Source of the DNA: Candidatus Peribacteria bacterium
Lineage (GTDB): Bacteria > Patescibacteriota > Gracilibacteria > UBA1369 > LOWO2-01-FULL-3
Length of the DNA: 64,000 bases
Reading direction: 5' to 3'
NCBI GenBank assembly: GCA_943358175.1
Contig: CALRGV010000002.1
Span: 51,328 to 115,327, forward strand
The stretch's first letter is position 1; the number at the start of each line of letters is the position of its first letter. Shown here piece by piece: positions 1 to 64,000 of the stretch. The notes below the pieces were generated by a model. It was not told where the DNA came from, did not search any database, and saw only the letters and a program-made list of their open reading frames with translations. The translations under genes and the position numbers were made by a program.

Positions 1-1003
1 GAAGGTTTAAAGAAATAGTACCCTTCTTTACATGCCTTTGTTTCAAAACTCCTTCTATAATTTCCTGCTTAGTCATCGTAGACTTCTGTCTCAGAAGATC
101 CTCGATAACCTCCGCAACAGTACCTTTTTTATATCCGGACTCCTTCAAAGCATAAAGACCACGACCTACTAAGACAAACTGATCATATCTGATCAATTCA
201 TTATGAACAGCCTGAATAGTAACAACTTTTTTATCAAAACCGGACTCGGAAATCTTATTTGCAATTTCGACGAAATGCAAAGGACGATTTTCCCTCTTAA
301 GTACAATATAAGACTTATCGCGAATACTCTTAGGATTAATATGTCTCCAAGTCATCAAACCAAATGCTCCTTCCATTCTCTTCACTCTCTTATCTATTTC
401 TAGAGTAGATACAATCATTGGATCAATATAACCACTCAACTTTTCAGCCAAAACCTGTCTAACCTGAATAACCAGCTTCGCATCGCTCAAAACATCAGCA
501 CGTTTTTTCAAAACTTTTATACCTACAGTAATTACACTGTTTATCAAAGCCATATCAATAGTCTTCAAACGCCAGAAAGGATTATAAACATTAGTTTTTT
601 CAACCAATTCAACATTTGAATTAATACTAAGAGCCAAGCTTATAATATTAGCATCCACATGCTCAGTAGACTTTATGAAATTCAAAATCTCAGCAATCAA
701 CTTAACTTCAGACAAAACACCACCATGATCACTAATCAGCTTATCGGCAATATCATTTACAAGATTCAATTTAGTAGTTTGAACGGTTCTACGCAACTTA
801 CCGAGAGCAATCTTTTCAATCTGGCGGATTCTCTCTCTGGTCACGGAAAAATGTTGTCCAATACTTTCCAAAGTTCGCTTAGGTTTATTATCTAAACTGA
901 AACGCTGAACAATAACATCCTTTTCCTTAGTGGTAAGGACCATGAACATGTCCTCTATAACTTCAGCTAGATTAACCGGTAATACTATTGGATCTTGAGT
1001 CAT
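1..1003 (-). CDS. Sigma-70 region 4-like HTH + HARE-HTH type protein, C-terminus runs off the window (paralogue of 16890-17969)
   Basis: Minus-strand translation from ATG at 1003: MTQDPIVLPVNLAEVIEDMFMVLTTKEKDVIVQRFSLDNKPKRTLESIGQHFSVTRERIRQIEKIALGKLRR (sigma region 4.2 signature); open to the window edge; not in the ORF track because it is truncated. Confidence 0.85.
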   Translation of the reverse strand, partial: MTQDPIVLPVNLAEVIEDMFMVLTTKEKDVIVQRFSLDNKPKRTLESIGQHFSVTRERIRQIEKIALGKLRRTVQTTKLNLVNDIADKLISDHGGVLSEVKLIAEILNFIKSTEHVDANIISLALSINSNVELVEKTNVYNPFWRLKTIDMALINSVITVGIKVLKKRADVLSDAKLVIQVRQVLAEKLSGYIDPMIVSTLEIDKRVKRMEGAFGLMTWRHINPKSIRDKSYIVLKRENRPLHFVEIANKISESGFDKKVVTIQAVHNELIRYDQFVLVGRGLYALKESGYKKGTVAEVIEDLLRQKSTMTKQEIIEGVLKQRHVKKGTISLNL

Positions 1004-1214
1004 GGGACGATAATTTAATTCTATACAACTACGATAGCAGTAAGATATTATTTACTCATTACAATGTCAAGCAAGAAATTTGCACTTAACGCAATATTAT
1101 TTTAAAGATAAAGATAGTAGAAACTAAATTACGCCACATTTTTAAATTAGTCAAATAGATTTTTCTTATTGCAAAAAGAACTCTAGGAAGTAAAATGATC
1201 CAGCTACCGCACAT

Positions 1215-1299
1215 GGGCGAGTGGCGAAACTGGCAGACGCACTAGCCTTAGGAGCTAGCGACGCAAGTCATAAGGGTTCAAGTCCCTTCTCGCCCACCA
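1215..1299 (+). tRNA. tRNA-Leu (anticodon TAG), CCA encoded
   Basis: GGGCGAG...CTCGCCC acceptor, anticodon stem CTAGC-CTTAGGA-GCTAG, T-arm AGGGTTCAAGTCCCT, ACCA end. Confidence 0.93.
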
Positions 1300-1305
1300 A
1301 AAAAT

Positions 1306-1378
1306 TTGCTACTGCAAATTTTTGCGCCTGCCCCAAAGCAGGCATAGCAATAAGGTTTTGCGCAAGCAAAACACCTTA
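1306..1378. repeat. Two consecutive hairpins directly downstream of tRNA-Leu
   Basis: TTGCTA...GCCTGC/GCAGGC...TAGCAA (1306-1350), then TAAGGTTTTGC-GCAA-GCAAAACACCTTA (1351-1378). Confidence 0.7.
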
Positions 1379-1512
1379 TCCCACAATCCTCAAACTCATA
1401 TCCAAACTCTGTATTCCGGACGTCAGACAGCCCATAGAAATAATATCTACGCCTGTTTTAGCGTAGTCTAAGACGGTTTTTTCATTAATACGGCCGGAAG
1501 CCTCTAAAAAGG
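1376..1512 (-). pseudogene. Fragment of nadC 3' end (C-terminal ~44 codons, in frame), left copy of direct repeat flanking the island
   Basis: 1382-1512 matches 10380-10509 with about 6 substitutions and 1 indel; encodes FLEASGRINEKTVLDYAKTGVDIISMGCLTSGIQSLDMSLRIVG*. Confidence 0.88.
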
Positions 1513-1577
1513 CTTGTTTGTCGTGAATTGTGGTCTTTTTGCCTTGCATGCCGTCCGTGTAAGAAGCGTAAGAGGTT

Positions 1578-1644
1578 GATACAGAAATAGACCAGTTTTA
1601 AGTTTGCGGAAGGCGCAAACAACTGGTCTTTAAGACTCTGTATC
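1578..1644. repeat. Long imperfect hairpin downstream of the RmuC-like gene
   Basis: GATACAG...ACCAGTT..GTTTGCG/CGCAAAC..AACTGGT...CTGTATC. Confidence 0.65.
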
Positions 1645-1684
1645 TTCACAAGTAATTATACTGGTTTGGAATAGGAGGGCAACT

Positions 1685-2900
1685 TTATTTACCATCTCCT
1701 TCAAGAATAGGCCTAACGGAGTGAATATCTTGAGCTGGAATTTGTGCCTTAGGAGCGGTCAATTCTTCAATCTTATCTTGTTGAACTTGGGTATCAATCA
1801 TGAGCGTTTTAATGTCACTCGGCGCAAAGTGCTGAATACGCATTTTGCTCTTTTTTAATGCGATCTCTTCTTTGATATCTTTCTTCAAATTGTTTGCTTT
1901 GGAAAGGACAGATACTCCGCTTTGTGATGCCAATAAGTCGAGGGCATTTCTCATATTGATATGGTGATCAAATTCAGCTATCAAATTTACAATATTCTCT
2001 CTATCTCTGGGATCCATCTGTTCAGCAAGTTCATAGGCACTTAATTTCTTAAATGTAGACAGGAGTACTGGTATGGCATCTGGAGATATAATGAAAAACT
2101 CGTAACTCTGTTCATGAAAATGTGTTTTCGTTAAGGATTGCATTGCCTCCGTAGGCACCACGAAAAAAACTGTAGGATAAATCTTTGGGTTATTATTTAT
2201 CTTTTCTACGGTTCCTTTGACGTTGGTATTCACATAATTTTGGAGATTATCTGATTTTGACATCTTGGCATCAAAAATCACATACTGTCCTAAAAATTCA
2301 ATCATAAAATCAGGCTTAAGCTTGCCACCAAAGCCTTCTGGCAAATTTTTATTATCATAAGTCTCAAAGTTGTATTGTGGCGCTTTGCACAGCTCAAGCA
2401 ATTGAGCCTTCACATTTTCTTCGTGGTCAGCCCACATTCGATCACGCTCATCTTTCTCGCGTTGATCACGTTCCTCATCTTCTTTACGAACCCTCTTTTT
2501 CTCATCATCAAGCGCAGCCTTGGCCTCATCTAATTTTTGTATCCTATTTTCAAACTCTTTCATTTTTCTATCTTCTTCAGCCTGGAATTTTGAAAGGTCT
2601 TTCGCAAGCCTCTCCTTCTCCTTAAGAGCATTGTCACTGTCAGCTTTAAGAGTAGTTTTTTTCTGCAAATAGCTGTTTATTTTCACCAGCCAATTCATCC
2701 TTTTTTGTCTTTTCACTCTGCAACTCCTGAGATAATTCTCCAACCTTTTGATCTTTTTGGCTCAATTCGGCCTTCAAATGTGCATTTTCTTCAATAAACT
2801 TATTCTCGTTATTCGCCTCTTTTTTGGGTTTTAAAAGAAGATAAATGACCGCACCAATCCCAAGTAGCAATAAGATCAAAAGGATATCAGTTGTATTCAT
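1685..2900 (-). CDS. RmuC-like protein: N-terminal TM, coiled coil, PD-(D/E)XK-like domain; split by an apparent +1 frameshift at an A7 run (about 2654-2662)
   Basis: ORFs 2646-2951 (real start probably MNTTDILLILLLL at 2900) and 1685-2743 join as ...GENKQLFAEK|TTLKADSDNALKEKERL...; PDFMIEFLGQYVIFDAK motif. Confidence 0.7.
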
Positions 2901-2908
2901 AAAAAAAG

Positions 2909-5900
2909 TTAATAAGATAATGTCCCTTTGCAATAAGGGAATTTTGAACATCCATAAAACTTACCTCTACGACCATTTCTCAAGATCATACGAGCGCTAC
3001 AGCGTGGACAATTTTTGTCGCTTAAAATAGGCGCAGGTTTGGATGTAGCCGTTTTAATCCTGTTACCTTTGCACTGGTTGCAAAACCTACCATAGCCAGT
3101 GATCAAAGTAGTATCCCTGAAGTCCTGAATGGTTCTTACTTCTTTGCATTTTGGGCATTCTCGCATCTCTCCATTCTGCAATCCCTCAATGGTACAGTGG
3201 ATATTTGATAGAGGAGAACTCGCATTATCAGGAGTTTTGAGCAAACGCCCAATTCTCTCATCAAAGGTCGCTATCGGATTTTCTCCGCTGTTAAATTTAT
3301 TGATTCGCAAAAACTTATAACCATAACTCTCTAGTATTTTCTGACGATACACATCATCGTCGGAATAATAATTTTGATAGTTGAACTCATTTACTGCTTC
3401 TACGTCTTGAAAATGCTCTAGAAAACCGTCGTACTCAATGATGATTTTGTGTTCTTTATGCCGTTCATCTGTATAAATCAAAAGAAAATCAACCTTGTAA
3501 GCTGGATGCGTGTACATACGGTCTAATTGCTTGAGGTATTTTCCAATTTCAAACTGAGGCATAAATTCAATCGTATCTTTGTGTTGCTGCCAAAACTTTG
3601 TCTGATAAAACCAATTCAGCACTACTGGCTCCATCTTTGATTTCTCATCAACTTCAGAAACACTGTGTTCTTTTGCTGCCTCATCGAGCATGTATTTATA
3701 ATGTCTCAAGGCTTCTCCTGCTGAGCCATTATAATCTTCGAGTGGCTTACTCAACACGAAGTGCATAAGCTCTTTTGCGCGGCTAAAACCAACGTTTAAA
3801 CGATGTGCTTTTATCTGCCCATCCTCTTCAATATCTACACTGCTCAAATCTTTAATAAATACACCCCAGAGCTTATCGCTATGCATCGAAGCCACCATCG
3901 AGTAATAGATAATGTCACGTTCCTCGCCTTGGCATGTGTCAAAGGTCATTATCTTGAGCTGTAATTTATCTTGGAAGCAATCCCACTCTGGCATTTTCCC
4001 GATCATTTCTACTAGAAGTTTCTGCTGATTTGTATGAGGCGTGATTATACCGACACTCACAGCCTTACCTTCTTCTTTTAGTCTCTTGAGTTCAGAGATA
4101 ATAAAATCGACTTCTTTTGCATTAGTATTCGGATAGAGTTCGTCTTCTACGGTGGGCTCAACATACGAAAATTTAATCACATCGTTGATGGATTTACCCC
4201 TAATTTTCATTACCTGCAAACTCTCTTGATAGAAATATTTATTGGAGTAAGAAATAATTTCCTTGTAGCCTCTGAAGTGCTTCAGCAACTGGATATTGTA
4301 GTTGCTGATAAACTCGAAAAACTCAAGAATAGAGGTCTTTATATTAAATTTATTGAGCCTCTCAAGCTTGATTGCGTCAGTAGAAACATGGCTCTTAAAG
4401 CACATACTTAACCCATTGAGATACTCTCGGTTCGTATCGCTACGTGCCTGTCCTGCTTTAACGTTACTAAATTGTTTTTTATCCCCAAGTATTAAAACCT
4501 TTTTTGCGCGCAATAGTGCAGGGAACGCCTGCGCTATGCTTACTTGTGATGCTTCATCAATGACAACTAAATCAAATATTTCTGGTTCTAGCGGAATATA
4601 CTCCGCATAGTCCCTAATACCCGCTAAAATGCACGGAAACGCCTCTTTAAGCTTCTTAAACTCATCTCTTGGGAACCTCTGCCTATTCTTAATGATGTTT
4701 CGTAAAGTCTGGGCATCACTACGGTTATGTTCGTAGAAATCTATCAGTCGTCCATCAAGCAGATATGTTACCTGTGTCGTAACCAAATCCTCGATCTGCT
4801 TCATACGGGCGGCATAGTCTAGTTCAGGGATGCCCGAGAAATCTTGGCTTATCTTTTGCTTTAGGTTTAAGTATCTGATCTGCTTATCAAATTCCAACTC
4901 AGGTGATTCAATCATTTCATTATTTATTATCGTGGCAAATTGATCAGTATTAATACCAATTTTCTTTGCTGTATTTGGATACTTCACAATAATTTCTTTA
5001 AGACACTCAACGTCTTCATTGAGGGCAACAATCGTCTGTACGATTTGCGTAAAGTTTTCGTCAGTTAATAGTTTGTGAGCCACTGAAATGTAATCAAAAT
5101 CTCCAGTACTTTTTTTGCCAATATCAGCTCCGAGTTGATGAGCAAAACTAAAAATATCGTGTATGTTTTTGAGCTCCTGAAGTTGCTCATGAGGGCTCAA
5201 TAATGAGCTATGAATAAAGCTTTGTTTAAAACTTACATCAATCTCATCTGCCGCTTTTTTATTGAATAGATATCCCACTAACCAATGTTTTAATTTTGAA
5301 TACTTTTGAATAAAATGCTGGAGCCTTGATAAATCTTTGCTGCTAAATTGCGAAAATTTGTTGATCGAACTAATCTTATTAGAGAATGATGTTTTTATTT
5401 TTTGGATACTTTCCAAAGTCAGTAACAAAAACTGGAAGAATTTTTGGCACTCATCAAGTGTTTTTATGGCTTTAGGATCTACTTCAAGAAGTGCAAATAG
5501 ATTCTTTGCCTCGCCAGAAGTTAGTGTATTCCTAATCTGAGATAGAGAGCTTCTTAAATCTCCCAATTCGATTGCAGCCTCATTTTGCTTGGCTAATTCA
5601 TCGATGTCGAAAATCAAATCCTTATCCCTAAAATAAAGTTCCAGATCAAAGTACTCATGAATTTCTCTTATGCTTATATTGTCATAGGCGAGAATCTCAG
5701 CTTCCAAATCTTCTTTCAGGGAATTACTTGATTTGGTAATTGTTTCTTCTACAGTCTCATGATCCTTTTTGACAGCTCGATAGTGGGTTTTTACACCCTC
5801 AATAGCACTTTGAGCAAGAATTGAATTATATGTGTTGCCAGTTTTACCAAGCCTCAAGATTGGATTTTGAAAATTCTTATCGTATCGAACTTTGTTCATT

Positions 5901-7432
5901 GTTTGGGTAATCTTGTCCTCAACAACATCCAGTGCCTCCTTTTTATCGGAGAGCACTAACACTGATTGGTTTTTCAAAATTGCATCAAAAATAATCGCCG
6001 TGATGGTGTGACTTTTTCCTGTACCTGGCGGCCCAGCAACCACAATATAGTTGCAACCATCTTTGCGAACAGCAGACAAAATTTGCCGTTGTTCGCTATT
6101 GAGTGGTATCGGACTTTCATACACAAGCCTATCTGGGGAGTCTGTACCATCCCATTCGTCCTCTATACCTGGATTAAATGGTTCAGGGTTCTTGTGAACA
6201 AAGTTATCGATTAGCTTATTAAAAATTTCAGCAAGAATACCTCCTTCCTGGCTTAATTGTTGGAGAATTTCCTCATAGTCATTTACTAATGCTTCGTCTG
6301 ATTTATCAAATAAACAGACATAGGAACTATTGGAAATACGCACGGAAGCGCCTTTCGCAATACTGAATTCCTCGCTTGAGAAATCCACTGTGCTATCGAT
6401 TCCAAAAAAATGAGAAAGTTCATTGAGGATACCATTGATAATTTGAGGAAAATCACTCTTGTGTTGTGACAGATAGATAATACGCTCTGTTATGGTCTCT
6501 AAATTACCCATCGTTCCTTTTTGGGCATTGTGCTCCTGTACAATGAATTCTAAAGCCTTTTTGTTGATGTAAACTTGTGCATCAAATTCAATATTAAGCG
6601 TGTCTCCCTCCCTACGTGTAGCAAATGGGATATAAAAGACAGGATATTTGATATTGTTGAATGAAATGTCCCCGAAATAGAGGTAAAAATCTTGCTTGTC
6701 CAAAATGCTCTTATTGCGATCCATCTCGAATAATTCAAGGAAAAAATCAGCCACCTGAAGATTTTCAAAGAAGGAGACTAGATTGCCTTTCACGTCTTGA
6801 GGCACAAATACCGATTTCAGCTCCTTTATAAGATTGACCTTCTCTTGTGCGATAAGGAGATTCAATATTTCTGATATTTTGTTCTCCATCAAGCGAAGAA
6901 TAACTGCAGTCAGCTCCTCTTCAATGAGATAGATGTTATCTTCATCGCCAAGATTGAGGTTCTGTAATGGCTTTTCAATGCTTTCTACAAAAGGATGCAC
7001 AAGTGCACTACCAAGAATTTTTGCAGCTCCCTCTACAGAATTGGTAAGCGCTACGTCGTATTCTTTCGCGTACAATGTGCCTGCCTTTTCTATTGCATCA
7101 GCGACTCTCTCGGTAACAGTACTGATTTCCGCATTGGTAATTTTTCCAATTTGGAGTTTTATTAAATCAAGCAAATTCTTAGGCAGATTCGTTTTGTACA
7201 CGCCTTTTTCTACCTTGTTCAGAACTTCTTTATCAAAACTCTTATTAATGAGTTTTGACACTATCTTGTTGAAAGATGGATACTTTTGAAGGTTTAAACC
7301 AATGAGCAAATTGTCATTATTGCGGAATTTGATGCTACGACGCGGAAACTTATGTTTATGGAAATCCGTTTCCAGAAAATCCATAAAATATTTGGCAACT
7401 TCCTTGATAAATAAAAGAGGGTTTTTCTCCAT
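2909..7432 (-). CDS. SF1 (Dna2/UPF1-type, AAA_11/AAA_12) helicase with C-terminal VSR/DUF559-like endonuclease domain and Zn ribbons
   Basis: Walker A VVAGPPGTGKSHT, DEAS box FDLVVIDEASQVS, C-terminal LNVGFSRAKE; KVDFLLIYTD..KIIIEYDG.. nuclease-like motif; CPKC-CNQC and CPRC-C(x)CK topoisomerase-type Zn ribbon. Confidence 0.85.
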   Translation of the reverse strand: MEKNPLLFIKEVAKYFMDFLETDFHKHKFPRRSIKFRNNDNLLIGLNLQKYPSFNKIVSKLINKSFDKEVLNKVEKGVYKTNLPKNLLDLIKLQIGKITNAEISTVTERVADAIEKAGTLYAKEYDVALTNSVEGAAKILGSALVHPFVESIEKPLQNLNLGDEDNIYLIEEELTAVILRLMENKISEILNLLIAQEKVNLIKELKSVFVPQDVKGNLVSFFENLQVADFFLELFEMDRNKSILDKQDFYLYFGDISFNNIKYPVFYIPFATRREGDTLNIEFDAQVYINKKALEFIVQEHNAQKGTMGNLETITERIIYLSQHKSDFPQIINGILNELSHFFGIDSTVDFSSEEFSIAKGASVRISNSSYVCLFDKSDEALVNDYEEILQQLSQEGGILAEIFNKLIDNFVHKNPEPFNPGIEDEWDGTDSPDRLVYESPIPLNSEQRQILSAVRKDGCNYIVVAGPPGTGKSHTITAIIFDAILKNQSVLVLSDKKEALDVVEDKITQTMNKVRYDKNFQNPILRLGKTGNTYNSILAQSAIEGVKTHYRAVKKDHETVEETITKSSNSLKEDLEAEILAYDNISIREIHEYFDLELYFRDKDLIFDIDELAKQNEAAIELGDLRSSLSQIRNTLTSGEAKNLFALLEVDPKAIKTLDECQKFFQFLLLTLESIQKIKTSFSNKISSINKFSQFSSKDLSRLQHFIQKYSKLKHWLVGYLFNKKAADEIDVSFKQSFIHSSLLSPHEQLQELKNIHDIFSFAHQLGADIGKKSTGDFDYISVAHKLLTDENFTQIVQTIVALNEDVECLKEIIVKYPNTAKKIGINTDQFATIINNEMIESPELEFDKQIRYLNLKQKISQDFSGIPELDYAARMKQIEDLVTTQVTYLLDGRLIDFYEHNRSDAQTLRNIIKNRQRFPRDEFKKLKEAFPCILAGIRDYAEYIPLEPEIFDLVVIDEASQVSIAQAFPALLRAKKVLILGDKKQFSNVKAGQARSDTNREYLNGLSMCFKSHVSTDAIKLERLNKFNIKTSILEFFEFISNYNIQLLKHFRGYKEIISYSNKYFYQESLQVMKIRGKSINDVIKFSYVEPTVEDELYPNTNAKEVDFIISELKRLKEEGKAVSVGIITPHTNQQKLLVEMIGKMPEWDCFQDKLQLKIMTFDTCQGEERDIIYYSMVASMHSDKLWGVFIKDLSSVDIEEDGQIKAHRLNVGFSRAKELMHFVLSKPLEDYNGSAGEALRHYKYMLDEAAKEHSVSEVDEKSKMEPVVLNWFYQTKFWQQHKDTIEFMPQFEIGKYLKQLDRMYTHPAYKVDFLLIYTDERHKEHKIIIEYDGFLEHFQDVEAVNEFNYQNYYSDDDVYRQKILESYGYKFLRINKFNSGENPIATFDERIGRLLKTPDNASSPLSNIHCTIEGLQNGEMRECPKCKEVRTIQDFRDTTLITGYGRFCNQCKGNRIKTATSKPAPILSDKNCPRCSARMILRNGRRGKFYGCSKFPYCKGTLSY

Positions 7433-7439
7433 AATTCTG

Positions 7440-8576
7440 CTATTTCTTAAGTAAATTTAAGTACTTCTCAAAGGCGAAAAGTCGGTTTCGTTTATACCCA
7501 GTTATCTCCTTTAATATTCCGTATTTAACAAACATATCGACCAACTCATAGGTTGTTTTATTTGCAACGCCTAGCTCCTCTTTGACCTGTTGCATGGTGA
7601 CAACTGGCCTAACAAAGAGATATTTAAGCAATGCTTGTCCAGATTTTGCTCTTTTTCCAAAATTTTCCACCAAAGAAGTATGTAATTCTTCTTTAAGATC
7701 AATTATTCGCTGAAGAGTGCTAACTGCTGCTTCAGCTGTCGCAGTAACGCCATCTAGAAAAAATTTAATCCACCCAAGAAGATCGTTCTTTTCCCTTACG
7801 AGCGACAATTTATCGTAATAAAGCCCTTTGTTTTTCTCAAAAAAATCAGATATGTACAAAAGTGGTTTTTCAAGCACTCCCTGGCTAATAAAATAGAGAA
7901 CAATGAGCAATCGCCCAACTCTTCCATTCCCATCCAAAAAGGGATGAATAGTCTCAAATTGGTAGTGAGCTATAGCAATTTTGATCAAATAAGGAACCTG
8001 AATCTCTTCATTGTGTAAAAATTTCTCAAGATCAGACATCAAATCGTCTACGTGTTCTGCACTTGGTGGAACAAACACCGCATCTTTCGGTGTTAAGCCA
8101 CCAATCCAGTTCTGACTTCGCCTAAACTCCCCAGGCTGCTTGTTCTTGCCTCTTCCATGGGACAATAAGACCTTATGAGCTTCTTTTAAGAGTCTGTTAG
8201 AAAGTGGAATTTTACTTAACTGCTTCAAAGCAAAATCCATAGCCAAAACATATTGATTTACCTCAACCCAATCATCTCTATACTCTGGATCAATATTGAT
8301 CTTATCGGTAAAAGCCTCTTCAATATTCGTCTTAGTTCCTTCAATTCTACTAGAGGTAACTGCTTCTTTCCTTATGTAAGAGCGAATAAACGTATTGATG
8401 TCGGGTACCAATTTGGCATATGAATTGAGCTCTCCAAGCTTTAAATAGGCTTTTTCCAGCTTTTTCTGTATGACGGAATCAGAAAAAGTGAAGGTATGAT
8501 CTACCTTTGCTGGTAAGAAAAACTTGTATTCATAACCCTTTTGCCAGGCTCCTGGATTGAATTTTTCGATCTCCAT
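7440..8576 (-). CDS. Fic family protein (N-terminal inhibitory motif, Fic core, C-terminal winged HTH)
   Basis: HPFLDGNGRVGRLL Fic motif; SSRIEGTKTNIEEA inhibitory-helix-like motif; C-terminal wHTH-like segment. Confidence 0.93.
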   Translation of the reverse strand: MEIEKFNPGAWQKGYEYKFFLPAKVDHTFTFSDSVIQKKLEKAYLKLGELNSYAKLVPDINTFIRSYIRKEAVTSSRIEGTKTNIEEAFTDKINIDPEYRDDWVEVNQYVLAMDFALKQLSKIPLSNRLLKEAHKVLLSHGRGKNKQPGEFRRSQNWIGGLTPKDAVFVPPSAEHVDDLMSDLEKFLHNEEIQVPYLIKIAIAHYQFETIHPFLDGNGRVGRLLIVLYFISQGVLEKPLLYISDFFEKNKGLYYDKLSLVREKNDLLGWIKFFLDGVTATAEAAVSTLQRIIDLKEELHTSLVENFGKRAKSGQALLKYLFVRPVVTMQQVKEELGVANKTTYELVDMFVKYGILKEITGYKRNRLFAFEKYLNLLKK

Positions 8577-8579
8577 GAT

Positions 8580-8607
8580 AGTAGAATATAAAATTCTCTA
8601 TTCTACT
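8580..8607. promoter_or_regulatory. Perfect 9-bp inverted repeat immediately upstream of the Fic start codon; candidate operator
   Basis: AGTAGAATA-taaaattctc-TATTCTACT. Confidence 0.5.
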
Positions 8608-8777
8608 TTACCCTGCTAAAGGGAAATATGCAAATCCTTATTCCACTTTCTTGGTCACGTAAAACAATCTCTCCAATTCCAACAATATGTCAGGTAAAAT
8701 AAAGAGTTTTCTTCAACTGGTCACAACTCGTGGCCACTTCAAAACAAGCAGTTCTACCTCCCGTCCTGCCCTATTAC

Positions 8778-8946
8778 TTAAACCCCCACCACCCGCGCAT
8801 CCTCCACCTGATCCCGCTCCTCCAAGTACACCTCCTCAATAAAGCGCTTCTCTGCGCCAATCTCCCTTACATATCGCTTTTTCTTTAGTTCAGCCGTAAA
8901 ATGAAACTGAAAATAACCATTGGCAGGTATTTGACCAAAAAATGGG
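8778..8946 (-). pseudogene. C-terminal remnant of an unidentified protein truncated next to the tRNA-like gene
   Basis: Open frame without start: PFFGQIPANGYFQFHFTAELKKKRYVREIGAEKRFIEEVYLEERDQVEDARVVGV*. Confidence 0.45.
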
Positions 8947-9052
8947 GGGGGTATAGCTCAATGGTAGAGCCTCATTCTGAATTGCTTATATTGCTTAAAA
9001 TATCGGCAGCTCAGAAATGACTGCACGGGTTCGATTCCCGTTACCTCCACCA
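8947..9052 (+). tRNA. tRNA-Ala-type acceptor / tRNA-like gene with ~32-nt expansion in the anticodon arm; amino-acid identity unproven
   Basis: GGGGGTA/TACCTCC acceptor with G3:T70 and A73-CCA, D-arm GCTC-AATGGTA-GAGC, anticodon-stem TCATT/AATGA, T-arm ACGGG-TTCGATT-CCCGT; 106 nt including CCA. Confidence 0.75.
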
Positions 9053-9077
9053 CAAAAATATAAAAAGTTAATTTATT

Positions 9078-10367
9078 ATGAGTGATGACCTATCGCCACC
9101 TTTTAGTGATTGCCCAAGATGCAATAATAAATCATATGGAATTTTAGCAATTTATCCCGAATTGAATTCCCAAAACAGTATTCTCGCAAAAGGGTGTTCG
9201 TATTGTAGACACCATCAACTTTCTAATTTACCCCACATATCAAAAAAAATTATTTATCTAGATCAAAATGCAATAAGCAATCTACAGTTTGCAGCAAATA
9301 CAAATAGTCCAAAACATCAAAAAGCCATCTTGGATGGATGGCAAACACTTTTCAATAAATTAAATAAACTTATTAAATATAACTTAATCATTTGTCCCTA
9401 CTCAGATATTCATGTTTTAGAATCAGTTCCTACAACAGAGTTTCATAATTTACAACACTTTCAGGAGATTCTATCTGGGATGATTACATTCAGTCATCAT
9501 AACTTAGTAGAGGACATTCAGGTAAAAAAATATTTCAAAAATTATATCCTAGGTAAAATAGACTCAGAGGCATTAATAGAGGAAATTGACTGCTTCGATA
9601 TATATCCACATTCCTGGTACATGAAATCAAAAGCTATTGATGAATTTAGATTAGACTTCCCACTAAAAAACGAAGAAGTCGAAGAAGTAAAAAATGCAAA
9701 TATCAAAGCTCATAATCAATTAGAAGAAAGCACCTATCTAAGATGGAAAAACAGAGATAGTAAAAAATTCGAAGAGTTAGTCTTAGAAGAAGCTACAGCA
9801 TTCGGAAACGAAAAATTGTGGTGGTTCGCCAAGTATTACAGATATATTAAAGGTCTCAGGGAAAACACAGCTATTGAAGAGATGGTTAAGCCTCCAGCAT
9901 TCGATTTAATATCAGAATTAATTAAAATTGCAAAATCCAACTCTAGCAATATTATTCTAAAAGATTTTTTCAATTCAAAATCAATATTAAATGTACCATG
10001 TATTAGGATTTCATCTGAATATTTTGCATCCATAGCAAGAAAATTAAATAAAGACAGTAAGAATAGGTACCCTCGAAAAAGCAATCCTAGTCCAGGAATG
10101 CTAAGTGACTCGGTATCATTATCTACATTCCTTCCGTATTGCGATGCTTTTTTTACTGATAACGAAAACTATGCCCTGTTTCAAGAAAAACCACTTAAAA
10201 TAGAAAAGAAAAAATATAATACGGAAATATTCTCCAAGCGAAATATGGATGAATTTATAGAGTATCTTGAAAATATTTGGCTCAATGCAAATAAATTGCA
10301 TTTAAATCTAGTGAGAGAAATATACGACGAGAAATGGCTAAACTCATCAGAAATTAATTTTTTTTAG
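9078..10367 (+). CDS. Zn-ribbon + PIN-like domain protein, putative ribonuclease
   Basis: N-terminal CPRC-x(n)-CSYC; IIYLDQNAISNL and LSTFLPYCDAFFTDNE acidic motifs typical of PIN-like folds. Confidence 0.55.
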   Translation: MSDDLSPPFSDCPRCNNKSYGILAIYPELNSQNSILAKGCSYCRHHQLSNLPHISKKIIYLDQNAISNLQFAANTNSPKHQKAILDGWQTLFNKLNKLIKYNLIICPYSDIHVLESVPTTEFHNLQHFQEILSGMITFSHHNLVEDIQVKKYFKNYILGKIDSEALIEEIDCFDIYPHSWYMKSKAIDEFRLDFPLKNEEVEEVKNANIKAHNQLEESTYLRWKNRDSKKFEELVLEEATAFGNEKLWWFAKYYRYIKGLRENTAIEEMVKPPAFDLISELIKIAKSNSSNIILKDFFNSKSILNVPCIRISSEYFASIARKLNKDSKNRYPRKSNPSPGMLSDSVSLSTFLPYCDAFFTDNENYALFQEKPLKIEKKKYNTEIFSKRNMDEFIEYLENIWLNANKLHLNLVREIYDEKWLNSSEINFF

Positions 10368-10376
10368 ATCAAGAGA

Positions 10377-11342
10377 CTACACAATCCTCAAACTCATATC
10401 CAAACTCTGAATTCCAGACGTCAGACAACCCATAGAAATGATGTCTACGCCTGTTTTAGCGTAGTCTAAGACGGTTTTTTCATTAATACGGCCAGAAGCC
10501 TCAAAAAGGATTCCATCGTGCAATCCGAGCTCTTTTACCCTTTCTATAGCCATTTTAGTGTCTTCAGCCGAAACATTATCAATCAAAGCTACTCCAACAG
10601 ATTTAATTTTGCCACCTAAATATCTTGGAAAAATTTCAGCAAGTTTCACGACATCATCCACATTTCCCACTTCCACCTCCACAAACCTGCAATCCAAATC
10701 AGCATCAGCTATTTTCCCCAAAACCATCTCAAAATCATGTCCGGCTACATACATATGAGTATTTTTAACCAAAACAGCATCAGCCAAATTAAGCCTATGA
10801 CTACCGCCTCCACCAATTACTACAGCCTTTCTATCAATCCATCCCCACAAAGCCTTACGCGTAGGAGTAATCATTACATCATAATCCTTGATTAAATTCA
10901 CAATTTTTCTCGTCATCGTGGCGATAGCACTCATTCTCATAATCAAATTTAAAACCGTCCTCTCAACTGCCAATAAATCATGCAATTCAGCTTCTAACTC
11001 AATCAAAACATCCCCCGATTTTATCTCCTGACCATCCTTCACATTAAATTTAATTTTAAACTCACTTAACAATCTCGGTCTAAATTGAGGATCTGCGTCT
11101 ACTAAAAAATATTGAATTTCCTCTCGTCCAGCAAAAATTCCATCCTCCTTGGCAATAATATTTGCACTAACATTTTGTTTCTCAGTGAAAAGACTATCTG
11201 AAGTAATATCTCCTTTAGTGCCCAAATCCTTCTCTAATTCCAAAAAAGTATAGCGAAAAACCCACTGCTTATAAGTAGAGTTCTCGATAGTGAGTAATCT
11301 ATCAGCCCTGTGTGTAAAATTTTTTAATGATTTTCTATCCAT
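10377..11342 (-). CDS. nadC: Nicotinate-nucleotide pyrophosphorylase (quinolinate phosphoribosyltransferase)
   Basis: TPTRKALWGWIDRKAVVIGGGGSHRLNLADAVLVKNTH; EVEVGNVDD; C-terminal DIISMGCLTSGIQSLDMSL. Confidence 0.94.
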   Translation of the reverse strand: MDRKSLKNFTHRADRLLTIENSTYKQWVFRYTFLELEKDLGTKGDITSDSLFTEKQNVSANIIAKEDGIFAGREEIQYFLVDADPQFRPRLLSEFKIKFNVKDGQEIKSGDVLIELEAELHDLLAVERTVLNLIMRMSAIATMTRKIVNLIKDYDVMITPTRKALWGWIDRKAVVIGGGGSHRLNLADAVLVKNTHMYVAGHDFEMVLGKIADADLDCRFVEVEVGNVDDVVKLAEIFPRYLGGKIKSVGVALIDNVSAEDTKMAIERVKELGLHDGILFEASGRINEKTVLDYAKTGVDIISMGCLTSGIQSLDMSLRIV

Positions 11343-11344
11343 AC

Positions 11345-12265
11345 TTACTTAGTTATTTCAAACATTTTTTCAAAGGCCTTTAGAGCCTTCGCAGCAACTT
11401 TAGAGTCTACTCTAACAGGAAACTTCATTGTTTCCAAGGATTTTAATACCGCAGCTAAAGTATTCTTTTTCATATCAAAACATAAATTACACAACCCATA
11501 AAATTTCTTATTTGGCAATTCTCTATGCAATCTTTCAGTCATTCCACACTCAGTAAGAATAAAAAATTCGTCTCCGGGATCATTTCTGGCACAATCGATC
11601 ATTCCCGTAGTACTGGCCACATAGTCGGCCAACTCCAGGACTTCAGGTTTGGATTCCGGATGAGCAATGATTTTTGCCTTCGGGTGTAATCGACGAACTT
11701 CATCAATATAAGACTTATCCACAAAATGATGAATAGGGCAGTAACCTTCCCAAGCAATAATTTCCTTTTCAGGTACTTGCTTAGCCACATACGCCGCCAA
11801 ATTTTTATCCGGAACAAAAATAATTTTTTCCTCCGGCATCGCTCTCACCACTTTTACCGCATTGGAAGACGTGCAACACACATCTGATAAAGCTTTTACC
11901 TCAGCGGTGGAATTCACATACGTCACCACGGCAGCATCGGGGTGTTTTTCTTTGAATTCTTTTAATTGCTTCGCCTCAACCATATCCGCCATCGCACAGC
12001 CCGCATCAAAACTCGGAACCAAAACAATTTTACCTGGATTTAAAATCACCGCACTCTCAGCCATAAAATTCACTCCGCAAAAAACAATAATATCCGCCTT
12101 AGTTTTTGCCGCTTCTACGCACAAACCAAGAGAGTCACCAATAAAATCAGCCACATCGTAAATCTCAGGACGCTGATAATTATGCACTAAAATAACCGCA
12201 TTTTTCTCTTTTTTAAGTGCGTTAATTTTTTTAACTAAATTCTGATTAGAATTTGGAGTTTTCAT
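11345..12265 (-). CDS. nadA: Quinolinate synthase A
   Basis: AVILVHNYQRPEIYDVADFIGDSLGL; VVTYVNSTAEVKALSDVCCTSSNAVKVV; cysteine pattern of the 4Fe-4S enzyme. Confidence 0.95.
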   Translation of the reverse strand: MKTPNSNQNLVKKINALKKEKNAVILVHNYQRPEIYDVADFIGDSLGLCVEAAKTKADIIVFCGVNFMAESAVILNPGKIVLVPSFDAGCAMADMVEAKQLKEFKEKHPDAAVVTYVNSTAEVKALSDVCCTSSNAVKVVRAMPEEKIIFVPDKNLAAYVAKQVPEKEIIAWEGYCPIHHFVDKSYIDEVRRLHPKAKIIAHPESKPEVLELADYVASTTGMIDCARNDPGDEFFILTECGMTERLHRELPNKKFYGLCNLCFDMKKNTLAAVLKSLETMKFPVRVDSKVAAKALKAFEKMFEITK

Positions 12266-12274
12266 AAAATTCTA

Positions 12275-12397
12275 GAGAGTATTCAATTGATGTCAGATGC
12301 GAGGCGGCATAGAAATTTTGACCGCAGTTTAGTATACACTAAATGAGGATCAAAATTTGTATGCCAACGAAGCAGATGACATCAATTCAATACTCTC
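12275..12397. repeat. Long hairpin element copy A (about 123 nt)
   Basis: GAGAGTATTCAATTGATGTCA...TGACATCAATTCAATACTCTC; shares core AAATTTTGACC...GAGGATCAAAATTT with 15782-15903. Confidence 0.85.
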
Positions 12398-12399
12398 AA

Positions 12400-12933
12400 C
12401 TACATTATGCCATGAACAAAGCGCAGCCACAAAGTCTTTAATCCATCCAAAGAAGCTTTTAAAAGTTCAACTAACAAACCCTTTAATTCACGAATTTTTT
12501 TAAGCACATTATTCATTTCAAAATAGCTTACCTTACCTGGAGACCTAAACATCTTCATTGCCTTCTTATGCAAATAATCAATTTCCTTTTTTATTTCGAC
12601 TTCGATTTGCTTCTTCATTACAGCCTCAGAAGGCATACTCTTCAGCAAATTAGCCCTGATAACAGCCGGATCAACTTTAGCTGCAACATTTTGAGTTCCA
12701 ACTACAGGAGAACTTTCCCCCTCTTTTGAGCCCAAAACCTCAGATACCTTACCGGTAGTTTCCAAAGATTCATCGAGACCCACAGCCTCAGCATAAGCAG
12801 ATTTACCTATATCCGAAGCATCATTTACCTCCTTTGAAGGTCTCATCTCTTCTTTTGTCTTAACGCTAAATTTTGACTCCGGAGAGGAAGACACGTTTTC
12901 AGGAGAACTATTTTTACTTGCCGAAAAATCCAT
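12400..12933 (-). CDS. Hypothetical protein, Ser/Glu-rich N-terminus, helical C-terminus
   Basis: 177-aa ORF, no family recognised. Confidence 0.7.
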   Translation of the reverse strand: MDFSASKNSSPENVSSSPESKFSVKTKEEMRPSKEVNDASDIGKSAYAEAVGLDESLETTGKVSEVLGSKEGESSPVVGTQNVAAKVDPAVIRANLLKSMPSEAVMKKQIEVEIKKEIDYLHKKAMKMFRSPGKVSYFEMNNVLKKIRELKGLLVELLKASLDGLKTLWLRFVHGIM

Positions 12934-13060
12934 TTTTTCATAATAAATTACTCTTTAAATTATAAATTATCCTGAGTCAGATGTCAACCTGGCTTTAGAG
13001 CGCTTTCATTTGGAATAAACAGCGCTATTTGCTAAAATTTTATTAAAATAATTTTAAAAA

Positions 13061-15772
13061 ATGGATTTTCAAATAGAACCGGCCTACGAAGCCAAAAAAC
13101 ACGAAGACTCAATATATAAGAAATGGGAAGAGAGTAAGGCATTTTCACCAAAAATAGATCCAAACAAAAAACCTTTTACTATTTCCCTGCCACCGCCAAA
13201 CGCCACAGGCACATTACATCTGGGCCATGCCGCAATGATTGCAATAGAGGATATTATGATTAGATATCATCGTATGCAAGGCTATGCGGCACTTTGGGTT
13301 CCGGGGACAGACCACGCGGCGATTGCAACTCAGAGCGTCGTAGAAAAAAAACTTCAAGCCGAGGGCATAAAAAATCCTCGTCAAGAACTGGGTCGAGAGA
13401 AACTTCTTTTGCATATCAGAAAATTTGTTGAAGAAAGCAGGAGTACAATCCGCAATCAAATTCGCAAAATGGGAGCAAGCTGCGACTGGAGCAGAGAAAA
13501 ATATACTATGGATGAAGACATGAATGTTGCGGTCAACACTCTGTTTGGCCGTATGTATGAAGATGGAGTGATTTACAGAGGTGGACGCATCGTAAATTGG
13601 GACCCAAACATGCAAACCACAGTGGCGGATGATGAGCTGGAATACAAAGAAGAAAAAGCAAAACTATATTACTTCAAATATGGACCGGTCACCATCAGTA
13701 CGGCGCGTCCTGAAACTAAATTCCTTGATAAAGTCATAGTCGTTCACCCAAAAGATAAACGTTACAAAAAACTCGTTGGTAAAGAATTTGAATTTGAATG
13801 GATAGACGGACCGATTAAAGCAAAAATGATCGCCGACGACTGTATCGATATGAAATTTGGAACAGGAGCGATGACTATTACTCCCGCTCACAGCCTTGTT
13901 GATTACGAATTAGCTAAGCGCCACAAATTAGAAGCACCACAAATAATAGATTTTAATGGAAAAATTAAACCGGAAGTTTCTAAAGAATTTGCCGGACTTT
14001 CGATTACCGAAGCCAGAGCAAAGATAGTGGAAAAATTAAGAGAAAAAGGATTATTAGTCAAAATCGACGAAGACTATACCCATAAAGTAGCCGTAAATTA
14101 CAGAGGAAAGGGGACTATTGAGCCACAAATCATGAAACAATGGTTTGTAGATGTTAATAAAAAAGTAATTCAATGGAAAAAGAAAAAATGTAGTATTAAG
14201 GAAGTTTTGCAAGACTGCATTCAAAGCAAAATGATCAAAATTGTACCACGACGTTTTGAGAAAATTTATTTTCATTGGATAGATAATTTACAAGACTGGT
14301 GTATTTCCAGACAAATTTGGTGGGGTCATCAAATTCCAATTTGGCACAAAGTCACCGCGGAACAATTAAAAATTCTAAATTCAAAAAACGACACTTCCAC
14401 CCTTGATCTTGAACGTTTAAATATCAACGAGGAAGTACAATTTTCCACTACACAACCAAAATCTGGACAATGGTTTAGAGATCCCGATACATTGGATACC
14501 TGGTTTAGCTCAGCCCTGTGGACTTTTGCCACCCTTGGCTGGCCAAATCACACGGAAGACTTTAAGTATTTCCATCCAACAGACGTCCTCGAAACCGGCT
14601 ACGATATTCTATTCTTTTGGGTTGCCCGCATGATCCTAGCCTCAACATACGCCCTTCGCAGCGACAAACTGCCGGAAGAACAATGCATACCATTCAAAAC
14701 TGTCTATTTACATGGACTAATTCGAGACATAAATGGTAAGAAAATGAGTAAATCAAATCCGGAAACTTGCATCGATCCACTGGATATGATTGAAAAATAC
14801 GGAACAGATTCCTTGAGACTTAGCCTTGTCATGGGATCCAGTCCGGGAAACGACATGAGGCTCTACGAAGAGAAAATAGCCGGATACAGAAACTTCGTAA
14901 ATAAAATTTGGAACGCCTCAAGATTCGCCTTAATGAATATCGAGAAGAAAGATTTAGACGCTGAATTTAACGAGTCTATGATAAAAAGCAATGCTGATAA
15001 ATGGATCATGACCGAATTACAAAAACTGATAAAGTCAGCAGACCATGACTTGAAAAATCACCAATTCTCCGGCGCCGGAACAAAAATCTACGACTTCATT
15101 TGGAATCAGTACTGCGACTGGTATTTAGAAATCTCCAAAGGTGGACAAAAGAATCCGGCAGTACTTCTTTACGTACTAAAAAATATATTAAAACTAATGC
15201 ATCCATTTGTTCCATTCGTCACGGAAGCAATCTGGAGCAATATTGGCAAAACAATGCTTATCACCGAAAAATGGCCTGAATACAACAATAAGTTCATCTT
15301 TAAAAATGAAGCTAAAGCAACCGAACTAACAAAAGAAATAATCACAAAAATAAGAAGTATCAGATCTGAATCAAAAGTAGAACCAGGCAAAAAAATTCAT
15401 GCATTTGTCTATGGAGGAAAAAATACGGAAAACATAGAGCAGGACAAAGAAACCATCATGAGATTAGCTCGTTTGGAAACCATGGAATTAAGTATTTCCG
15501 GGGAAAAAGTAAAAGAAGCAAAATCTATCTTTCTTAATGACATCGAAATTCATCTTCCATTCAAGGGAATGCTTGATTTAGACAAAGAAAAAAAGAACAT
15601 CCAAGCGCAAATAGACCAAAAAAATAATTTCATAAGCGCATTGGAGAAAAAGTTATCCAACAAAGAATTCATCAAAAAGGCTCCAAAAGAAATTATTGAA
15701 AAAGATATGGAAAGACTCAACTCCGAAAAAGAACAGCTTCAAAAGCTCAAAGATCAGTTAATAGAGCTCTAG
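13061..15772 (+). CDS. valS: Valyl-tRNA synthetase
   Basis: PPPNATGTLHLGHA, GKKMSKSNPETCIDPLDMIEKYGTDSLRLSL, C-terminal coiled coil. Confidence 0.97.
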   Translation: MDFQIEPAYEAKKHEDSIYKKWEESKAFSPKIDPNKKPFTISLPPPNATGTLHLGHAAMIAIEDIMIRYHRMQGYAALWVPGTDHAAIATQSVVEKKLQAEGIKNPRQELGREKLLLHIRKFVEESRSTIRNQIRKMGASCDWSREKYTMDEDMNVAVNTLFGRMYEDGVIYRGGRIVNWDPNMQTTVADDELEYKEEKAKLYYFKYGPVTISTARPETKFLDKVIVVHPKDKRYKKLVGKEFEFEWIDGPIKAKMIADDCIDMKFGTGAMTITPAHSLVDYELAKRHKLEAPQIIDFNGKIKPEVSKEFAGLSITEARAKIVEKLREKGLLVKIDEDYTHKVAVNYRGKGTIEPQIMKQWFVDVNKKVIQWKKKKCSIKEVLQDCIQSKMIKIVPRRFEKIYFHWIDNLQDWCISRQIWWGHQIPIWHKVTAEQLKILNSKNDTSTLDLERLNINEEVQFSTTQPKSGQWFRDPDTLDTWFSSALWTFATLGWPNHTEDFKYFHPTDVLETGYDILFFWVARMILASTYALRSDKLPEEQCIPFKTVYLHGLIRDINGKKMSKSNPETCIDPLDMIEKYGTDSLRLSLVMGSSPGNDMRLYEEKIAGYRNFVNKIWNASRFALMNIEKKDLDAEFNESMIKSNADKWIMTELQKLIKSADHDLKNHQFSGAGTKIYDFIWNQYCDWYLEISKGGQKNPAVLLYVLKNILKLMHPFVPFVTEAIWSNIGKTMLITEKWPEYNNKFIFKNEAKATELTKEIITKIRSIRSESKVEPGKKIHAFVYGGKNTENIEQDKETIMRLARLETMELSISGEKVKEAKSIFLNDIEIHLPFKGMLDLDKEKKNIQAQIDQKNNFISALEKKLSNKEFIKKAPKEIIEKDMERLNSEKEQLQKLKDQLIEL

Positions 15773-15781
15773 GAACAGGTA

Positions 15782-15903
15782 GAGAGCGTTGAATTGATGC
15801 CAGCTACAAGGCGGAAGATAAATTTTGACCGGAGTTTACCTCAAGTAAATGAGGATCAAAATTTATCTTCCAACGAAGTAGATGGCATTAAGTCAACGCT
15901 CTC
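15782..15903. repeat. Long hairpin element copy B (about 122 nt)
   Basis: GAGAGCGTTGAATTGATGCCA...TGGCATTAAGTCAACGCTCTC; same core as copy A with compensatory changes in the arms. Confidence 0.85.
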
Positions 15904-15969
15904 AGGTCTTTATTTTCAAGCCATTATCTGCTATAATTAACAGATAAATATGAGCTTATAAAGTACCCA

Positions 15970-16893
15970 ATGGCTAATTTTGCCTATTACGAACAACTGG
16001 AACAAAAAATAAATTCCTTTCTCACCGAGGGAAAATTCAAGGAAGCCTTTGCTCTATGTAAAGAATCCATTATTCAGTATCCGAGCGAACCAAGATTTGC
16101 CAAAATAAAAAACAGAATTGAAGAAGCGGTGGAAGAAGAAAATGAAAAAAGAATTAAGGACAAATTAGAGGCAATGAAACCTCTTTGGAAAGAAGAAAAG
16201 TACCTGGATATACTGAAAACTTTGAAAGATTTATTAATTGCATCACCGAATAATTCAAAACTGAAAAGTCTCTATGAGGACGCCGAAAATTCTTACAAAA
16301 AACAGTTTAAAAAACTAATCGAAAAATTCAGCAAAGAACAGCATCAGAGATTAGATGTAATTTTAGAAAATAATCCCGGACAGTTGATCGAAGAACTATA
16401 CATCCTAACAAAAGAAAATCCCGGAAACCAAAACGTAAAAAATTTAGTTGCAGAATACGAAGACAAATTAATCGCAAAAAAAATTGAGGATAAAAAAGAA
16501 TTACTCAGCTCCAACAAATACGATGTAATCGAAAATTTTCTTGATGAATTAAGGAAAATTGGTAAAGCTAATAAAAGAATTCAGGATATTGAAGTAGCAA
16601 TCAAATCTCGTAAATTGGAAGGAGAAATAGTTCAGACAAAAGAATTTGTTTACGGTGGAGAAAAGCACCTCGACACACTTGTTAAACTTGAAAAATATGA
16701 TAAGGCAATTAAAGCTGCTGAAGAGATACTAAAAGTTGATCCCAAAAATATTGCCGCAAGAGATGTTCTTGTTTTCTCAGAAAAAAAATACAAGAACCAA
16801 TTGAAAAATCTTGCAGCAGATTCAATAGAAAAAAATTTCCAAAACCTTCAAACGGAATACGCACAAGATAAAACTAAATTCATTAAAATTTAG
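15970..16893 (+). CDS. Hypothetical TPR-like helical repeat protein
   Basis: Repeated helix pairs (YDKAIKAAEEILKVDPKNIAARDVL). Confidence 0.6.
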   Translation: MANFAYYEQLEQKINSFLTEGKFKEAFALCKESIIQYPSEPRFAKIKNRIEEAVEEENEKRIKDKLEAMKPLWKEEKYLDILKTLKDLLIASPNNSKLKSLYEDAENSYKKQFKKLIEKFSKEQHQRLDVILENNPGQLIEELYILTKENPGNQNVKNLVAEYEDKLIAKKIEDKKELLSSNKYDVIENFLDELRKIGKANKRIQDIEVAIKSRKLEGEIVQTKEFVYGGEKHLDTLVKLEKYDKAIKAAEEILKVDPKNIAARDVLVFSEKKYKNQLKNLAADSIEKNFQNLQTEYAQDKTKFIKI

Positions 16894-17969
16894 GCTTTAG
16901 CCGGCACTTTCAATTTGTAAACTCTTCGCCCAATACGAGCAAACTTTCTATCATTTTTGAGGGCAAGAACAATAGTTATTTTTTTCACGTCACGTTGCTT
17001 CAAGACAAGATCAACAATTTTATCCTGCTCAAGCTCCTTGTGATCCTTAAGAATTTTCTCTATCACCTCAGCAACAGTGCCCTTTTCATAGCCCCATTCC
17101 GCTAAAGCGTAAATTCCGCGACCGATTAATACAAACTGATCATGCCTAATAAGCTCATTATGTACTGCTTGAACATTTACCTTGCGGACATCAAAATCCG
17201 CTTGTCCAATTCTTTCAGCAATTGAAGAAAAATGTATCGGAGCCTTTTCGCCTCTAAGTACAAACAAAATTTTGTCACGTAAAGTACGCGGATGTATATG
17301 TCTCCATTCCAACAATCCAACCAAATCATCATCAAGAATAGTTAATCTCTTATCAATTTCAATCAACGATTTTACTTTCAGAGCATCAAAATCATTTTCC
17401 TTTAAATGGCTTTCCAAATCATCCCGGATTTTATCGATTTTTTTAACATCACCAAATTTGTGAAGATGATTAATTAACTGATCGGAAACATGTTTTAAAG
17501 AAAACTCCGGAATAGATTTATCTCTAACGTAAGGATAAAAATTTATAGTATTGCCGACGCACTCCAAATTGTCATGCAAAGCCAAAGATAAATTTAAATT
17601 GTTAACATCTACATCCACACCCTGTGGCAAAATCAAGGATAGTTCGCTAATTAAATTTTCAGACCTCATTATTCCACCATGCTTTCTCACAATTCCGCCT
17701 ACATATTCATGCAAACTTTTTAAAGCCGTATTAAAAACATTACGTCGCATTTTAACCAAAGCGTTCTTTTCAATTTGCCTTACCCTCTCCCGCGTAACGG
17801 AAAATTCCTGACCGATTTCTTCCAACGTAGCTTTTAACACACCAGTAAGAGCAAAACGCTTAGTAATGACAATTTTTTCTTTCTCGGAAAGCAGCAACAA
17901 AAGATTTTCAACAAGGCCATGTAAATCGGTAACTGTTTGAACAACAGGCGCAACTTGCGTGCTATGCAT
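16890..17969 (-). CDS. Sigma-70 region 4-like HTH + HARE-HTH (RpoE-delta-like) protein
   Basis: GVLKATLEEIGQEFSVTRERVRQIEKNALVKMRR; later GEKAPIHFSSIAERIGQ..VHNELIRHDQFVLIGRGIYALAEWGY typical of HARE-HTH. Confidence 0.85.
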   Translation of the reverse strand: MHSTQVAPVVQTVTDLHGLVENLLLLLSEKEKIVITKRFALTGVLKATLEEIGQEFSVTRERVRQIEKNALVKMRRNVFNTALKSLHEYVGGIVRKHGGIMRSENLISELSLILPQGVDVDVNNLNLSLALHDNLECVGNTINFYPYVRDKSIPEFSLKHVSDQLINHLHKFGDVKKIDKIRDDLESHLKENDFDALKVKSLIEIDKRLTILDDDLVGLLEWRHIHPRTLRDKILFVLRGEKAPIHFSSIAERIGQADFDVRKVNVQAVHNELIRHDQFVLIGRGIYALAEWGYEKGTVAEVIEKILKDHKELEQDKIVDLVLKQRDVKKITIVLALKNDRKFARIGRRVYKLKVPAKA

Positions 17970-18082
17970 AGGAATTGGGAGGTTAAGGTTTTTAACTAAT
18001 TTGATTATAAAAACATTTTCAAATTATATCAAAACAATGATCTTGAGAGTCTTGCCAAAATAGGTTCTTATTTAATAATTTT

Positions 18083-18457
18083 TCACATTTCGAAAATATA
18101 TCCTATGCAATGTACGGTCCTAATTATCTCATTGCCAAGGCGTTTTCCGAGGGTCTTTCTCAAAACGGCAACGTGCACATCCAAAGTATTGGTTGGCCAA
18201 CAAATATTGCGATCCCAAACTTCTTCCAACAACTGGGTACGCGTAATAATCCTCCCGGGATTTCTAACCATGTACACAAATAGTTCAAACAATTTATTAC
18301 GTAATACAACCGTAGTTCTACCTATGAAAACTTTTCTGGATGAAAAATTTAATCTGATTTTGCCGGAATATAGAGACATTATTTCATCAGCCATAAGTAA
18401 TTTAGTTAAATATAATTCTAATTCTGAAACCAAAACGGAATATGGCAACCAAATCAA
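18083..18457 (-). CDS. Stand-alone OmpR/PhoB-type winged-helix DNA-binding protein (no receiver domain)
   Basis: LRNKLFELFVYMVRNPGRIITRTQLLEEVWDRNICWPTNTLDVHVAVLRKTLG..IRTVHCIGYIF. Confidence 0.8.
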   Translation of the reverse strand: MIWLPYSVLVSELELYLTKLLMADEIMSLYSGKIRLNFSSRKVFIGRTTVVLRNKLFELFVYMVRNPGRIITRTQLLEEVWDRNICWPTNTLDVHVAVLRKTLGKRLGNEIIRTVHCIGYIFEM

Positions 18458-18565
18458 AAATATTAAAACTGGAAATAGCTATAGTAAAGCAATAAAGTCC
18501 CTTCAAAAGTGTTGTCGAACTCCGTTCAACATGCTAACTTGCAACCAACAATTACTCTAAAATCA

Positions 18566-19033
18566 GTGAAAATAGTTTTACAGAAATCAGGACCGGCAAG
18601 GGTGGAAATAGATGACAAAGTTCATGGAGAAATAAAAAAAGGATTGGTTTTACTAATTGGAATCACTCATAACGACAGTGAAAAAGACATCCAATATCTA
18701 TGTGAAAAAATACTCAATCTCCGAATCTTCGAAAGTAACGGAAAATATTTTGAAAAATCTATTCTTGAAACGGGCGACGAGATTCTGGCAATTTCCCAAT
18801 TCACATTATATGCTAGCTGTAGAAAAGGACGCAGACCTGATTTTATGGAAGCCGCAAAACCCGAGATAGCAAAGCCACTTTACGATAAATTTATAGAAAA
18901 ATTGAAAGAAAAAGGTATTAAAGTAGAAACAGGCGTTTTTGGAGCTGATATGCAAGTACACCTTGTCAACGAGGGTCCAATTACGCTAATTATTGAAAGC
19001 CCCGAAGGGGCCCAACAAAACCCAATATCCTAA
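18566..19033 (+). CDS. dtd: D-aminoacyl-tRNA deacylase
   Basis: VKIVLQKSGPARVEID (GTG start at 18566), ISQFTLYASCRKGRRPDF, VNEGPITLIIES. Confidence 0.93.
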   Translation: MKIVLQKSGPARVEIDDKVHGEIKKGLVLLIGITHNDSEKDIQYLCEKILNLRIFESNGKYFEKSILETGDEILAISQFTLYASCRKGRRPDFMEAAKPEIAKPLYDKFIEKLKEKGIKVETGVFGADMQVHLVNEGPITLIIESPEGAQQNPIS

Positions 19034-19048
19034 TTATTAAATAAATAT

Positions 19049-20434
19049 ATGAGCCAAACAATTATGGAGAAAGTAGCGGCACTATGTAAAAGAAGAGGTT
19101 TTATTTTTCCCGGTTCTGAAATTTATGGAGGTTTTGCGAATACTTGGGACTACGGACCGTATGGAGCAGAACTAAAAAGAAACATCAAAGAATTTTGGTG
19201 GAAAACCTTTGTGCGTGAAAGAAGCGACATAGTGGGATTGGATGCTGGAATCCTAATGAATCCAAAAGTCTGGGAAGCTTCCGGACACATAGCATCATTT
19301 TCCGATCCGTTAATTGATTGCAAAAAATGCAAAGAAAGAATACGAGGCGACAAGCTAATTGAAGAAAATCTTGGTATCGAAGCAGCAGTAGGAAAGACCT
19401 TAAAAGAAGTAACGGAAATCATCAAAGAAAATAAACTTAAATGCCCAAAATGCGGAGCCAGCGATTTTACCGAAGCACGTTCATTTAATTTGATGTTCAA
19501 GACTCATCAAGGAGTAGTGGAGGAAACATCTACAGCGGTATACCTAAGGCCTGAAACAGCTCAAGGTATTTTCGTGAATTTTAAAAATGTCGTACAAAGC
19601 TGCCGCCAGAAAGTACCATTTGGAATTGGCCAAATAGGCAAAGCCTTCAGAAACGAAATTACGCCGGGAAATTTCACCTTCCGTACTCGCGAATTCGAAC
19701 AGATGGAAATAGAATATTTTGTCTCACCAAAAGACAAAACTGAAATTAAAAGAATCTTTGATGAATGGAAAAAAATGTGCTGGCAATGGTACCTGGACCT
19801 GGGAATAAAGAAAGAAAGTTTACGCTACCGTGAACATGAGAAAGATGAATTATCCCACTATTCCAGCATGACCTTCGATATCGAATATGAATTTCCATTC
19901 GGATGGGGAGAACTAATGGGACTAGCTTACCGCGGAGACTTCGACCTTACCCAACATCAAAGCTTTTCAAAGGAAAAGCTCGAATATCTGGATCCATATA
20001 CTAACGAGAAATTTATCCCACATGTGATAGAACCATCATTTGGTGCTGATAGAACAGTACTCATTGCACTTCTCAATGCCTATGAAGAGGACATGGTAGA
20101 AGGTGAACCACGTACAATCATGCATTTTGACCCTAAAATTGCTCCTGTAAAGGCGGCGATTTTTCCACTAATCAAGAAGCCTGAGCTGGTCAAGGTCGCA
20201 GAAGAGATATACAAAACCCTAAGCAAAAAATTTAATGTCGAATATGATGAATCCGGAGCAGTAGGTAAACGCTACCGCCGTCAGGACGAAATAGGAACAC
20301 CATACTGTATTACCGTAGATTTCGAAACAATAGAAAAGGACAATATGGTTACAATTCGCGATCGCGACACTACAAAACAGGAAAGAATCGCCATCTCGGA
20401 CTTAGAAAAATTCCTCGAAAATAAACTCAAATAA
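19049..20434 (+). CDS. glyS: Glycyl-tRNA synthetase (alpha2 type)
   Basis: LCKRRGFIFPGSEIYGGFANTWDYGPYGAELK; YLRPETAQGIFVNF; VIEPSFGADRTVLIALLNAYEED. Confidence 0.96.
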   Translation: MSQTIMEKVAALCKRRGFIFPGSEIYGGFANTWDYGPYGAELKRNIKEFWWKTFVRERSDIVGLDAGILMNPKVWEASGHIASFSDPLIDCKKCKERIRGDKLIEENLGIEAAVGKTLKEVTEIIKENKLKCPKCGASDFTEARSFNLMFKTHQGVVEETSTAVYLRPETAQGIFVNFKNVVQSCRQKVPFGIGQIGKAFRNEITPGNFTFRTREFEQMEIEYFVSPKDKTEIKRIFDEWKKMCWQWYLDLGIKKESLRYREHEKDELSHYSSMTFDIEYEFPFGWGELMGLAYRGDFDLTQHQSFSKEKLEYLDPYTNEKFIPHVIEPSFGADRTVLIALLNAYEEDMVEGEPRTIMHFDPKIAPVKAAIFPLIKKPELVKVAEEIYKTLSKKFNVEYDESGAVGKRYRRQDEIGTPYCITVDFETIEKDNMVTIRDRDTTKQERIAISDLEKFLENKLK

Positions 20435-20458
20435 AAGTCCGGACAAAGCCCAGAAAAG

Positions 20459-20490
20459 GACCTCCAACCACTTGTTAAAGAGGTCTTTTT
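20459..20490 (+). terminator. Rho-independent terminator downstream of glyS
   Basis: GACCTC-15 nt-GAGGTC followed by TTTTT. Confidence 0.75.
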
Positions 20491-20500
20491 CTGATATAAT
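20472..20500 (+). promoter_or_regulatory. sigma70-like promoter embedded in the glyS terminator
   Basis: TTGTTA-17 nt-TATAAT, 19 nt before the ATG at 20520. Confidence 0.55.
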
Positions 20501-20519
20501 GATCAGATAAAACAAAACC

Positions 20520-23198
20520 ATGCAGGAAACACTCCTAAATATCTGGCACTATATCCAAAACAACCCAAAATCATTGGCGATCTGGATTTTTGCAATTTGG
20601 GCAGGTTTATGGCTTGCATTGCATATGATCAGATTTTTATACCAACACCATCAATCAAAACATTTGATTTTCTTGAAAGTGATTCTACCAAGAGAGGATT
20701 CGACAAAAGATAAAGAAAAAGAGACCGAAAAGGATTTCAGAGAAAAAATTGCCATCATGACTCAATTTTTCCGCAATTTATCGGAAACCAGAGAATTGAA
20801 CGCTATGAATAAATTTAAAGTTTTATTCCTAAAACACAACATTTTCTCCTTCGAATTGGTAGCTCATGAAAAAATTATAGATTTCTATGTAACCACATCA
20901 TCATATTACCGTGAAATAGTTGAAAAACAGATTACATCCTACTACCCTGCAGCTGATATTCAACCTTGTGAACCATATGAATTAGTAAAACCCGGAAACA
21001 AGGTAAAAGGATTTTATGCCTACGAAGAAAGACCATTTTGGTTTCCAATAAAAACCTACAAAACACTTGAAAATGACCCACTCAACGATCTTACCAATAT
21101 TTTCACCCGCTTAAGTGACGATGAAATCGCCGCTATCCAAATAGTAATCAGACCGCGTGACGACAAATGGTCAAAAAAAGCTCAAGAATTCGGTGAAGCC
21201 TTTTTCAAAGGTAAACCAAACGGAGAAGGCTTTAAGCTACCATTCATCGGACCAATCCTCAATGTTTTCAAAGGTATTTTCCTTGGCTACGAAAAAATGG
21301 AAATAGAACCAAAGGCTGATGGAGGTGGATACGTGAGAATGCTCCAATCAAAAGAAGAAGTGGCAAAAAGCATTGGTGTAAAAGCTTCCGGGGCGGGCTT
21401 TGATACGGTGATAAGACTGCTTAGCTCAGGCAAAAGTGAAAACCGTGCAGAAGAATTATCCAACAATATGATGGTGGCCTTAAATCTTTTCAAGGACAGT
21501 TCATCAAATTGGTTTCAAACCAAAAGACTATTTTTTATCGACTTCTTAAACGACATCCTATTTCTACATAACTTTAAAAATCGTTATCTAGATAGTCACC
21601 TCGTATTCATCGGTGAAAAACTATCTCTAATGAGTGAAGATGAACTCGCCAGTCTCTACCATTTTCCAAGTAGCAAATATAATTACACCCCAAACATTCA
21701 CTGGTTGGATTACAAGGTACTATCCGCCCCGGTTGACACGCCTACATCCGGAGTTTTGCTTGGATACAATCTGTATCGTGGCGTAAAAAAAGAAATTTAC
21801 ATGCAAAAGAAAGATCGCTCACGTCACCATTATATCATTGGTAAATCCGGTTCCGGTAAATCCGCACTTTTATCTTTTATGGCCAGACAAGATGCCATAA
21901 ATGGTGAAGGATTTTGCGTTATTGATCCGCATGGAGATCTTGTGGAAGAAGTACTTAATTATATACCAAAGGAAAGAGCAAAAGACGTTATTATCTTCGA
22001 TCCTGCCGACGTTGAAAGACCAATGGGATTAAATATCCTGGAAGCCGGCACACCTGCCGAAATGGACTTGGCCGCCTCTCAAGCAACAGAAATTTTCATT
22101 AAACTATTCGGTGATGAAATCTTCGGACCTCGTATCCAGCATTACTTCCGCAACGCCTGCTTAACGCTTATGGAAGACCATGAAGAAGGTGCCACACTCA
22201 TAGATGTTCCAAGAATGTTTGTTGACGACGCCTTCATGAAATACAAAGTCACAAAAATCACCAACCCGGTAGTAAGATCGTTCTGGGAACACGAGTATGC
22301 CAATACCGGTGAACGCGAAAGACAGGAAATGATTCCTTACTTCAGCGCCAAATTCGGCCCCTTCATTACCAATACGATTATGAGAAATACTATTGGTCAA
22401 AAAAATTCATCTTTTGATTTCCGTAAAGTAATGGATGAAGGAAAAATCCTTCTGGTAAAACTTTCCAAGGGTAAAATAGGTGACTTGAACACCCAACTTC
22501 TGGGTCTCGTAATGGTAGCCCGTATTCAAATGGCCGCCATGAGTCGTAGTGATATGGAGGAAAAAGACCGTAAAGATTTCTTTCTCTACGTAGATGAGTT
22601 CCAAAATTTTGCTACTGACAGTTTCTGTTCAATTTTGTCCGAAGCCAGAAAGTACCATTTAGCACTGATTATGGCTCACCAATACATCGGTCAGCTTACT
22701 ACCACAAAATTTGGTAGCACGTCGACCGGTTTGCGTGACGCGGTATTTGGTAACGTTGGTACTATTTCATCCTTCAAGGTAGGCGCGGAAGACGCTGAAT
22801 ATCTCGCAAAAGAATACGCCCCACTTCTGACAGAACAGGACGTACTGAGTATTTCAAACTACAAGATGTACATGAAATTAAATATTAACAACACCACTTC
22901 CAGACCATTCTCCGTAGCTACAATTTGGGATGAAAGTAAGAAAAATGAAAAAGTTGGCAATATCATCAAAGAATACTCCAGATTAAAAAATGCCCGCAAG
23001 AAAGAATTTGTGGAACAAGAAATCGTTTCCAGAATTGGCATCAATTCCAATCCAACCCCCACACAAGCAACAACTGCAACGGCTGCCGAAAACCCAATCT
23101 CACCAATTATCGAAAGTGCGACAACCCCAGCCGAGACAGCAACTGAACAAACCGGCACAAGCCCTACTGCTGACACTGCAAAAACACCAACGGTATAG
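20520..23198 (+). CDS. Membrane-anchored VirD4/TraG-HerA-like ATPase (type IV secretion-like)
   Basis: N-terminal TM; Walker A YIIGKSGSGKSALLSFMARQD; FCVIDPHGDLVEEVLNYIP; FFLYVDEFQNFAT; Thr/Ala-rich tail. Confidence 0.85.
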   Translation: MQETLLNIWHYIQNNPKSLAIWIFAIWAGLWLALHMIRFLYQHHQSKHLIFLKVILPREDSTKDKEKETEKDFREKIAIMTQFFRNLSETRELNAMNKFKVLFLKHNIFSFELVAHEKIIDFYVTTSSYYREIVEKQITSYYPAADIQPCEPYELVKPGNKVKGFYAYEERPFWFPIKTYKTLENDPLNDLTNIFTRLSDDEIAAIQIVIRPRDDKWSKKAQEFGEAFFKGKPNGEGFKLPFIGPILNVFKGIFLGYEKMEIEPKADGGGYVRMLQSKEEVAKSIGVKASGAGFDTVIRLLSSGKSENRAEELSNNMMVALNLFKDSSSNWFQTKRLFFIDFLNDILFLHNFKNRYLDSHLVFIGEKLSLMSEDELASLYHFPSSKYNYTPNIHWLDYKVLSAPVDTPTSGVLLGYNLYRGVKKEIYMQKKDRSRHHYIIGKSGSGKSALLSFMARQDAINGEGFCVIDPHGDLVEEVLNYIPKERAKDVIIFDPADVERPMGLNILEAGTPAEMDLAASQATEIFIKLFGDEIFGPRIQHYFRNACLTLMEDHEEGATLIDVPRMFVDDAFMKYKVTKITNPVVRSFWEHEYANTGERERQEMIPYFSAKFGPFITNTIMRNTIGQKNSSFDFRKVMDEGKILLVKLSKGKIGDLNTQLLGLVMVARIQMAAMSRSDMEEKDRKDFFLYVDEFQNFATDSFCSILSEARKYHLALIMAHQYIGQLTTTKFGSTSTGLRDAVFGNVGTISSFKVGAEDAEYLAKEYAPLLTEQDVLSISNYKMYMKLNINNTTSRPFSVATIWDESKKNEKVGNIIKEYSRLKNARKKEFVEQEIVSRIGINSNPTPTQATTATAAENPISPIIESATTPAETATEQTGTSPTADTAKTPTV

Positions 23199-23223
23199 AT
23201 ATTAATAAGCCAAACACGTCAAA

Positions 23224-23254
23224 GCCGCGGAATTCCTTTTGGGAACTCCGCGGC
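23224..23254 (-). terminator. GC-rich hairpin, terminator-like, downstream of the lipoprotein gene
   Basis: GCCGCGGAATTCC-TTTTG-GGAACTCCGCGGC; only a weak U-tract. Confidence 0.5.
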
Positions 23255-23278
23255 ATCGACTTGCCGAACTGCAGACTG

Positions 23279-23863
23279 TCACAGAGGACAGGAGATGGGA
23301 GAAAAGCCCCCAACGGTCGCCCGATAGCAGTTTCCGACCACGCTGGGGTCGGAAAGCTCCGCTTTATCCTGGCCATCGATGACCAGAACAAACTTCGAAG
23401 CGCTGAACTTCAGCTTCCATCCATCCGGGTAATTCCCGAAACGGTTGAAGCCTCCATCAGCGAAGGCGGTGATCTTCAAGTCCATGTACTGGACCGATGA
23501 AGCAGAGGGCGAGTCACGAGCCGGAACCTCTGCACAACGAGCCGGATCGATCTTGCACATCCGCTCTTTATAACCACGAGCCTGAGACTCACGAACTTGA
23601 GCAGCCTGTTCAAGATTGCCGGCCAGAGCCTGAGCTGCCTTGGTACGAGCGACCTCGGCTGCATCAGCCTCACGCTGAGCCACCTTGGACTTATTCACAG
23701 CACCCTGCGCCTCACCCTGGGCATTGGAGTAGGCCACCTCGGACAACTCAAGCTGTCCCAGAATGTCCACGGGAGGAGAGGACTTGACAGGGGCCGCGCC
23801 ACAGGCCGAAAGGCAGAACAGGAACATCACAGGAACCAGAAACATCGAACGCATTGCGTCCAT
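23279..23863 (-). CDS. GC-rich putative lipoprotein with Ala-rich helical segment
   Basis: Start MDAMRSMFLVPVMFLFCLSACGAAP (lipobox) at 23863, preceded by AAGAGGTGA Shine-Dalgarno-like sequence. Confidence 0.65.
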   Translation of the reverse strand: MDAMRSMFLVPVMFLFCLSACGAAPVKSSPPVDILGQLELSEVAYSNAQGEAQGAVNKSKVAQREADAAEVARTKAAQALAGNLEQAAQVRESQARGYKERMCKIDPARCAEVPARDSPSASSVQYMDLKITAFADGGFNRFGNYPDGWKLKFSASKFVLVIDGQDKAELSDPSVVGNCYRATVGGFSPISCPL

Positions 23864-24041
23864 GGTGTCACCTCTTGAGGTTGGAAGTTGAAAGTTGAAG
23901 AAAAGGATCTTCGAAGTTTTCGTCAGCTTGCGCATTGCTGGCGAAGTACTTGGGAACCGGCATCCATCATTCCGGCAGTCCTATAGCATCAATTATAAAT
24001 AATTAACACAACAGGACCGCCGAACATTTGCAGTTTTAGCA

Positions 24042-24125
24042 AGCCAATATTTCTTCCCTTTAGGAGTTATTCCACCCCGCCGTAGCGGGGGAAATAAGCT
24101 ACATACGAAGAGAAGAAAGTTGGCT
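24042..24125. repeat. Long nested hairpin upstream of the tRNA pair
   Basis: AGCCAA...TTCTT...TTATTCCACCCCGC-cgta-GCGGGGGAAATAA...AAGAA..TTGGCT. Confidence 0.6.
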
Positions 24126-24245
24126 TCTAAAAGCTATCTATAACTCAAGGATCACCCATATCGATATATATCAACACCAGGGCGGAACTATAAAACAACC
24201 AGCACTGCCAGTCAAGCAATGATGCCTGAAAAATTAAAAATATGG

Positions 24246-24322
24246 TGGTGTCAAGGGAGAGATTTGAACTCTCGACCTCCGGGTTATGAATCCGACGCTC
24301 TAACCAACTGAGCTACCCTGAC
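24246..24322 (-). tRNA. tRNA-Met (CAT), possibly elongator Met or Ile2
   Basis: GTCAGGGTAGCTCAGTTGGTTAGAGCGTCGGATTCATAACCCGGAGGTCGAGAGTTCAAATCTCTCCCTTGACACCA. Confidence 0.88.
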
Positions 24323-24343
24323 AAGATAAAGAAAAAAACGATT

Positions 24344-24418
24344 TGGTTGCGGGGGATGGATTCGAACCACCGACCTCCGGGTTATGAGCCCGACGAGCTG
24401 CCTCTGCTCTACCCCGCG
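24344..24418 (-). tRNA. Initiator tRNA-fMet (CAT)
   Basis: CGCGGGG..CCCCGCA with C1:A72 mismatch; anticodon stem with GGG/CCC; ..CTCATAA.. Confidence 0.9.
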
Positions 24419-24487
24419 TCGTAAGCTCAGGAAAAATACTGTAAAACATCACGAAAGTCAAACAAAGGCCAATCTAAAAACTAAAAA

Positions 24488-24895
24488 CTATCTTCCAAAA
24501 AAGAAATCCCACCACTGTTCCGGATTCGTCATTTTACTTCTTCTGGAAAGACCTGTTGCCGCATCATCATCACCGGAAACCTGATCTTGCCTAGGATTAG
24601 TCACATCCTGAGATAATATTATTACCTCCTCACCTCTATCAACTTTACCCAAATTTTGCTTGGCTATTTTGTTAATATATTCCTCGGAACTAAAATAAAG
24701 ATAATCCTCATTTTTTTTACGATTCTCTTCCTCAATTGCTGCATTTTCTCTTTGATAAGACTCTATTACTTGATCAACCTGATAACTATTGTAAATATTT
24801 TTAGTCAGTGAATATAACAAATAACTCACCAAAGCAAATTCAACAACAATAATTAGTTTAGTGAAATTCGAAGTATATGAAAACCGGGATGACAT
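24488..24895 (-). CDS. Septum formation initiator family (FtsB/DivIC-like)
   Basis: Single TM followed by coiled coil and EEYINKIAKQNLGKVDRGEEVII. Confidence 0.82.
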   Translation of the reverse strand: MSSRFSYTSNFTKLIIVVEFALVSYLLYSLTKNIYNSYQVDQVIESYQRENAAIEEENRKKNEDYLYFSSEEYINKIAKQNLGKVDRGEEVIILSQDVTNPRQDQVSGDDDAATGLSRRSKMTNPEQWWDFFFGR

Positions 24896-24954
24896 AAAAA
24901 ATCTTTTAAACGGCGGAACTTTAGCATAGAATCAAAACTACCAAAAGCAAAATT

Positions 24955-26241
24955 ATGTCACTTTTAGATAAAAAACATTTTCATTTTATTGGCATCGGCG
25001 GTATTGGTGTTTCCAGCCTGGCCCAAATACTGCATGCCAAAGGAAAAACCATATCCGGATCAGATAATTTTCCATCCGAAATAACAGCAAAGCTTAAGAA
25101 GAACGGAATTAAAATCTTCCATCAACATGAAGAAAAAAATATCACAAAAAAACATCAGCTGATAATTTATTCACCGGCTGTACCAAACACCAATCCGGAA
25201 TTAAAAAGAGCCAAGAAATTAAAAATCCCATGTTTATCATATCCGGAAGCTCTTGGAGAATTGAGTAAAGAATATTTCACAATTGCTATCGCCGGAACCC
25301 ACGGAAAATCCACCACCACGGCTATGACAGCCCTTATTCTCACGGCTGGAAAATTAGACCCTACGGTAGTAATAGGCACAAAACTGCGAGAATTTAAAAA
25401 CAGAAATTTCAGAGTAGGGAAGAGTAAATATCTGGTTATTGAAGCCTGCGAATATCGTCGCTCATTCATTCATTTTAAACCGGACATACTGGTGATAACA
25501 AATATCGAAGCCGAACATTTGGATTACTATAAGGATCTGAAAGACTATCAAAAAGCTTTTAACGAGATCGCCCTAAAAGTTCCAAAAAATGGCTACATCA
25601 TAGTCAACAGTGAAGAGAAAAACATGGGGCCAATTTTAAAAAATTGCCATGCGAAAATAATTAAATGGAAAGAAAAAATTAAAGTAAAACCTGGAGTCCC
25701 GGGCGAATTTAATTTGGTGAATGCAACCAACGCCGCAACAATAGGACAAATATTAGGAATTAAAGAAAAATCAATAAACGAAGCAATTAAAAAATATACC
25801 GGCAGCTGGCGTCGCATGGATTATATAAGAAAAAAACTTGGCAAAACTCAATTTATAGATGACTACGGACATCATCCAACAGAAGTAAGAGTCACTCTAC
25901 AAGCCATTAGGGAAAAACATCCGGAAGACAAAATCCTCTGCGTATTTCAGCCTCACCAACACAGTCGCACAAAGATATTGCTGAAAGAATTTGGACACGC
26001 CTTCAATTCCGTAGATCAAGTAATTATTCCAAATATTTATCAAGTTCGCGACAGCGAAGAAGTTGTTAAATCAATCAACGTAGACGATCTTGTAAACGAA
26101 ATAAAAAACTATCAACCCAATGTGAAAAATGGCGAGAGCCTGGAAAAAACAGCAAAATATATCAGAGAAAACTATAAACAATACGACATCATCGTAACCA
26201 TGGGAGCAGGTGATATCAGTAAAATATACAAACTTCTTTAA
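24955..26241 (+). CDS. murC: UDP-N-acetylmuramate--L-alanine ligase
   Basis: FHFIGIGGIGVSSLAQILHAKGKTISGSD; AGTHGKSTTTAM; DDYGHHPTEV. Confidence 0.95.
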   Translation: MSLLDKKHFHFIGIGGIGVSSLAQILHAKGKTISGSDNFPSEITAKLKKNGIKIFHQHEEKNITKKHQLIIYSPAVPNTNPELKRAKKLKIPCLSYPEALGELSKEYFTIAIAGTHGKSTTTAMTALILTAGKLDPTVVIGTKLREFKNRNFRVGKSKYLVIEACEYRRSFIHFKPDILVITNIEAEHLDYYKDLKDYQKAFNEIALKVPKNGYIIVNSEEKNMGPILKNCHAKIIKWKEKIKVKPGVPGEFNLVNATNAATIGQILGIKEKSINEAIKKYTGSWRRMDYIRKKLGKTQFIDDYGHHPTEVRVTLQAIREKHPEDKILCVFQPHQHSRTKILLKEFGHAFNSVDQVIIPNIYQVRDSEEVVKSINVDDLVNEIKNYQPNVKNGESLEKTAKYIRENYKQYDIIVTMGAGDISKIYKLL

Positions 26242-26242
26242 A

Positions 26243-26295
26243 TCTGGACCACACCCCACTTGCCCGCCCCGGGGCGGGGAGTCCAGAAGTTTTTG
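26243..26295. terminator. Terminator-like hairpin between convergent murC and cysS
   Basis: TCTGGAC...GCCCCGGGGC...GTCCAGA followed by AGTTTTT. Confidence 0.7.
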
Positions 26296-26312
26296 GCTCA
26301 AATAAGCCAACT

Positions 26313-27707
26313 TTATATTTTTTTCCAAATAGTACCTTTAGGAGTATCCTCCAAAACAATGCCTTTATTCAATAATTCATCACGGATTTCGTCAGAAGCT
26401 TTAAAGTCCCTAGACTTACGAGCAAGGTTTCGTTTTTCAATCAACGCCTCCACTTCATCATCCACAGATTCATGATCAACAAAAATAACTCCCAAAACTT
26501 TATCCACCAATTGTAAAAAATTAAGCACAGCACTTAATTCTATTTTATTCAAATTAGTATTTTTCATCATCACATTCACCGCCTTCACGAATTCAGAAAC
26601 AACGCCAAGGGCCCCGGAAGTGTTAAAATCATCATCCATCGATGATTCAAAACCATCACGAGCAATATTAATCTCAGCATTTAGATTCTCAGAAATTTCA
26701 CCATCACCGGACTGCTCCAATAACATATTCAAATTCCTCACAAAATCATGAAATCTGGTAAGCCCCGCTTTCGCCTGATCCAATAAAACATTAGAAAAAT
26801 TCACCGGATTTCTATAATGAGTCTGCAAAAACATGAAACGCACCACCTTTGGATCATACTTTTCAAAAATTTCCTTCAAAGTGAAAAAATTACCCAAACT
26901 CTTACTCATTTTTTCATTATCAACATTGATAAATCCATTATGCATCCAGTATTTCGAAAACGAACCTTTTCCAAAAACCGGCTCAGACTGAGCAATTTCA
27001 CATTCATGATGGGGGAACGTCAGATCTAAACCGCCTCCATGAATATCAAATTTTTCACCTAGATGCTTCCAGGTCATCGCACTACATTCGATATGCCATC
27101 CGGGACGACCTTCTCCCCATGAACTGGGCCAAGACGGCTCACCCTCTTTCTTAAATTTCCACAAAACAAAATCGCAAGGACTTTTTTTGCCATCCTTTAC
27201 ATCCACGCGAGATCCGGCTCTCAAATCCTCCAGTTTTTGTTTAGACAATTTTCCATATTCTTTGAATTTCGCCACCTCATAATAAACACCATCATCTAAA
27301 ATATAAGTAAAACCCTGCTTCTCCAATGCCTGAATAAGCTCAATCATCTCCGGCACATGCTGCGTCGCCAATGGCTGTATATCTGGAACCATTATACCCA
27401 GAGCACCATAGTCCCTCGCGTAAATTGGAAATACCTTTTTGCTCAATTCTTCCACGGAAATACCCTCCTCCTTCGCCCTATTAATCATCTTGTCATCGAT
27501 ATCCGTATAATTTGAAACATACTTCACTTCATAATCCCTATAAATAAAATATTTTCTAATTACATCGAAAGAAACAGCACTGCGCCCATGACCCAAATGA
27601 GCACTGTCATAAACTGTCGGACCACAAACATAAATTCCGACTTTTCCTTCATTCAAAGGCACAAAATCAACCTTTTTAGCCCTCAATGTATCGTAAATCT
27701 TTATCAT
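26313..27707 (-). CDS. cysS: Cysteinyl-tRNA synthetase
   Basis: YVCGPTVYDSAHLGHGRSAVSFDVIRKY; WHIECSAM; KMSKSLGNF. Confidence 0.97.
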   Translation of the reverse strand: MIKIYDTLRAKKVDFVPLNEGKVGIYVCGPTVYDSAHLGHGRSAVSFDVIRKYFIYRDYEVKYVSNYTDIDDKMINRAKEEGISVEELSKKVFPIYARDYGALGIMVPDIQPLATQHVPEMIELIQALEKQGFTYILDDGVYYEVAKFKEYGKLSKQKLEDLRAGSRVDVKDGKKSPCDFVLWKFKKEGEPSWPSSWGEGRPGWHIECSAMTWKHLGEKFDIHGGGLDLTFPHHECEIAQSEPVFGKGSFSKYWMHNGFINVDNEKMSKSLGNFFTLKEIFEKYDPKVVRFMFLQTHYRNPVNFSNVLLDQAKAGLTRFHDFVRNLNMLLEQSGDGEISENLNAEINIARDGFESSMDDDFNTSGALGVVSEFVKAVNVMMKNTNLNKIELSAVLNFLQLVDKVLGVIFVDHESVDDEVEALIEKRNLARKSRDFKASDEIRDELLNKGIVLEDTPKGTIWKKI

Positions 27708-27991
27708 GCCAATCTTGTTAACAAAATAATCAAAGCGCGCCCCCCTATATCCACCATAATCATCGCAATAAAAGATGAAAAATCAATCATTGAAAATCTA
27801 TGAGGCAATAATTTAGCGACTTTTATAAACGGTTCCGTCACGTCGTATAAGAACTGAACGAACCAACCCTTATGAGAATATGGATTAACAAAAAATGATG
27901 AAAGTGAACGCAACAAAATTGCAAATAACAATAAATTCCTTAGAATCCCAAGCGTAGTAATTAAATAACTGATTATTAACAATTTCGTCAT
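27704..27991 (-). CDS. YggT family membrane protein
   Basis: YggT-like hydrophobic pattern with NPYSHKGWFVQFLYDVTEPFIK; overlaps cysS start. Confidence 0.75.
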   Translation of the reverse strand: MTKLLIISYLITTLGILRNLLLFAILLRSLSSFFVNPYSHKGWFVQFLYDVTEPFIKVAKLLPHRFSMIDFSSFIAMIMVDIGGRALIILLTRLA

Positions 27992-28054
27992 ACGAAGCTA
28001 AGGCGTAGTGTCGTGTGAAGTACACGACCGAAGCTGATAATAGCAAATCAATCA

Positions 28055-30169
28055 TCACCGGGCAAATCTTCTATAAGAGGCACCACCTAGGACAGAAAGA
28101 ACTAGCAACCAAAGTATTTCCGGACCGGTTTCACTTGTACCGCCCTTTATATTTTTTATTTCCTCCTTACCGGCACTACCATTTTGCACAGCGGGAGACG
28201 ACACCACATTGACAACTCCACCAGCTATAGCCGGAACAATTTTATCAAAACCATCGCTTATATTGCCTTTGGCATCCACCGCCGCAACAGCGAAATAATA
28301 CTGCGTTCCATTTTTCAAATTTGGAATATACCAGGTAGTTGCATTTGTAAAAGTATCCACGGCATTTACCAAATCATTGGGAGAAGTACCAAAATAAATA
28401 CGATAATTCTTAACAAGATTCATCAAAGAAGACGGAGCCGACCAATTAAGCATTATACGCCCGTCAGCCGGTTTTGCGATAAGACCCATTACCTTATCCG
28501 GATTAGCACTTGGAATAGCCCCCAATTTACCAACTTGAATAGATTTGTCATCAGACTTCGTGCCATTTCCCAACTCATCAACAAACTCAAAATTTAATTT
28601 ATAAGTTCCAAAATCAATAGGCGCAACAAAATTACCCTCATAATAACCGGCAGGATTTTTATTTAAAGTATAAACATTACCGGAAACAACCACCTGAGCT
28701 TTAGATAAAGAATCTCCGGTATAAACCTTCACTCCAATTGCTGTTCCCGGATCCACTGGGACGCTCGGATCAATAACAATTTGCGAAATTTTCACACCCT
28801 TAGTATCAATAGTAAAATCAACAGTTGAGCTGGAACTAATAACCGTACCAATATCATTTACCGCTGCCACATACAACTTATGTGGGCCATCTGCCAATAA
28901 ACTAGTGGTATAAGAAAATTTGCCGGAAGCATCTGCCACAATTGCCGACATCTCCTGGTTATTATCAAAAATTTTCAATTTGGAATTGGAGGGAGCGGTA
29001 CCACTCACTACCTGAACATTAGTACTAAAAGTACCTGGAACAGGATTAGTCAACACCACGGAAGCAGCCCCGGCAACCGGAGCGGAAGCCACACCGGAGG
29101 AAACAGTCACGGACTTAATTCCAAATACACCAACATTCGACAAATCAGTAACCTTCAAGTTATAAACACCCGGCTGCTTAAAATTAAAAGCTAAACTAAA
29201 AACATGAGAACCTTGATCCTGAACACTAAAACTATAATCATCGGGAAGAGTTGCAAAACCGGCATTAGAACCATCAATTGAAAACCTCACCTTTCCGGCA
29301 TAATTAGAAACCAACTGATTAGAAGCATCATAAGCACTGATTTTTAAAGTAGAGCTCTGATTTGACGTCACCGTAGTGGGAACATCCTCAAAGCTGAAAT
29401 GATCTATAGGCCCGGAAGCATTACCCTCGCTTTGACTTCCAAAAGCAGCCAATTTTACTTTATTAGAACTAAATAACTGATCAGTAGAACTGAAATAAAC
29501 AACCTTCGCGCGTGAAGTCAAAATAACATCCGCCGTCACGTCATAGACCGAGTAATTAACCAAACCGGCATTCTCTGGAATCACTTGAAAACGAACTTCA
29601 CCATTCACATTGGAAATATTGGTTTTATCCAAATAAGTAATTGAATCTGACTCCGAACTTGAAATCAATTTTACAATATGACCACTTACAGGATTATTAA
29701 AATCATCTTTCAATTTAACAGTAAGATTAGCCAATTCGGAACCCATGTGAACAACCTGATCCTTTGGGGTAAGTTCAGAATTAATCATTGATAATTTAGC
29801 GGCATTAATTCTAAAGGAGCTGGAAATACTTTGCTGAGAAGATCCATTTATAATAAGAAAAACACTATAAATACCTGAAGCAGAAGTGTAATACTCGGAA
29901 AGTTTTGCATAAGCCACTCCACTATCATCAGATGCACCCTGGAGCTGAATCTGCTGACCGCTTGGTTGAACTACTACGAAAGTAACGCTCGTACCAGCAC
30001 CAATCTTCGAAGTTCTCAACACCGTAGGAGTTCCGGCCACAGCCTCCATACCATAAGCTTGCACAGGCACAATAGTGGAATTCTGCTGTACCGAAGAAGC
30101 AAATACAGCCGTGGAAAGCGCCCCTGCGGCAAGACCTAAAAGTGATATAAGCAATAATTTTATCTTCAT
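28055..30169 (-). CDS. Secreted multi-domain surface protein (Ig-like/FN3-like repeats) with C-terminal TGPE + TM + basic tail
   Basis: N-terminal signal peptide; repeated beta-rich domains; C-term GGTSETGPEILWLLVLSVLGGASYRRFAR. Confidence 0.8.
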   Translation of the reverse strand: MKIKLLLISLLGLAAGALSTAVFASSVQQNSTIVPVQAYGMEAVAGTPTVLRTSKIGAGTSVTFVVVQPSGQQIQLQGASDDSGVAYAKLSEYYTSASGIYSVFLIINGSSQQSISSSFRINAAKLSMINSELTPKDQVVHMGSELANLTVKLKDDFNNPVSGHIVKLISSSESDSITYLDKTNISNVNGEVRFQVIPENAGLVNYSVYDVTADVILTSRAKVVYFSSTDQLFSSNKVKLAAFGSQSEGNASGPIDHFSFEDVPTTVTSNQSSTLKISAYDASNQLVSNYAGKVRFSIDGSNAGFATLPDDYSFSVQDQGSHVFSLAFNFKQPGVYNLKVTDLSNVGVFGIKSVTVSSGVASAPVAGAASVVLTNPVPGTFSTNVQVVSGTAPSNSKLKIFDNNQEMSAIVADASGKFSYTTSLLADGPHKLYVAAVNDIGTVISSSSTVDFTIDTKGVKISQIVIDPSVPVDPGTAIGVKVYTGDSLSKAQVVVSGNVYTLNKNPAGYYEGNFVAPIDFGTYKLNFEFVDELGNGTKSDDKSIQVGKLGAIPSANPDKVMGLIAKPADGRIMLNWSAPSSLMNLVKNYRIYFGTSPNDLVNAVDTFTNATTWYIPNLKNGTQYYFAVAAVDAKGNISDGFDKIVPAIAGGVVNVVSSPAVQNGSAGKEEIKNIKGGTSETGPEILWLLVLSVLGGASYRRFAR

Positions 30170-30314
30170 TTTTGTTTTTTTATCTTATCATTCTACCTCA
30201 TTTTAGAAGAATCAGCAATGAAGCCAAACATAACTACCTAATCAGTCAAGGTAATAAAACGATTGAAAAAATAGCCATTTTTGCTAGTATCGATAAGAAG
30301 AAATTAAAAAATAT

Positions 30315-31856
30315 ATGAAAAAAATACTAAACAGCTTAATGGTAATGTTTTTCTGTTTTGCTTTAAGTGCACAACTGGCATACGCCGAGACCACACCGGA
30401 GCCTAACTACCTGAGAGCGGTAATAAACCTTCCAAATGCGGTAGAAATCAAGAAAAGCACTATTTTCGACGCATCCCAATCATATATTCCCGAAGGAATG
30501 AAAAACGTTAAATACGAATGGGATTTTGGTGATGGCAACCGCAACGAGGGAGTGGAAGTACTTCATTCATACAAAGAGCCCGGATACTACAATATAAAGC
30601 TAACGCTTAACGACGGGAAAAACAGCTCAAATTCTACCCTCAAAGTCTTTGGCTACAGAAAACTAATCATTCTTATTACAGATCAGACTGAGAACAGAGA
30701 TAGAATTGAAATCATACAAAACTACGCCGAAAAAAAAGGCGTATATCTCAAAACAATTGATAGTTATGGAAGCAGCACGGAATTCATTTCCGAAGAAATT
30801 CTGACAAAAAAACTGACAGAAGCCATAGAGGATCTCCAAAAAGCTAAACAAATAGCCATCTGGAGCAAAGAAAATTCCGGCCTAAATTCAATTTCTCGTT
30901 TTATTCAAAACAATAGCGGTAAAATAGCCAGCGATTTTAGACAAAAAACCCTGATAGTACTCGACAATTCAGTTGAAAACAAAATAGAACGTACTCAGCG
31001 CCAATTCAATCTCATAAAACCAAAGGTAATTATAGTAACGAAAGAAGGAGCCATCGACGCCTTAATAGAAAGCATATCCGAAGATGAATTCATTAATTCT
31101 CTTAAAGAAAGAGGTAGCGTTTATGAAATAGTAGACTCAAAAAGAGGAAAACTACTCCCATGGAATTTTATGACCTACTTCGTTAATGCCCTGGTAAATA
31201 ACGGCATTCCGGATAACACCATCGCACTTCTTCTTTTACTACCGGTTATCGCCACTGTAGTCGCAATAATGCGCCAAGTGGTTGGCATCACCACCTTCGG
31301 AATATATACACCCACTATCATGACCCTTTCCTTCCTGATTATTGGAATACAAGCGGGGTTGTTGACGCTTCTGGTCGCAATTTTAGTTGGAATTGCCGCC
31401 AAACCATTGCTAAAACGTGCCCGCATGCTTTTTATTCCAAAAATGGCCATCGTGCTGACAATAGTAACGCTCGCATTATTTTTAATTTTAATCTCAGCAA
31501 ATTATTTTGGATTCTTTAATGCTCAATTTCTCTCAATCGCTATTTTTCCAATGTTAATATTGAGCACTCTGGTTGAAAAATTCGTCACTGCTAGAACGGA
31601 AAACGGACTTTCTTCAGCCGCTGTACTGATGTTTGAAACATTAATAGTGGCAATAATTGCCTACTTCATAACCGGCGGAGAAATAGATCTAGGATTCACA
31701 GTTATTAAACTCGAATTTGTAAAAAGAATGATGCTCACTTATCCGGAATTGGTTTTCCTACTAATAATAGTAGATGTATTTCTGGGAAAATGGACCGGAT
31801 TAAGAGTCCTGGAACGCATACGCTTCAGAGAAATATTACGTCATATTGAAGAATAA
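30315..31856 (+). CDS. PKD domain + 7TM (inactive transglutaminase-associated 7TM type) membrane protein
   Basis: Signal peptide; PKD motif YEWDFGDGNRNEG..HSYKEPGYYNIKLTLNDG; C-terminal multi-TM GITTFGIYTPTIMTLSFL. Confidence 0.72.
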   Translation: MKKILNSLMVMFFCFALSAQLAYAETTPEPNYLRAVINLPNAVEIKKSTIFDASQSYIPEGMKNVKYEWDFGDGNRNEGVEVLHSYKEPGYYNIKLTLNDGKNSSNSTLKVFGYRKLIILITDQTENRDRIEIIQNYAEKKGVYLKTIDSYGSSTEFISEEILTKKLTEAIEDLQKAKQIAIWSKENSGLNSISRFIQNNSGKIASDFRQKTLIVLDNSVENKIERTQRQFNLIKPKVIIVTKEGAIDALIESISEDEFINSLKERGSVYEIVDSKRGKLLPWNFMTYFVNALVNNGIPDNTIALLLLLPVIATVVAIMRQVVGITTFGIYTPTIMTLSFLIIGIQAGLLTLLVAILVGIAAKPLLKRARMLFIPKMAIVLTIVTLALFLILISANYFGFFNAQFLSIAIFPMLILSTLVEKFVTARTENGLSSAAVLMFETLIVAIIAYFITGGEIDLGFTVIKLEFVKRMMLTYPELVFLLIIVDVFLGKWTGLRVLERIRFREILRHIEE

Positions 31857-31858
31857 CT

Positions 31859-34255
31859 ATGTTTTCATTTTTCAAAAACAAAGGAATTCTGGGCATCAAC
31901 GCCAGAAATTTACTCTATATGAGGCCATACAACCCTAAAAAAGCTGTTAAATTAGCCGATGACAAAATCAAGACCAAACAATTTCTATCCGCGCGTGATA
32001 TTTCGGTACCAAAATTATACGGAGTTATCAAAAACACAATTGAATTGGAAAAATTTGACTTCAATTCTCTGCCAAACTCCTTCGCTCTTAAACCAAACAC
32101 AGGATACGGAGGAGAGGGAATTATACCCATAACAGAAGTCAAAGACGGAAATTACTATACGGCCGGAGGAAACAAACTAAACAAGGAAGAGATCAAGGAC
32201 CACATCAGAGACATCTTGGATGGAAGATTTTCAATTTCAAACGTCAGCGATTACGCATTTTTTGAACAATATATCGTAGCGGATGAAAGAATAGGTAAAT
32301 ATTCCTATGAGGGACTTCCAGACATCAGGGTAGTGGTTCACAACCTTATTCCGGTCATGGCCATGCTCCGCTTACCTACAAAAGAGTCTAAAGGTAAAGC
32401 AAATTTGCACATGGGGGCTGTTGGAATTGGAATTGATATAGCCAAAGGACAAACAACCTACCTTTCCTACAAAAACCGCATAATAGAAGAGCTTCCAGAT
32501 GGTATGGGCAATATGAAAGCCATTAGCATTCCCTACTGGGATCAAATTCTAACCATAGCCTCGACAGTACAATTGGTCACAAATCTAGGATACATGGCTG
32601 TTGATATATGCATAGACAAAAATACCGGACCCGTACTGCTTGAAATAAACGCTCGTGCCGGTCTCGGAGTACAAATTGCCAATTTGGCACCACTTAGAAA
32701 AAGGCTAGAGAGAATAGAAGGGGTCAAAGTAACTACACCAGCAAAAGGAGTAAGAATAGCTAAAGACATGTTCGGAAATATAATAGAAAAAGGAATTGCT
32801 CAAATTTCCGGCAAACAAGTGATTAGCACCAGTGAAAAAATAGAAATTATTCAAAAACAGAACACCATCCAAATTGCTGCAAAAATAGATACCAGCAAGA
32901 AAATCAGTATCCTGGACGAAGAGACGGCTGTAAAAAGCGGTCTACTTGAAAACGAAAATGACTATGATGACGAAAAATCTACACTGAAATTAAAATTCAC
33001 ACTCAAGGGAAAGAGGATTCACACTATCGTTGAAATAGAAAAAATACCAAACAAAGAATACAAAATGATTATTGGGACAAGAGATTTACAAGAATTCTTA
33101 ATAGATACCAATTTAAATCAGGAGAAAAAAGAGCAAAAATCCATCAAAGTCGAAAACCACCATCCTCACGCAGAAAATAATCCCCAAAAAATAAATTTCT
33201 ATGAAATTGACCAAAAGGTCATTCATATCGATAACAAAATCAAACTACTTTATCATTTGAGGCCAATTAACCTGGAAAGTGAAAAGAAAAAGTTTTTTAA
33301 AAACATCAATTACAATCCGGAATTCGAATATCCAACAATTAAATTTGACGCAATAACCCTTCTGGATGAACTCAATAGAATAACCACAGACTCCACTCCA
33401 CTCGGAAAAATATACGAGGAAAAGAAAATGGAAATAATAAAAAAAATAAATCTATTAGAATCAATGGATGAAGAAAATTTCACCAAATACTCTATAGAAT
33501 TATATGGAAAACCAACCACGGAAGAATACGAAGAATGCAAAAAACTAATTTTAAATAGCAACCGGCAAACAGAAGAAAAGGGGACACTCAGTTCGAATGA
33601 GGCCAAAATAAAATTTGAAGAAGCATTCAAAAAATATGGATTAAGTAAGTGGAAAGTGAAAATAAAAGAAGAACTGGTTTCAAATTGTGTAGCCGGCAAA
33701 AATAATAGTCTATTCATAAAGAAAAATGCTCTCTTTAACGAAGATAGAATTAAAGAATTAATAATTCACGAAATAGAAACACACATTTTAACGGCAGAAA
33801 ATGGAAAACTTCAACCATACGAAATTTTCAATAGAGGACTAGCGAACTACCTTACAACACAAGAAGGACTGGCGATGTATAATGTGGAAAATCAAAGACA
33901 TCAAAAATTCACCCAGAACACAAAAGCACTCGGGCATGTAATAGCAATTTACGAATCAATGCACAACAGTTTTGCTAATGTATACGAAAAGCTGATAGAA
34001 CTTGGATTCACAAAGGAACAAGCATTTAGATCAGCAGTAAAAGCAAAAAGGGGATTCAGCGACACTGGTAGAAACGGTGCCTTCACTAAAGACTATCTAT
34101 ATTTCAAAGGATATTTCCAAGTAAAACAATTTGTAGAAAGCGGTGGGAAAATTGAGGAGCTATATATTGGCAAATTCAGCATCTCAGACTATGAAACAAT
34201 AAAGAATATAAATGGCATAAGGCCACCAAAACATCTCCCAAAGTGGCTTAAATAA
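31859..34255 (+). CDS. Fusion: alpha-L-glutamate ligase-like ATP-grasp + RimB/retropepsin-like segment + QEGLA-motif (DUF1704) metallopeptidase
   Basis: ALKPNTGYGGEGI..VLLEINARAGLGVQIAN (ATP-grasp); IAAKIDTSKKISIL..MIIGTRDLQEFLIDTNL (retropepsin-like); HEIETHILTAENGKLQPYEIFNRGLANYLTTQEGLAMYN (HExxxH + QEGLA). Confidence 0.8.
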   Translation: MFSFFKNKGILGINARNLLYMRPYNPKKAVKLADDKIKTKQFLSARDISVPKLYGVIKNTIELEKFDFNSLPNSFALKPNTGYGGEGIIPITEVKDGNYYTAGGNKLNKEEIKDHIRDILDGRFSISNVSDYAFFEQYIVADERIGKYSYEGLPDIRVVVHNLIPVMAMLRLPTKESKGKANLHMGAVGIGIDIAKGQTTYLSYKNRIIEELPDGMGNMKAISIPYWDQILTIASTVQLVTNLGYMAVDICIDKNTGPVLLEINARAGLGVQIANLAPLRKRLERIEGVKVTTPAKGVRIAKDMFGNIIEKGIAQISGKQVISTSEKIEIIQKQNTIQIAAKIDTSKKISILDEETAVKSGLLENENDYDDEKSTLKLKFTLKGKRIHTIVEIEKIPNKEYKMIIGTRDLQEFLIDTNLNQEKKEQKSIKVENHHPHAENNPQKINFYEIDQKVIHIDNKIKLLYHLRPINLESEKKKFFKNINYNPEFEYPTIKFDAITLLDELNRITTDSTPLGKIYEEKKMEIIKKINLLESMDEENFTKYSIELYGKPTTEEYEECKKLILNSNRQTEEKGTLSSNEAKIKFEEAFKKYGLSKWKVKIKEELVSNCVAGKNNSLFIKKNALFNEDRIKELIIHEIETHILTAENGKLQPYEIFNRGLANYLTTQEGLAMYNVENQRHQKFTQNTKALGHVIAIYESMHNSFANVYEKLIELGFTKEQAFRSAVKAKRGFSDTGRNGAFTKDYLYFKGYFQVKQFVESGGKIEELYIGKFSISDYETIKNINGIRPPKHLPKWLK

Positions 34256-35297
34256 TCAACATAGCATCACCAAAACTAAAAAATTTATAACCACCCTCAA
34301 TAGCCTTATCATAAATTGATAAGATTTTTTTAACAGGATCGGGGACCCCCTTTGATTCCAAAAAAGAAGCAACCAGCATTATCAAAGTACTTTTTGGTAA
34401 ATGAAAATTAGTAATCAAAGCATCAACAACTTTCCACTCATAAGAACCTGGATAAATGAAAATATTAGTATTTGAGGAACCGGGAATAAAGCTACGAGCA
34501 GCCGAATCATAAGACGACTCCAAAACACGTACGGAAGTTGTACCAACAGCTACTATTCTCTTTTTTTCACCAATCGCATTATTAAGACTATTCGCTACAT
34601 TTTCGGGCATAAAATATTCTTCGAAATGCATCTTATGATCAGTTAAATCATCTGCAACCACAGGAGCAAAAGTACCAAGACCAATATGCAAAACAACCTC
34701 TTCAACATCCACACCAAAAGAAAGCAACTTAGACAGTAAATCCTTCGTAAAATGCAATCCTGCCGTAGGAGCGGCCTTACTACCTTCATCAGCAGCAAAA
34801 ACAGTTTGATAATCATCAAAAACAGCCTTGGAATTTTTAATATAAGGAGGTAAAGGCATAGAACCAAGCTTGAAAAGTACAGTATTTAAATCTACACCAC
34901 GAAGAAGATTAAATGACAGAATTCTTCTTCCGTCAGGCAAAACCTCAACCACCGTACACTCTAAATCCTCACTCACTCTTACAGGTATATTTATTTTAAA
35001 ATTCCTCGCAGGTTTCAATAAAACCTCATAATTGGTTAAAGAAATTTGCTTTAACAAAAATATTTCACGCAAAGAGTCATTCACCCTAAATAAAATACGC
35101 GCAGGCACAACTTTTGATTTATTCAAAACCAACACATCATTTTTAGTTAAAAACTTAGGCAAATCATAAAAATGACAATGTTCAATAATATCATCTTTAG
35201 TCTTATAAACCAAAAGACGGCACGAATCACGAGGACTCGCAGGATTTTGAGCAATCAAAGAATCAGGCAAATTATAATCAAAATCAGAAGTTTTCAT
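34248..35297 (-). CDS. queA: tRNA preQ1(34) S-adenosylmethionine ribosyltransferase-isomerase
   Basis: MKTSDFDYNLPDSLIAQNPASPRDSCRLLV; AAPTAGLHFT; GTTSVRVLES. Confidence 0.95.
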   Translation of the reverse strand: MKTSDFDYNLPDSLIAQNPASPRDSCRLLVYKTKDDIIEHCHFYDLPKFLTKNDVLVLNKSKVVPARILFRVNDSLREIFLLKQISLTNYEVLLKPARNFKINIPVRVSEDLECTVVEVLPDGRRILSFNLLRGVDLNTVLFKLGSMPLPPYIKNSKAVFDDYQTVFAADEGSKAAPTAGLHFTKDLLSKLLSFGVDVEEVVLHIGLGTFAPVVADDLTDHKMHFEEYFMPENVANSLNNAIGEKKRIVAVGTTSVRVLESSYDSAARSFIPGSSNTNIFIYPGSYEWKVVDALITNFHLPKSTLIMLVASFLESKGVPDPVKKILSIYDKAIEGGYKFFSFGDAMLII

Positions 35298-36436
35298 GCA
35301 GACCAAGTAACAGGCTGAGCGCTTACTTCACCATTTTTCGTCAGAGATTTATCACGCTTGATAACAATAAGAGAAATATCATCATCCTGTACATGACCCT
35401 TCATAAAAGCGGAAACATCCAGCGCGATATGGTGATTAACACCTTCCGCGGAATACTGAGGGGCATATTCAACCACAGCTCTTTTCAAACGCTCCAAGCC
35501 ATACAATTCACCTTCAATATTTCTACCTTCAATTATTCCATCACTAAAAAGAACAATAAAATCACCATCTTCACAAGCAATCTCCTGCTCCTTTATCAGC
35601 TTAGAATTATCCGGAACCATTCCCAAAGCTATACCACCGGATAAAACTGCTTCACACACACCCGAAGACGCATGATAAATCAAAATATGCTCATGCCCGG
35701 CGCCTACATAGGTAAGTTTTTCAGTCTTCGAATCCCAGGAAAGCATGACCATAGTCATATACATGGCGCGCTTTATATGACGCTTGATATAGCGATTTAC
35801 ACTCACCAAAATCTCATAAGCGGAATTACAGGAGTCGGCAAATACGCTAATCAGGGAAGTAGCCATAGTCATAATCAAAGCCGCAGCCACACCATGACCG
35901 GTAACATCACCAATATAAATATATGTTTTCTCTTTTGAAGTAATAAAATTAAAAATATCACCACCTACTTCACTAGCAGGCTTATTCTTTGCAATAATTT
36001 GAAGCCCTGAAACTTGAGGCGAACTCAAAGGCAAGATGTCTCGTTGCAAACTGGCGGCAATGGTAAGTTCATCAATCATTCTATCTCTATCTTTAATATC
36101 AGAACTAACTTCGCTGAAACCCTTAGTAACCTGATTAAAAAAATGAGCCAAAACACCAATTTCATCAATTCTATTAGTAAAAATCTTTTTATATGGCTTA
36201 CCGACAATCAAGGCTTCCATCTGATCAATAACAACATCCAAAGGCCTAACAAATGAAAAATAAGAAAAAACAGTAAAAATTAGCACAAGCAACAAAGCAA
36301 AATACACTAAATAATTAATAGTCACTGTTGTATTATCAGCACTCGCCAAATAATACAAAACAGCAGTAGCAATCACTGATACCAAAAGCAACAGAATTAA
36401 AAGTTTTCTAACTATACTTATTCTAAATAATTTCAT
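35294..36436 (-). CDS. HAMP + PP2C/SpoIIE-type serine phosphatase (RsbU/RsbP-like)
   Basis: Two TMs, HAMP-like linker, SLQRDILPL, SEVGGDIFNFI..YIGDVTGHGVAAALIM, FIVLFSDGIIE. Confidence 0.92.
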   Translation of the reverse strand: MKLFRISIVRKLLILLLLVSVIATAVLYYLASADNTTVTINYLVYFALLLVLIFTVFSYFSFVRPLDVVIDQMEALIVGKPYKKIFTNRIDEIGVLAHFFNQVTKGFSEVSSDIKDRDRMIDELTIAASLQRDILPLSSPQVSGLQIIAKNKPASEVGGDIFNFITSKEKTYIYIGDVTGHGVAAALIMTMATSLISVFADSCNSAYEILVSVNRYIKRHIKRAMYMTMVMLSWDSKTEKLTYVGAGHEHILIYHASSGVCEAVLSGGIALGMVPDNSKLIKEQEIACEDGDFIVLFSDGIIEGRNIEGELYGLERLKRAVVEYAPQYSAEGVNHHIALDVSAFMKGHVQDDDISLIVIKRDKSLTKNGEVSAQPVTWSA

Positions 36437-36795
36437 TTATTTACAGTTTGCAAATAATCACTTATTGAATCAAAAACCGGAATAATCTCTGCAATACCAA
36501 TAGCAGCAAAGATATCCTTCACGTGAGCATTCAAACCCACAACCACCAACTTACTATCACGTTGAATCAAATGAGTATGAACCTCCATTAGATAACCAAT
36601 ACCCTCACTATTAATATATTTCAGATTAAAGAAATCAAAAATCAGATGTTTTAATTCAAAAGACTTAACAAAATCAGTAACCTTATCCTTTATCTCGGAA
36701 AAACCGGCCTTATCAAACTCACCATCAAAAACCACAACTTGCAGACTTTTCTCCTTATCAATCTCTGAAAAACTAATTTTTAAATTTGCATCCAT
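36433..36795 (-). CDS. STAS domain anti-sigma factor antagonist (RsbV-like)
   Basis: LKHLIFDFFNLKYINSEGIGYLMEVH. Confidence 0.88.
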   Translation of the reverse strand: MDANLKISFSEIDKEKSLQVVVFDGEFDKAGFSEIKDKVTDFVKSFELKHLIFDFFNLKYINSEGIGYLMEVHTHLIQRDSKLVVVGLNAHVKDIFAAIGIAEIIPVFDSISDYLQTVNK

Positions 36796-36808
36796 AAAAT
36801 AAGTTAAA

Positions 36809-39205
36809 TTAAATATTATTTTTTATTAAAGAATTAATAGTTTCAACCTCCTCGTACTCATCAATTAAAGTATACAACTTCTTCAGTCGAGCCAAGGAGT
36901 CCGCAGAAAAGGATTCCAAATTTGAATGATTATTCTGTACCTTCAAATCCTCAACCTTCTGCGAAACAACCTGCTTCAATATCTTATCAATATTCTTATA
37001 AATTCGCACGTCAACATTTTTAATTGAACTTTTGATTTTTTTAACCAAATGCTCATCACCGGCAAATAACAGGTCAAGAATAGAAGAAACCGAATGATAA
37101 AACCCCATTTTTGCTAAAGCAATTGAACTATACAATTTCAACTCAACATCATCTGACTCCAAGTACTTCAAACAAACGGATTTCTTACTTCTTAAATTTA
37201 ATTCACCAATTGCCAACAAACCATAAATAATCTTGTCCTTTTTATCGGAATAAATAAAGGAATTTATCAGGTGAAGAGCCTCATCACGATATTTTTTGAA
37301 ATTAACCAAAGCCATAGCGGCATTCAATTGATAGATCAAATTTTTTGAATAAATATAACCTTCCAAAATTTTTGCAATACTATCATCATCACACTTACCT
37401 AAAGCAAAAATGGCATCAGCCTTGTGATCGGAGTTCTTAGCATTGATAATTTTAAACAAAAATTCAACAGTAGAAACATTGCTCAATAAAGACATTAAAT
37501 AAATAATTTTAGCCAAAATTTCTTTATCTTTCTCTCCCTGATACAAATCCTTCAAAGCCGAAATCAACTTATACTTAACAAAAAGATACTCGGAAGAACG
37601 GTGTAAAAACTTGAATGAAATCAAAGTATCCAGAGCAGCCTCACGTATTTCAGTCTTTGGAGAATCCAAGCAGGCAATTATATCCAAAACAGTATCAGGA
37701 GACTGAAGTTCGGAAAAAACAGCTAAAATTTTAACCTTAATTGAAGACAATTCCTCAGGCCTTACCAAAATATTTATCAAAGTAGATAACGCCAACTTAT
37801 GACCTCGTTGCGCCAATAAATCAATTGCATTAAATCTAATGTGCTTCTCATTTGAGTGCAAAAGTTCCTCAGTCACAACCTTCGTATATTTTTCTTGCTG
37901 TTTATAAGTAACGTAAAAGAAAAGAATGGTACAAATAATCATCGCAATATTCAAAGCTAAAACCAAAGAACTTCCAGTAAATAGCTTGTCCAATAAAATT
38001 ATTGCAAGAGTACCAACTAAAGCACCCAGTGGTCTCACAACACCCTCAAGAAACTCTCTCAGGTGCTCCCTCACTTTCTCTTTCACAGCATAGTAGGAAA
38101 TATGATACGTATTCGTATGAATAACAGATGTAAGTGTAAAATTATTTTTAGCTAGAACGGCTGAAAGAAAATCAAATCTAAAAAACAAACCAATTATGCT
38201 AAAAAAAGTAACAATTGGATGCAAAAGCATCGCTCCAACTACACCCAAACTGGTAATCAAGCGACTACCGAGAAAAATCTCAACTATCAGCGCGGAAGCG
38301 CTAAAAAGTATAAACAACAATCCCAGATCATGAATAAATGCATGCTCAAAACCACCTCCGGCTTCAAAAATAAAATGAGAAACGTTTTGATAAACAACCT
38401 TGGTGTATTGAAACTCAAGAAGATTAAAAATAATCCACTGGAACATAACTATCAAAATCAAACCAAACACAAAATTAGAATGTGACTTGCTATCAAAAGC
38501 CTGTTTCAATTGACTAAAAATACCATCAGGACTCTTGTTATGATTTTTTTTATGAACTAATTCAACCTTATCATCCTCAAAATTAAAAAACAGAAGAAGG
38601 GGGATTAAAAGGAAAAGAACGCTGACAATAAGATAAATAAAGCTTGATAAAGCAAAATAACTGGATAAAAAAGTTACCAAAACACCGGCTGCGATACCAC
38701 CAACAGTCTCAGAAACTTCAAGAATCGGAAAGGTTCTCTCCGACGTCAAAGGGTCAAAAAGCTCTTCCACATAGGCAATCATGATAATTCTCAATTGATT
38801 TAGTAAAATAGAGATAGACAAAATCAATAAAGAAAAAAATAAAATTTGATGAGTATTCACCAGTAATGCAGCAACAAAAAGGAATATACCTGCCAAAACT
38901 ATGGTGTATAACATTACTAGAACTCGCGTCATTCTCTCAAAGAACAGAGTGTATAGAATACTTCCAATAATAGAAAAGACAGCATTGATAATGAAAAGAT
39001 AAGGCAAAGATAAAATACCATATCTGCTAACAAACATCGCAACCAAAACGGTCCAAGCAACTACAAAGGCGGTTCTATAAAGAAATTTAATAGCCAAAGC
39101 AAAAAACACACGTGACCATTCATCGCCTTTTATATTAAAGAAACGATTTATCAGCGAAATTTCTCTCAAAGATTGCAACATAAAATGAATATATTTAACA
39201 CCCAA
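36809..39205 (-). CDS. MFS/NTT-like (ATP:ADP-exchanger-like) transporter with C-terminal HEAT repeats
   Basis: About 12 TM N-terminal half; C-terminal HEAT-type repeats (DALLD..KTEIREAALDTLISFK..). Confidence 0.65.
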   Translation of the reverse strand: MGVKYIHFMLQSLREISLINRFFNIKGDEWSRVFFALAIKFLYRTAFVVAWTVLVAMFVSRYGILSLPYLFIINAVFSIIGSILYTLFFERMTRVLVMLYTIVLAGIFLFVAALLVNTHQILFFSLLILSISILLNQLRIIMIAYVEELFDPLTSERTFPILEVSETVGGIAAGVLVTFLSSYFALSSFIYLIVSVLFLLIPLLLFFNFEDDKVELVHKKNHNKSPDGIFSQLKQAFDSKSHSNFVFGLILIVMFQWIIFNLLEFQYTKVVYQNVSHFIFEAGGGFEHAFIHDLGLLFILFSASALIVEIFLGSRLITSLGVVGAMLLHPIVTFFSIIGLFFRFDFLSAVLAKNNFTLTSVIHTNTYHISYYAVKEKVREHLREFLEGVVRPLGALVGTLAIILLDKLFTGSSLVLALNIAMIICTILFFYVTYKQQEKYTKVVTEELLHSNEKHIRFNAIDLLAQRGHKLALSTLINILVRPEELSSIKVKILAVFSELQSPDTVLDIIACLDSPKTEIREAALDTLISFKFLHRSSEYLFVKYKLISALKDLYQGEKDKEILAKIIYLMSLLSNVSTVEFLFKIINAKNSDHKADAIFALGKCDDDSIAKILEGYIYSKNLIYQLNAAMALVNFKKYRDEALHLINSFIYSDKKDKIIYGLLAIGELNLRSKKSVCLKYLESDDVELKLYSSIALAKMGFYHSVSSILDLLFAGDEHLVKKIKSSIKNVDVRIYKNIDKILKQVVSQKVEDLKVQNNHSNLESFSADSLARLKKLYTLIDEYEEVETINSLIKNNI

Positions 39206-39277
39206 TTATACCACAAAATAAGATCAGAAACAAGCATACACCTCGAACAAATATCGAAAATCATATAGAATATAAAC

Positions 39278-40825
39278 ATGTCACTAAAATTCTTTAAACC
39301 GGTAAACATAAGTGGTGCAACCATGCTGGTCACCATAACCATATTTTTCAGTAACATTTTAGGATTACTCAGAGATAGAATAATAGCGATACACTTCGGA
39401 ACAAGTAGGGCCACGGACATTTACAACGCCTCTTTTCTCATACCTGATACACTTTTCAATCTATTCATCGCAGGAGCCCTGGCGGCAGCCTTTGTCCCGG
39501 TTTTTACCGAATATCTGGGAAAAGACAAAGCGGAAGCCCAGAAAATAGCCAATACACTTCTCAATGCAGCTGTCATATTAATAGGACTACTATCTATACT
39601 CTCTCTAATTTTCATGAAACAGCTGATCAACATAACCTTTCCTCAGATCAGCATGGAAATGCAGACCCAAATAGTAAGCATGACCAGATTGATGCTGAGC
39701 TCCGCCCTGATTTTCACAGTTAGCAACTGTATAGGAAATATTTTAATGTGCTATAAGCATTTTTTCGCCTACTCCATTTCTCCACTCCTGTATAATTTGG
39801 GAATCATTCTGGGAGTTATATTTTTACAAGATAAAATTGGCATTTATTCAGCGGCGGTAGGAGTAATAGGAGGAGGAATACTTCATTGTGCCATTCGATT
39901 ATTTGATATTAAAAAAACAGAGTACAAATACAAATTCGAAATGGACTTCCATCATCCTGGTTTCAAAAAAATCATAAAATTAATGATTCCAAGATCAATA
40001 GGAATCATCGCAACCCAAATCAGCATCTTCCTTTTTACAGCAGTAGGAATTCAAATCATGGAAGGGGGAGTGGCAGCATTTAATTTTGCCAGAAATATCC
40101 AAAGCGTCGCAGTAACACTTTTTGGAATGGCCCTTTCCACAGCCATATTCCCGTATCTCACAAGCTCAATTAGCAATGGAAACAAAGAAGAATTCACAGA
40201 TCAAATTCAGAAAACAATTCAAAGAATACTATTTTTCACAATACCCTCAATGGTGGGAATTATGCTTTTATCAAAAACTAGCATAGAACTAATACTCGGA
40301 GGAGGCGCCTTTGATCAAAGATCAATAGATATAACCGCCTTAATACTTTTTTACTTTGCCATATCCATACCGTTAGAGAGTCTATCACATATATTATCCC
40401 GAGCCTTCTATGCTATCAAAGACACTAAAACTCCAATGTTCATTTACATTGGAAGTACGATCATTACAGCATTTTGCACAATCTACATTGCTCCAAAATT
40501 CGGAATAGAATGGTTTTCCATTGGGTTCACTCTTGGTTACCTATTCTACGTTATTGCTAATGCCATTTTACTCAAAAAACATTTAAAAAACTTTCACAAG
40601 AAACAATTTTTCAACAGCATATTAAAAACCATTCTCGCTTCGGGAATAATGGCCGCGGTAATTCTAATTACAGAACCTTTTAAATACCTTCTTCCAACAA
40701 AAATAGGCAACGCATCCATCATCATCATCGGAGCCACAATTTTCTTCCTAACTTCTTATCTGTTAAAATGCGAAGAAATTCACAGTATAAAATTCATCTT
40801 GGCAAAATTAACTAAAAAAAGTTAA
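39278..40825 (+). CDS. murJ: MurJ/MviN-type lipid II flippase
   Basis: FSNILGLLRDRIIAIHFGTSRATDIYNASFLIPDTLFNLFIAGALAAAFVPVFTEYL. Confidence 0.93.
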   Translation: MSLKFFKPVNISGATMLVTITIFFSNILGLLRDRIIAIHFGTSRATDIYNASFLIPDTLFNLFIAGALAAAFVPVFTEYLGKDKAEAQKIANTLLNAAVILIGLLSILSLIFMKQLINITFPQISMEMQTQIVSMTRLMLSSALIFTVSNCIGNILMCYKHFFAYSISPLLYNLGIILGVIFLQDKIGIYSAAVGVIGGGILHCAIRLFDIKKTEYKYKFEMDFHHPGFKKIIKLMIPRSIGIIATQISIFLFTAVGIQIMEGGVAAFNFARNIQSVAVTLFGMALSTAIFPYLTSSISNGNKEEFTDQIQKTIQRILFFTIPSMVGIMLLSKTSIELILGGGAFDQRSIDITALILFYFAISIPLESLSHILSRAFYAIKDTKTPMFIYIGSTIITAFCTIYIAPKFGIEWFSIGFTLGYLFYVIANAILLKKHLKNFHKKQFFNSILKTILASGIMAAVILITEPFKYLLPTKIGNASIIIIGATIFFLTSYLLKCEEIHSIKFILAKLTKKS

Positions 40826-41954
40826 TTAGGCCCGTATATTTCAAGTCTCCATCTATAAAATCAACTTTTGATCTGCTTATTTCAATGGACTGAGAAATTT
40901 TTTCCACACCATTTCCACCGACAACAGAAATAGATTTAGCTCCACCAATTAATTTAGGAGCATAATAAAACAGAACTCTATCAATTAATTTCATATCGAC
41001 CAGATTCTCATCAAAAAGTGATCCATTCATAGAGCTACCACCTTCCACAAAAACACTCTGAATATTCTTAGAAACCAAATATTTCAAAAGTTTTTTAAAA
41101 GAAACCCTCTTTTTACCAAAAGACTTTATAGAGATAGAAGCATCAATAAAAGATTTTTTCAACTTCGCAGATACAGAATCAGAACAAGCAATTAAAACAT
41201 TTTTATCTCTAAAAACCTTCAAGTCCTGATCAAAAAGCATTTTATCACCCACAATAACCCTCAATAGATTTTTAGATTTATACTGACCAATTGCAGCCAA
41301 CTCAGGATTATCATTAATCACCGTACCCGCACCAATAATTACCGCATCACATTTACTACGTTCCAGCTTAGCATCCAAACGCGATTTTTCATTCGTTATC
41401 CATTTTGAATCCTTCGTCTCACTCGCAATTTTACCATCCAAACTCAATCCGGCTTTCAGAGTCAAATAGGGAAGTCCTTCAGTCATAGACTTAATAAAGG
41501 GCTGATTTATTACCCTAACTTCCTCGGCTAATTTTGAAACAGGATTCAAAACTGAAACCTTAATTCCATGCTTTTTCAAATAAGAAATACCTCTACCATT
41601 AACTTTTTTAAAAGGATCTCTCATTCCAATCACGACCTTACTAAATCCAGCCGCAGCCACCGCCTTAACACAAGGTGGAGTTCTACCAGTATGAGAACAT
41701 GGCTCAAGTGTGACATATAACGTCGCATTATGAAACAATGTAGGTTCTATATCCACAGTCACAATTCCTGATTTTTGCATCATCTGTTTAATAGCCACAA
41801 TCTCAGCATGATCAGCTCCAACTCTCTCGTGGTAACCTTCAGAAATAATCCTTCCACCCTTCACGATCACCGCGCCGACACAAGGATTTGGCGAAGTAAA
41901 ACCTTCACCCTTCCTTGCAAGCTCAATGGCACGTCTCATAAAAATTTCATCCAT
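40812..41954 (-). CDS. ribD: Bifunctional pyrimidine deaminase/reductase (RibD)
   Basis: FTSPNPCVGAVIVKGGRIISEGYHERVGADHAEI; TLEPCSHTGRTPPC. Confidence 0.95.
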   Translation of the reverse strand: MDEIFMRRAIELARKGEGFTSPNPCVGAVIVKGGRIISEGYHERVGADHAEIVAIKQMMQKSGIVTVDIEPTLFHNATLYVTLEPCSHTGRTPPCVKAVAAAGFSKVVIGMRDPFKKVNGRGISYLKKHGIKVSVLNPVSKLAEEVRVINQPFIKSMTEGLPYLTLKAGLSLDGKIASETKDSKWITNEKSRLDAKLERSKCDAVIIGAGTVINDNPELAAIGQYKSKNLLRVIVGDKMLFDQDLKVFRDKNVLIACSDSVSAKLKKSFIDASISIKSFGKKRVSFKKLLKYLVSKNIQSVFVEGGSSMNGSLFDENLVDMKLIDRVLFYYAPKLIGGAKSISVVGGNGVEKISQSIEISRSKVDFIDGDLKYTGLINFF

Positions 41955-42017
41955 AGTACTATATTAATACTTATCAGATGGACAAAATAACATAAAAGAA
42001 TAAAATCGTCAATAAAA

Positions 42018-43223
42018 CTAAACCATATCCAGTAAATGGCCCATTTTCGACTTCTTTGTACTCAAATAATTACGATTCGCTTCATTTGGAGCAATTTCAA
42101 TAGCTACCCTTTCCACAACATTCAAACCATAACCTTCCAAACCAACAATCTTCGTAGGATTATTCGTCAATAAGCGAATATTTTTAATTCCCAAATCTAC
42201 TAAAATTTGAGCTCCTATTCCATAATTTCGCAAATCAGGCGCAAAACCCAGCTTAGTATTTGCTTCAACAGTATCATAACCCTCATTCTGCAATTTATAT
42301 GCTTTAATCTTATTCACAAGGCCAATTCCTCTACCTTCCTGTCTCATATATAAAACCAAACCCTTGCCCTCCTTAGCAACTTTTTCAAGTGATATATCCA
42401 ATTGATGCCTACAGTCACACTTCAAAGATCTAAAAACTTCACCGGTTATGCATTCGCTTTGAACTCTAACTAAAACATTTTCATCCTCAGTCCAAGACCC
42501 CTTCGACAAAACAACATGCTCAGAATCATCAACCGTAGTTTTAAAAATTTTGACATTGAATTCGCCAAACTCAGTAGGCAAAACCGTTTCAGCAACAATC
42601 CTCACCAATTTCTCAGAACGACGCCTATATTCGATCAAATCCTTAATAGTAATAATTCTCATCTCATTCCTTTTAGCAAAGTCTAACAACTCATCCCTTC
42701 TCATCATCTCTCCATCTTCACTGGCAATCTCACAAATAACAGCAGCAGGCGCAAAACCGGCCAACTTTACCAAATCAATGGAAGCCTCCGTATGTCCGGC
42801 CCTAACCAAAACTCCACCCTGCTTAGAACGCAGAGGGAAAACATGACCCGGTCTCAAAAAATCATCAGCAGTAGAAGTATAATCCGCCATTGATTGAATA
42901 GTCTTAGCTCTATCAGACGCAGAAATACCAGTAGTAGTACCAAATTTCAAATCCACAGAAACAGTAAAATTACATTTATTGGCCTCCTTGCTGTCCTGAA
43001 CCATCGGATAGAAATTAAGACGATCTGCAATATCAGAATCAACAGGCGTGCAAATCAAACCACGACCTTCCTTTGCCATGAAATTAATATCTTTTGCTGC
43101 CACCTTTTCAGCAGCCATTACAAAATCACCTTCATTCTCACGCTCTTCATCATCGAGAACAATTATCATTTCACCATTTCTCAAGGCCTGAACAGCATCC
43201 TCAATTTTATCAAAATTAATCAT
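42018..43223 (-). CDS. ribBA: 3,4-dihydroxy-2-butanone-4-phosphate synthase / GTP cyclohydrolase II
   Basis: [62 protein letters not shown]. Confidence 0.96.
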
Positions 43224-43225
43224 AG

Positions 43226-43999
43226 CTAAATAGAGAAGCGAACAAATGTTTTCACACTTGCACCGGCATCCTTTAATAACTCCTCAACGGTTTGATCGGG
43301 ATTTTTCACAAAAGGCTGTTTCAATAAAGCATTTTCTTCTCTAAATTTCTTTTCCTTTCCAATCATGATTTTCTCAACAATTTCCGCAGGCTTACCCTCG
43401 GATTTCAATTGCTCGGACCAAATGGATTTTTCGCGTTCAACAGACTCCGGAGTCACTTCATCCGGCGACAAAACCGCAGGATTTGTAGCAGCCACATGCA
43501 TAGCCACATCACGTGCCAACTCAACAGTACCGCCAGTTAAAGCAACTAAAACACCAATTTTTCTATTTGAATGAACATAATCACCAATCACATCACCCTC
43601 AACCAAAGACATATCAGCCAACTGAATATTCTCACCCAATCTTAACCCGGCATCTTTAATTTCAGCCAAATCACGATCTTCAGGTTTAATAGATCCATTA
43701 AAAAGCTTTTCGGAAACAGCAGCTCCCAATGCCAAATAATCTTCACCACGAGCGACAAAATCTGTCTCACAACCTAGTAAAACCATCGCGGCTTTTCCAG
43801 CACCGGTTTTAATAAACACAGCACCCTGAGAAGTTCCACGTGAAGCCCTATCGATAGCCTTTGCTTCACCCTTTTTTCTCAATAAATCAATCGAAGCCTC
43901 GAAATCACCATTAGCCTCTTCTAAAGCAGACTTACATGCAGTCATGGAAACACCGGTAGTTTCTCTTAATTTCTTAATCAACTCTATAGAAATAGCCAT
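43226..43999 (-). CDS. tsf: Elongation factor Ts
   Basis: [38 protein letters not shown]. Confidence 0.95.
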
Positions 44000-44021
44000 A
44001 TAATATATTTTAAAAAAATAG

Positions 44022-44546
44022 TTAGGGTTGTTGATTTTGTACAGGTGGTACAGGTGGTACAGGCGGAACCTCCGGCACTGCAGGAACTTGAGTTACTTGC
44101 TGCACTTGAGAAACGGCAGGCGCTATCGGAGCTACTGTAGAAACAGGCTTATCTAAGGACTTTTTCGTTAATAATCTAAAAACATAATCTTCAGGTATTT
44201 TATTTGCAAATGTTGCAACAACTGGAATCTCAGTAGTTTTGGCAGCATAAGCAATCATCATCCCGGAAACATGTAATAATAAAACCACACCCCAAAGCAT
44301 CAAACTAATAACAGGACTAATCACCGCAACCACAATCGTCAAAAACCATAAACAAAATAAAACCAAACCCTGTCGAGCATGAAACAAACAAAATTTACTA
44401 CTCACCATTTTAACAGAGCACAAAACACAGGTAACAACATTAAAAACCGGTATATAGCAACTCATTGCCCAACCCTTTTCACCTTTCAAAGCGATAATCT
44501 TCGCCTGAATATCGGCAACAGGATTTTGATTTGATAAATCAGCCAT
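44022..44546 (-). CDS. Small membrane protein with Pro-rich tail, lying between rpsB and tsf
   Basis: Three TM-like segments; tail VPAVPEVPPVPPVPPVQNQQP. Confidence 0.65.
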   Translation of the reverse strand: MADLSNQNPVADIQAKIIALKGEKGWAMSCYIPVFNVVTCVLCSVKMVSSKFCLFHARQGLVLFCLWFLTIVVAVISPVISLMLWGVVLLLHVSGMMIAYAAKTTEIPVVATFANKIPEDYVFRLLTKKSLDKPVSTVAPIAPAVSQVQQVTQVPAVPEVPPVPPVPPVQNQQP

Positions 44547-44548
44547 TA

Positions 44549-45235
44549 CTACTTGGTATTAACAACCTTTTTAAAAACTCCTCTTATTGTATCAAGAAAG
44601 TAAGTCAAAGACTTAATTGCATCATCGTTACCAGGCACAGGGTAAGTTACGCTTGTAGGATCAGCATTAGTATCCACAATTCCCACCACCGGAATTCTCA
44701 TTCTCCTGGCTTCCTTTACAACAATTTTATCTCTCAAAGCATCAACTACAAAAACCACATCAGGTTTAGAAGTCATATTCTGAACACCTCCTAAAGCAAT
44801 TTGTAATTTATCCTTAATTTTTTTAAGTTTAGAAATTTCTTTTTTTGTATATTTGGAAATTTCACCTGTCTCCTCCTGACGTTTAAGATCAGCAAGATAT
44901 TTAGTTCTGGACTTAATAGTAGAAAAATTTGTAAGAAGACCTGGAATCCATTTTGATATTACATAAGGCATGTGACATTCCTTAGCCAATTCTTCAACCA
45001 GTTTAACTGACTGAGGCTTTGTACTGACAAAAAGTACAACCTTATTTTCAGCAACACACTTAGACAAAAAAGCCAAAGCCTTTTCCAGCATCTCGTATGT
45101 CTTCTCAAGATTGATAATATGGATACCATTACGCTCACCATGAATATATTTTTTCATGCGAGGGTTCCATTTCTGTGTGCGATGTCCGATATGCACAGCA
45201 TTATCAAACATTTTTTTAACTTCATCTTTTTGCAT
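44549..45235 (-). CDS. rpsB: 30S ribosomal protein S2
   Basis: MFDNAVHIGHRTQKWNPRMKKYIHGERNGIHIINLEKT. Confidence 0.95.
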   Translation of the reverse strand: MQKDEVKKMFDNAVHIGHRTQKWNPRMKKYIHGERNGIHIINLEKTYEMLEKALAFLSKCVAENKVVLFVSTKPQSVKLVEELAKECHMPYVISKWIPGLLTNFSTIKSRTKYLADLKRQEETGEISKYTKKEISKLKKIKDKLQIALGGVQNMTSKPDVVFVVDALRDKIVVKEARRMRIPVVGIVDTNADPTSVTYPVPGNDDAIKSLTYFLDTIRGVFKKVVNTK

Positions 45236-45394
45236 AATCCTTGGGGTTTACGCCAGTAAATCATTAATTTGCGTTATAGCCAGGCCACTTAAGGCTAGGA
45301 GGATTCCACAAGCTGAAATACCGACTTGATATAAAAAAACAACAGCGTTAATCTAAAGAAAACGAAGCTCAATTGCAAGCCAAAATAATAAAAT

Positions 45395-45670
45395 ATGACC
45401 AAATTAGAAAAAATCAGAAAACAATTAGATCTAATTGACAACAAGATTGTTGAAATACTACAAGAAAGAGCAAAACTGATAATGAAAATAAAAGAAGTAA
45501 AAGAAAATGAAAAAATAAGGATAAAAGACCCAAAAAGAGAGCAATACATACTCGAAAAAATGGAAAACAACTACGAAAGAGAAATTTTCAAAAAAATTCT
45601 CCTAGAATCCAGGAAACTCCAAGCTAAGGATACCCAAAAAGCAGCCTTGCAAAAACCAGGTAAAATATGA
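45395..45670 (+). CDS. Chorismate mutase type II domain protein
   Basis: LEKIRKQLDLIDNKIVEILQERAKLIMKIKEVKEN..DPKREQYILEKM. Confidence 0.85.
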   Translation: MTKLEKIRKQLDLIDNKIVEILQERAKLIMKIKEVKENEKIRIKDPKREQYILEKMENNYEREIFKKILLESRKLQAKDTQKAALQKPGKI

Positions 45671-45676
45671 TATAAT
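45647..45676 (+). promoter_or_regulatory. sigma70-like promoter for the HATPase-STAS-PrsW cluster
   Basis: TTGCAA-18 nt-TATAAT upstream of ATG at 45700. Confidence 0.5.
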
Positions 45677-45699
45677 ACAACAAGCTAAAAACAAAAAAA

Positions 45700-46230
45700 A
45701 TGAATTTAAATTCAAATCAAAACGCCGATACAAAAATAAGTATTTCGATGCCGACAAATGCTTACTTCATGTCTGGGATTAGAGATTTCACCTTAAACAT
45801 GATCAAAAACACCACTAACTTTACGGAACAGTGGGCCTTTAGATTCCAATCTGTAGTAGATGAATTATGCAATAACGCTATAGAATACGGATCACAACCT
45901 GGAAGCGAAATTGGTATAACCTTCATATATGTCAAAGACAACTATCTGGACATTATAGTGGAAGACACAGGGACGGGAAAAAATAAAATTAACGCCCAGG
46001 AACTTAGAAAACTCTTTGATTCAAGAAAAGAAGTTGGGTATGTATTCAGCGGAATAAGAGGAAGAGGACTTGTTAAAATAATAGGAGAATGGAGCGATGA
46101 ATTGAATTTTGTCGATCGTCCGGAAGGAGGAATGTCGGTAAGCGTGAGAAAATATATAAAAAATGTCAGACAACCGACGGGCGGCTCACCAATAAGCAAT
46201 GTCGTAAACACATTAGTTCTTAACATATAA
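45700..46230 (+). CDS. HATPase_c_2 / RsbW-SpoIIAB-like anti-sigma factor kinase
   Basis: VDELCNNAIEYGSQPGSEIGITF; IIVEDTGTG; GRGLVKIIG. Confidence 0.85.
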   Translation: MNLNSNQNADTKISISMPTNAYFMSGIRDFTLNMIKNTTNFTEQWAFRFQSVVDELCNNAIEYGSQPGSEIGITFIYVKDNYLDIIVEDTGTGKNKINAQELRKLFDSRKEVGYVFSGIRGRGLVKIIGEWSDELNFVDRPEGGMSVSVRKYIKNVRQPTGGSPISNVVNTLVLNI

Positions 46231-46233
46231 AAA

Positions 46234-46950
46234 ATGACCGAATCAAGCATCGTAATAGAGGAGTTAACCGGACTTAACAAAGCCGTAAAAAACATCCGAA
46301 TTTCAGGACAATTAGACGAGAGCAATGTGGATGAAAAAATTCAGGTTATTTATAAAATTTTTGAAACAACACCAAAGGGAGTAAATATGATTTTTGATCT
46401 CGAAAATTTGGACTACATGAATAGTAAATCAATCGGTTACTTAACCGATTTATACGGAAAAGTAACAGAAAGTGGTGGAACAGTTGCAATCGCCAAGCCA
46501 AAACCAAATATTACCGATATTTTACAGGTAGTAGGATTAACTCAATTAATTAAAACTTTTGATTCGATGGAAGAAGCAAAAAAATACATCAATGAAAACG
46601 GTAGTGCTACAACCGAAGCAGCAATTCCTACAGCACCAGTAACACCGGTTATTACAACCCCAGTAGTTACGACACCTGCGCCAGTCACTCCAGTTGTCAC
46701 AACTACAGCTACTCCAGTGGTTACCACGATACCTGCACCAACTACTCCAATTACTCCTGCACCAGTTGCTCCAGTCATCCCAACTACTCCAATGGCTACC
46801 ACAACTCCAGTTACACCTGCGCCAGTTATACCAACCCCGGCTACGCCAGTGGTCACAGCACAAGCTACGCCAGTGGCCGCAACACCAGCCCCAACAACTA
46901 CCCCAGAAATAACTATTACCCCACCTACACCATCAACTCCTACCGCCTAA
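46234..46950 (+). CDS. STAS domain protein with long Pro/Thr/Val-rich low-complexity tail
   Basis: MIFDLENLDYMNSKSIGYLTDLYG STAS motif; tail of PVxTTPxPVTPV units. Confidence 0.85.
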   Translation: MTESSIVIEELTGLNKAVKNIRISGQLDESNVDEKIQVIYKIFETTPKGVNMIFDLENLDYMNSKSIGYLTDLYGKVTESGGTVAIAKPKPNITDILQVVGLTQLIKTFDSMEEAKKYINENGSATTEAAIPTAPVTPVITTPVVTTPAPVTPVVTTTATPVVTTIPAPTTPITPAPVAPVIPTTPMATTTPVTPAPVIPTPATPVVTAQATPVAATPAPTTTPEITITPPTPSTPTA

Positions 46951-46981
46951 GTATCAATAATAAAGAGCTAATGAGCCAAAA

Positions 46982-48388
46982 ATGCTTGATAATTCACTTA
47001 TCCGCCTAGGTCTCTCCACACTTCTAGCCGCAATTCCAATTGCGGTTTGGCTTTTTATCACACTCAAACAAGGACCAAGTAGCAAGAAAATAGCCCTAAT
47101 GGTCTTTGGATTTGGATGTATTACCGCTCCGGCACTTCTTGGATTACAAGTAGTATGGGAAGGAAAAACAGCCCTAATATTAGCTCTAATTCCGATAGTG
47201 GGACTTAGTATACTCATTGTGGACTCCTATGCTAAAAAAGCTATTCTAGCCATCCTTTTCATCCTAGGAATAGCCTCCAACTACCTAGAAAAAATAAAAT
47301 GGATATGGACTATAAAAATTCCTCAATTTAATTTACAGTCAGCAATTGACTCAAACGCATCTTCCTATATCACAGCGACAATACTTTCATTACTACTATT
47401 TGTAATACTAGAGGAAAACATCAAACTCTATGTAATGAGAACTATAGATAGAAAAACTCTATATATCTCGAAAATCAATGATGCAATGATCTACGCCATA
47501 GCAGCGGCATTGGGATTTTCATTCGTGGAAAATATTTATTATTTATATAGTTTGTGGCCGACAATAAGCACCGGCGAATTAGTAACCATGTACGTTTTCC
47601 GCGGAATTTTCACAACAGCTGCACATATGACTTATTCCGGTATTTTTGGATATTATTATGGAATAGGAAAATTCTCCATGGTCATAAATCAACAAAATCT
47701 TATAGCTGGAGATCATGACAGAATATCTCAAATAATCTCAAAAATATTCAATATCCCACCAAGCGAAGCATTTAGACAGAAAATGGTTTTGAAAGGTCTA
47801 TTTATTGCAATGACAATGCACTTTTCAATTAATTTCATGCTTCAATTACAGATGGACTATGGAATTCAAATTCTATTACCAATAGTCATTCTCACCAATA
47901 TTGGAATGTACCTTTTTCTGCAATATCTAATGGATCGCAAAGCTGGACATCTCATTCTCCTTGTAGATCCTAGCACAAAAAAAAGATCAACAATGGTCAA
48001 AAAAGATGAAGACGTTGTCATTGAACTAATGACCATGTGGCTCAAAGATCAGAAGTACGTCGACGTAATTCACATTTGCGAAAGACTTCTGGAAAGAGAT
48101 CCTGACAACAACGTCGTTAAAATGTTTAAAGCAAAAGCCATGGACGAAATGGACGAAAAAAATATTTACAAAAAAGTACTTGGAACAATTATAAAAACAA
48201 ACGACGATCTATCTAGCAGTGACAAAAGCATAATTTCCAAATACGTTTCACAAAATGAAACACAAAAGAAAACTCAAAAGACGCCGGAACCAAAAAAAGA
48301 GCCTCAAAATGAACAGCAAAAACCTCCTATCGCACAAAAAAAAGATATTTTGGAAAACCTCACCGGAGAAGGAACTTTTAAATTATAA
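46982..48388 (+). CDS. PrsW-family intramembrane protease-like protein with C-terminal TPR-like/charged tail
   Basis: EENIKLYVMRT..DAMIYAIAAALGFSFVENIYYL..RGIFTTAAHMTYSGIFGYYYG. Confidence 0.82.
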   Translation: MLDNSLIRLGLSTLLAAIPIAVWLFITLKQGPSSKKIALMVFGFGCITAPALLGLQVVWEGKTALILALIPIVGLSILIVDSYAKKAILAILFILGIASNYLEKIKWIWTIKIPQFNLQSAIDSNASSYITATILSLLLFVILEENIKLYVMRTIDRKTLYISKINDAMIYAIAAALGFSFVENIYYLYSLWPTISTGELVTMYVFRGIFTTAAHMTYSGIFGYYYGIGKFSMVINQQNLIAGDHDRISQIISKIFNIPPSEAFRQKMVLKGLFIAMTMHFSINFMLQLQMDYGIQILLPIVILTNIGMYLFLQYLMDRKAGHLILLVDPSTKKRSTMVKKDEDVVIELMTMWLKDQKYVDVIHICERLLERDPDNNVVKMFKAKAMDEMDEKNIYKKVLGTIIKTNDDLSSSDKSIISKYVSQNETQKKTQKTPEPKKEPQNEQQKPPIAQKKDILENLTGEGTFKL

Positions 48389-48422
48389 AAAAATAAGGTA
48401 AACTCAGGATAACCAAATTTCC

Positions 48423-49538
48423 ATGAGTTTTAGAAAAGCAAAAATCGCCCTGGTTTTCGATTGGATGACAAACAACGGAGGCGCGGAAAAAGTAAATGCT
48501 GTTCTGCATAAAATGTTTCCCCAAGCCCCAATTTTCACATCCATATTTAATCCGGAAACAATCAAAGGATTCGAAAAGGCGGCAATCACGACATCCTTTA
48601 TTCAAAATCTTCCCTTTGCTAAAAACAAGCATCAGTTATACCTAAAATTAATGCCATACGCTTACGAATTATTCGATTTAAGCAACTACGACATCGTGAT
48701 TTCCAGCTCTCATTCTTGTGCCAAAGGAATAATTACAAAACCTGAAACAATGCACATTTGCTATTGTCATACTCCCATGAGATATGCCTGGGATAATTGG
48801 CATAGTTACATTCGCGATTACAAAATGAATCCGCTTCTAAAAAGTTTCGCAAAAAAAAGTCTTCATAAATTAAGAATGTGGGACCGCCTATCCGCGGATA
48901 GAGTAGATCATTTCATCGCAAATTCAGAAACTACAAAAAAAAGAATAAACAAATACTACAGAAGAGATTCAGATGTCATTCATCCAATGATTGACAGTAA
49001 AAAATTCTATATATCCAAAGAAACAAAAGGATATTTCCTGGCAGTAGGCAGATTAATTCCATACAAAAAATTTGATTTAATAATAGAAGCCTTTAACCAA
49101 ATAGGGTTACCACTAAAAATAGTGGGAGAGGGAATAGTGGAAAACGAATTGCGCAGCAAAGCAAAAGGAAATATTGAATTTCTGGGAAACATCGATGACA
49201 AAAGCTTGCAAAGAGTATATAGCGAATGCGAAGCATTAATATTCCCACAAGTAGAAGATTTCGGCATCACTACGCTCGAAGCCATGGCTTCAGGCAGACC
49301 GGTAATTGCCTTCAATCAGGGAGGAGCAATTGACACTATTATCGACAATAAAACCGGAATTTTCTTCAACAAACAAACCCCGGAACACTTGATTGCTGCA
49401 ATTCAAACTTATCAAAAAAATAAAAATAAATTCGACTCTCATGACATCAAAAAACATTCCCAAACCTTCGACCGAGAAGAATTCGAAAACAAGCTCAATC
49501 AATATATCGAAGAGAAATGGAATAGATGGCAAAGATAA
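48423..49538 (+). CDS. Glycosyltransferase family 4
   Basis: ALVFDWMTNNGGAEKVNAVLHKMFP; EGIVENELRSKAKGNIEFLGNIDD; EDFGITTLEAMASGRPVIAFNQGG. Confidence 0.92.
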   Translation: MSFRKAKIALVFDWMTNNGGAEKVNAVLHKMFPQAPIFTSIFNPETIKGFEKAAITTSFIQNLPFAKNKHQLYLKLMPYAYELFDLSNYDIVISSSHSCAKGIITKPETMHICYCHTPMRYAWDNWHSYIRDYKMNPLLKSFAKKSLHKLRMWDRLSADRVDHFIANSETTKKRINKYYRRDSDVIHPMIDSKKFYISKETKGYFLAVGRLIPYKKFDLIIEAFNQIGLPLKIVGEGIVENELRSKAKGNIEFLGNIDDKSLQRVYSECEALIFPQVEDFGITTLEAMASGRPVIAFNQGGAIDTIIDNKTGIFFNKQTPEHLIAAIQTYQKNKNKFDSHDIKKHSQTFDREEFENKLNQYIEEKWNRWQR

Positions 49539-49540
49539 AA

Positions 49541-49646
49541 GCGGGTGGTTCAGGTATTGTATTTTAAAATTTTGCGAATAAAGCCCAGTCGTGACGGGCG
49601 ACTCTTGAGCGAAATTTTAAAATACAATACCTGAACCAGGACCCGC
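49541..49646. terminator. Long (~30-bp arm) hairpin between convergent genes, possibly a bidirectional terminator
   Basis: GCGGGT.GTTCAGGTATTGTATTTTAAAATTTTGC...GCGAAATTTTAAAATACAATACCTGAAC...ACCCGC. Confidence 0.75.
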
Positions 49647-49655
49647 AACATATTT

Positions 49656-50228
49656 CTAACCCGTCACTAAAGAGATTATAATATTCACAAAAGCCCAGGC
49701 CACCAAAGTCATTACCATTCCAATAACTCCATACTGAATAGCCTTCTTTCCTTGATCCTTTTCATTGGAAACTCCGGCAAACAGATAAAGATATCCACCA
49801 TAAACAATTCCTCCAACCGCAGCAAGTCCTGACATTCCTATAATAAACTGCAAAATATAGCGAATATAATAGGGGATCATCCAGAGATGAATTGATCCTG
49901 TTTTAATACCACAGGCAAGTATGTCATTAGAAGTATTCTTTTTTGGATCTATATCAGGCTTAAAAACATCATCAGGAGGAGTAGGAGCAGGACCACAATC
50001 AATTCCAGTATTAAAAATTTCTTTCTTCACCCAACACGAATCCTTCGCAACCTCACCCATCAAATACTCGCACTCAACAACAGTTTTTTTAGTAGAAGGA
50101 AGAACAGTACCACTAGTACTTGTATCCTCAGGAACTGCCGGATTAGCCGCAAAAACCGCACCGGAAAACTGCAAAAAAGAAACAATTAATAATAATCCCC
50201 AAACTGCTGTTTTATTGAAAAAATTCAT
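49656..50228 (-). CDS. TrbC/VirB2-like pilin-type secreted protein
   Basis: Signal peptide, Cys-containing ectodomain, two C-terminal TMs (GMSGLAAVGGIVYGGYLYLFAGVSNEKDQGKKAIQYGVIGMVMTLVAWAFVNII). Confidence 0.7.
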   Translation of the reverse strand: MNFFNKTAVWGLLLIVSFLQFSGAVFAANPAVPEDTSTSGTVLPSTKKTVVECEYLMGEVAKDSCWVKKEIFNTGIDCGPAPTPPDDVFKPDIDPKKNTSNDILACGIKTGSIHLWMIPYYIRYILQFIIGMSGLAAVGGIVYGGYLYLFAGVSNEKDQGKKAIQYGVIGMVMTLVAWAFVNIIISLVTG

Positions 50229-50297
50229 TAAATTTAGAATATCACACTTGCTCTTTTGAATTCAACAGCTAAGATGTATTGGCTAATTCAACCTAAA

Positions 50298-51656
50298 ATG
50301 ACCGAAAAATCAACTGCAACCATTGCCATCATAGGTAGACCAAACGTCGGCAAATCCTCTCTTTTCAACAGATTAATTGGAAAGAAATATGCCGTAACTT
50401 CTGATGTTGCCGGAACTACCAGAGACAGGTTATTCCACAGCTACGAGTGTGATGACTACAACACCATTCTGGTAGACACAGGGGGGCTTGAATACGACAA
50501 AAAAGAGAATATTGAAGCAGATGTGCAATTACAGGCCAAGGTCGCCATAAACGAAGCAGACGTTGTCATGTTTGTGATAAACAACATGGAAGAACTGACA
50601 AAAAATGACTATTTGGCAGCAGATATTCTAAGAAAATCTAAAAAGGAAATTATTTTAGTAGCTAATAAATGCGAAAATATTGGTTCAAAAAACGAAACTT
50701 ACCAATATTACGAATTAGGCTTTGATAGTGCCGTTCTAGTTTCAGCAATTCACAATAAGGGAATTAAAGAATTAGAAGAAGAAATAGCAAAAAGACTAAA
50801 GAAGCTAAAAATAAGTAAGAAAAAAATTCAAACTAAAAGAGATACCTGTAACGTTTGCATAATCGGAAAACCAAACGCCGGAAAATCTTCACTGGTCAAT
50901 GCTTTATTTGGAGCGGAAAAAATAATTGTATCGGATATCGCCGGAACAACCAGAGATACAATTGATACGGAAATTACTTACAACGAAAAAAAGTTTAATT
51001 TAATAGATACCGCCGGCTTACGACGCCCTGGTAAAATAGAGAAGGGAATTGAGAAATACAGCAGTCTCAGAGGTCTTAGCGCCGTGGAAAGATCAGATAT
51101 AGTAGTTTTATTGATTGATGGTACAAGCGGAATAACCAAAGGAGATTGTCACATTGCCGAATACGCCCTTGATGCCGAAAAAGGTTTAATTATCGCCATT
51201 AACAAGATAGACCTATTTAAAGAAACAGATGAAAAGAAAGGAGAATTAATTTGGAAACTCAAACAAAAATTTGCCTTCGTACCTTGGGCTCCGGTTGTTT
51301 TTATTTCAACAAAAAACAAAAAGAATATATACGAAATATTAAATTTATCGGAAAAAATTATTGAAGAAAGGAAAAAGCGTATTTCAACACCTGAATTAAA
51401 CAAGTTCCTTCAAAGGATAATGATGAGACACAAACCGGCCAGCACGAGCAACAAAAAGCCGAAATTCATGTATTCAAGCCAGGTGGATACTAATCCACCA
51501 AAGTTCTTGCTGTTTTTCAAAAATGGAGACAAGCTTCACTTTTCATATCCACGCTATTTGGAAAATGAAATTCGAAAAGAATATGGCTTCAACGGCACAG
51601 CTATTCAATTAAAATTAAAAACTCAAGCTCCAAACAGAGGAGAAGAGAAAAATTAA
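50298..51656 (+). CDS. der: Ribosome biogenesis GTPase Der
   Basis: Two G domains: IIGRPNVGKSSLFNRLIGKK and IIGKPNAGKSSLVNALFG, DTAGLRRPGKIEKGIEKYS. Confidence 0.95.
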   Translation: MTEKSTATIAIIGRPNVGKSSLFNRLIGKKYAVTSDVAGTTRDRLFHSYECDDYNTILVDTGGLEYDKKENIEADVQLQAKVAINEADVVMFVINNMEELTKNDYLAADILRKSKKEIILVANKCENIGSKNETYQYYELGFDSAVLVSAIHNKGIKELEEEIAKRLKKLKISKKKIQTKRDTCNVCIIGKPNAGKSSLVNALFGAEKIIVSDIAGTTRDTIDTEITYNEKKFNLIDTAGLRRPGKIEKGIEKYSSLRGLSAVERSDIVVLLIDGTSGITKGDCHIAEYALDAEKGLIIAINKIDLFKETDEKKGELIWKLKQKFAFVPWAPVVFISTKNKKNIYEILNLSEKIIEERKKRISTPELNKFLQRIMMRHKPASTSNKKPKFMYSSQVDTNPPKFLLFFKNGDKLHFSYPRYLENEIRKEYGFNGTAIQLKLKTQAPNRGEEKN

Positions 51657-52363
51657 TTTTTCTCAAGATTCAACTCGCGAAACTTATCCAAAGTTATTTT
51701 TGAATTCCCAAATTTAGCTTTCCACAAACCACGATATTCTCGACGACGATCAAAATTATGGAACTTAAGAATATGTTCATTCATCAAAAGACTTGAGGAA
51801 TCTCCTAGGTTCTCAGCCTTTCTTCGAGCTCTTTTTAACTGCCAGCCGAGCAAACCCTTTTCAATCAAATTGCCGATAATTCCCCCAAGAAACCACTCCA
51901 AAGCCACTTTTATTTGACTATCATCGAAAGAAAAAACTGGTTTATTAACATTAAAATCATCATCCACCCAAACGTTTTCATTGATAAAATCTCTATAAAC
52001 ACCATCATTAATAACTGGAACTAAAGTCTTAATCCAAACTCTTAAATAAACATCATCTTCAATAGCAATCTGTGATAAATTCAAAAAACTATCATCAACA
52101 AAAAAACTGAGACAAAATCTTCCGGCAACCTTTTTCCCGTGCCTTCTTACCCCAAGCAAATGCAACACTCCAGTAACAAGAATACGCACAATAAAAAGAC
52201 GCCCTCTCCTCGCGACAATAAAAAGATCAATATCACTACATTTAGTTAAATTGGAAAAGGCTAAATTATTACAAACCGCCACCATCCTTAGAAAAGGAAC
52301 AAAATTTAAAAAGCGCATATACTTTTCCACCTTTCTCCACATTTGTTTTTCTAAATCTTCCAT
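51653..52363 (-). CDS. Nucleotidyltransferase-fold protein
   Basis: VCNNLAFSNLTKCSDIDLFIVARRGRLF resembles the NTase DxD core. Confidence 0.6.
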   Translation of the reverse strand: MEDLEKQMWRKVEKYMRFLNFVPFLRMVAVCNNLAFSNLTKCSDIDLFIVARRGRLFIVRILVTGVLHLLGVRRHGKKVAGRFCLSFFVDDSFLNLSQIAIEDDVYLRVWIKTLVPVINDGVYRDFINENVWVDDDFNVNKPVFSFDDSQIKVALEWFLGGIIGNLIEKGLLGWQLKRARRKAENLGDSSSLLMNEHILKFHNFDRRREYRGLWKAKFGNSKITLDKFRELNLEKN

Positions 52364-52385
52364 AACTTAGGTATAATCCAAATAT

Positions 52386-54548
52386 ATGATGACAGAAAAA
52401 ACAAAATTACAAAAGATCTTGGGAGATTTACCAAAATCCCCAGGGGTTTATAAAATGATAGATAAAGAAGGAAGAGTTATTTACATTGGCAAAGCAAAAG
52501 ACCTCAGTCAAAGAGTAAAACAGTATTTCAAAAAAGACTATCAACACTCCACAAGAACTAGAAAATTGATGGAAACTGTTGATGATATTGAAACAATTGC
52601 CGTAGACAGCGACCTCGAGGCAATCATCCTTGAGCATAATCTCATAAAACAACTACAACCAAAATATAATGTCATTATGAAAGATGACAAAAATTATGTT
52701 TATATAAAAATAACCAGAGAAGATTTTCCCAGAATACAACTCGTTCGCAAAATAGAAAAAGACAACGCGAAATACATAGGGCCAAAAACAGCAGCTCATA
52801 AAGTAAAAGAGACTTTCAAGATATTAAAGAAAATCTTTCCATTCAGGCACTGCAGCCTTGATATACAACAAACAGCTCCCAAACAAGTTATTGTCACTCA
52901 CAAAACTATTAAATATCCATGTCTTGATTATTACATCAAAAGATGTGCCGCCCCTTGCATTGCCAAATGTAGCATCCAGGAATATCAAGAAATAATTAAA
53001 AATGTTGAGGATTTTCTCGAAGGAAAAAGTGACCACATCCTCAATGATCTTAAACAGAAAATGCAAGATTTCGCCAATAAAAAAGAATTTGAAAAAGCAC
53101 TTAAAATAAGGGACAAAATAAAAAAAATAGAATCAATATTGGAAACTCAAAAAGTACAAGATCCAAATCAAACGGACAAAGATATAATCAATTACTGCAT
53201 TACCCAGCACAAAGCCTACTTTAATCTCTTCCAAATTAGAGATGGAAAATTAATTGATCAGGAAAATTTCATTTTGAGTGCTCATGAAATACAAGACGAA
53301 CATGATAGTGAAGTACTTAGCGCTTTCCTTAAGCAATATTACGAAATTGCCACAGACATTCCGAAAGAGATATACATCCCGCACGAGGCCCAAGAAATAA
53401 ATGAAATAGAAATGTTAATTGCAAATCAAACGGAAAAGAAAGTAAACATCATCGTTCCGAAGATTGGAGTAAAAAACAAATTACTCGAAATGTCACTCAA
53501 CAACGCCAGAATTTATGCCGATAGAAACAAACCAAGCTGGAAAGAAGAAAGTGAATCGACAGAAAAAGCCTGTGAAAAACTACAGCATATTCTAAATATA
53601 GAAAAACCCTTAAAAAGAATCGAATGTTACGATATCTCGCACCTTAGCGGAACAGACACTGTAGGTTCAATGATTGTATTTGAAAATGGAGCACCTAAAA
53701 ATAATCTCTACAGAAAATTCAAGATCAGAACAGTGAACAATAAACCTGATGATTTCAAATCAATGGAAGAAGTCCTCACTCGTCGATTCTCAAAGATTGC
53801 CCTGAAATACACGCATAAAGATTATCACCTCAAAAAGGCCACGAAAAAAGAAAATGAATTTATAGAAACGAACAACAAAGTCGACCTCAAAACAGTAGAC
53901 AGAACATTTTTCGTTCTAAAAAAAGAGAAAGAAAATATAGGATTCATTGCTGTTAAAATTCATAGCGAAAAAGTGGCTGAATTAAGAAATATTTGGGTCA
54001 AAAAAGAAGAAAGAGGAGCAAAAATTGGATATAAATTAATTCAAGATGTAATTAAAAAAAACAAATTAAAAAGAACCTACATAATCTGTGAAAACAAACT
54101 CAGAGACTATTACTTAATGGCCGGATTTGAAGAAATTCAAAAAGTTCCTGAAGAAATGCTAACACGAGAAAAATACCTACAAAATAAATATAAATCAGTT
54201 TGCTATATGGCTTATGACAGCCGCAAACATAGTGAGGATGAGTCATTTAGTAAAATACCCGATTTGGTGATTATCGATGGTGGAAAAGGACAACTTTCCA
54301 TAGCCCACGAAGTATTCAAAAAACTCAAACTTCAAATTTTTCACATTTCACTGGCGAAAAGAATTGAAGAAATTTTTCTTCCGGAAAACTCCATACCAAT
54401 ACTCCTACCACACACCGATGAAGCCCTAAAACTACTTCAAAGAGCCAGAGATGAAGCCCACAGGTTCGCCATAAGTTTCAATAAACAGCTCCGCGGCAAT
54501 CCAATCAAAAAAGCTAGATCAAATCTGCCAAAAGGCAGTTTATTTTAA
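52386..54548 (+). CDS. uvrC: UvrABC system protein C with inserted GNAT-like domain
   Basis: PKSPGVYKMIDKEGRVIYIGKAKDLSQRVKQYF; RIECYDISHLSGTDTVGSMIVFENG; IPDLVIIDGGKGQLSIA; insert ELRNIWVKKEERGAKIGYKLIQDVIKKNKLKRTYIICENKLRDYYLMAGFEE. Confidence 0.93.
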   Translation: MMTEKTKLQKILGDLPKSPGVYKMIDKEGRVIYIGKAKDLSQRVKQYFKKDYQHSTRTRKLMETVDDIETIAVDSDLEAIILEHNLIKQLQPKYNVIMKDDKNYVYIKITREDFPRIQLVRKIEKDNAKYIGPKTAAHKVKETFKILKKIFPFRHCSLDIQQTAPKQVIVTHKTIKYPCLDYYIKRCAAPCIAKCSIQEYQEIIKNVEDFLEGKSDHILNDLKQKMQDFANKKEFEKALKIRDKIKKIESILETQKVQDPNQTDKDIINYCITQHKAYFNLFQIRDGKLIDQENFILSAHEIQDEHDSEVLSAFLKQYYEIATDIPKEIYIPHEAQEINEIEMLIANQTEKKVNIIVPKIGVKNKLLEMSLNNARIYADRNKPSWKEESESTEKACEKLQHILNIEKPLKRIECYDISHLSGTDTVGSMIVFENGAPKNNLYRKFKIRTVNNKPDDFKSMEEVLTRRFSKIALKYTHKDYHLKKATKKENEFIETNNKVDLKTVDRTFFVLKKEKENIGFIAVKIHSEKVAELRNIWVKKEERGAKIGYKLIQDVIKKNKLKRTYIICENKLRDYYLMAGFEEIQKVPEEMLTREKYLQNKYKSVCYMAYDSRKHSEDESFSKIPDLVIIDGGKGQLSIAHEVFKKLKLQIFHISLAKRIEEIFLPENSIPILLPHTDEALKLLQRARDEAHRFAISFNKQLRGNPIKKARSNLPKGSLF

Positions 54549-55736
54549 ATTAATCACCTCAGATTCCTTCAAAACTCCCTCCACCCACTCATTGATTGGT
54601 AAAAATTTCTCATACTCACGCACATCATAGATATTTGCTTTAAGCTCGGGACGCTCAGGCATAAACATGGTACAGCTGTCTGAACACGGAAGCTTTGAAA
54701 TTTTAAAAGTACCAATTTTCTCAGCTAGATTCACCGTTTCTTCCTTATCAAAACCAATCAGTGGATAAAACATTGGAATGGTAGAAGCATCGTGAACCGC
54801 AAACATATTTTCCGGTGTTTGAGAAGCCACCTGACCTAAATTATCACCTGTAATAAGCCCTTTGGCATGCTCATTTCTAGCTATTCTCTCAGCAATCCTA
54901 ACCATCAAGCGCCTATAAAGCACTGTCCTGATTTTTGAAGGAATATCTAAATTTGTAGAAATTGATTTTTGAAATTTACCAAAAGGCACAAGATATAATT
55001 TTGTATCAAATTGATAACCGGAAAGAACTCCAACTAAACTTTTCACGTTTTCCATTTCAGATTTATCACTAAAAGGATAAGCATGAAAATGCACGAAAAT
55101 AACCCTGGCACCCCTTCGCATCATCATATAAGAAGCCACCGGTGAATCAATACCTGAGGAAATCAAAGAAACAAAGCGGCCCTGACTATTGGCAGATAAA
55201 CCACCGGCGCCCCTATATTTTTTAAAGGAAAAATAAGAATGATCATTAAAAAATTCCAAATCAACTACAAACTCCGGATCAACCATCTTAACTTTTATTT
55301 CAATTCCACGACGTAGAAGGCGAGCGCCAATTTCGCGTTCCAACTCAATGGATTTGAAAGGTAAGGGCATTGAACGTTTTACCAAAACCCTAAAAGTTCT
55401 AGGTTTTAATTCGGTATTTAAAACATAATCCGGCAAATTTTCCCATATTTTTTCCCCTAAATCATCCAAATCTATAACACTCTCATAAACAAATTTAAAA
55501 TTCTGAATACCAAAAACTTTAAATAAAACCTCAACATATTTAGCCTCATCATCCACGCTAAAATCATCAGGTAAAGACACAAGAAATCGCCCTAAAGTAT
55601 GCTTAATGGAATAATTAATTTTAAACTCATCCTGCAGCACAAACCTCAATCTTTTTCGCAGCTTATCCAAAAAATAAGTAATATTTGATTTCTTTAATCC
55701 TATCTCCCCGTAATGTATTAGTATAAAACGCTTCAT
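54540..55736 (-). CDS. thiI: tRNA 4-thiouridine sulfurtransferase (THUMP + PP-loop, no rhodanese domain)
   Basis: MKRFILIHYGEIGLKKSN; SLISSGIDSPVASYMMMRRG; ITGDNLGQVASQTPENM. Confidence 0.94.
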   Translation of the reverse strand: MKRFILIHYGEIGLKKSNITYFLDKLRKRLRFVLQDEFKINYSIKHTLGRFLVSLPDDFSVDDEAKYVEVLFKVFGIQNFKFVYESVIDLDDLGEKIWENLPDYVLNTELKPRTFRVLVKRSMPLPFKSIELEREIGARLLRRGIEIKVKMVDPEFVVDLEFFNDHSYFSFKKYRGAGGLSANSQGRFVSLISSGIDSPVASYMMMRRGARVIFVHFHAYPFSDKSEMENVKSLVGVLSGYQFDTKLYLVPFGKFQKSISTNLDIPSKIRTVLYRRLMVRIAERIARNEHAKGLITGDNLGQVASQTPENMFAVHDASTIPMFYPLIGFDKEETVNLAEKIGTFKISKLPCSDSCTMFMPERPELKANIYDVREYEKFLPINEWVEGVLKESEVINLK

Positions 55737-55792
55737 AGCCCACTTATATTAGAATATTGTACAAAAGCGCATCTCAGCATAGAATTAAAAAG

Positions 55793-56596
55793 ATGGACCT
55801 AATTAATACAATAAAGAAAGCGAAAAAGCCACTAATCATGGGCATTTTAAACCTAACCCCTGATTCCTTTAGCGATGGAAGCCAATTCAATAATCCATCA
55901 AAGGCAATCAAAAGAATCAAAGAAATGGAGCATGAAGGCGCTGATATCATAGACATTGGGGGAGAATCCACCGGCCCAAATTCAAAAGATGTCAGTCTCG
56001 AGGAAGAAAGAAAAAGAATAATTCCTGTACTCAAGGAAGCCTTAAAAAGAACAAAATTACCATTTTCAATCGATACCTACAAAAGCCAAATAGCAGAGGA
56101 ATGCCTTCATTTTGGAGCAAAAATGATTAACGACGTTACCGCGCTGAGAGGAGATAAAAATATGGCGAAAGTCATAGCAAAATATAAAACACCAATAATT
56201 TTGATGTACTCAAAAGATCCAACCGCACGCACCACTCAAGCAGAAAAACACTACAAAGATGTCCTAAAAACAATCATTAATTTTCTCAAACAACAGATTG
56301 AAACAGCCAAAAACAATGGAATCAAAGATTCTCAAATAATACTTGATCCCGGAATGGGAAATTTTATCAGCAAAATACCAAAATACAGTTTTGAAATTCT
56401 CAATAATTTAAATAAATTGAAAATTTTAAAGAAACCAATTTGCATCGGAGCATCCAGAAAATCTTTTCTGGGAGGAAAAATAGAAGAAAGAGACTTGAAA
56501 GGGGAGATAGTCAGTGCTATTGCATATCTAAATGGAGCCAGTATAATCAGAACTCACGACATTAAAGGCACAAAAAACATATTGGAATTACTATGA
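55793..56596 (+). CDS. folP: Dihydropteroate synthase
   Basis: LIMGILNLTPDSFSDG; GADIIDIGGESTGP; GASRKSFLGG. Confidence 0.95.
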   Translation: MDLINTIKKAKKPLIMGILNLTPDSFSDGSQFNNPSKAIKRIKEMEHEGADIIDIGGESTGPNSKDVSLEEERKRIIPVLKEALKRTKLPFSIDTYKSQIAEECLHFGAKMINDVTALRGDKNMAKVIAKYKTPIILMYSKDPTARTTQAEKHYKDVLKTIINFLKQQIETAKNNGIKDSQIILDPGMGNFISKIPKYSFEILNNLNKLKILKKPICIGASRKSFLGGKIEERDLKGEIVSAIAYLNGASIIRTHDIKGTKNILELL

Positions 56597-56940
56597 AAAA
56601 AATGGATCTAAACTGCGTATTCCACTTCGCAGCATCACACTTTCTTACTAAATATCACGGTAAGTGTGAAAATTTACACGGACACAATTACAAACTTATC
56701 GTTACAATTTCCGACACGGTAAAAGATGACGGAATGGTAATGGATTTCAAAATTATCAAGGAAAAAGTGAACGAATTAGTAATTGATTTACTTGATCACA
56801 AACACTTAAACGACATCATCGACAATCCCTCAGCGGAGAACGTGATAGTATGGATTTGGGACAAACTGAAAGATAATCTCCCACTTAAAAAATTAACAAT
56901 CTATGAAACCGAGGATTATTATTGCGAATATTATGGCTAA
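56593..56940 (+). CDS. queD: 6-pyruvoyl-tetrahydropterin synthase family protein (QueD / PTPS)
   Basis: FHFAASHFLTKYHGKCENLHGHNYKL; MVMDFKIIKEKV; LDHKHLND. Confidence 0.9.
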   Translation: MKKMDLNCVFHFAASHFLTKYHGKCENLHGHNYKLIVTISDTVKDDGMVMDFKIIKEKVNELVIDLLDHKHLNDIIDNPSAENVIVWIWDKLKDNLPLKKLTIYETEDYYCEYYG

Positions 56941-57418
56941 AAATAAATCTTATCTCAGCCTTGGCAGTAATATTGGCGACAGAAAAACAAATCTCGAAAC
57001 GGCAATTAGAGAGATAGGAAATTTAGGAAAAACAACAAAGATATCAGCAATTTACGAAACAGAACCGACAGATTATAAAAAACAACCGTATTTTCTCAAT
57101 TTAGGAATGATAATTGAAACAGAACTATCACCTTCAGAATTGATAATTAAACTACAAGAAATCGAACATAAGATGGGCAGAATAAAAGAGATAGAAAAAG
57201 GGCCAAGAAACATCGATATAGATATAATTTTCTACAATAACGAGATCATAAACCAAGAACATCTACAGATTCCCCACCCATCATATATAAAAAGAAACTT
57301 CGTTCTCACTCCAATGTCAGAAATTGAACCTGAATATATAGACCCAATCACACTCAAAAGTGTCGCCGAACTAAAAAAAACCATTATTAATCCGGAAAAA
57401 GTAACACTATGGACTTAA
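56933..57418 (+). CDS. folK: 2-amino-4-hydroxy-6-hydroxymethyldihydropteridine pyrophosphokinase
   Basis: SYLSLGSNIGDRKTNLETAI; YETEPTDYKKQPYFLNLG; GPRNIDIDIIFYNN. Confidence 0.95.
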   Translation: MAKNKSYLSLGSNIGDRKTNLETAIREIGNLGKTTKISAIYETEPTDYKKQPYFLNLGMIIETELSPSELIIKLQEIEHKMGRIKEIEKGPRNIDIDIIFYNNEIINQEHLQIPHPSYIKRNFVLTPMSEIEPEYIDPITLKSVAELKKTIINPEKVTLWT

Positions 57419-57969
57419 TCAAAATCGCCAAATTATATAAGGAAATACTCAAGGAAATAGGTGAAGATCCGGAGCGTGAAGGATTAAAAGAAACACCGGA
57501 AAGAATTGCCAAATCCTTCGAGAAAATCTTTGGAGGTTATGGAAAAAAAACCTCCGAAGCCATAACTCAATTCGACGGAGAAAATTACGATGAAATGATA
57601 ATCTGTAATGACATAGACTTCTTTTCGACCTGCGAGCACCATATGCAACCATTCTTTGGAAAAATTTCCATTGGCTACATCCCTAATAAAAAAATTATTG
57701 GGCTCTCAAAACTGCCAAGAATAGTGGAAATATTTTCACGCAGACTTCAAAACCAAGAGCGCCTCACTATGCAAATTGCAAACACCCTCAACGAAGTACT
57801 AAAACCAAAGGGAGTAGCCGTAGTGGTAAAAGCCAAGCACCTTTGCATGATGGCAAGAGGAGTCGAAAAACAAAACGCTTCTATGATAACTTCGTCCTGC
57901 ACCGGACTCTTCAAGAAAAATGCCAAAACCAGAAGTGAATTTCTGAGATTAATCAAAGAAAATCAATGA
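57409..57969 (+). CDS. folE: GTP cyclohydrolase I
   Basis: REGLKETPERIAKSFEKIFGGY; FFSTCEHHMQPFFGKISIGYIP. Confidence 0.96.
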   Translation: MDLIKIAKLYKEILKEIGEDPEREGLKETPERIAKSFEKIFGGYGKKTSEAITQFDGENYDEMIICNDIDFFSTCEHHMQPFFGKISIGYIPNKKIIGLSKLPRIVEIFSRRLQNQERLTMQIANTLNEVLKPKGVAVVVKAKHLCMMARGVEKQNASMITSSCTGLFKKNAKTRSEFLRLIKENQ

Positions 57970-58526
57970 TTCTCATCATCGATAACTACGACTCATTTAC
58001 CTACAATCTTTATCAGCAAATAGAGTCATTAGGCAAAAAATGCCTCGTTTTTAAAAATGATGAAATTAGCATAGAAAAAATTAAAAAATTAAATCCCGAA
58101 AGAATAATAATATCACCAGGACCAAAAAGACCCGAAGACAGTGGAATATCAAAGCAAGTAGTACAAAATTTTTATACAACAAAGCCTCTTCTGGGAGTAT
58201 GCCTAGGGCACGAATGTATTGGACAAATTTTTAGTTCAAGAATCGTTCAAGCCAAAGAAATCATGCATGGAAAAACATCAAAAATCAAACACAACAAAGA
58301 TATACTATTCAAAAACGTCAAAAATCCATTCGAAGCAGCCAGATACCATTCACTGGTAATAGATAAAACCCCAAAAGAATTCTCACTTATAGCCTGGACT
58401 GAAGATAAAGAAATCATGGCAATAAAACACAACGAATTTCCACTTTACGGAGTACAATTTCACCCTGAATCATTTCTCACAATAGAAGGAAATAAAATAA
58501 TGCAAAATTTTTTATATGAAATTTGA
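57966..58526 (+). CDS. pabA: Aminodeoxychorismate/anthranilate synthase glutamine amidotransferase
   Basis: ILIIDNYDSFTYNLYQ; LLGVCLGHECIGQIF; GVQFHPESFLTIEG; TGA stop. Confidence 0.92.
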   Translation: MILIIDNYDSFTYNLYQQIESLGKKCLVFKNDEISIEKIKKLNPERIIISPGPKRPEDSGISKQVVQNFYTTKPLLGVCLGHECIGQIFSSRIVQAKEIMHGKTSKIKHNKDILFKNVKNPFEAARYHSLVIDKTPKEFSLIAWTEDKEIMAIKHNEFPLYGVQFHPESFLTIEGNKIMQNFLYEI

Positions 58527-59676
58527 TATTCTCGAAAATTTTCAAAAATCTGGAAATTCAGACAAAAACATCTGTTTTCTTCACTCAGCCCAAAAAGGAA
58601 CAAGCATTCTCGCGAAAAATCCAATAGACGAATTCCAAGGAAATGATTTGAAAAAATTTCTTAATTTCACGGAGAAAAATAAAAAAAACATACTAATTGG
58701 CTATATTTCTTATGATGTGGCTTACCAACTTTACAATATCAGACCAAAAGCTAAAAATGATCTCAAGCTACCAATAATAAATTTCTTTGCCTTTAACAAA
58801 TGGCAAGAAACAAAATCAGTAAAAAACAATAAAAATCCGCCAAAAGAAAAACTCAATGAAAAAATTAATTTTGAAATTAAAATCAGCAAAGAAGAATACG
58901 AGAAAGCGTTTCAAAAAGTAAAGAACTACATCAAGGAAGGGGATATATATCAGCTAAATTTAACCCATAGATTAGAAGCAAAAACCAAACTTGAAGGAAA
59001 AAACATTTTCTCAAGCATAATAGAAAAAAACCCGGTAGACTACTTGGCCTACATAAAAACAAACAAGGCAGAAATCCTTAGCGCCTCACCCGAAAAATTC
59101 ATAAAAATAATTGGCAACAAAATAGAAACTTGTCCCATAAAGGGCACACGTCCAAGAGGAAAAAACAAAGTAGAAGATCAAAAATTAGCCGGAGAACTAA
59201 TTTCCAGCAAAAAAGAAGCTGCCGAATTAAACATGATCACCGATCTACTCAGAAACGACCTGGGAAAAATATGTAAAACAGGAACAGTAAAAGTAAAAGG
59301 ACACAGAATATTGCAAAAATACCCAACTGTTTGGCACACCTATAGCAAAATCATCGGAGAACTGAAAATTGACCCAATAAAAGCACTTATATCCATGCTA
59401 CCTGGAGGATCAATCACAGGATGCCCAAAAAAAAGAGCGATAGAAATCATCGATGAAATAGAACCAACAATGCGCGGCATCTACACAGGTGTAATCGGCT
59501 ATATCATGCCAAATAGGAAAGAACTCAATTTCAGCATTGCTATAAGAACCATTATAAAAAAAGGTGAAAACCTATACCTCCAAGTCGGCGGAGGAATAGT
59601 GAACGATTCAAAAGAAAAGGATGAATTCACAGAAACAATCAATAAAGCCCTATCATTTCAAAACCTCTTTAAATAA
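58516..59676 (+). CDS. pabB: Aminodeoxychorismate synthase component I
   Basis: GDIYQLNLTHRLEAKT; SPEKFIKI; PIKGTRPRGK; SMLPGGSITGCPKKRAIEIIDEIEPTMRGIYTGVIGY. Confidence 0.92.
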   Translation: MKFDILENFQKSGNSDKNICFLHSAQKGTSILAKNPIDEFQGNDLKKFLNFTEKNKKNILIGYISYDVAYQLYNIRPKAKNDLKLPIINFFAFNKWQETKSVKNNKNPPKEKLNEKINFEIKISKEEYEKAFQKVKNYIKEGDIYQLNLTHRLEAKTKLEGKNIFSSIIEKNPVDYLAYIKTNKAEILSASPEKFIKIIGNKIETCPIKGTRPRGKNKVEDQKLAGELISSKKEAAELNMITDLLRNDLGKICKTGTVKVKGHRILQKYPTVWHTYSKIIGELKIDPIKALISMLPGGSITGCPKKRAIEIIDEIEPTMRGIYTGVIGYIMPNRKELNFSIAIRTIIKKGENLYLQVGGGIVNDSKEKDEFTETINKALSFQNLFK

Positions 59677-59689
59677 CTATATATTAATT

Positions 59690-59776
59690 TGGTGCCCAAG
59701 GAGGGACTTGAACCCTCACGATGTTGCCAACACTAGATTTTGAGTCTAGCGCGTCTACCAGTTCCGCCACCTGGGC
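59690..59776 (-). tRNA. tRNA-Leu (CAA), CCA encoded
   Basis: Reverse complement GCCCAGGTGGCGGAACTGGTAGACGCGCTAGACTCAAAATCTAGTGTTGGCAACATCGTGAGGGTTCAAGTCCCTCCTTGGGCACCA with long variable arm. Confidence 0.93.
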
Positions 59777-59869
59777 ATAAAAATTACAAAACAAAATCTA
59801 GCAGAATAACTCAAAAACTACAACAAAAACTAATAAACCTGTATAATGTAAAAAAATAACCCAAAAGAA

Positions 59870-61189
59870 ATGTTTTGCGATGAACTTAAATTAAAGATTA
59901 CAGCGGGAGATGGAGGCAACGGAGCCCTCAGTTTTAGACGTGAAAAATTTATCCCCAGAGGCGGACCTGACGGAGGAGATGGTGGTAGAGGTGGAAATAT
60001 TATTTTCAGAGCCAATGCCAACGTCAATACACTCAGTCACCTGGCAAACAGGAAAATGTATAAAGCCGAATCAGGTGGCAAAGGAAAAGGAAACAACATG
60101 ACAGGCCTAAATGCAGAAGACTTAATTCTAGACGTTCCACAAGGAACTGTAATTTACACAGCAGACAAACAACAACAACTTGCAGACCTGAGCAAACCAA
60201 ATGACATCGTCATTCTTGCTAAAGGTGGTAAAGGAGGTATGGGCAATCTCAGATTTACCAGTTCTACAAACCAAGCCCCACGCTTTGCTGAAACTGGAGA
60301 ACCGGGAGAAGAAAAAGAAATTTTATTGGAACTAAAGCTCGTGGCCGATGTAGGAATTATTGGATTACCATCAGTTGGAAAATCCACCTTGATTTCAGTA
60401 ATTAGTAATGCCAGACCAAAAATAGCCGCTTATCACTTTACCACACTCATTCCAAACCTTGGAGTAGTCAACATGAGTCAATTTGGAGGATCTGCTATGG
60501 AATCTTTTGTAGTAGCTGATATTCCTGGATTAATAGAAGGTGCAAGTGAAGGGAAAGGACTGGGACATAAATTTCTCCGTCACGTAAGTCGCACGAAATT
60601 ACTCGTTCACGTCATTGATTGTACATCGGAAAACCCACTGAATGATTACAAAACCATCATTTCAGAGCTCAAATTATTCGATAAAAAACTTTCAAAGTTA
60701 AAACAAATCGTTGTAATCAATAAAGTAGATATGATCGACGAGGAAAGTTTAAAGCAAAAAACTGGAGAAATTCAGAAAATCACCAAAACAACCAAAATCT
60801 ACCCCCTCTCCTGTATGACAAGGGTGGGATTGAAAGATTTAATGTTCCAAATACTTAAAGACCTTACGTTATTAAAGAAAAAAGAGAGAAAGATCTCAAT
60901 TGAAGAAAACAAGAAAGTAGTAAAAATACCGGTGCTGCACCCACACATTGATAGAATAAAATTTATCATTAATAAAGTGGAGAAAACCGCAGAGAACACG
61001 ATTTTTCATGTAGGCGGCAAGCGTATTGAACAACTGATTGTAATGACTGACATAAAGAATCCTGAAGGTCTCGAACGCATTTATCACTATATGGGGCGCA
61101 TGGGACTACAAAAAGCTGTCGAAAAAAACGGAGCCACATTTGGTGACATCATAATCATTAAAGGAAAAAGCATACCTTACAGAAAATAA
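59870..61189 (+). CDS. obg: Obg family GTPase
   Basis: MFCDELKLKITAGDGGNGALSFRREKFIPRGGPDGGDGGRGG; VGIIGLPSVGKSTLISVIS. Confidence 0.95.
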   Translation: MFCDELKLKITAGDGGNGALSFRREKFIPRGGPDGGDGGRGGNIIFRANANVNTLSHLANRKMYKAESGGKGKGNNMTGLNAEDLILDVPQGTVIYTADKQQQLADLSKPNDIVILAKGGKGGMGNLRFTSSTNQAPRFAETGEPGEEKEILLELKLVADVGIIGLPSVGKSTLISVISNARPKIAAYHFTTLIPNLGVVNMSQFGGSAMESFVVADIPGLIEGASEGKGLGHKFLRHVSRTKLLVHVIDCTSENPLNDYKTIISELKLFDKKLSKLKQIVVINKVDMIDEESLKQKTGEIQKITKTTKIYPLSCMTRVGLKDLMFQILKDLTLLKKKERKISIEENKKVVKIPVLHPHIDRIKFIINKVEKTAENTIFHVGGKRIEQLIVMTDIKNPEGLERIYHYMGRMGLQKAVEKNGATFGDIIIIKGKSIPYRK

Positions 61190-61740
61190 TGAAAATAGTG
61201 GTTGGATTAGGAAATGTAGGAGAAAAATATTTAAAAACACGCCATAATTGTGGATTTTTAGCTTTAGATGAATTCACAAAGCAGCTGGAAAGCGATGGAG
61301 TAGAAGTGAAATGGAAAAACGAAATCAAATTGGATGCCGAAATTGCCAAAGTAAACTACCTCGGGGAAAAAATTTTTCTAGTTAAACCTACGACTTTCAT
61401 GAACCTATCCGGAGAAGCCGTAAGTAAAATTCTCAACTTCTACAAAGAAATAAAAGAGAATCTGATAGTAATTTATGATGACATCGACCTTCCTCTTGGC
61501 AAAATTAGAGTTAGAGAAAAAGGCTCAGCTGGTACTCATAATGGCATGAAATCAATCATCCAACACCTCGGAAGTGAAGATTTCAACAGAATTCGCATCG
61601 GCATCGAGAGCAGAGGAGAATTAGCACCAAAAGAACAAGATTTATCAGATTTCGTACTCGGGAACTTCATAAAAGCTGAATATCCACTAATTTCCGAGTC
61701 CATAAAGCAGAGCGTAGAGGAGCTGAAAAAGCTACTTTAA
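61189..61740 (+). CDS. pth: Peptidyl-tRNA hydrolase
   Basis: MKIVVGLGNVGEKYLKTRHNCGFLALD; KPTTFMNLSGEAV; GSAGTHNGMKSI. Confidence 0.95.
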   Translation: MKIVVGLGNVGEKYLKTRHNCGFLALDEFTKQLESDGVEVKWKNEIKLDAEIAKVNYLGEKIFLVKPTTFMNLSGEAVSKILNFYKEIKENLIVIYDDIDLPLGKIRVREKGSAGTHNGMKSIIQHLGSEDFNRIRIGIESRGELAPKEQDLSDFVLGNFIKAEYPLISESIKQSVEELKKLL

Positions 61741-61817
61741 AAAAGCGCTTTCCAAATTAAGCTTGACCAAAAAGCCATTTTTCCCTAGATTGTACGGGCA
61801 AATTTAACAATAAAATC

Positions 61818-62240
61818 ATGTTCGCAATAATTGAGTCAGGAGGAAAACAATACAAAGTAGAAAAAGGTGCTACTGTCGAAGTAGAAAAATTAGATGGTCA
61901 AGATGGAGCTACTATCACCATTGATAAAGTGGTTTTGATCAGCAACAACAGTAGTCTAAAAATTGGCACACCATACGTAGTTGGCGCAGCGGTTACAGCT
62001 AATGTAGTTGGCCAAGTCAAAGGAGAAAAACTCCGTATCTACAAAATGAAAGCAAAAGAACATTACCAGAGAACAACAGGACACAGACAAAAATATACAA
62101 CAATCGAAATAACAGACATCAAGGAAGAAGGAGCAACAAGAACTAAGACAAAAGTGGAAACAAAGACGGAAGAAAAGAAACCAGCTGTAAAAGCTGTAAA
62201 AAAGGCCGCACCAAAAAAAGCTAAATCAACTGAAGCCTAG
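61818..62240 (+). CDS. rplU: 50S ribosomal protein L21 with Lys/Ala-rich C-terminal extension
   Basis: MFAIIESGGKQYKVEKGATVEVEKL; HYQRTTGHRQKYTTIEI. Confidence 0.95.
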   Translation: MFAIIESGGKQYKVEKGATVEVEKLDGQDGATITIDKVVLISNNSSLKIGTPYVVGAAVTANVVGQVKGEKLRIYKMKAKEHYQRTTGHRQKYTTIEITDIKEEGATRTKTKVETKTEEKKPAVKAVKKAAPKKAKSTEA

Positions 62241-63144
62241 TCTCTAGGTTTTTCAATTCATCTGGCAACTCTGCCAAAACTGACACCTGTTTATCATTAA
62301 CAGGTGTTTTGAATTCTACCAAAGAAGCATGCAGAAATTGTCTTCTTAAACCAAACTTCTTTATAAACATTCTATTCATGGAAGGATTTCCATAAGTAAC
62401 ATCTCCAATCACCGGATGCCCGATAGAAGACATGTGCACCCTGATTTGATGAGTTCTACCTGTGTGAATCCTTATTTGCAATAAACTTACCATATGCTTT
62501 GGATCAACTCTGAATTCTTTCAAAACTTTATATTGAGAAATAGCCTGACGACCAGTGCCCTCAGCAGCCAGAGACATCTTTTTCCTATGCTTATGACTCC
62601 TAGCAATAGGAGAATCAATAATCCCCTCAAGATGCTGCAAAGTACCATAAACAAGAGCGAGATACACCTTCTTCACCTCTCTATTTTTAAACTCAGCCAT
62701 AAGATACTCCAAAGCTTTCTGATTTTTAGCCAAAATCAAAACTCCGGAAGTCTCCTTGTCCAATCTATGAACAATCCCAGGACGTTCGGGGTCCTTGAAT
62801 TTAGCCTTAAATCTCTGCAAACTAAAATCAACTATAGTAATTGACTTGTCAGCCTCATTTATAGGATAAACCGACACACCCGCCCTTTTATTAATAACAA
62901 TACATTCAGCATCCTCATACAAAACAGGAAAATCAACCAAACTTTTTTCGAATTTAGACTTTTTATTTGCTGATTTTTTAGTAGTCACCAAATGAACTTC
63001 ATCCGAGTCCTTACACACATAACTCGACTTTGAACATTTTCCATTTACCAAAATCTTTCCGGTTTCAATCAATTTTTGAGACTGACTTCTTGAAAATTGC
63101 GGAAATTTTTCAGCTACGTATTTATCTAAACGATTTGAAGACAT
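62221..63144 (-). CDS. RluA/RluD family 23S rRNA pseudouridine synthase
   Basis: S4-like N-terminus RLDKYVAEKFPQFSRSQSQKLI; PGIVHRLDKETSGVLILAKN; GRTHQIRVHMSSIGHPVIGD. Confidence 0.94.
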   Translation of the reverse strand: MSSNRLDKYVAEKFPQFSRSQSQKLIETGKILVNGKCSKSSYVCKDSDEVHLVTTKKSANKKSKFEKSLVDFPVLYEDAECIVINKRAGVSVYPINEADKSITIVDFSLQRFKAKFKDPERPGIVHRLDKETSGVLILAKNQKALEYLMAEFKNREVKKVYLALVYGTLQHLEGIIDSPIARSHKHRKKMSLAAEGTGRQAISQYKVLKEFRVDPKHMVSLLQIRIHTGRTHQIRVHMSSIGHPVIGDVTYGNPSMNRMFIKKFGLRRQFLHASLVEFKTPVNDKQVSVLAELPDELKNLETRLQLI

Positions 63145-63158
63145 GCATGCAGTTTAAA

Positions 63159-63935
63159 CTAAAACTCTAAACCCTTCCAGGCCAATTGAAAAATACTTTT
63201 CTGCATATTTGCAATTTCTTTACTTTGAATAATAACACCAAACTCCTGCCCCTTCTCCAAATGTATAATAGCCACCTTATCATCATAAATATTCATCTCG
63301 TTCTCAAACAACTGCTGATATCGCGGATCACTCAAATACTTAACCTTCGTTAAAGTATTGCTCTTATCATAATTTTCTTCAAAAAATGCCCGTACTTCCG
63401 GAGTATCGGGCACTATTGCTGACAAAGGAATCTGCTTCGTCGCTATACGGAAATCCTTATATTCGAGTAGAAAATTCTTCAATCCGGATTCAAACCACTT
63501 ATGTAAACATAAACACGCAAAGCAATTTCCTTTGGAATTCAAAGCATCGTACATCACATGCTTTACACCCTCCAGGCCTTCATGATAAGTAACAATTGGC
63601 TTCAAAAAGGAATATTCATTCATCAACTCACGATATTTTGGCACCAAAAGTAATAATTCACTGCGAAAATAATCATAAGTTCGACATTTTGCGTCAATAT
63701 AGCTAATCAAGCAATTTGGATCATTAGCCACAAAATAAGTTATTCCGGATTTATTATAAAAAGCCACAAAGCTCTTTTTTGCCAAACTTCTCAAAATGGA
63801 ATAGGTAGTAGTGCGATTAAGCCCCACCCTTTTAGAAATAATACTAACCGGTTGATGCCCCAAAGAAAGCAAACCGGTATAGATTTTCGCTTCACTGCTC
63901 GACAAGCCTATTTCAGCCAACTTTCCTTCAAGCAT
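63159..63935 (-). CDS. TrmB family transcriptional regulator
   Basis: LAEIGLSSSEAKIYTGLLSLGHQPVSIISKRVGLNRTTTYSILRSLAKKSFV. Confidence 0.85.
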   Translation of the reverse strand: MLEGKLAEIGLSSSEAKIYTGLLSLGHQPVSIISKRVGLNRTTTYSILRSLAKKSFVAFYNKSGITYFVANDPNCLISYIDAKCRTYDYFRSELLLLVPKYRELMNEYSFLKPIVTYHEGLEGVKHVMYDALNSKGNCFACLCLHKWFESGLKNFLLEYKDFRIATKQIPLSAIVPDTPEVRAFFEENYDKSNTLTKVKYLSDPRYQQLFENEMNIYDDKVAIIHLEKGQEFGVIIQSKEIANMQKSIFQLAWKGLEF

Positions 63936-64000
63936 TAGTTTTCTTTACAGGAAATTAACAATATAAGGATTTTTTAGCATATGTCAACTTTTTGTTGAAA

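Follow-up and report, generated by a model that had tools for sequence, protein, structure and literature searches.

Many VapC toxins cut tRNA anticodon loops, and in type III ToxIN and type VIII CreTA a small structured RNA lies beside a toxin-like gene. The G3:U70 pair is the identity element of alanine tRNAs, and neither AlaRS nor LeuRS needs the anticodon of its tRNA. The target of VapC10, as named in the title of one report, is tRNASer (PMC10945364).

Here we analysed a 64,000-nt stretch of contig CALRGV010000002.1 from a Candidatus Peribacteria genome (hereafter the window), which holds a real and unusual RNA gene, a tRNA-like gene with a long hairpin in its anticodon arm (the hairpin tRNA), beside a member of a new and probably PIN-like nuclease family. 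The protein appears to have the same strand and helix order and the same D...E...D...D pattern (D62, E115, D344, D361) as VapC/PIN toxins (PF01850) and PIN_12 (PF16289), but it differs in its length of about 430 aa, in the zinc ribbon at its N-terminus and in a long insert of helices; it has no Pfam match, and no vapB-like partner was seen beside it. The pair may resemble ToxIN and CreTA in that a structured RNA adjoins a toxin-like gene, but it has neither a repeat RNA precursor nor a CRISPR link, and its RNA is found in 2 of 89 loci. The anticodon-loop insert, detected by ARAGORN -i, is shared with intron-containing tRNA genes; however, the spliced anticodon of the hairpin tRNA would mismatch its body, and the insert lengthens the anticodon stem as a hairpin and, at 32 nt, is no group I intron. 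The literature searched describes no such tRNA-nuclease pair, which is weak evidence of novelty because preprints were outside the coverage. The reading we favour, at a probability of roughly 0.4, is that RNA and protein form a facultative functional pair in a mobile, defence-type cassette. The coordinates of the features are summarized in Table 1.

Table 1. Features of the hairpin tRNA, the protein gene and the surrounding island (positions in the window)
Feature	Position	Strand	Basis or remark
Hairpin tRNA gene	8947-9049, encoded CCA to 9052	+	RF00005, R1 covariance model, ARAGORN -i, fold z -4.0
Extended anticodon arm	8972-9020	+	UCAUUCUGA/UCAG-A-AAUGA, 9 bp, one bulged A; 2 more 5-bp helices; apical loop GCUUAA
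Spacer from CCA to start codon	9053-9077	+	25 nt
PIN-like zinc-ribbon protein (probable), 429 aa	9078-10367	+	Family without database model
C4 zinc ribbon (C12, C15, C40, C43)	9111-9208	+	Four Cys invariant, 46 sequences
Putative PIN-like core, part 1	9246-9425	+	Strand KIIYLD62Q, then LIICPxSxxHxxE115S; predicted strand-helix order
Putative PIN-like core, part 2	10096-10281	+	D344xxxISxxLPYCD356AxFxD361, strand TEIFS, C-terminal helix
Foreign island	1510-10379		Missing from this junction in G002, G003 (same genus)
Left copy of nadC 3' end	1382-1509	-	95% identical to 10380-10507; direct repeat flanking the island
Right copy, 3' end of intact nadC (10377-11342)	10380-10507	-	Other flanking direct repeat, 128 nt

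According to the first-pass annotation, the anticodon arm of the tRNA-like gene is altered and its CCA end lies 25 nt from the ATG of the protein gene, and both points were borne out. The hairpin tRNA scores 55.6 bits against RF00005 (E=2.9e-9 over the window; gathering score 29) and 57.7 bits against the R1 covariance model, which was built from 18 tRNAs of the source genome. All base pairs are present in the acceptor (7 of 7), the D stem (4 of 4) and the T stem (5 of 5), the CCA is encoded, the anticodon stem is UCAUU/AAUGA, and the conserved tRNA bases and those of the tertiary contacts are intact. A 39-nt hairpin substitutes for the 7-nt anticodon loop, and the readable anticodon that marks a tRNA gene is missing. 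The whole RNA folds at -37.8 kcal/mol (z=-4.0; 0 of 200 shuffles equally good), and the extended anticodon arm folded alone also reaches z=-4.0 against shuffles. That only the anticodon loop is altered, by a stable hairpin, in an otherwise complete tRNA fold argues for a functional pair. The acceptor, as read from the sequence, carries G3:U70 and A73, and by G3:U70 the body is classed as Ala-type. A permuted tmRNA identity was rejected (score 18.5, gathering 47). In phage records, the only match is a 29-nt stretch of T arm and acceptor shared with a Pantoea phage tRNA. Just upstream, an open frame at 8778-8948 (-), ending in FGQIPANGYFQFHFTAELKKKRYVREIGAEKRFIEEVYLEERDQVEDARVVGV (then stop), resembles the C-terminal remnant of a gene truncated where the tRNA-like gene begins.

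The source genome gives 44 tRNA-model matches. Its fetched tRNA loci include ordinary Ala-UGC (Ala-TGC) and Ala-GGC genes, and the remaining set is nearly complete. Since ordinary Ala-UGC and Ala-GGC are present elsewhere in the genome, the hairpin tRNA is an extra gene and thus free for another role, which also counts for the functional pair. The presence of normal genes bears as well on another explanation, namely that a tRNA able to decode arises when a 32-nt intron is spliced out, perhaps by the nuclease encoded next to it. ARAGORN missed the gene in default mode and, with introns allowed, reports a tRNA at 8947-9052 whose anticodon loop is interrupted by a 32-nt insert, and such genes do exist in the phylum. 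A search for tRNAs with a long middle region across 384 genomes of the phylum gave matches in 26; leaving the window aside, about three of these are clearly tRNAs of the hairpin or intron-like kind: two Val-TAC (L201 in G153, L214 in G145) and one Lys-TTT (L222 in G264), each with a hairpin of 21-36 nt inserted into its anticodon loop and a matching anticodon. These inserts are short and intron-like, and by size they are not group I introns. In the hairpin tRNA, by contrast, the possible spliced anticodons (GCA, GAA, UCA) mismatch the Ala-type body, the UCC that splicing would give in its only counterpart (L137, described below) mismatches a Leu body, and the hairpin pairs across the splice region. 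We therefore consider splicing very improbable.

The 429-aa protein carries the CxxC...CxxC ribbon (C12xxC15...C40xxC43) and the motifs YLDQNAISNL and CDAFFTDNE just as the first reading had them. In an alignment of 46 sequences, C12/C15/C40/C43, Y60, D62, Q63, P107, S109, E115 and W223 are invariant, while D344, D356 and D361 reach 90% conservation or more, and the D, E, D and D of PIN nucleases stand at the right places (D62, E115, D344, D361). Homologues, at 21-31% identity to the window protein, come from Rhizobium and Mesorhizobium plasmids, 4 viral contigs, genomes of the same phylum and 79 loci in public genomes of many phyla, and the family spreads over Patescibacteria, Pseudomonadota, Bacillota, Verrucomicrobiota and others; none was found in phage records. 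Searches of the window protein against Pfam, NCBIfam, PADLOC and PHROGs gave no match, a sequence-profile search of PDB gave nothing significant, and none of the 46 family members matched Pfam. This zinc-ribbon family is thus previously unclassified, with no Pfam, NCBIfam or PADLOC model, although it is widespread, keeps its ribbon and acidic residues strictly and occurs in mobile and defence-type surroundings.

The AlphaFold2 model of the window protein (mean pLDDT 90.6) runs through a strand (YLD62), helices, LIICP, the E115 helix, a long helical insert that divides the two parts of the putative core, the D344 helix, a strand (CDAFFTD361), a helix, a strand (TEIFS) and a helix. Using Foldseek against PDB and viral models, with the whole protein or without its ribbon, no PIN structure was retrieved, which counts against a functional pair; the matches of the whole model are local and to zinc ribbons only (NrdR, Rpb9, RPA12-type), and the rest of the protein matched nothing. 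A VapC profile compared by hhalign, whole and in pieces, was not significant, and PF13638 had no match in the relatives. The sole sequence bridge between the family and PIN is L002, whose C-terminus matches the PIN-like family (E=2e-5) and whose N-terminus matches PIN_12 (PF16289) weakly, at E=0.0025 and below the curated cut-off. From the order of elements and this weak PIN_12 bridge, a PIN-like core with an insert is probable for the window protein rather than proven, and it is probably an RNA-cutting protein of defence type. The earlier assignment as PIN-like is supported by acidic motifs conserved across the family and the PIN fold itself indirectly, with no PIN structure from Foldseek and no match to any Pfam PIN model.

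The RNA and the nuclease had been proposed to form a new kind of unit if their pairing recurs, the RNA being a conceivable decoy or antitoxin, guide or activator. We surveyed 88 homologous loci (L003-L011, L121-L199) with Rfam, ARAGORN with and without introns, the tRNA covariance model and, up to 700 bp from the gene, a T-arm scan with permissive settings. With all methods combined, a hairpin tRNA adjoining the gene is absent from 87 of the 88, absence being less certain in some loci that end near the gene, and this counts against a functional pair. Hairpin tRNA and PIN-like gene occur together in 2 of 89 loci when the window is included, short of the recurrence that a toxin-antitoxin system would display. 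The sole homologous locus with a similar neighbour is L137 (Ca. Peribacteraceae), where the tRNA-like gene lies on the opposite strand with its CCA end at 4352, 4 nt past the stop codon at 4347. The body of this RNA is of Leu type and includes a long variable arm, and in place of the anticodon loop there is an almost perfectly paired hairpin of about 20 bp; the RNA is unrelated to the Ala-type one of the window. It appears to be an extra gene too, because the L137 genome has 45 tRNA-model matches (isoacceptors checked in part). L155, the sister of L137 at 100/100 support, has no hairpin tRNA beside its gene, and the window protein and L137 stand apart in the protein tree, which again counts against the functional pair. 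Since tRNA type, side and orientation differ (upstream and co-directional in the window, downstream and convergent in L137), there is no common operon design, and because the L137 arrangement is convergent, co-transcription is not a common feature.

From the above, the pairing recurs once, independently, but does not characterise the family (87 of 88 loci are without it), and the idea of an RNA-plus-nuclease unit survives as a minority arrangement. Homologues lacking a linked tRNA-like gene, which the first-pass annotation had named as evidence against a unit, turned out to be nearly all of them, L155 included. Any pair must be facultative, because most family members do without the hairpin tRNA.

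About equally likely as a facultative pair is hitch-hiking at a tRNA hotspot, in which a mobile nuclease family often lands beside tRNA genes and the same island brought along the hairpin tRNA as an altered or decaying tRNA copy with no functional link to the nuclease. The scarcity of paired loci fits this explanation. In L003, L127, L134, L154 and L169 an ordinary tRNA or a tRNA 3' fragment is no more than 700 bp from the family gene, which is mostly on the 3' side of the tRNA, so integration at tRNA genes would explain the proximity without any function. Moreover, the island is flanked by nadC repeats and adjoins tRNA-Leu, and hairpin- or intron-like tRNAs are found in other Patescibacteria (L201, L214 and L222, with no PIN-like family member in their loci) and in viral contigs without a family member nearby. 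The intact state of all tRNA helices, tertiary-contact bases and CCA, together with the unusual stability of the hairpins, is on the other hand unlike decay. It also has to be explained that a rare hairpin kind turned up among the few tRNAs near family genes, for which we estimate a chance below about 1%. At most about 0.003 hairpin tRNAs are expected within 100 nt of the 88 genes, even allowing a generous 60 per 384 genomes, with the background count scaled for a pattern that covers the D-arm sequence of about one fifth of tRNAs (8 of 39); these chance figures are rough, as a single phylum supplied the background, the classification of matches was visual and tRNA-associated integration makes such proximity likelier. 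The recurrence in L137 is thus unlikely to be pure chance, hairpin tRNAs being rare, though this rests on one additional case.

Phage tRNA-like genes with a long middle part number in the dozens on viral contigs (L044-L110), and several of them have a clear anticodon-arm hairpin, e.g. L060 and L054/L067/L087/L100. As counterparts of the window pair these matches were rejected, being a mixture of class II tRNAs, overlapping tRNAs and long-middle tRNA-likes with no family member in their loci.

The island is about 9 kb long and is inserted between tRNA-Leu(UAG) and nadC. In G002 and G003, tRNA-Leu(UAG) and nadC are separated at this junction by an unrelated gene about 1.1 kb long. Besides the hairpin tRNA and the PIN-like gene, the island carries genes for a 352-aa protein, a SoFic-like Fic protein and a helicase-nuclease of 1507 aa; none of its listed ORFs was recognised as an integrase. 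The 1507-aa protein (2909-7432, -) has AAA_11/AAA_12 helicase domains, a Top1-type zinc ribbon and a weak REase_MTES_1575 match, and its best PADLOC matches are PDC-S37 and MkoC. No promoter-like site was found upstream of 9078 on the + strand. A promoter would not fit into the 25-nt spacer in front of the nuclease gene, whose transcript must therefore begin within the tRNA-like gene or upstream of it, a point in favour of the functional pair. Defence-type neighbours count for it as well: in the window the SoFic-like Fic protein and the large helicase, in L137 a HEPN_AbiU2 gene (2284-2952, -) that lies directly upstream of the PIN-like gene and points away from it, and near other family genes a type I methyltransferase, HNH, Cas4-like and PDC-S11 genes. 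Taken by themselves, the homologue neighbourhoods support a defence role and do not prove it, the PADLOC helicase and methyltransferase models being broad.

If the facultative pair is real, the protein would be a zinc-ribbon, PIN_12-related RNase, a defence or toxin effector most likely directed at RNA and plausibly at tRNA. The hairpin tRNA would be a non-decoding tRNA mimic, its anticodon loop concealed in the long hairpin and its Ala-type body still recognisable and chargeable. Should the nuclease act on anticodon arms like many PIN toxins, a tRNA body whose hairpin is closed would be naturally suited to decoy or inhibit it. In both the window and L137 the nuclease could bind the hairpin tRNA as an uncleavable substrate, with the RNA serving as decoy, inhibitor or guard. 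Because their synthetases ignore the anticodon, both hairpin tRNAs (Ala and Leu types) would be chargeable though non-decoding, which with two cases is no more than suggestive. The fullest version, a hairpin-armed, non-decoding tRNA mimic that is bound by a PIN-like RNase and restrains or triggers it, and that arose at least twice from different tRNA bodies, seems to us rather unlikely as a whole. With the hairpin tRNA as a partner, a tRNA mimic would control a nuclease and link tRNA biology with defence; even if unpaired, hairpin tRNAs missed by standard tRNA finders are an overlooked class.

Charging could also serve another end, with AlaRS charging the hairpin tRNA via G3:U70 for non-ribosomal use (cell-wall or lipid alanylation, tailing) and the nuclease nearby by accident. 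G3:U70, A73 and CCA would suit such an aminoacyl donor, and the source genome and its genus hold other compact Ala-type tRNA-like RNAs of conserved structure. Three of these, of 71-74 nt, are L252 (G000:C1:44379-44545, -), L253 (G000:C27:8385-8532, -) and L254 (G000:C42, about 1009-1079, +); all have G3:U70, a T arm and a common A/T-rich upstream block, ARAGORN misses them, and G002, of the same genus, keeps an RNA of the L252 type in which one change appears compensatory. They are possibly non-decoding alanine carriers. The hairpin tRNA shares G3:U70 and the T arm with all three and the CCA with L252 and L254, but the compact RNAs differ in shape, having no long hairpin, and their upstream block is missing from it. 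Furthermore, the hairpin tRNA sits in a foreign island and no transferase gene is linked to it, and we regard a donor role as improbable. Another Ala-type acceptor (G3:U70) of the source genome belongs to a tRNA with a UAA anticodon and an irregular anticodon arm (L039; L255:2539-2614; G000:C4:77038-77110). An ordinary tRNA-Leu(UAA) is also encoded in this genome, and the tRNA of L039/L255 could be mistranslating or non-decoding.
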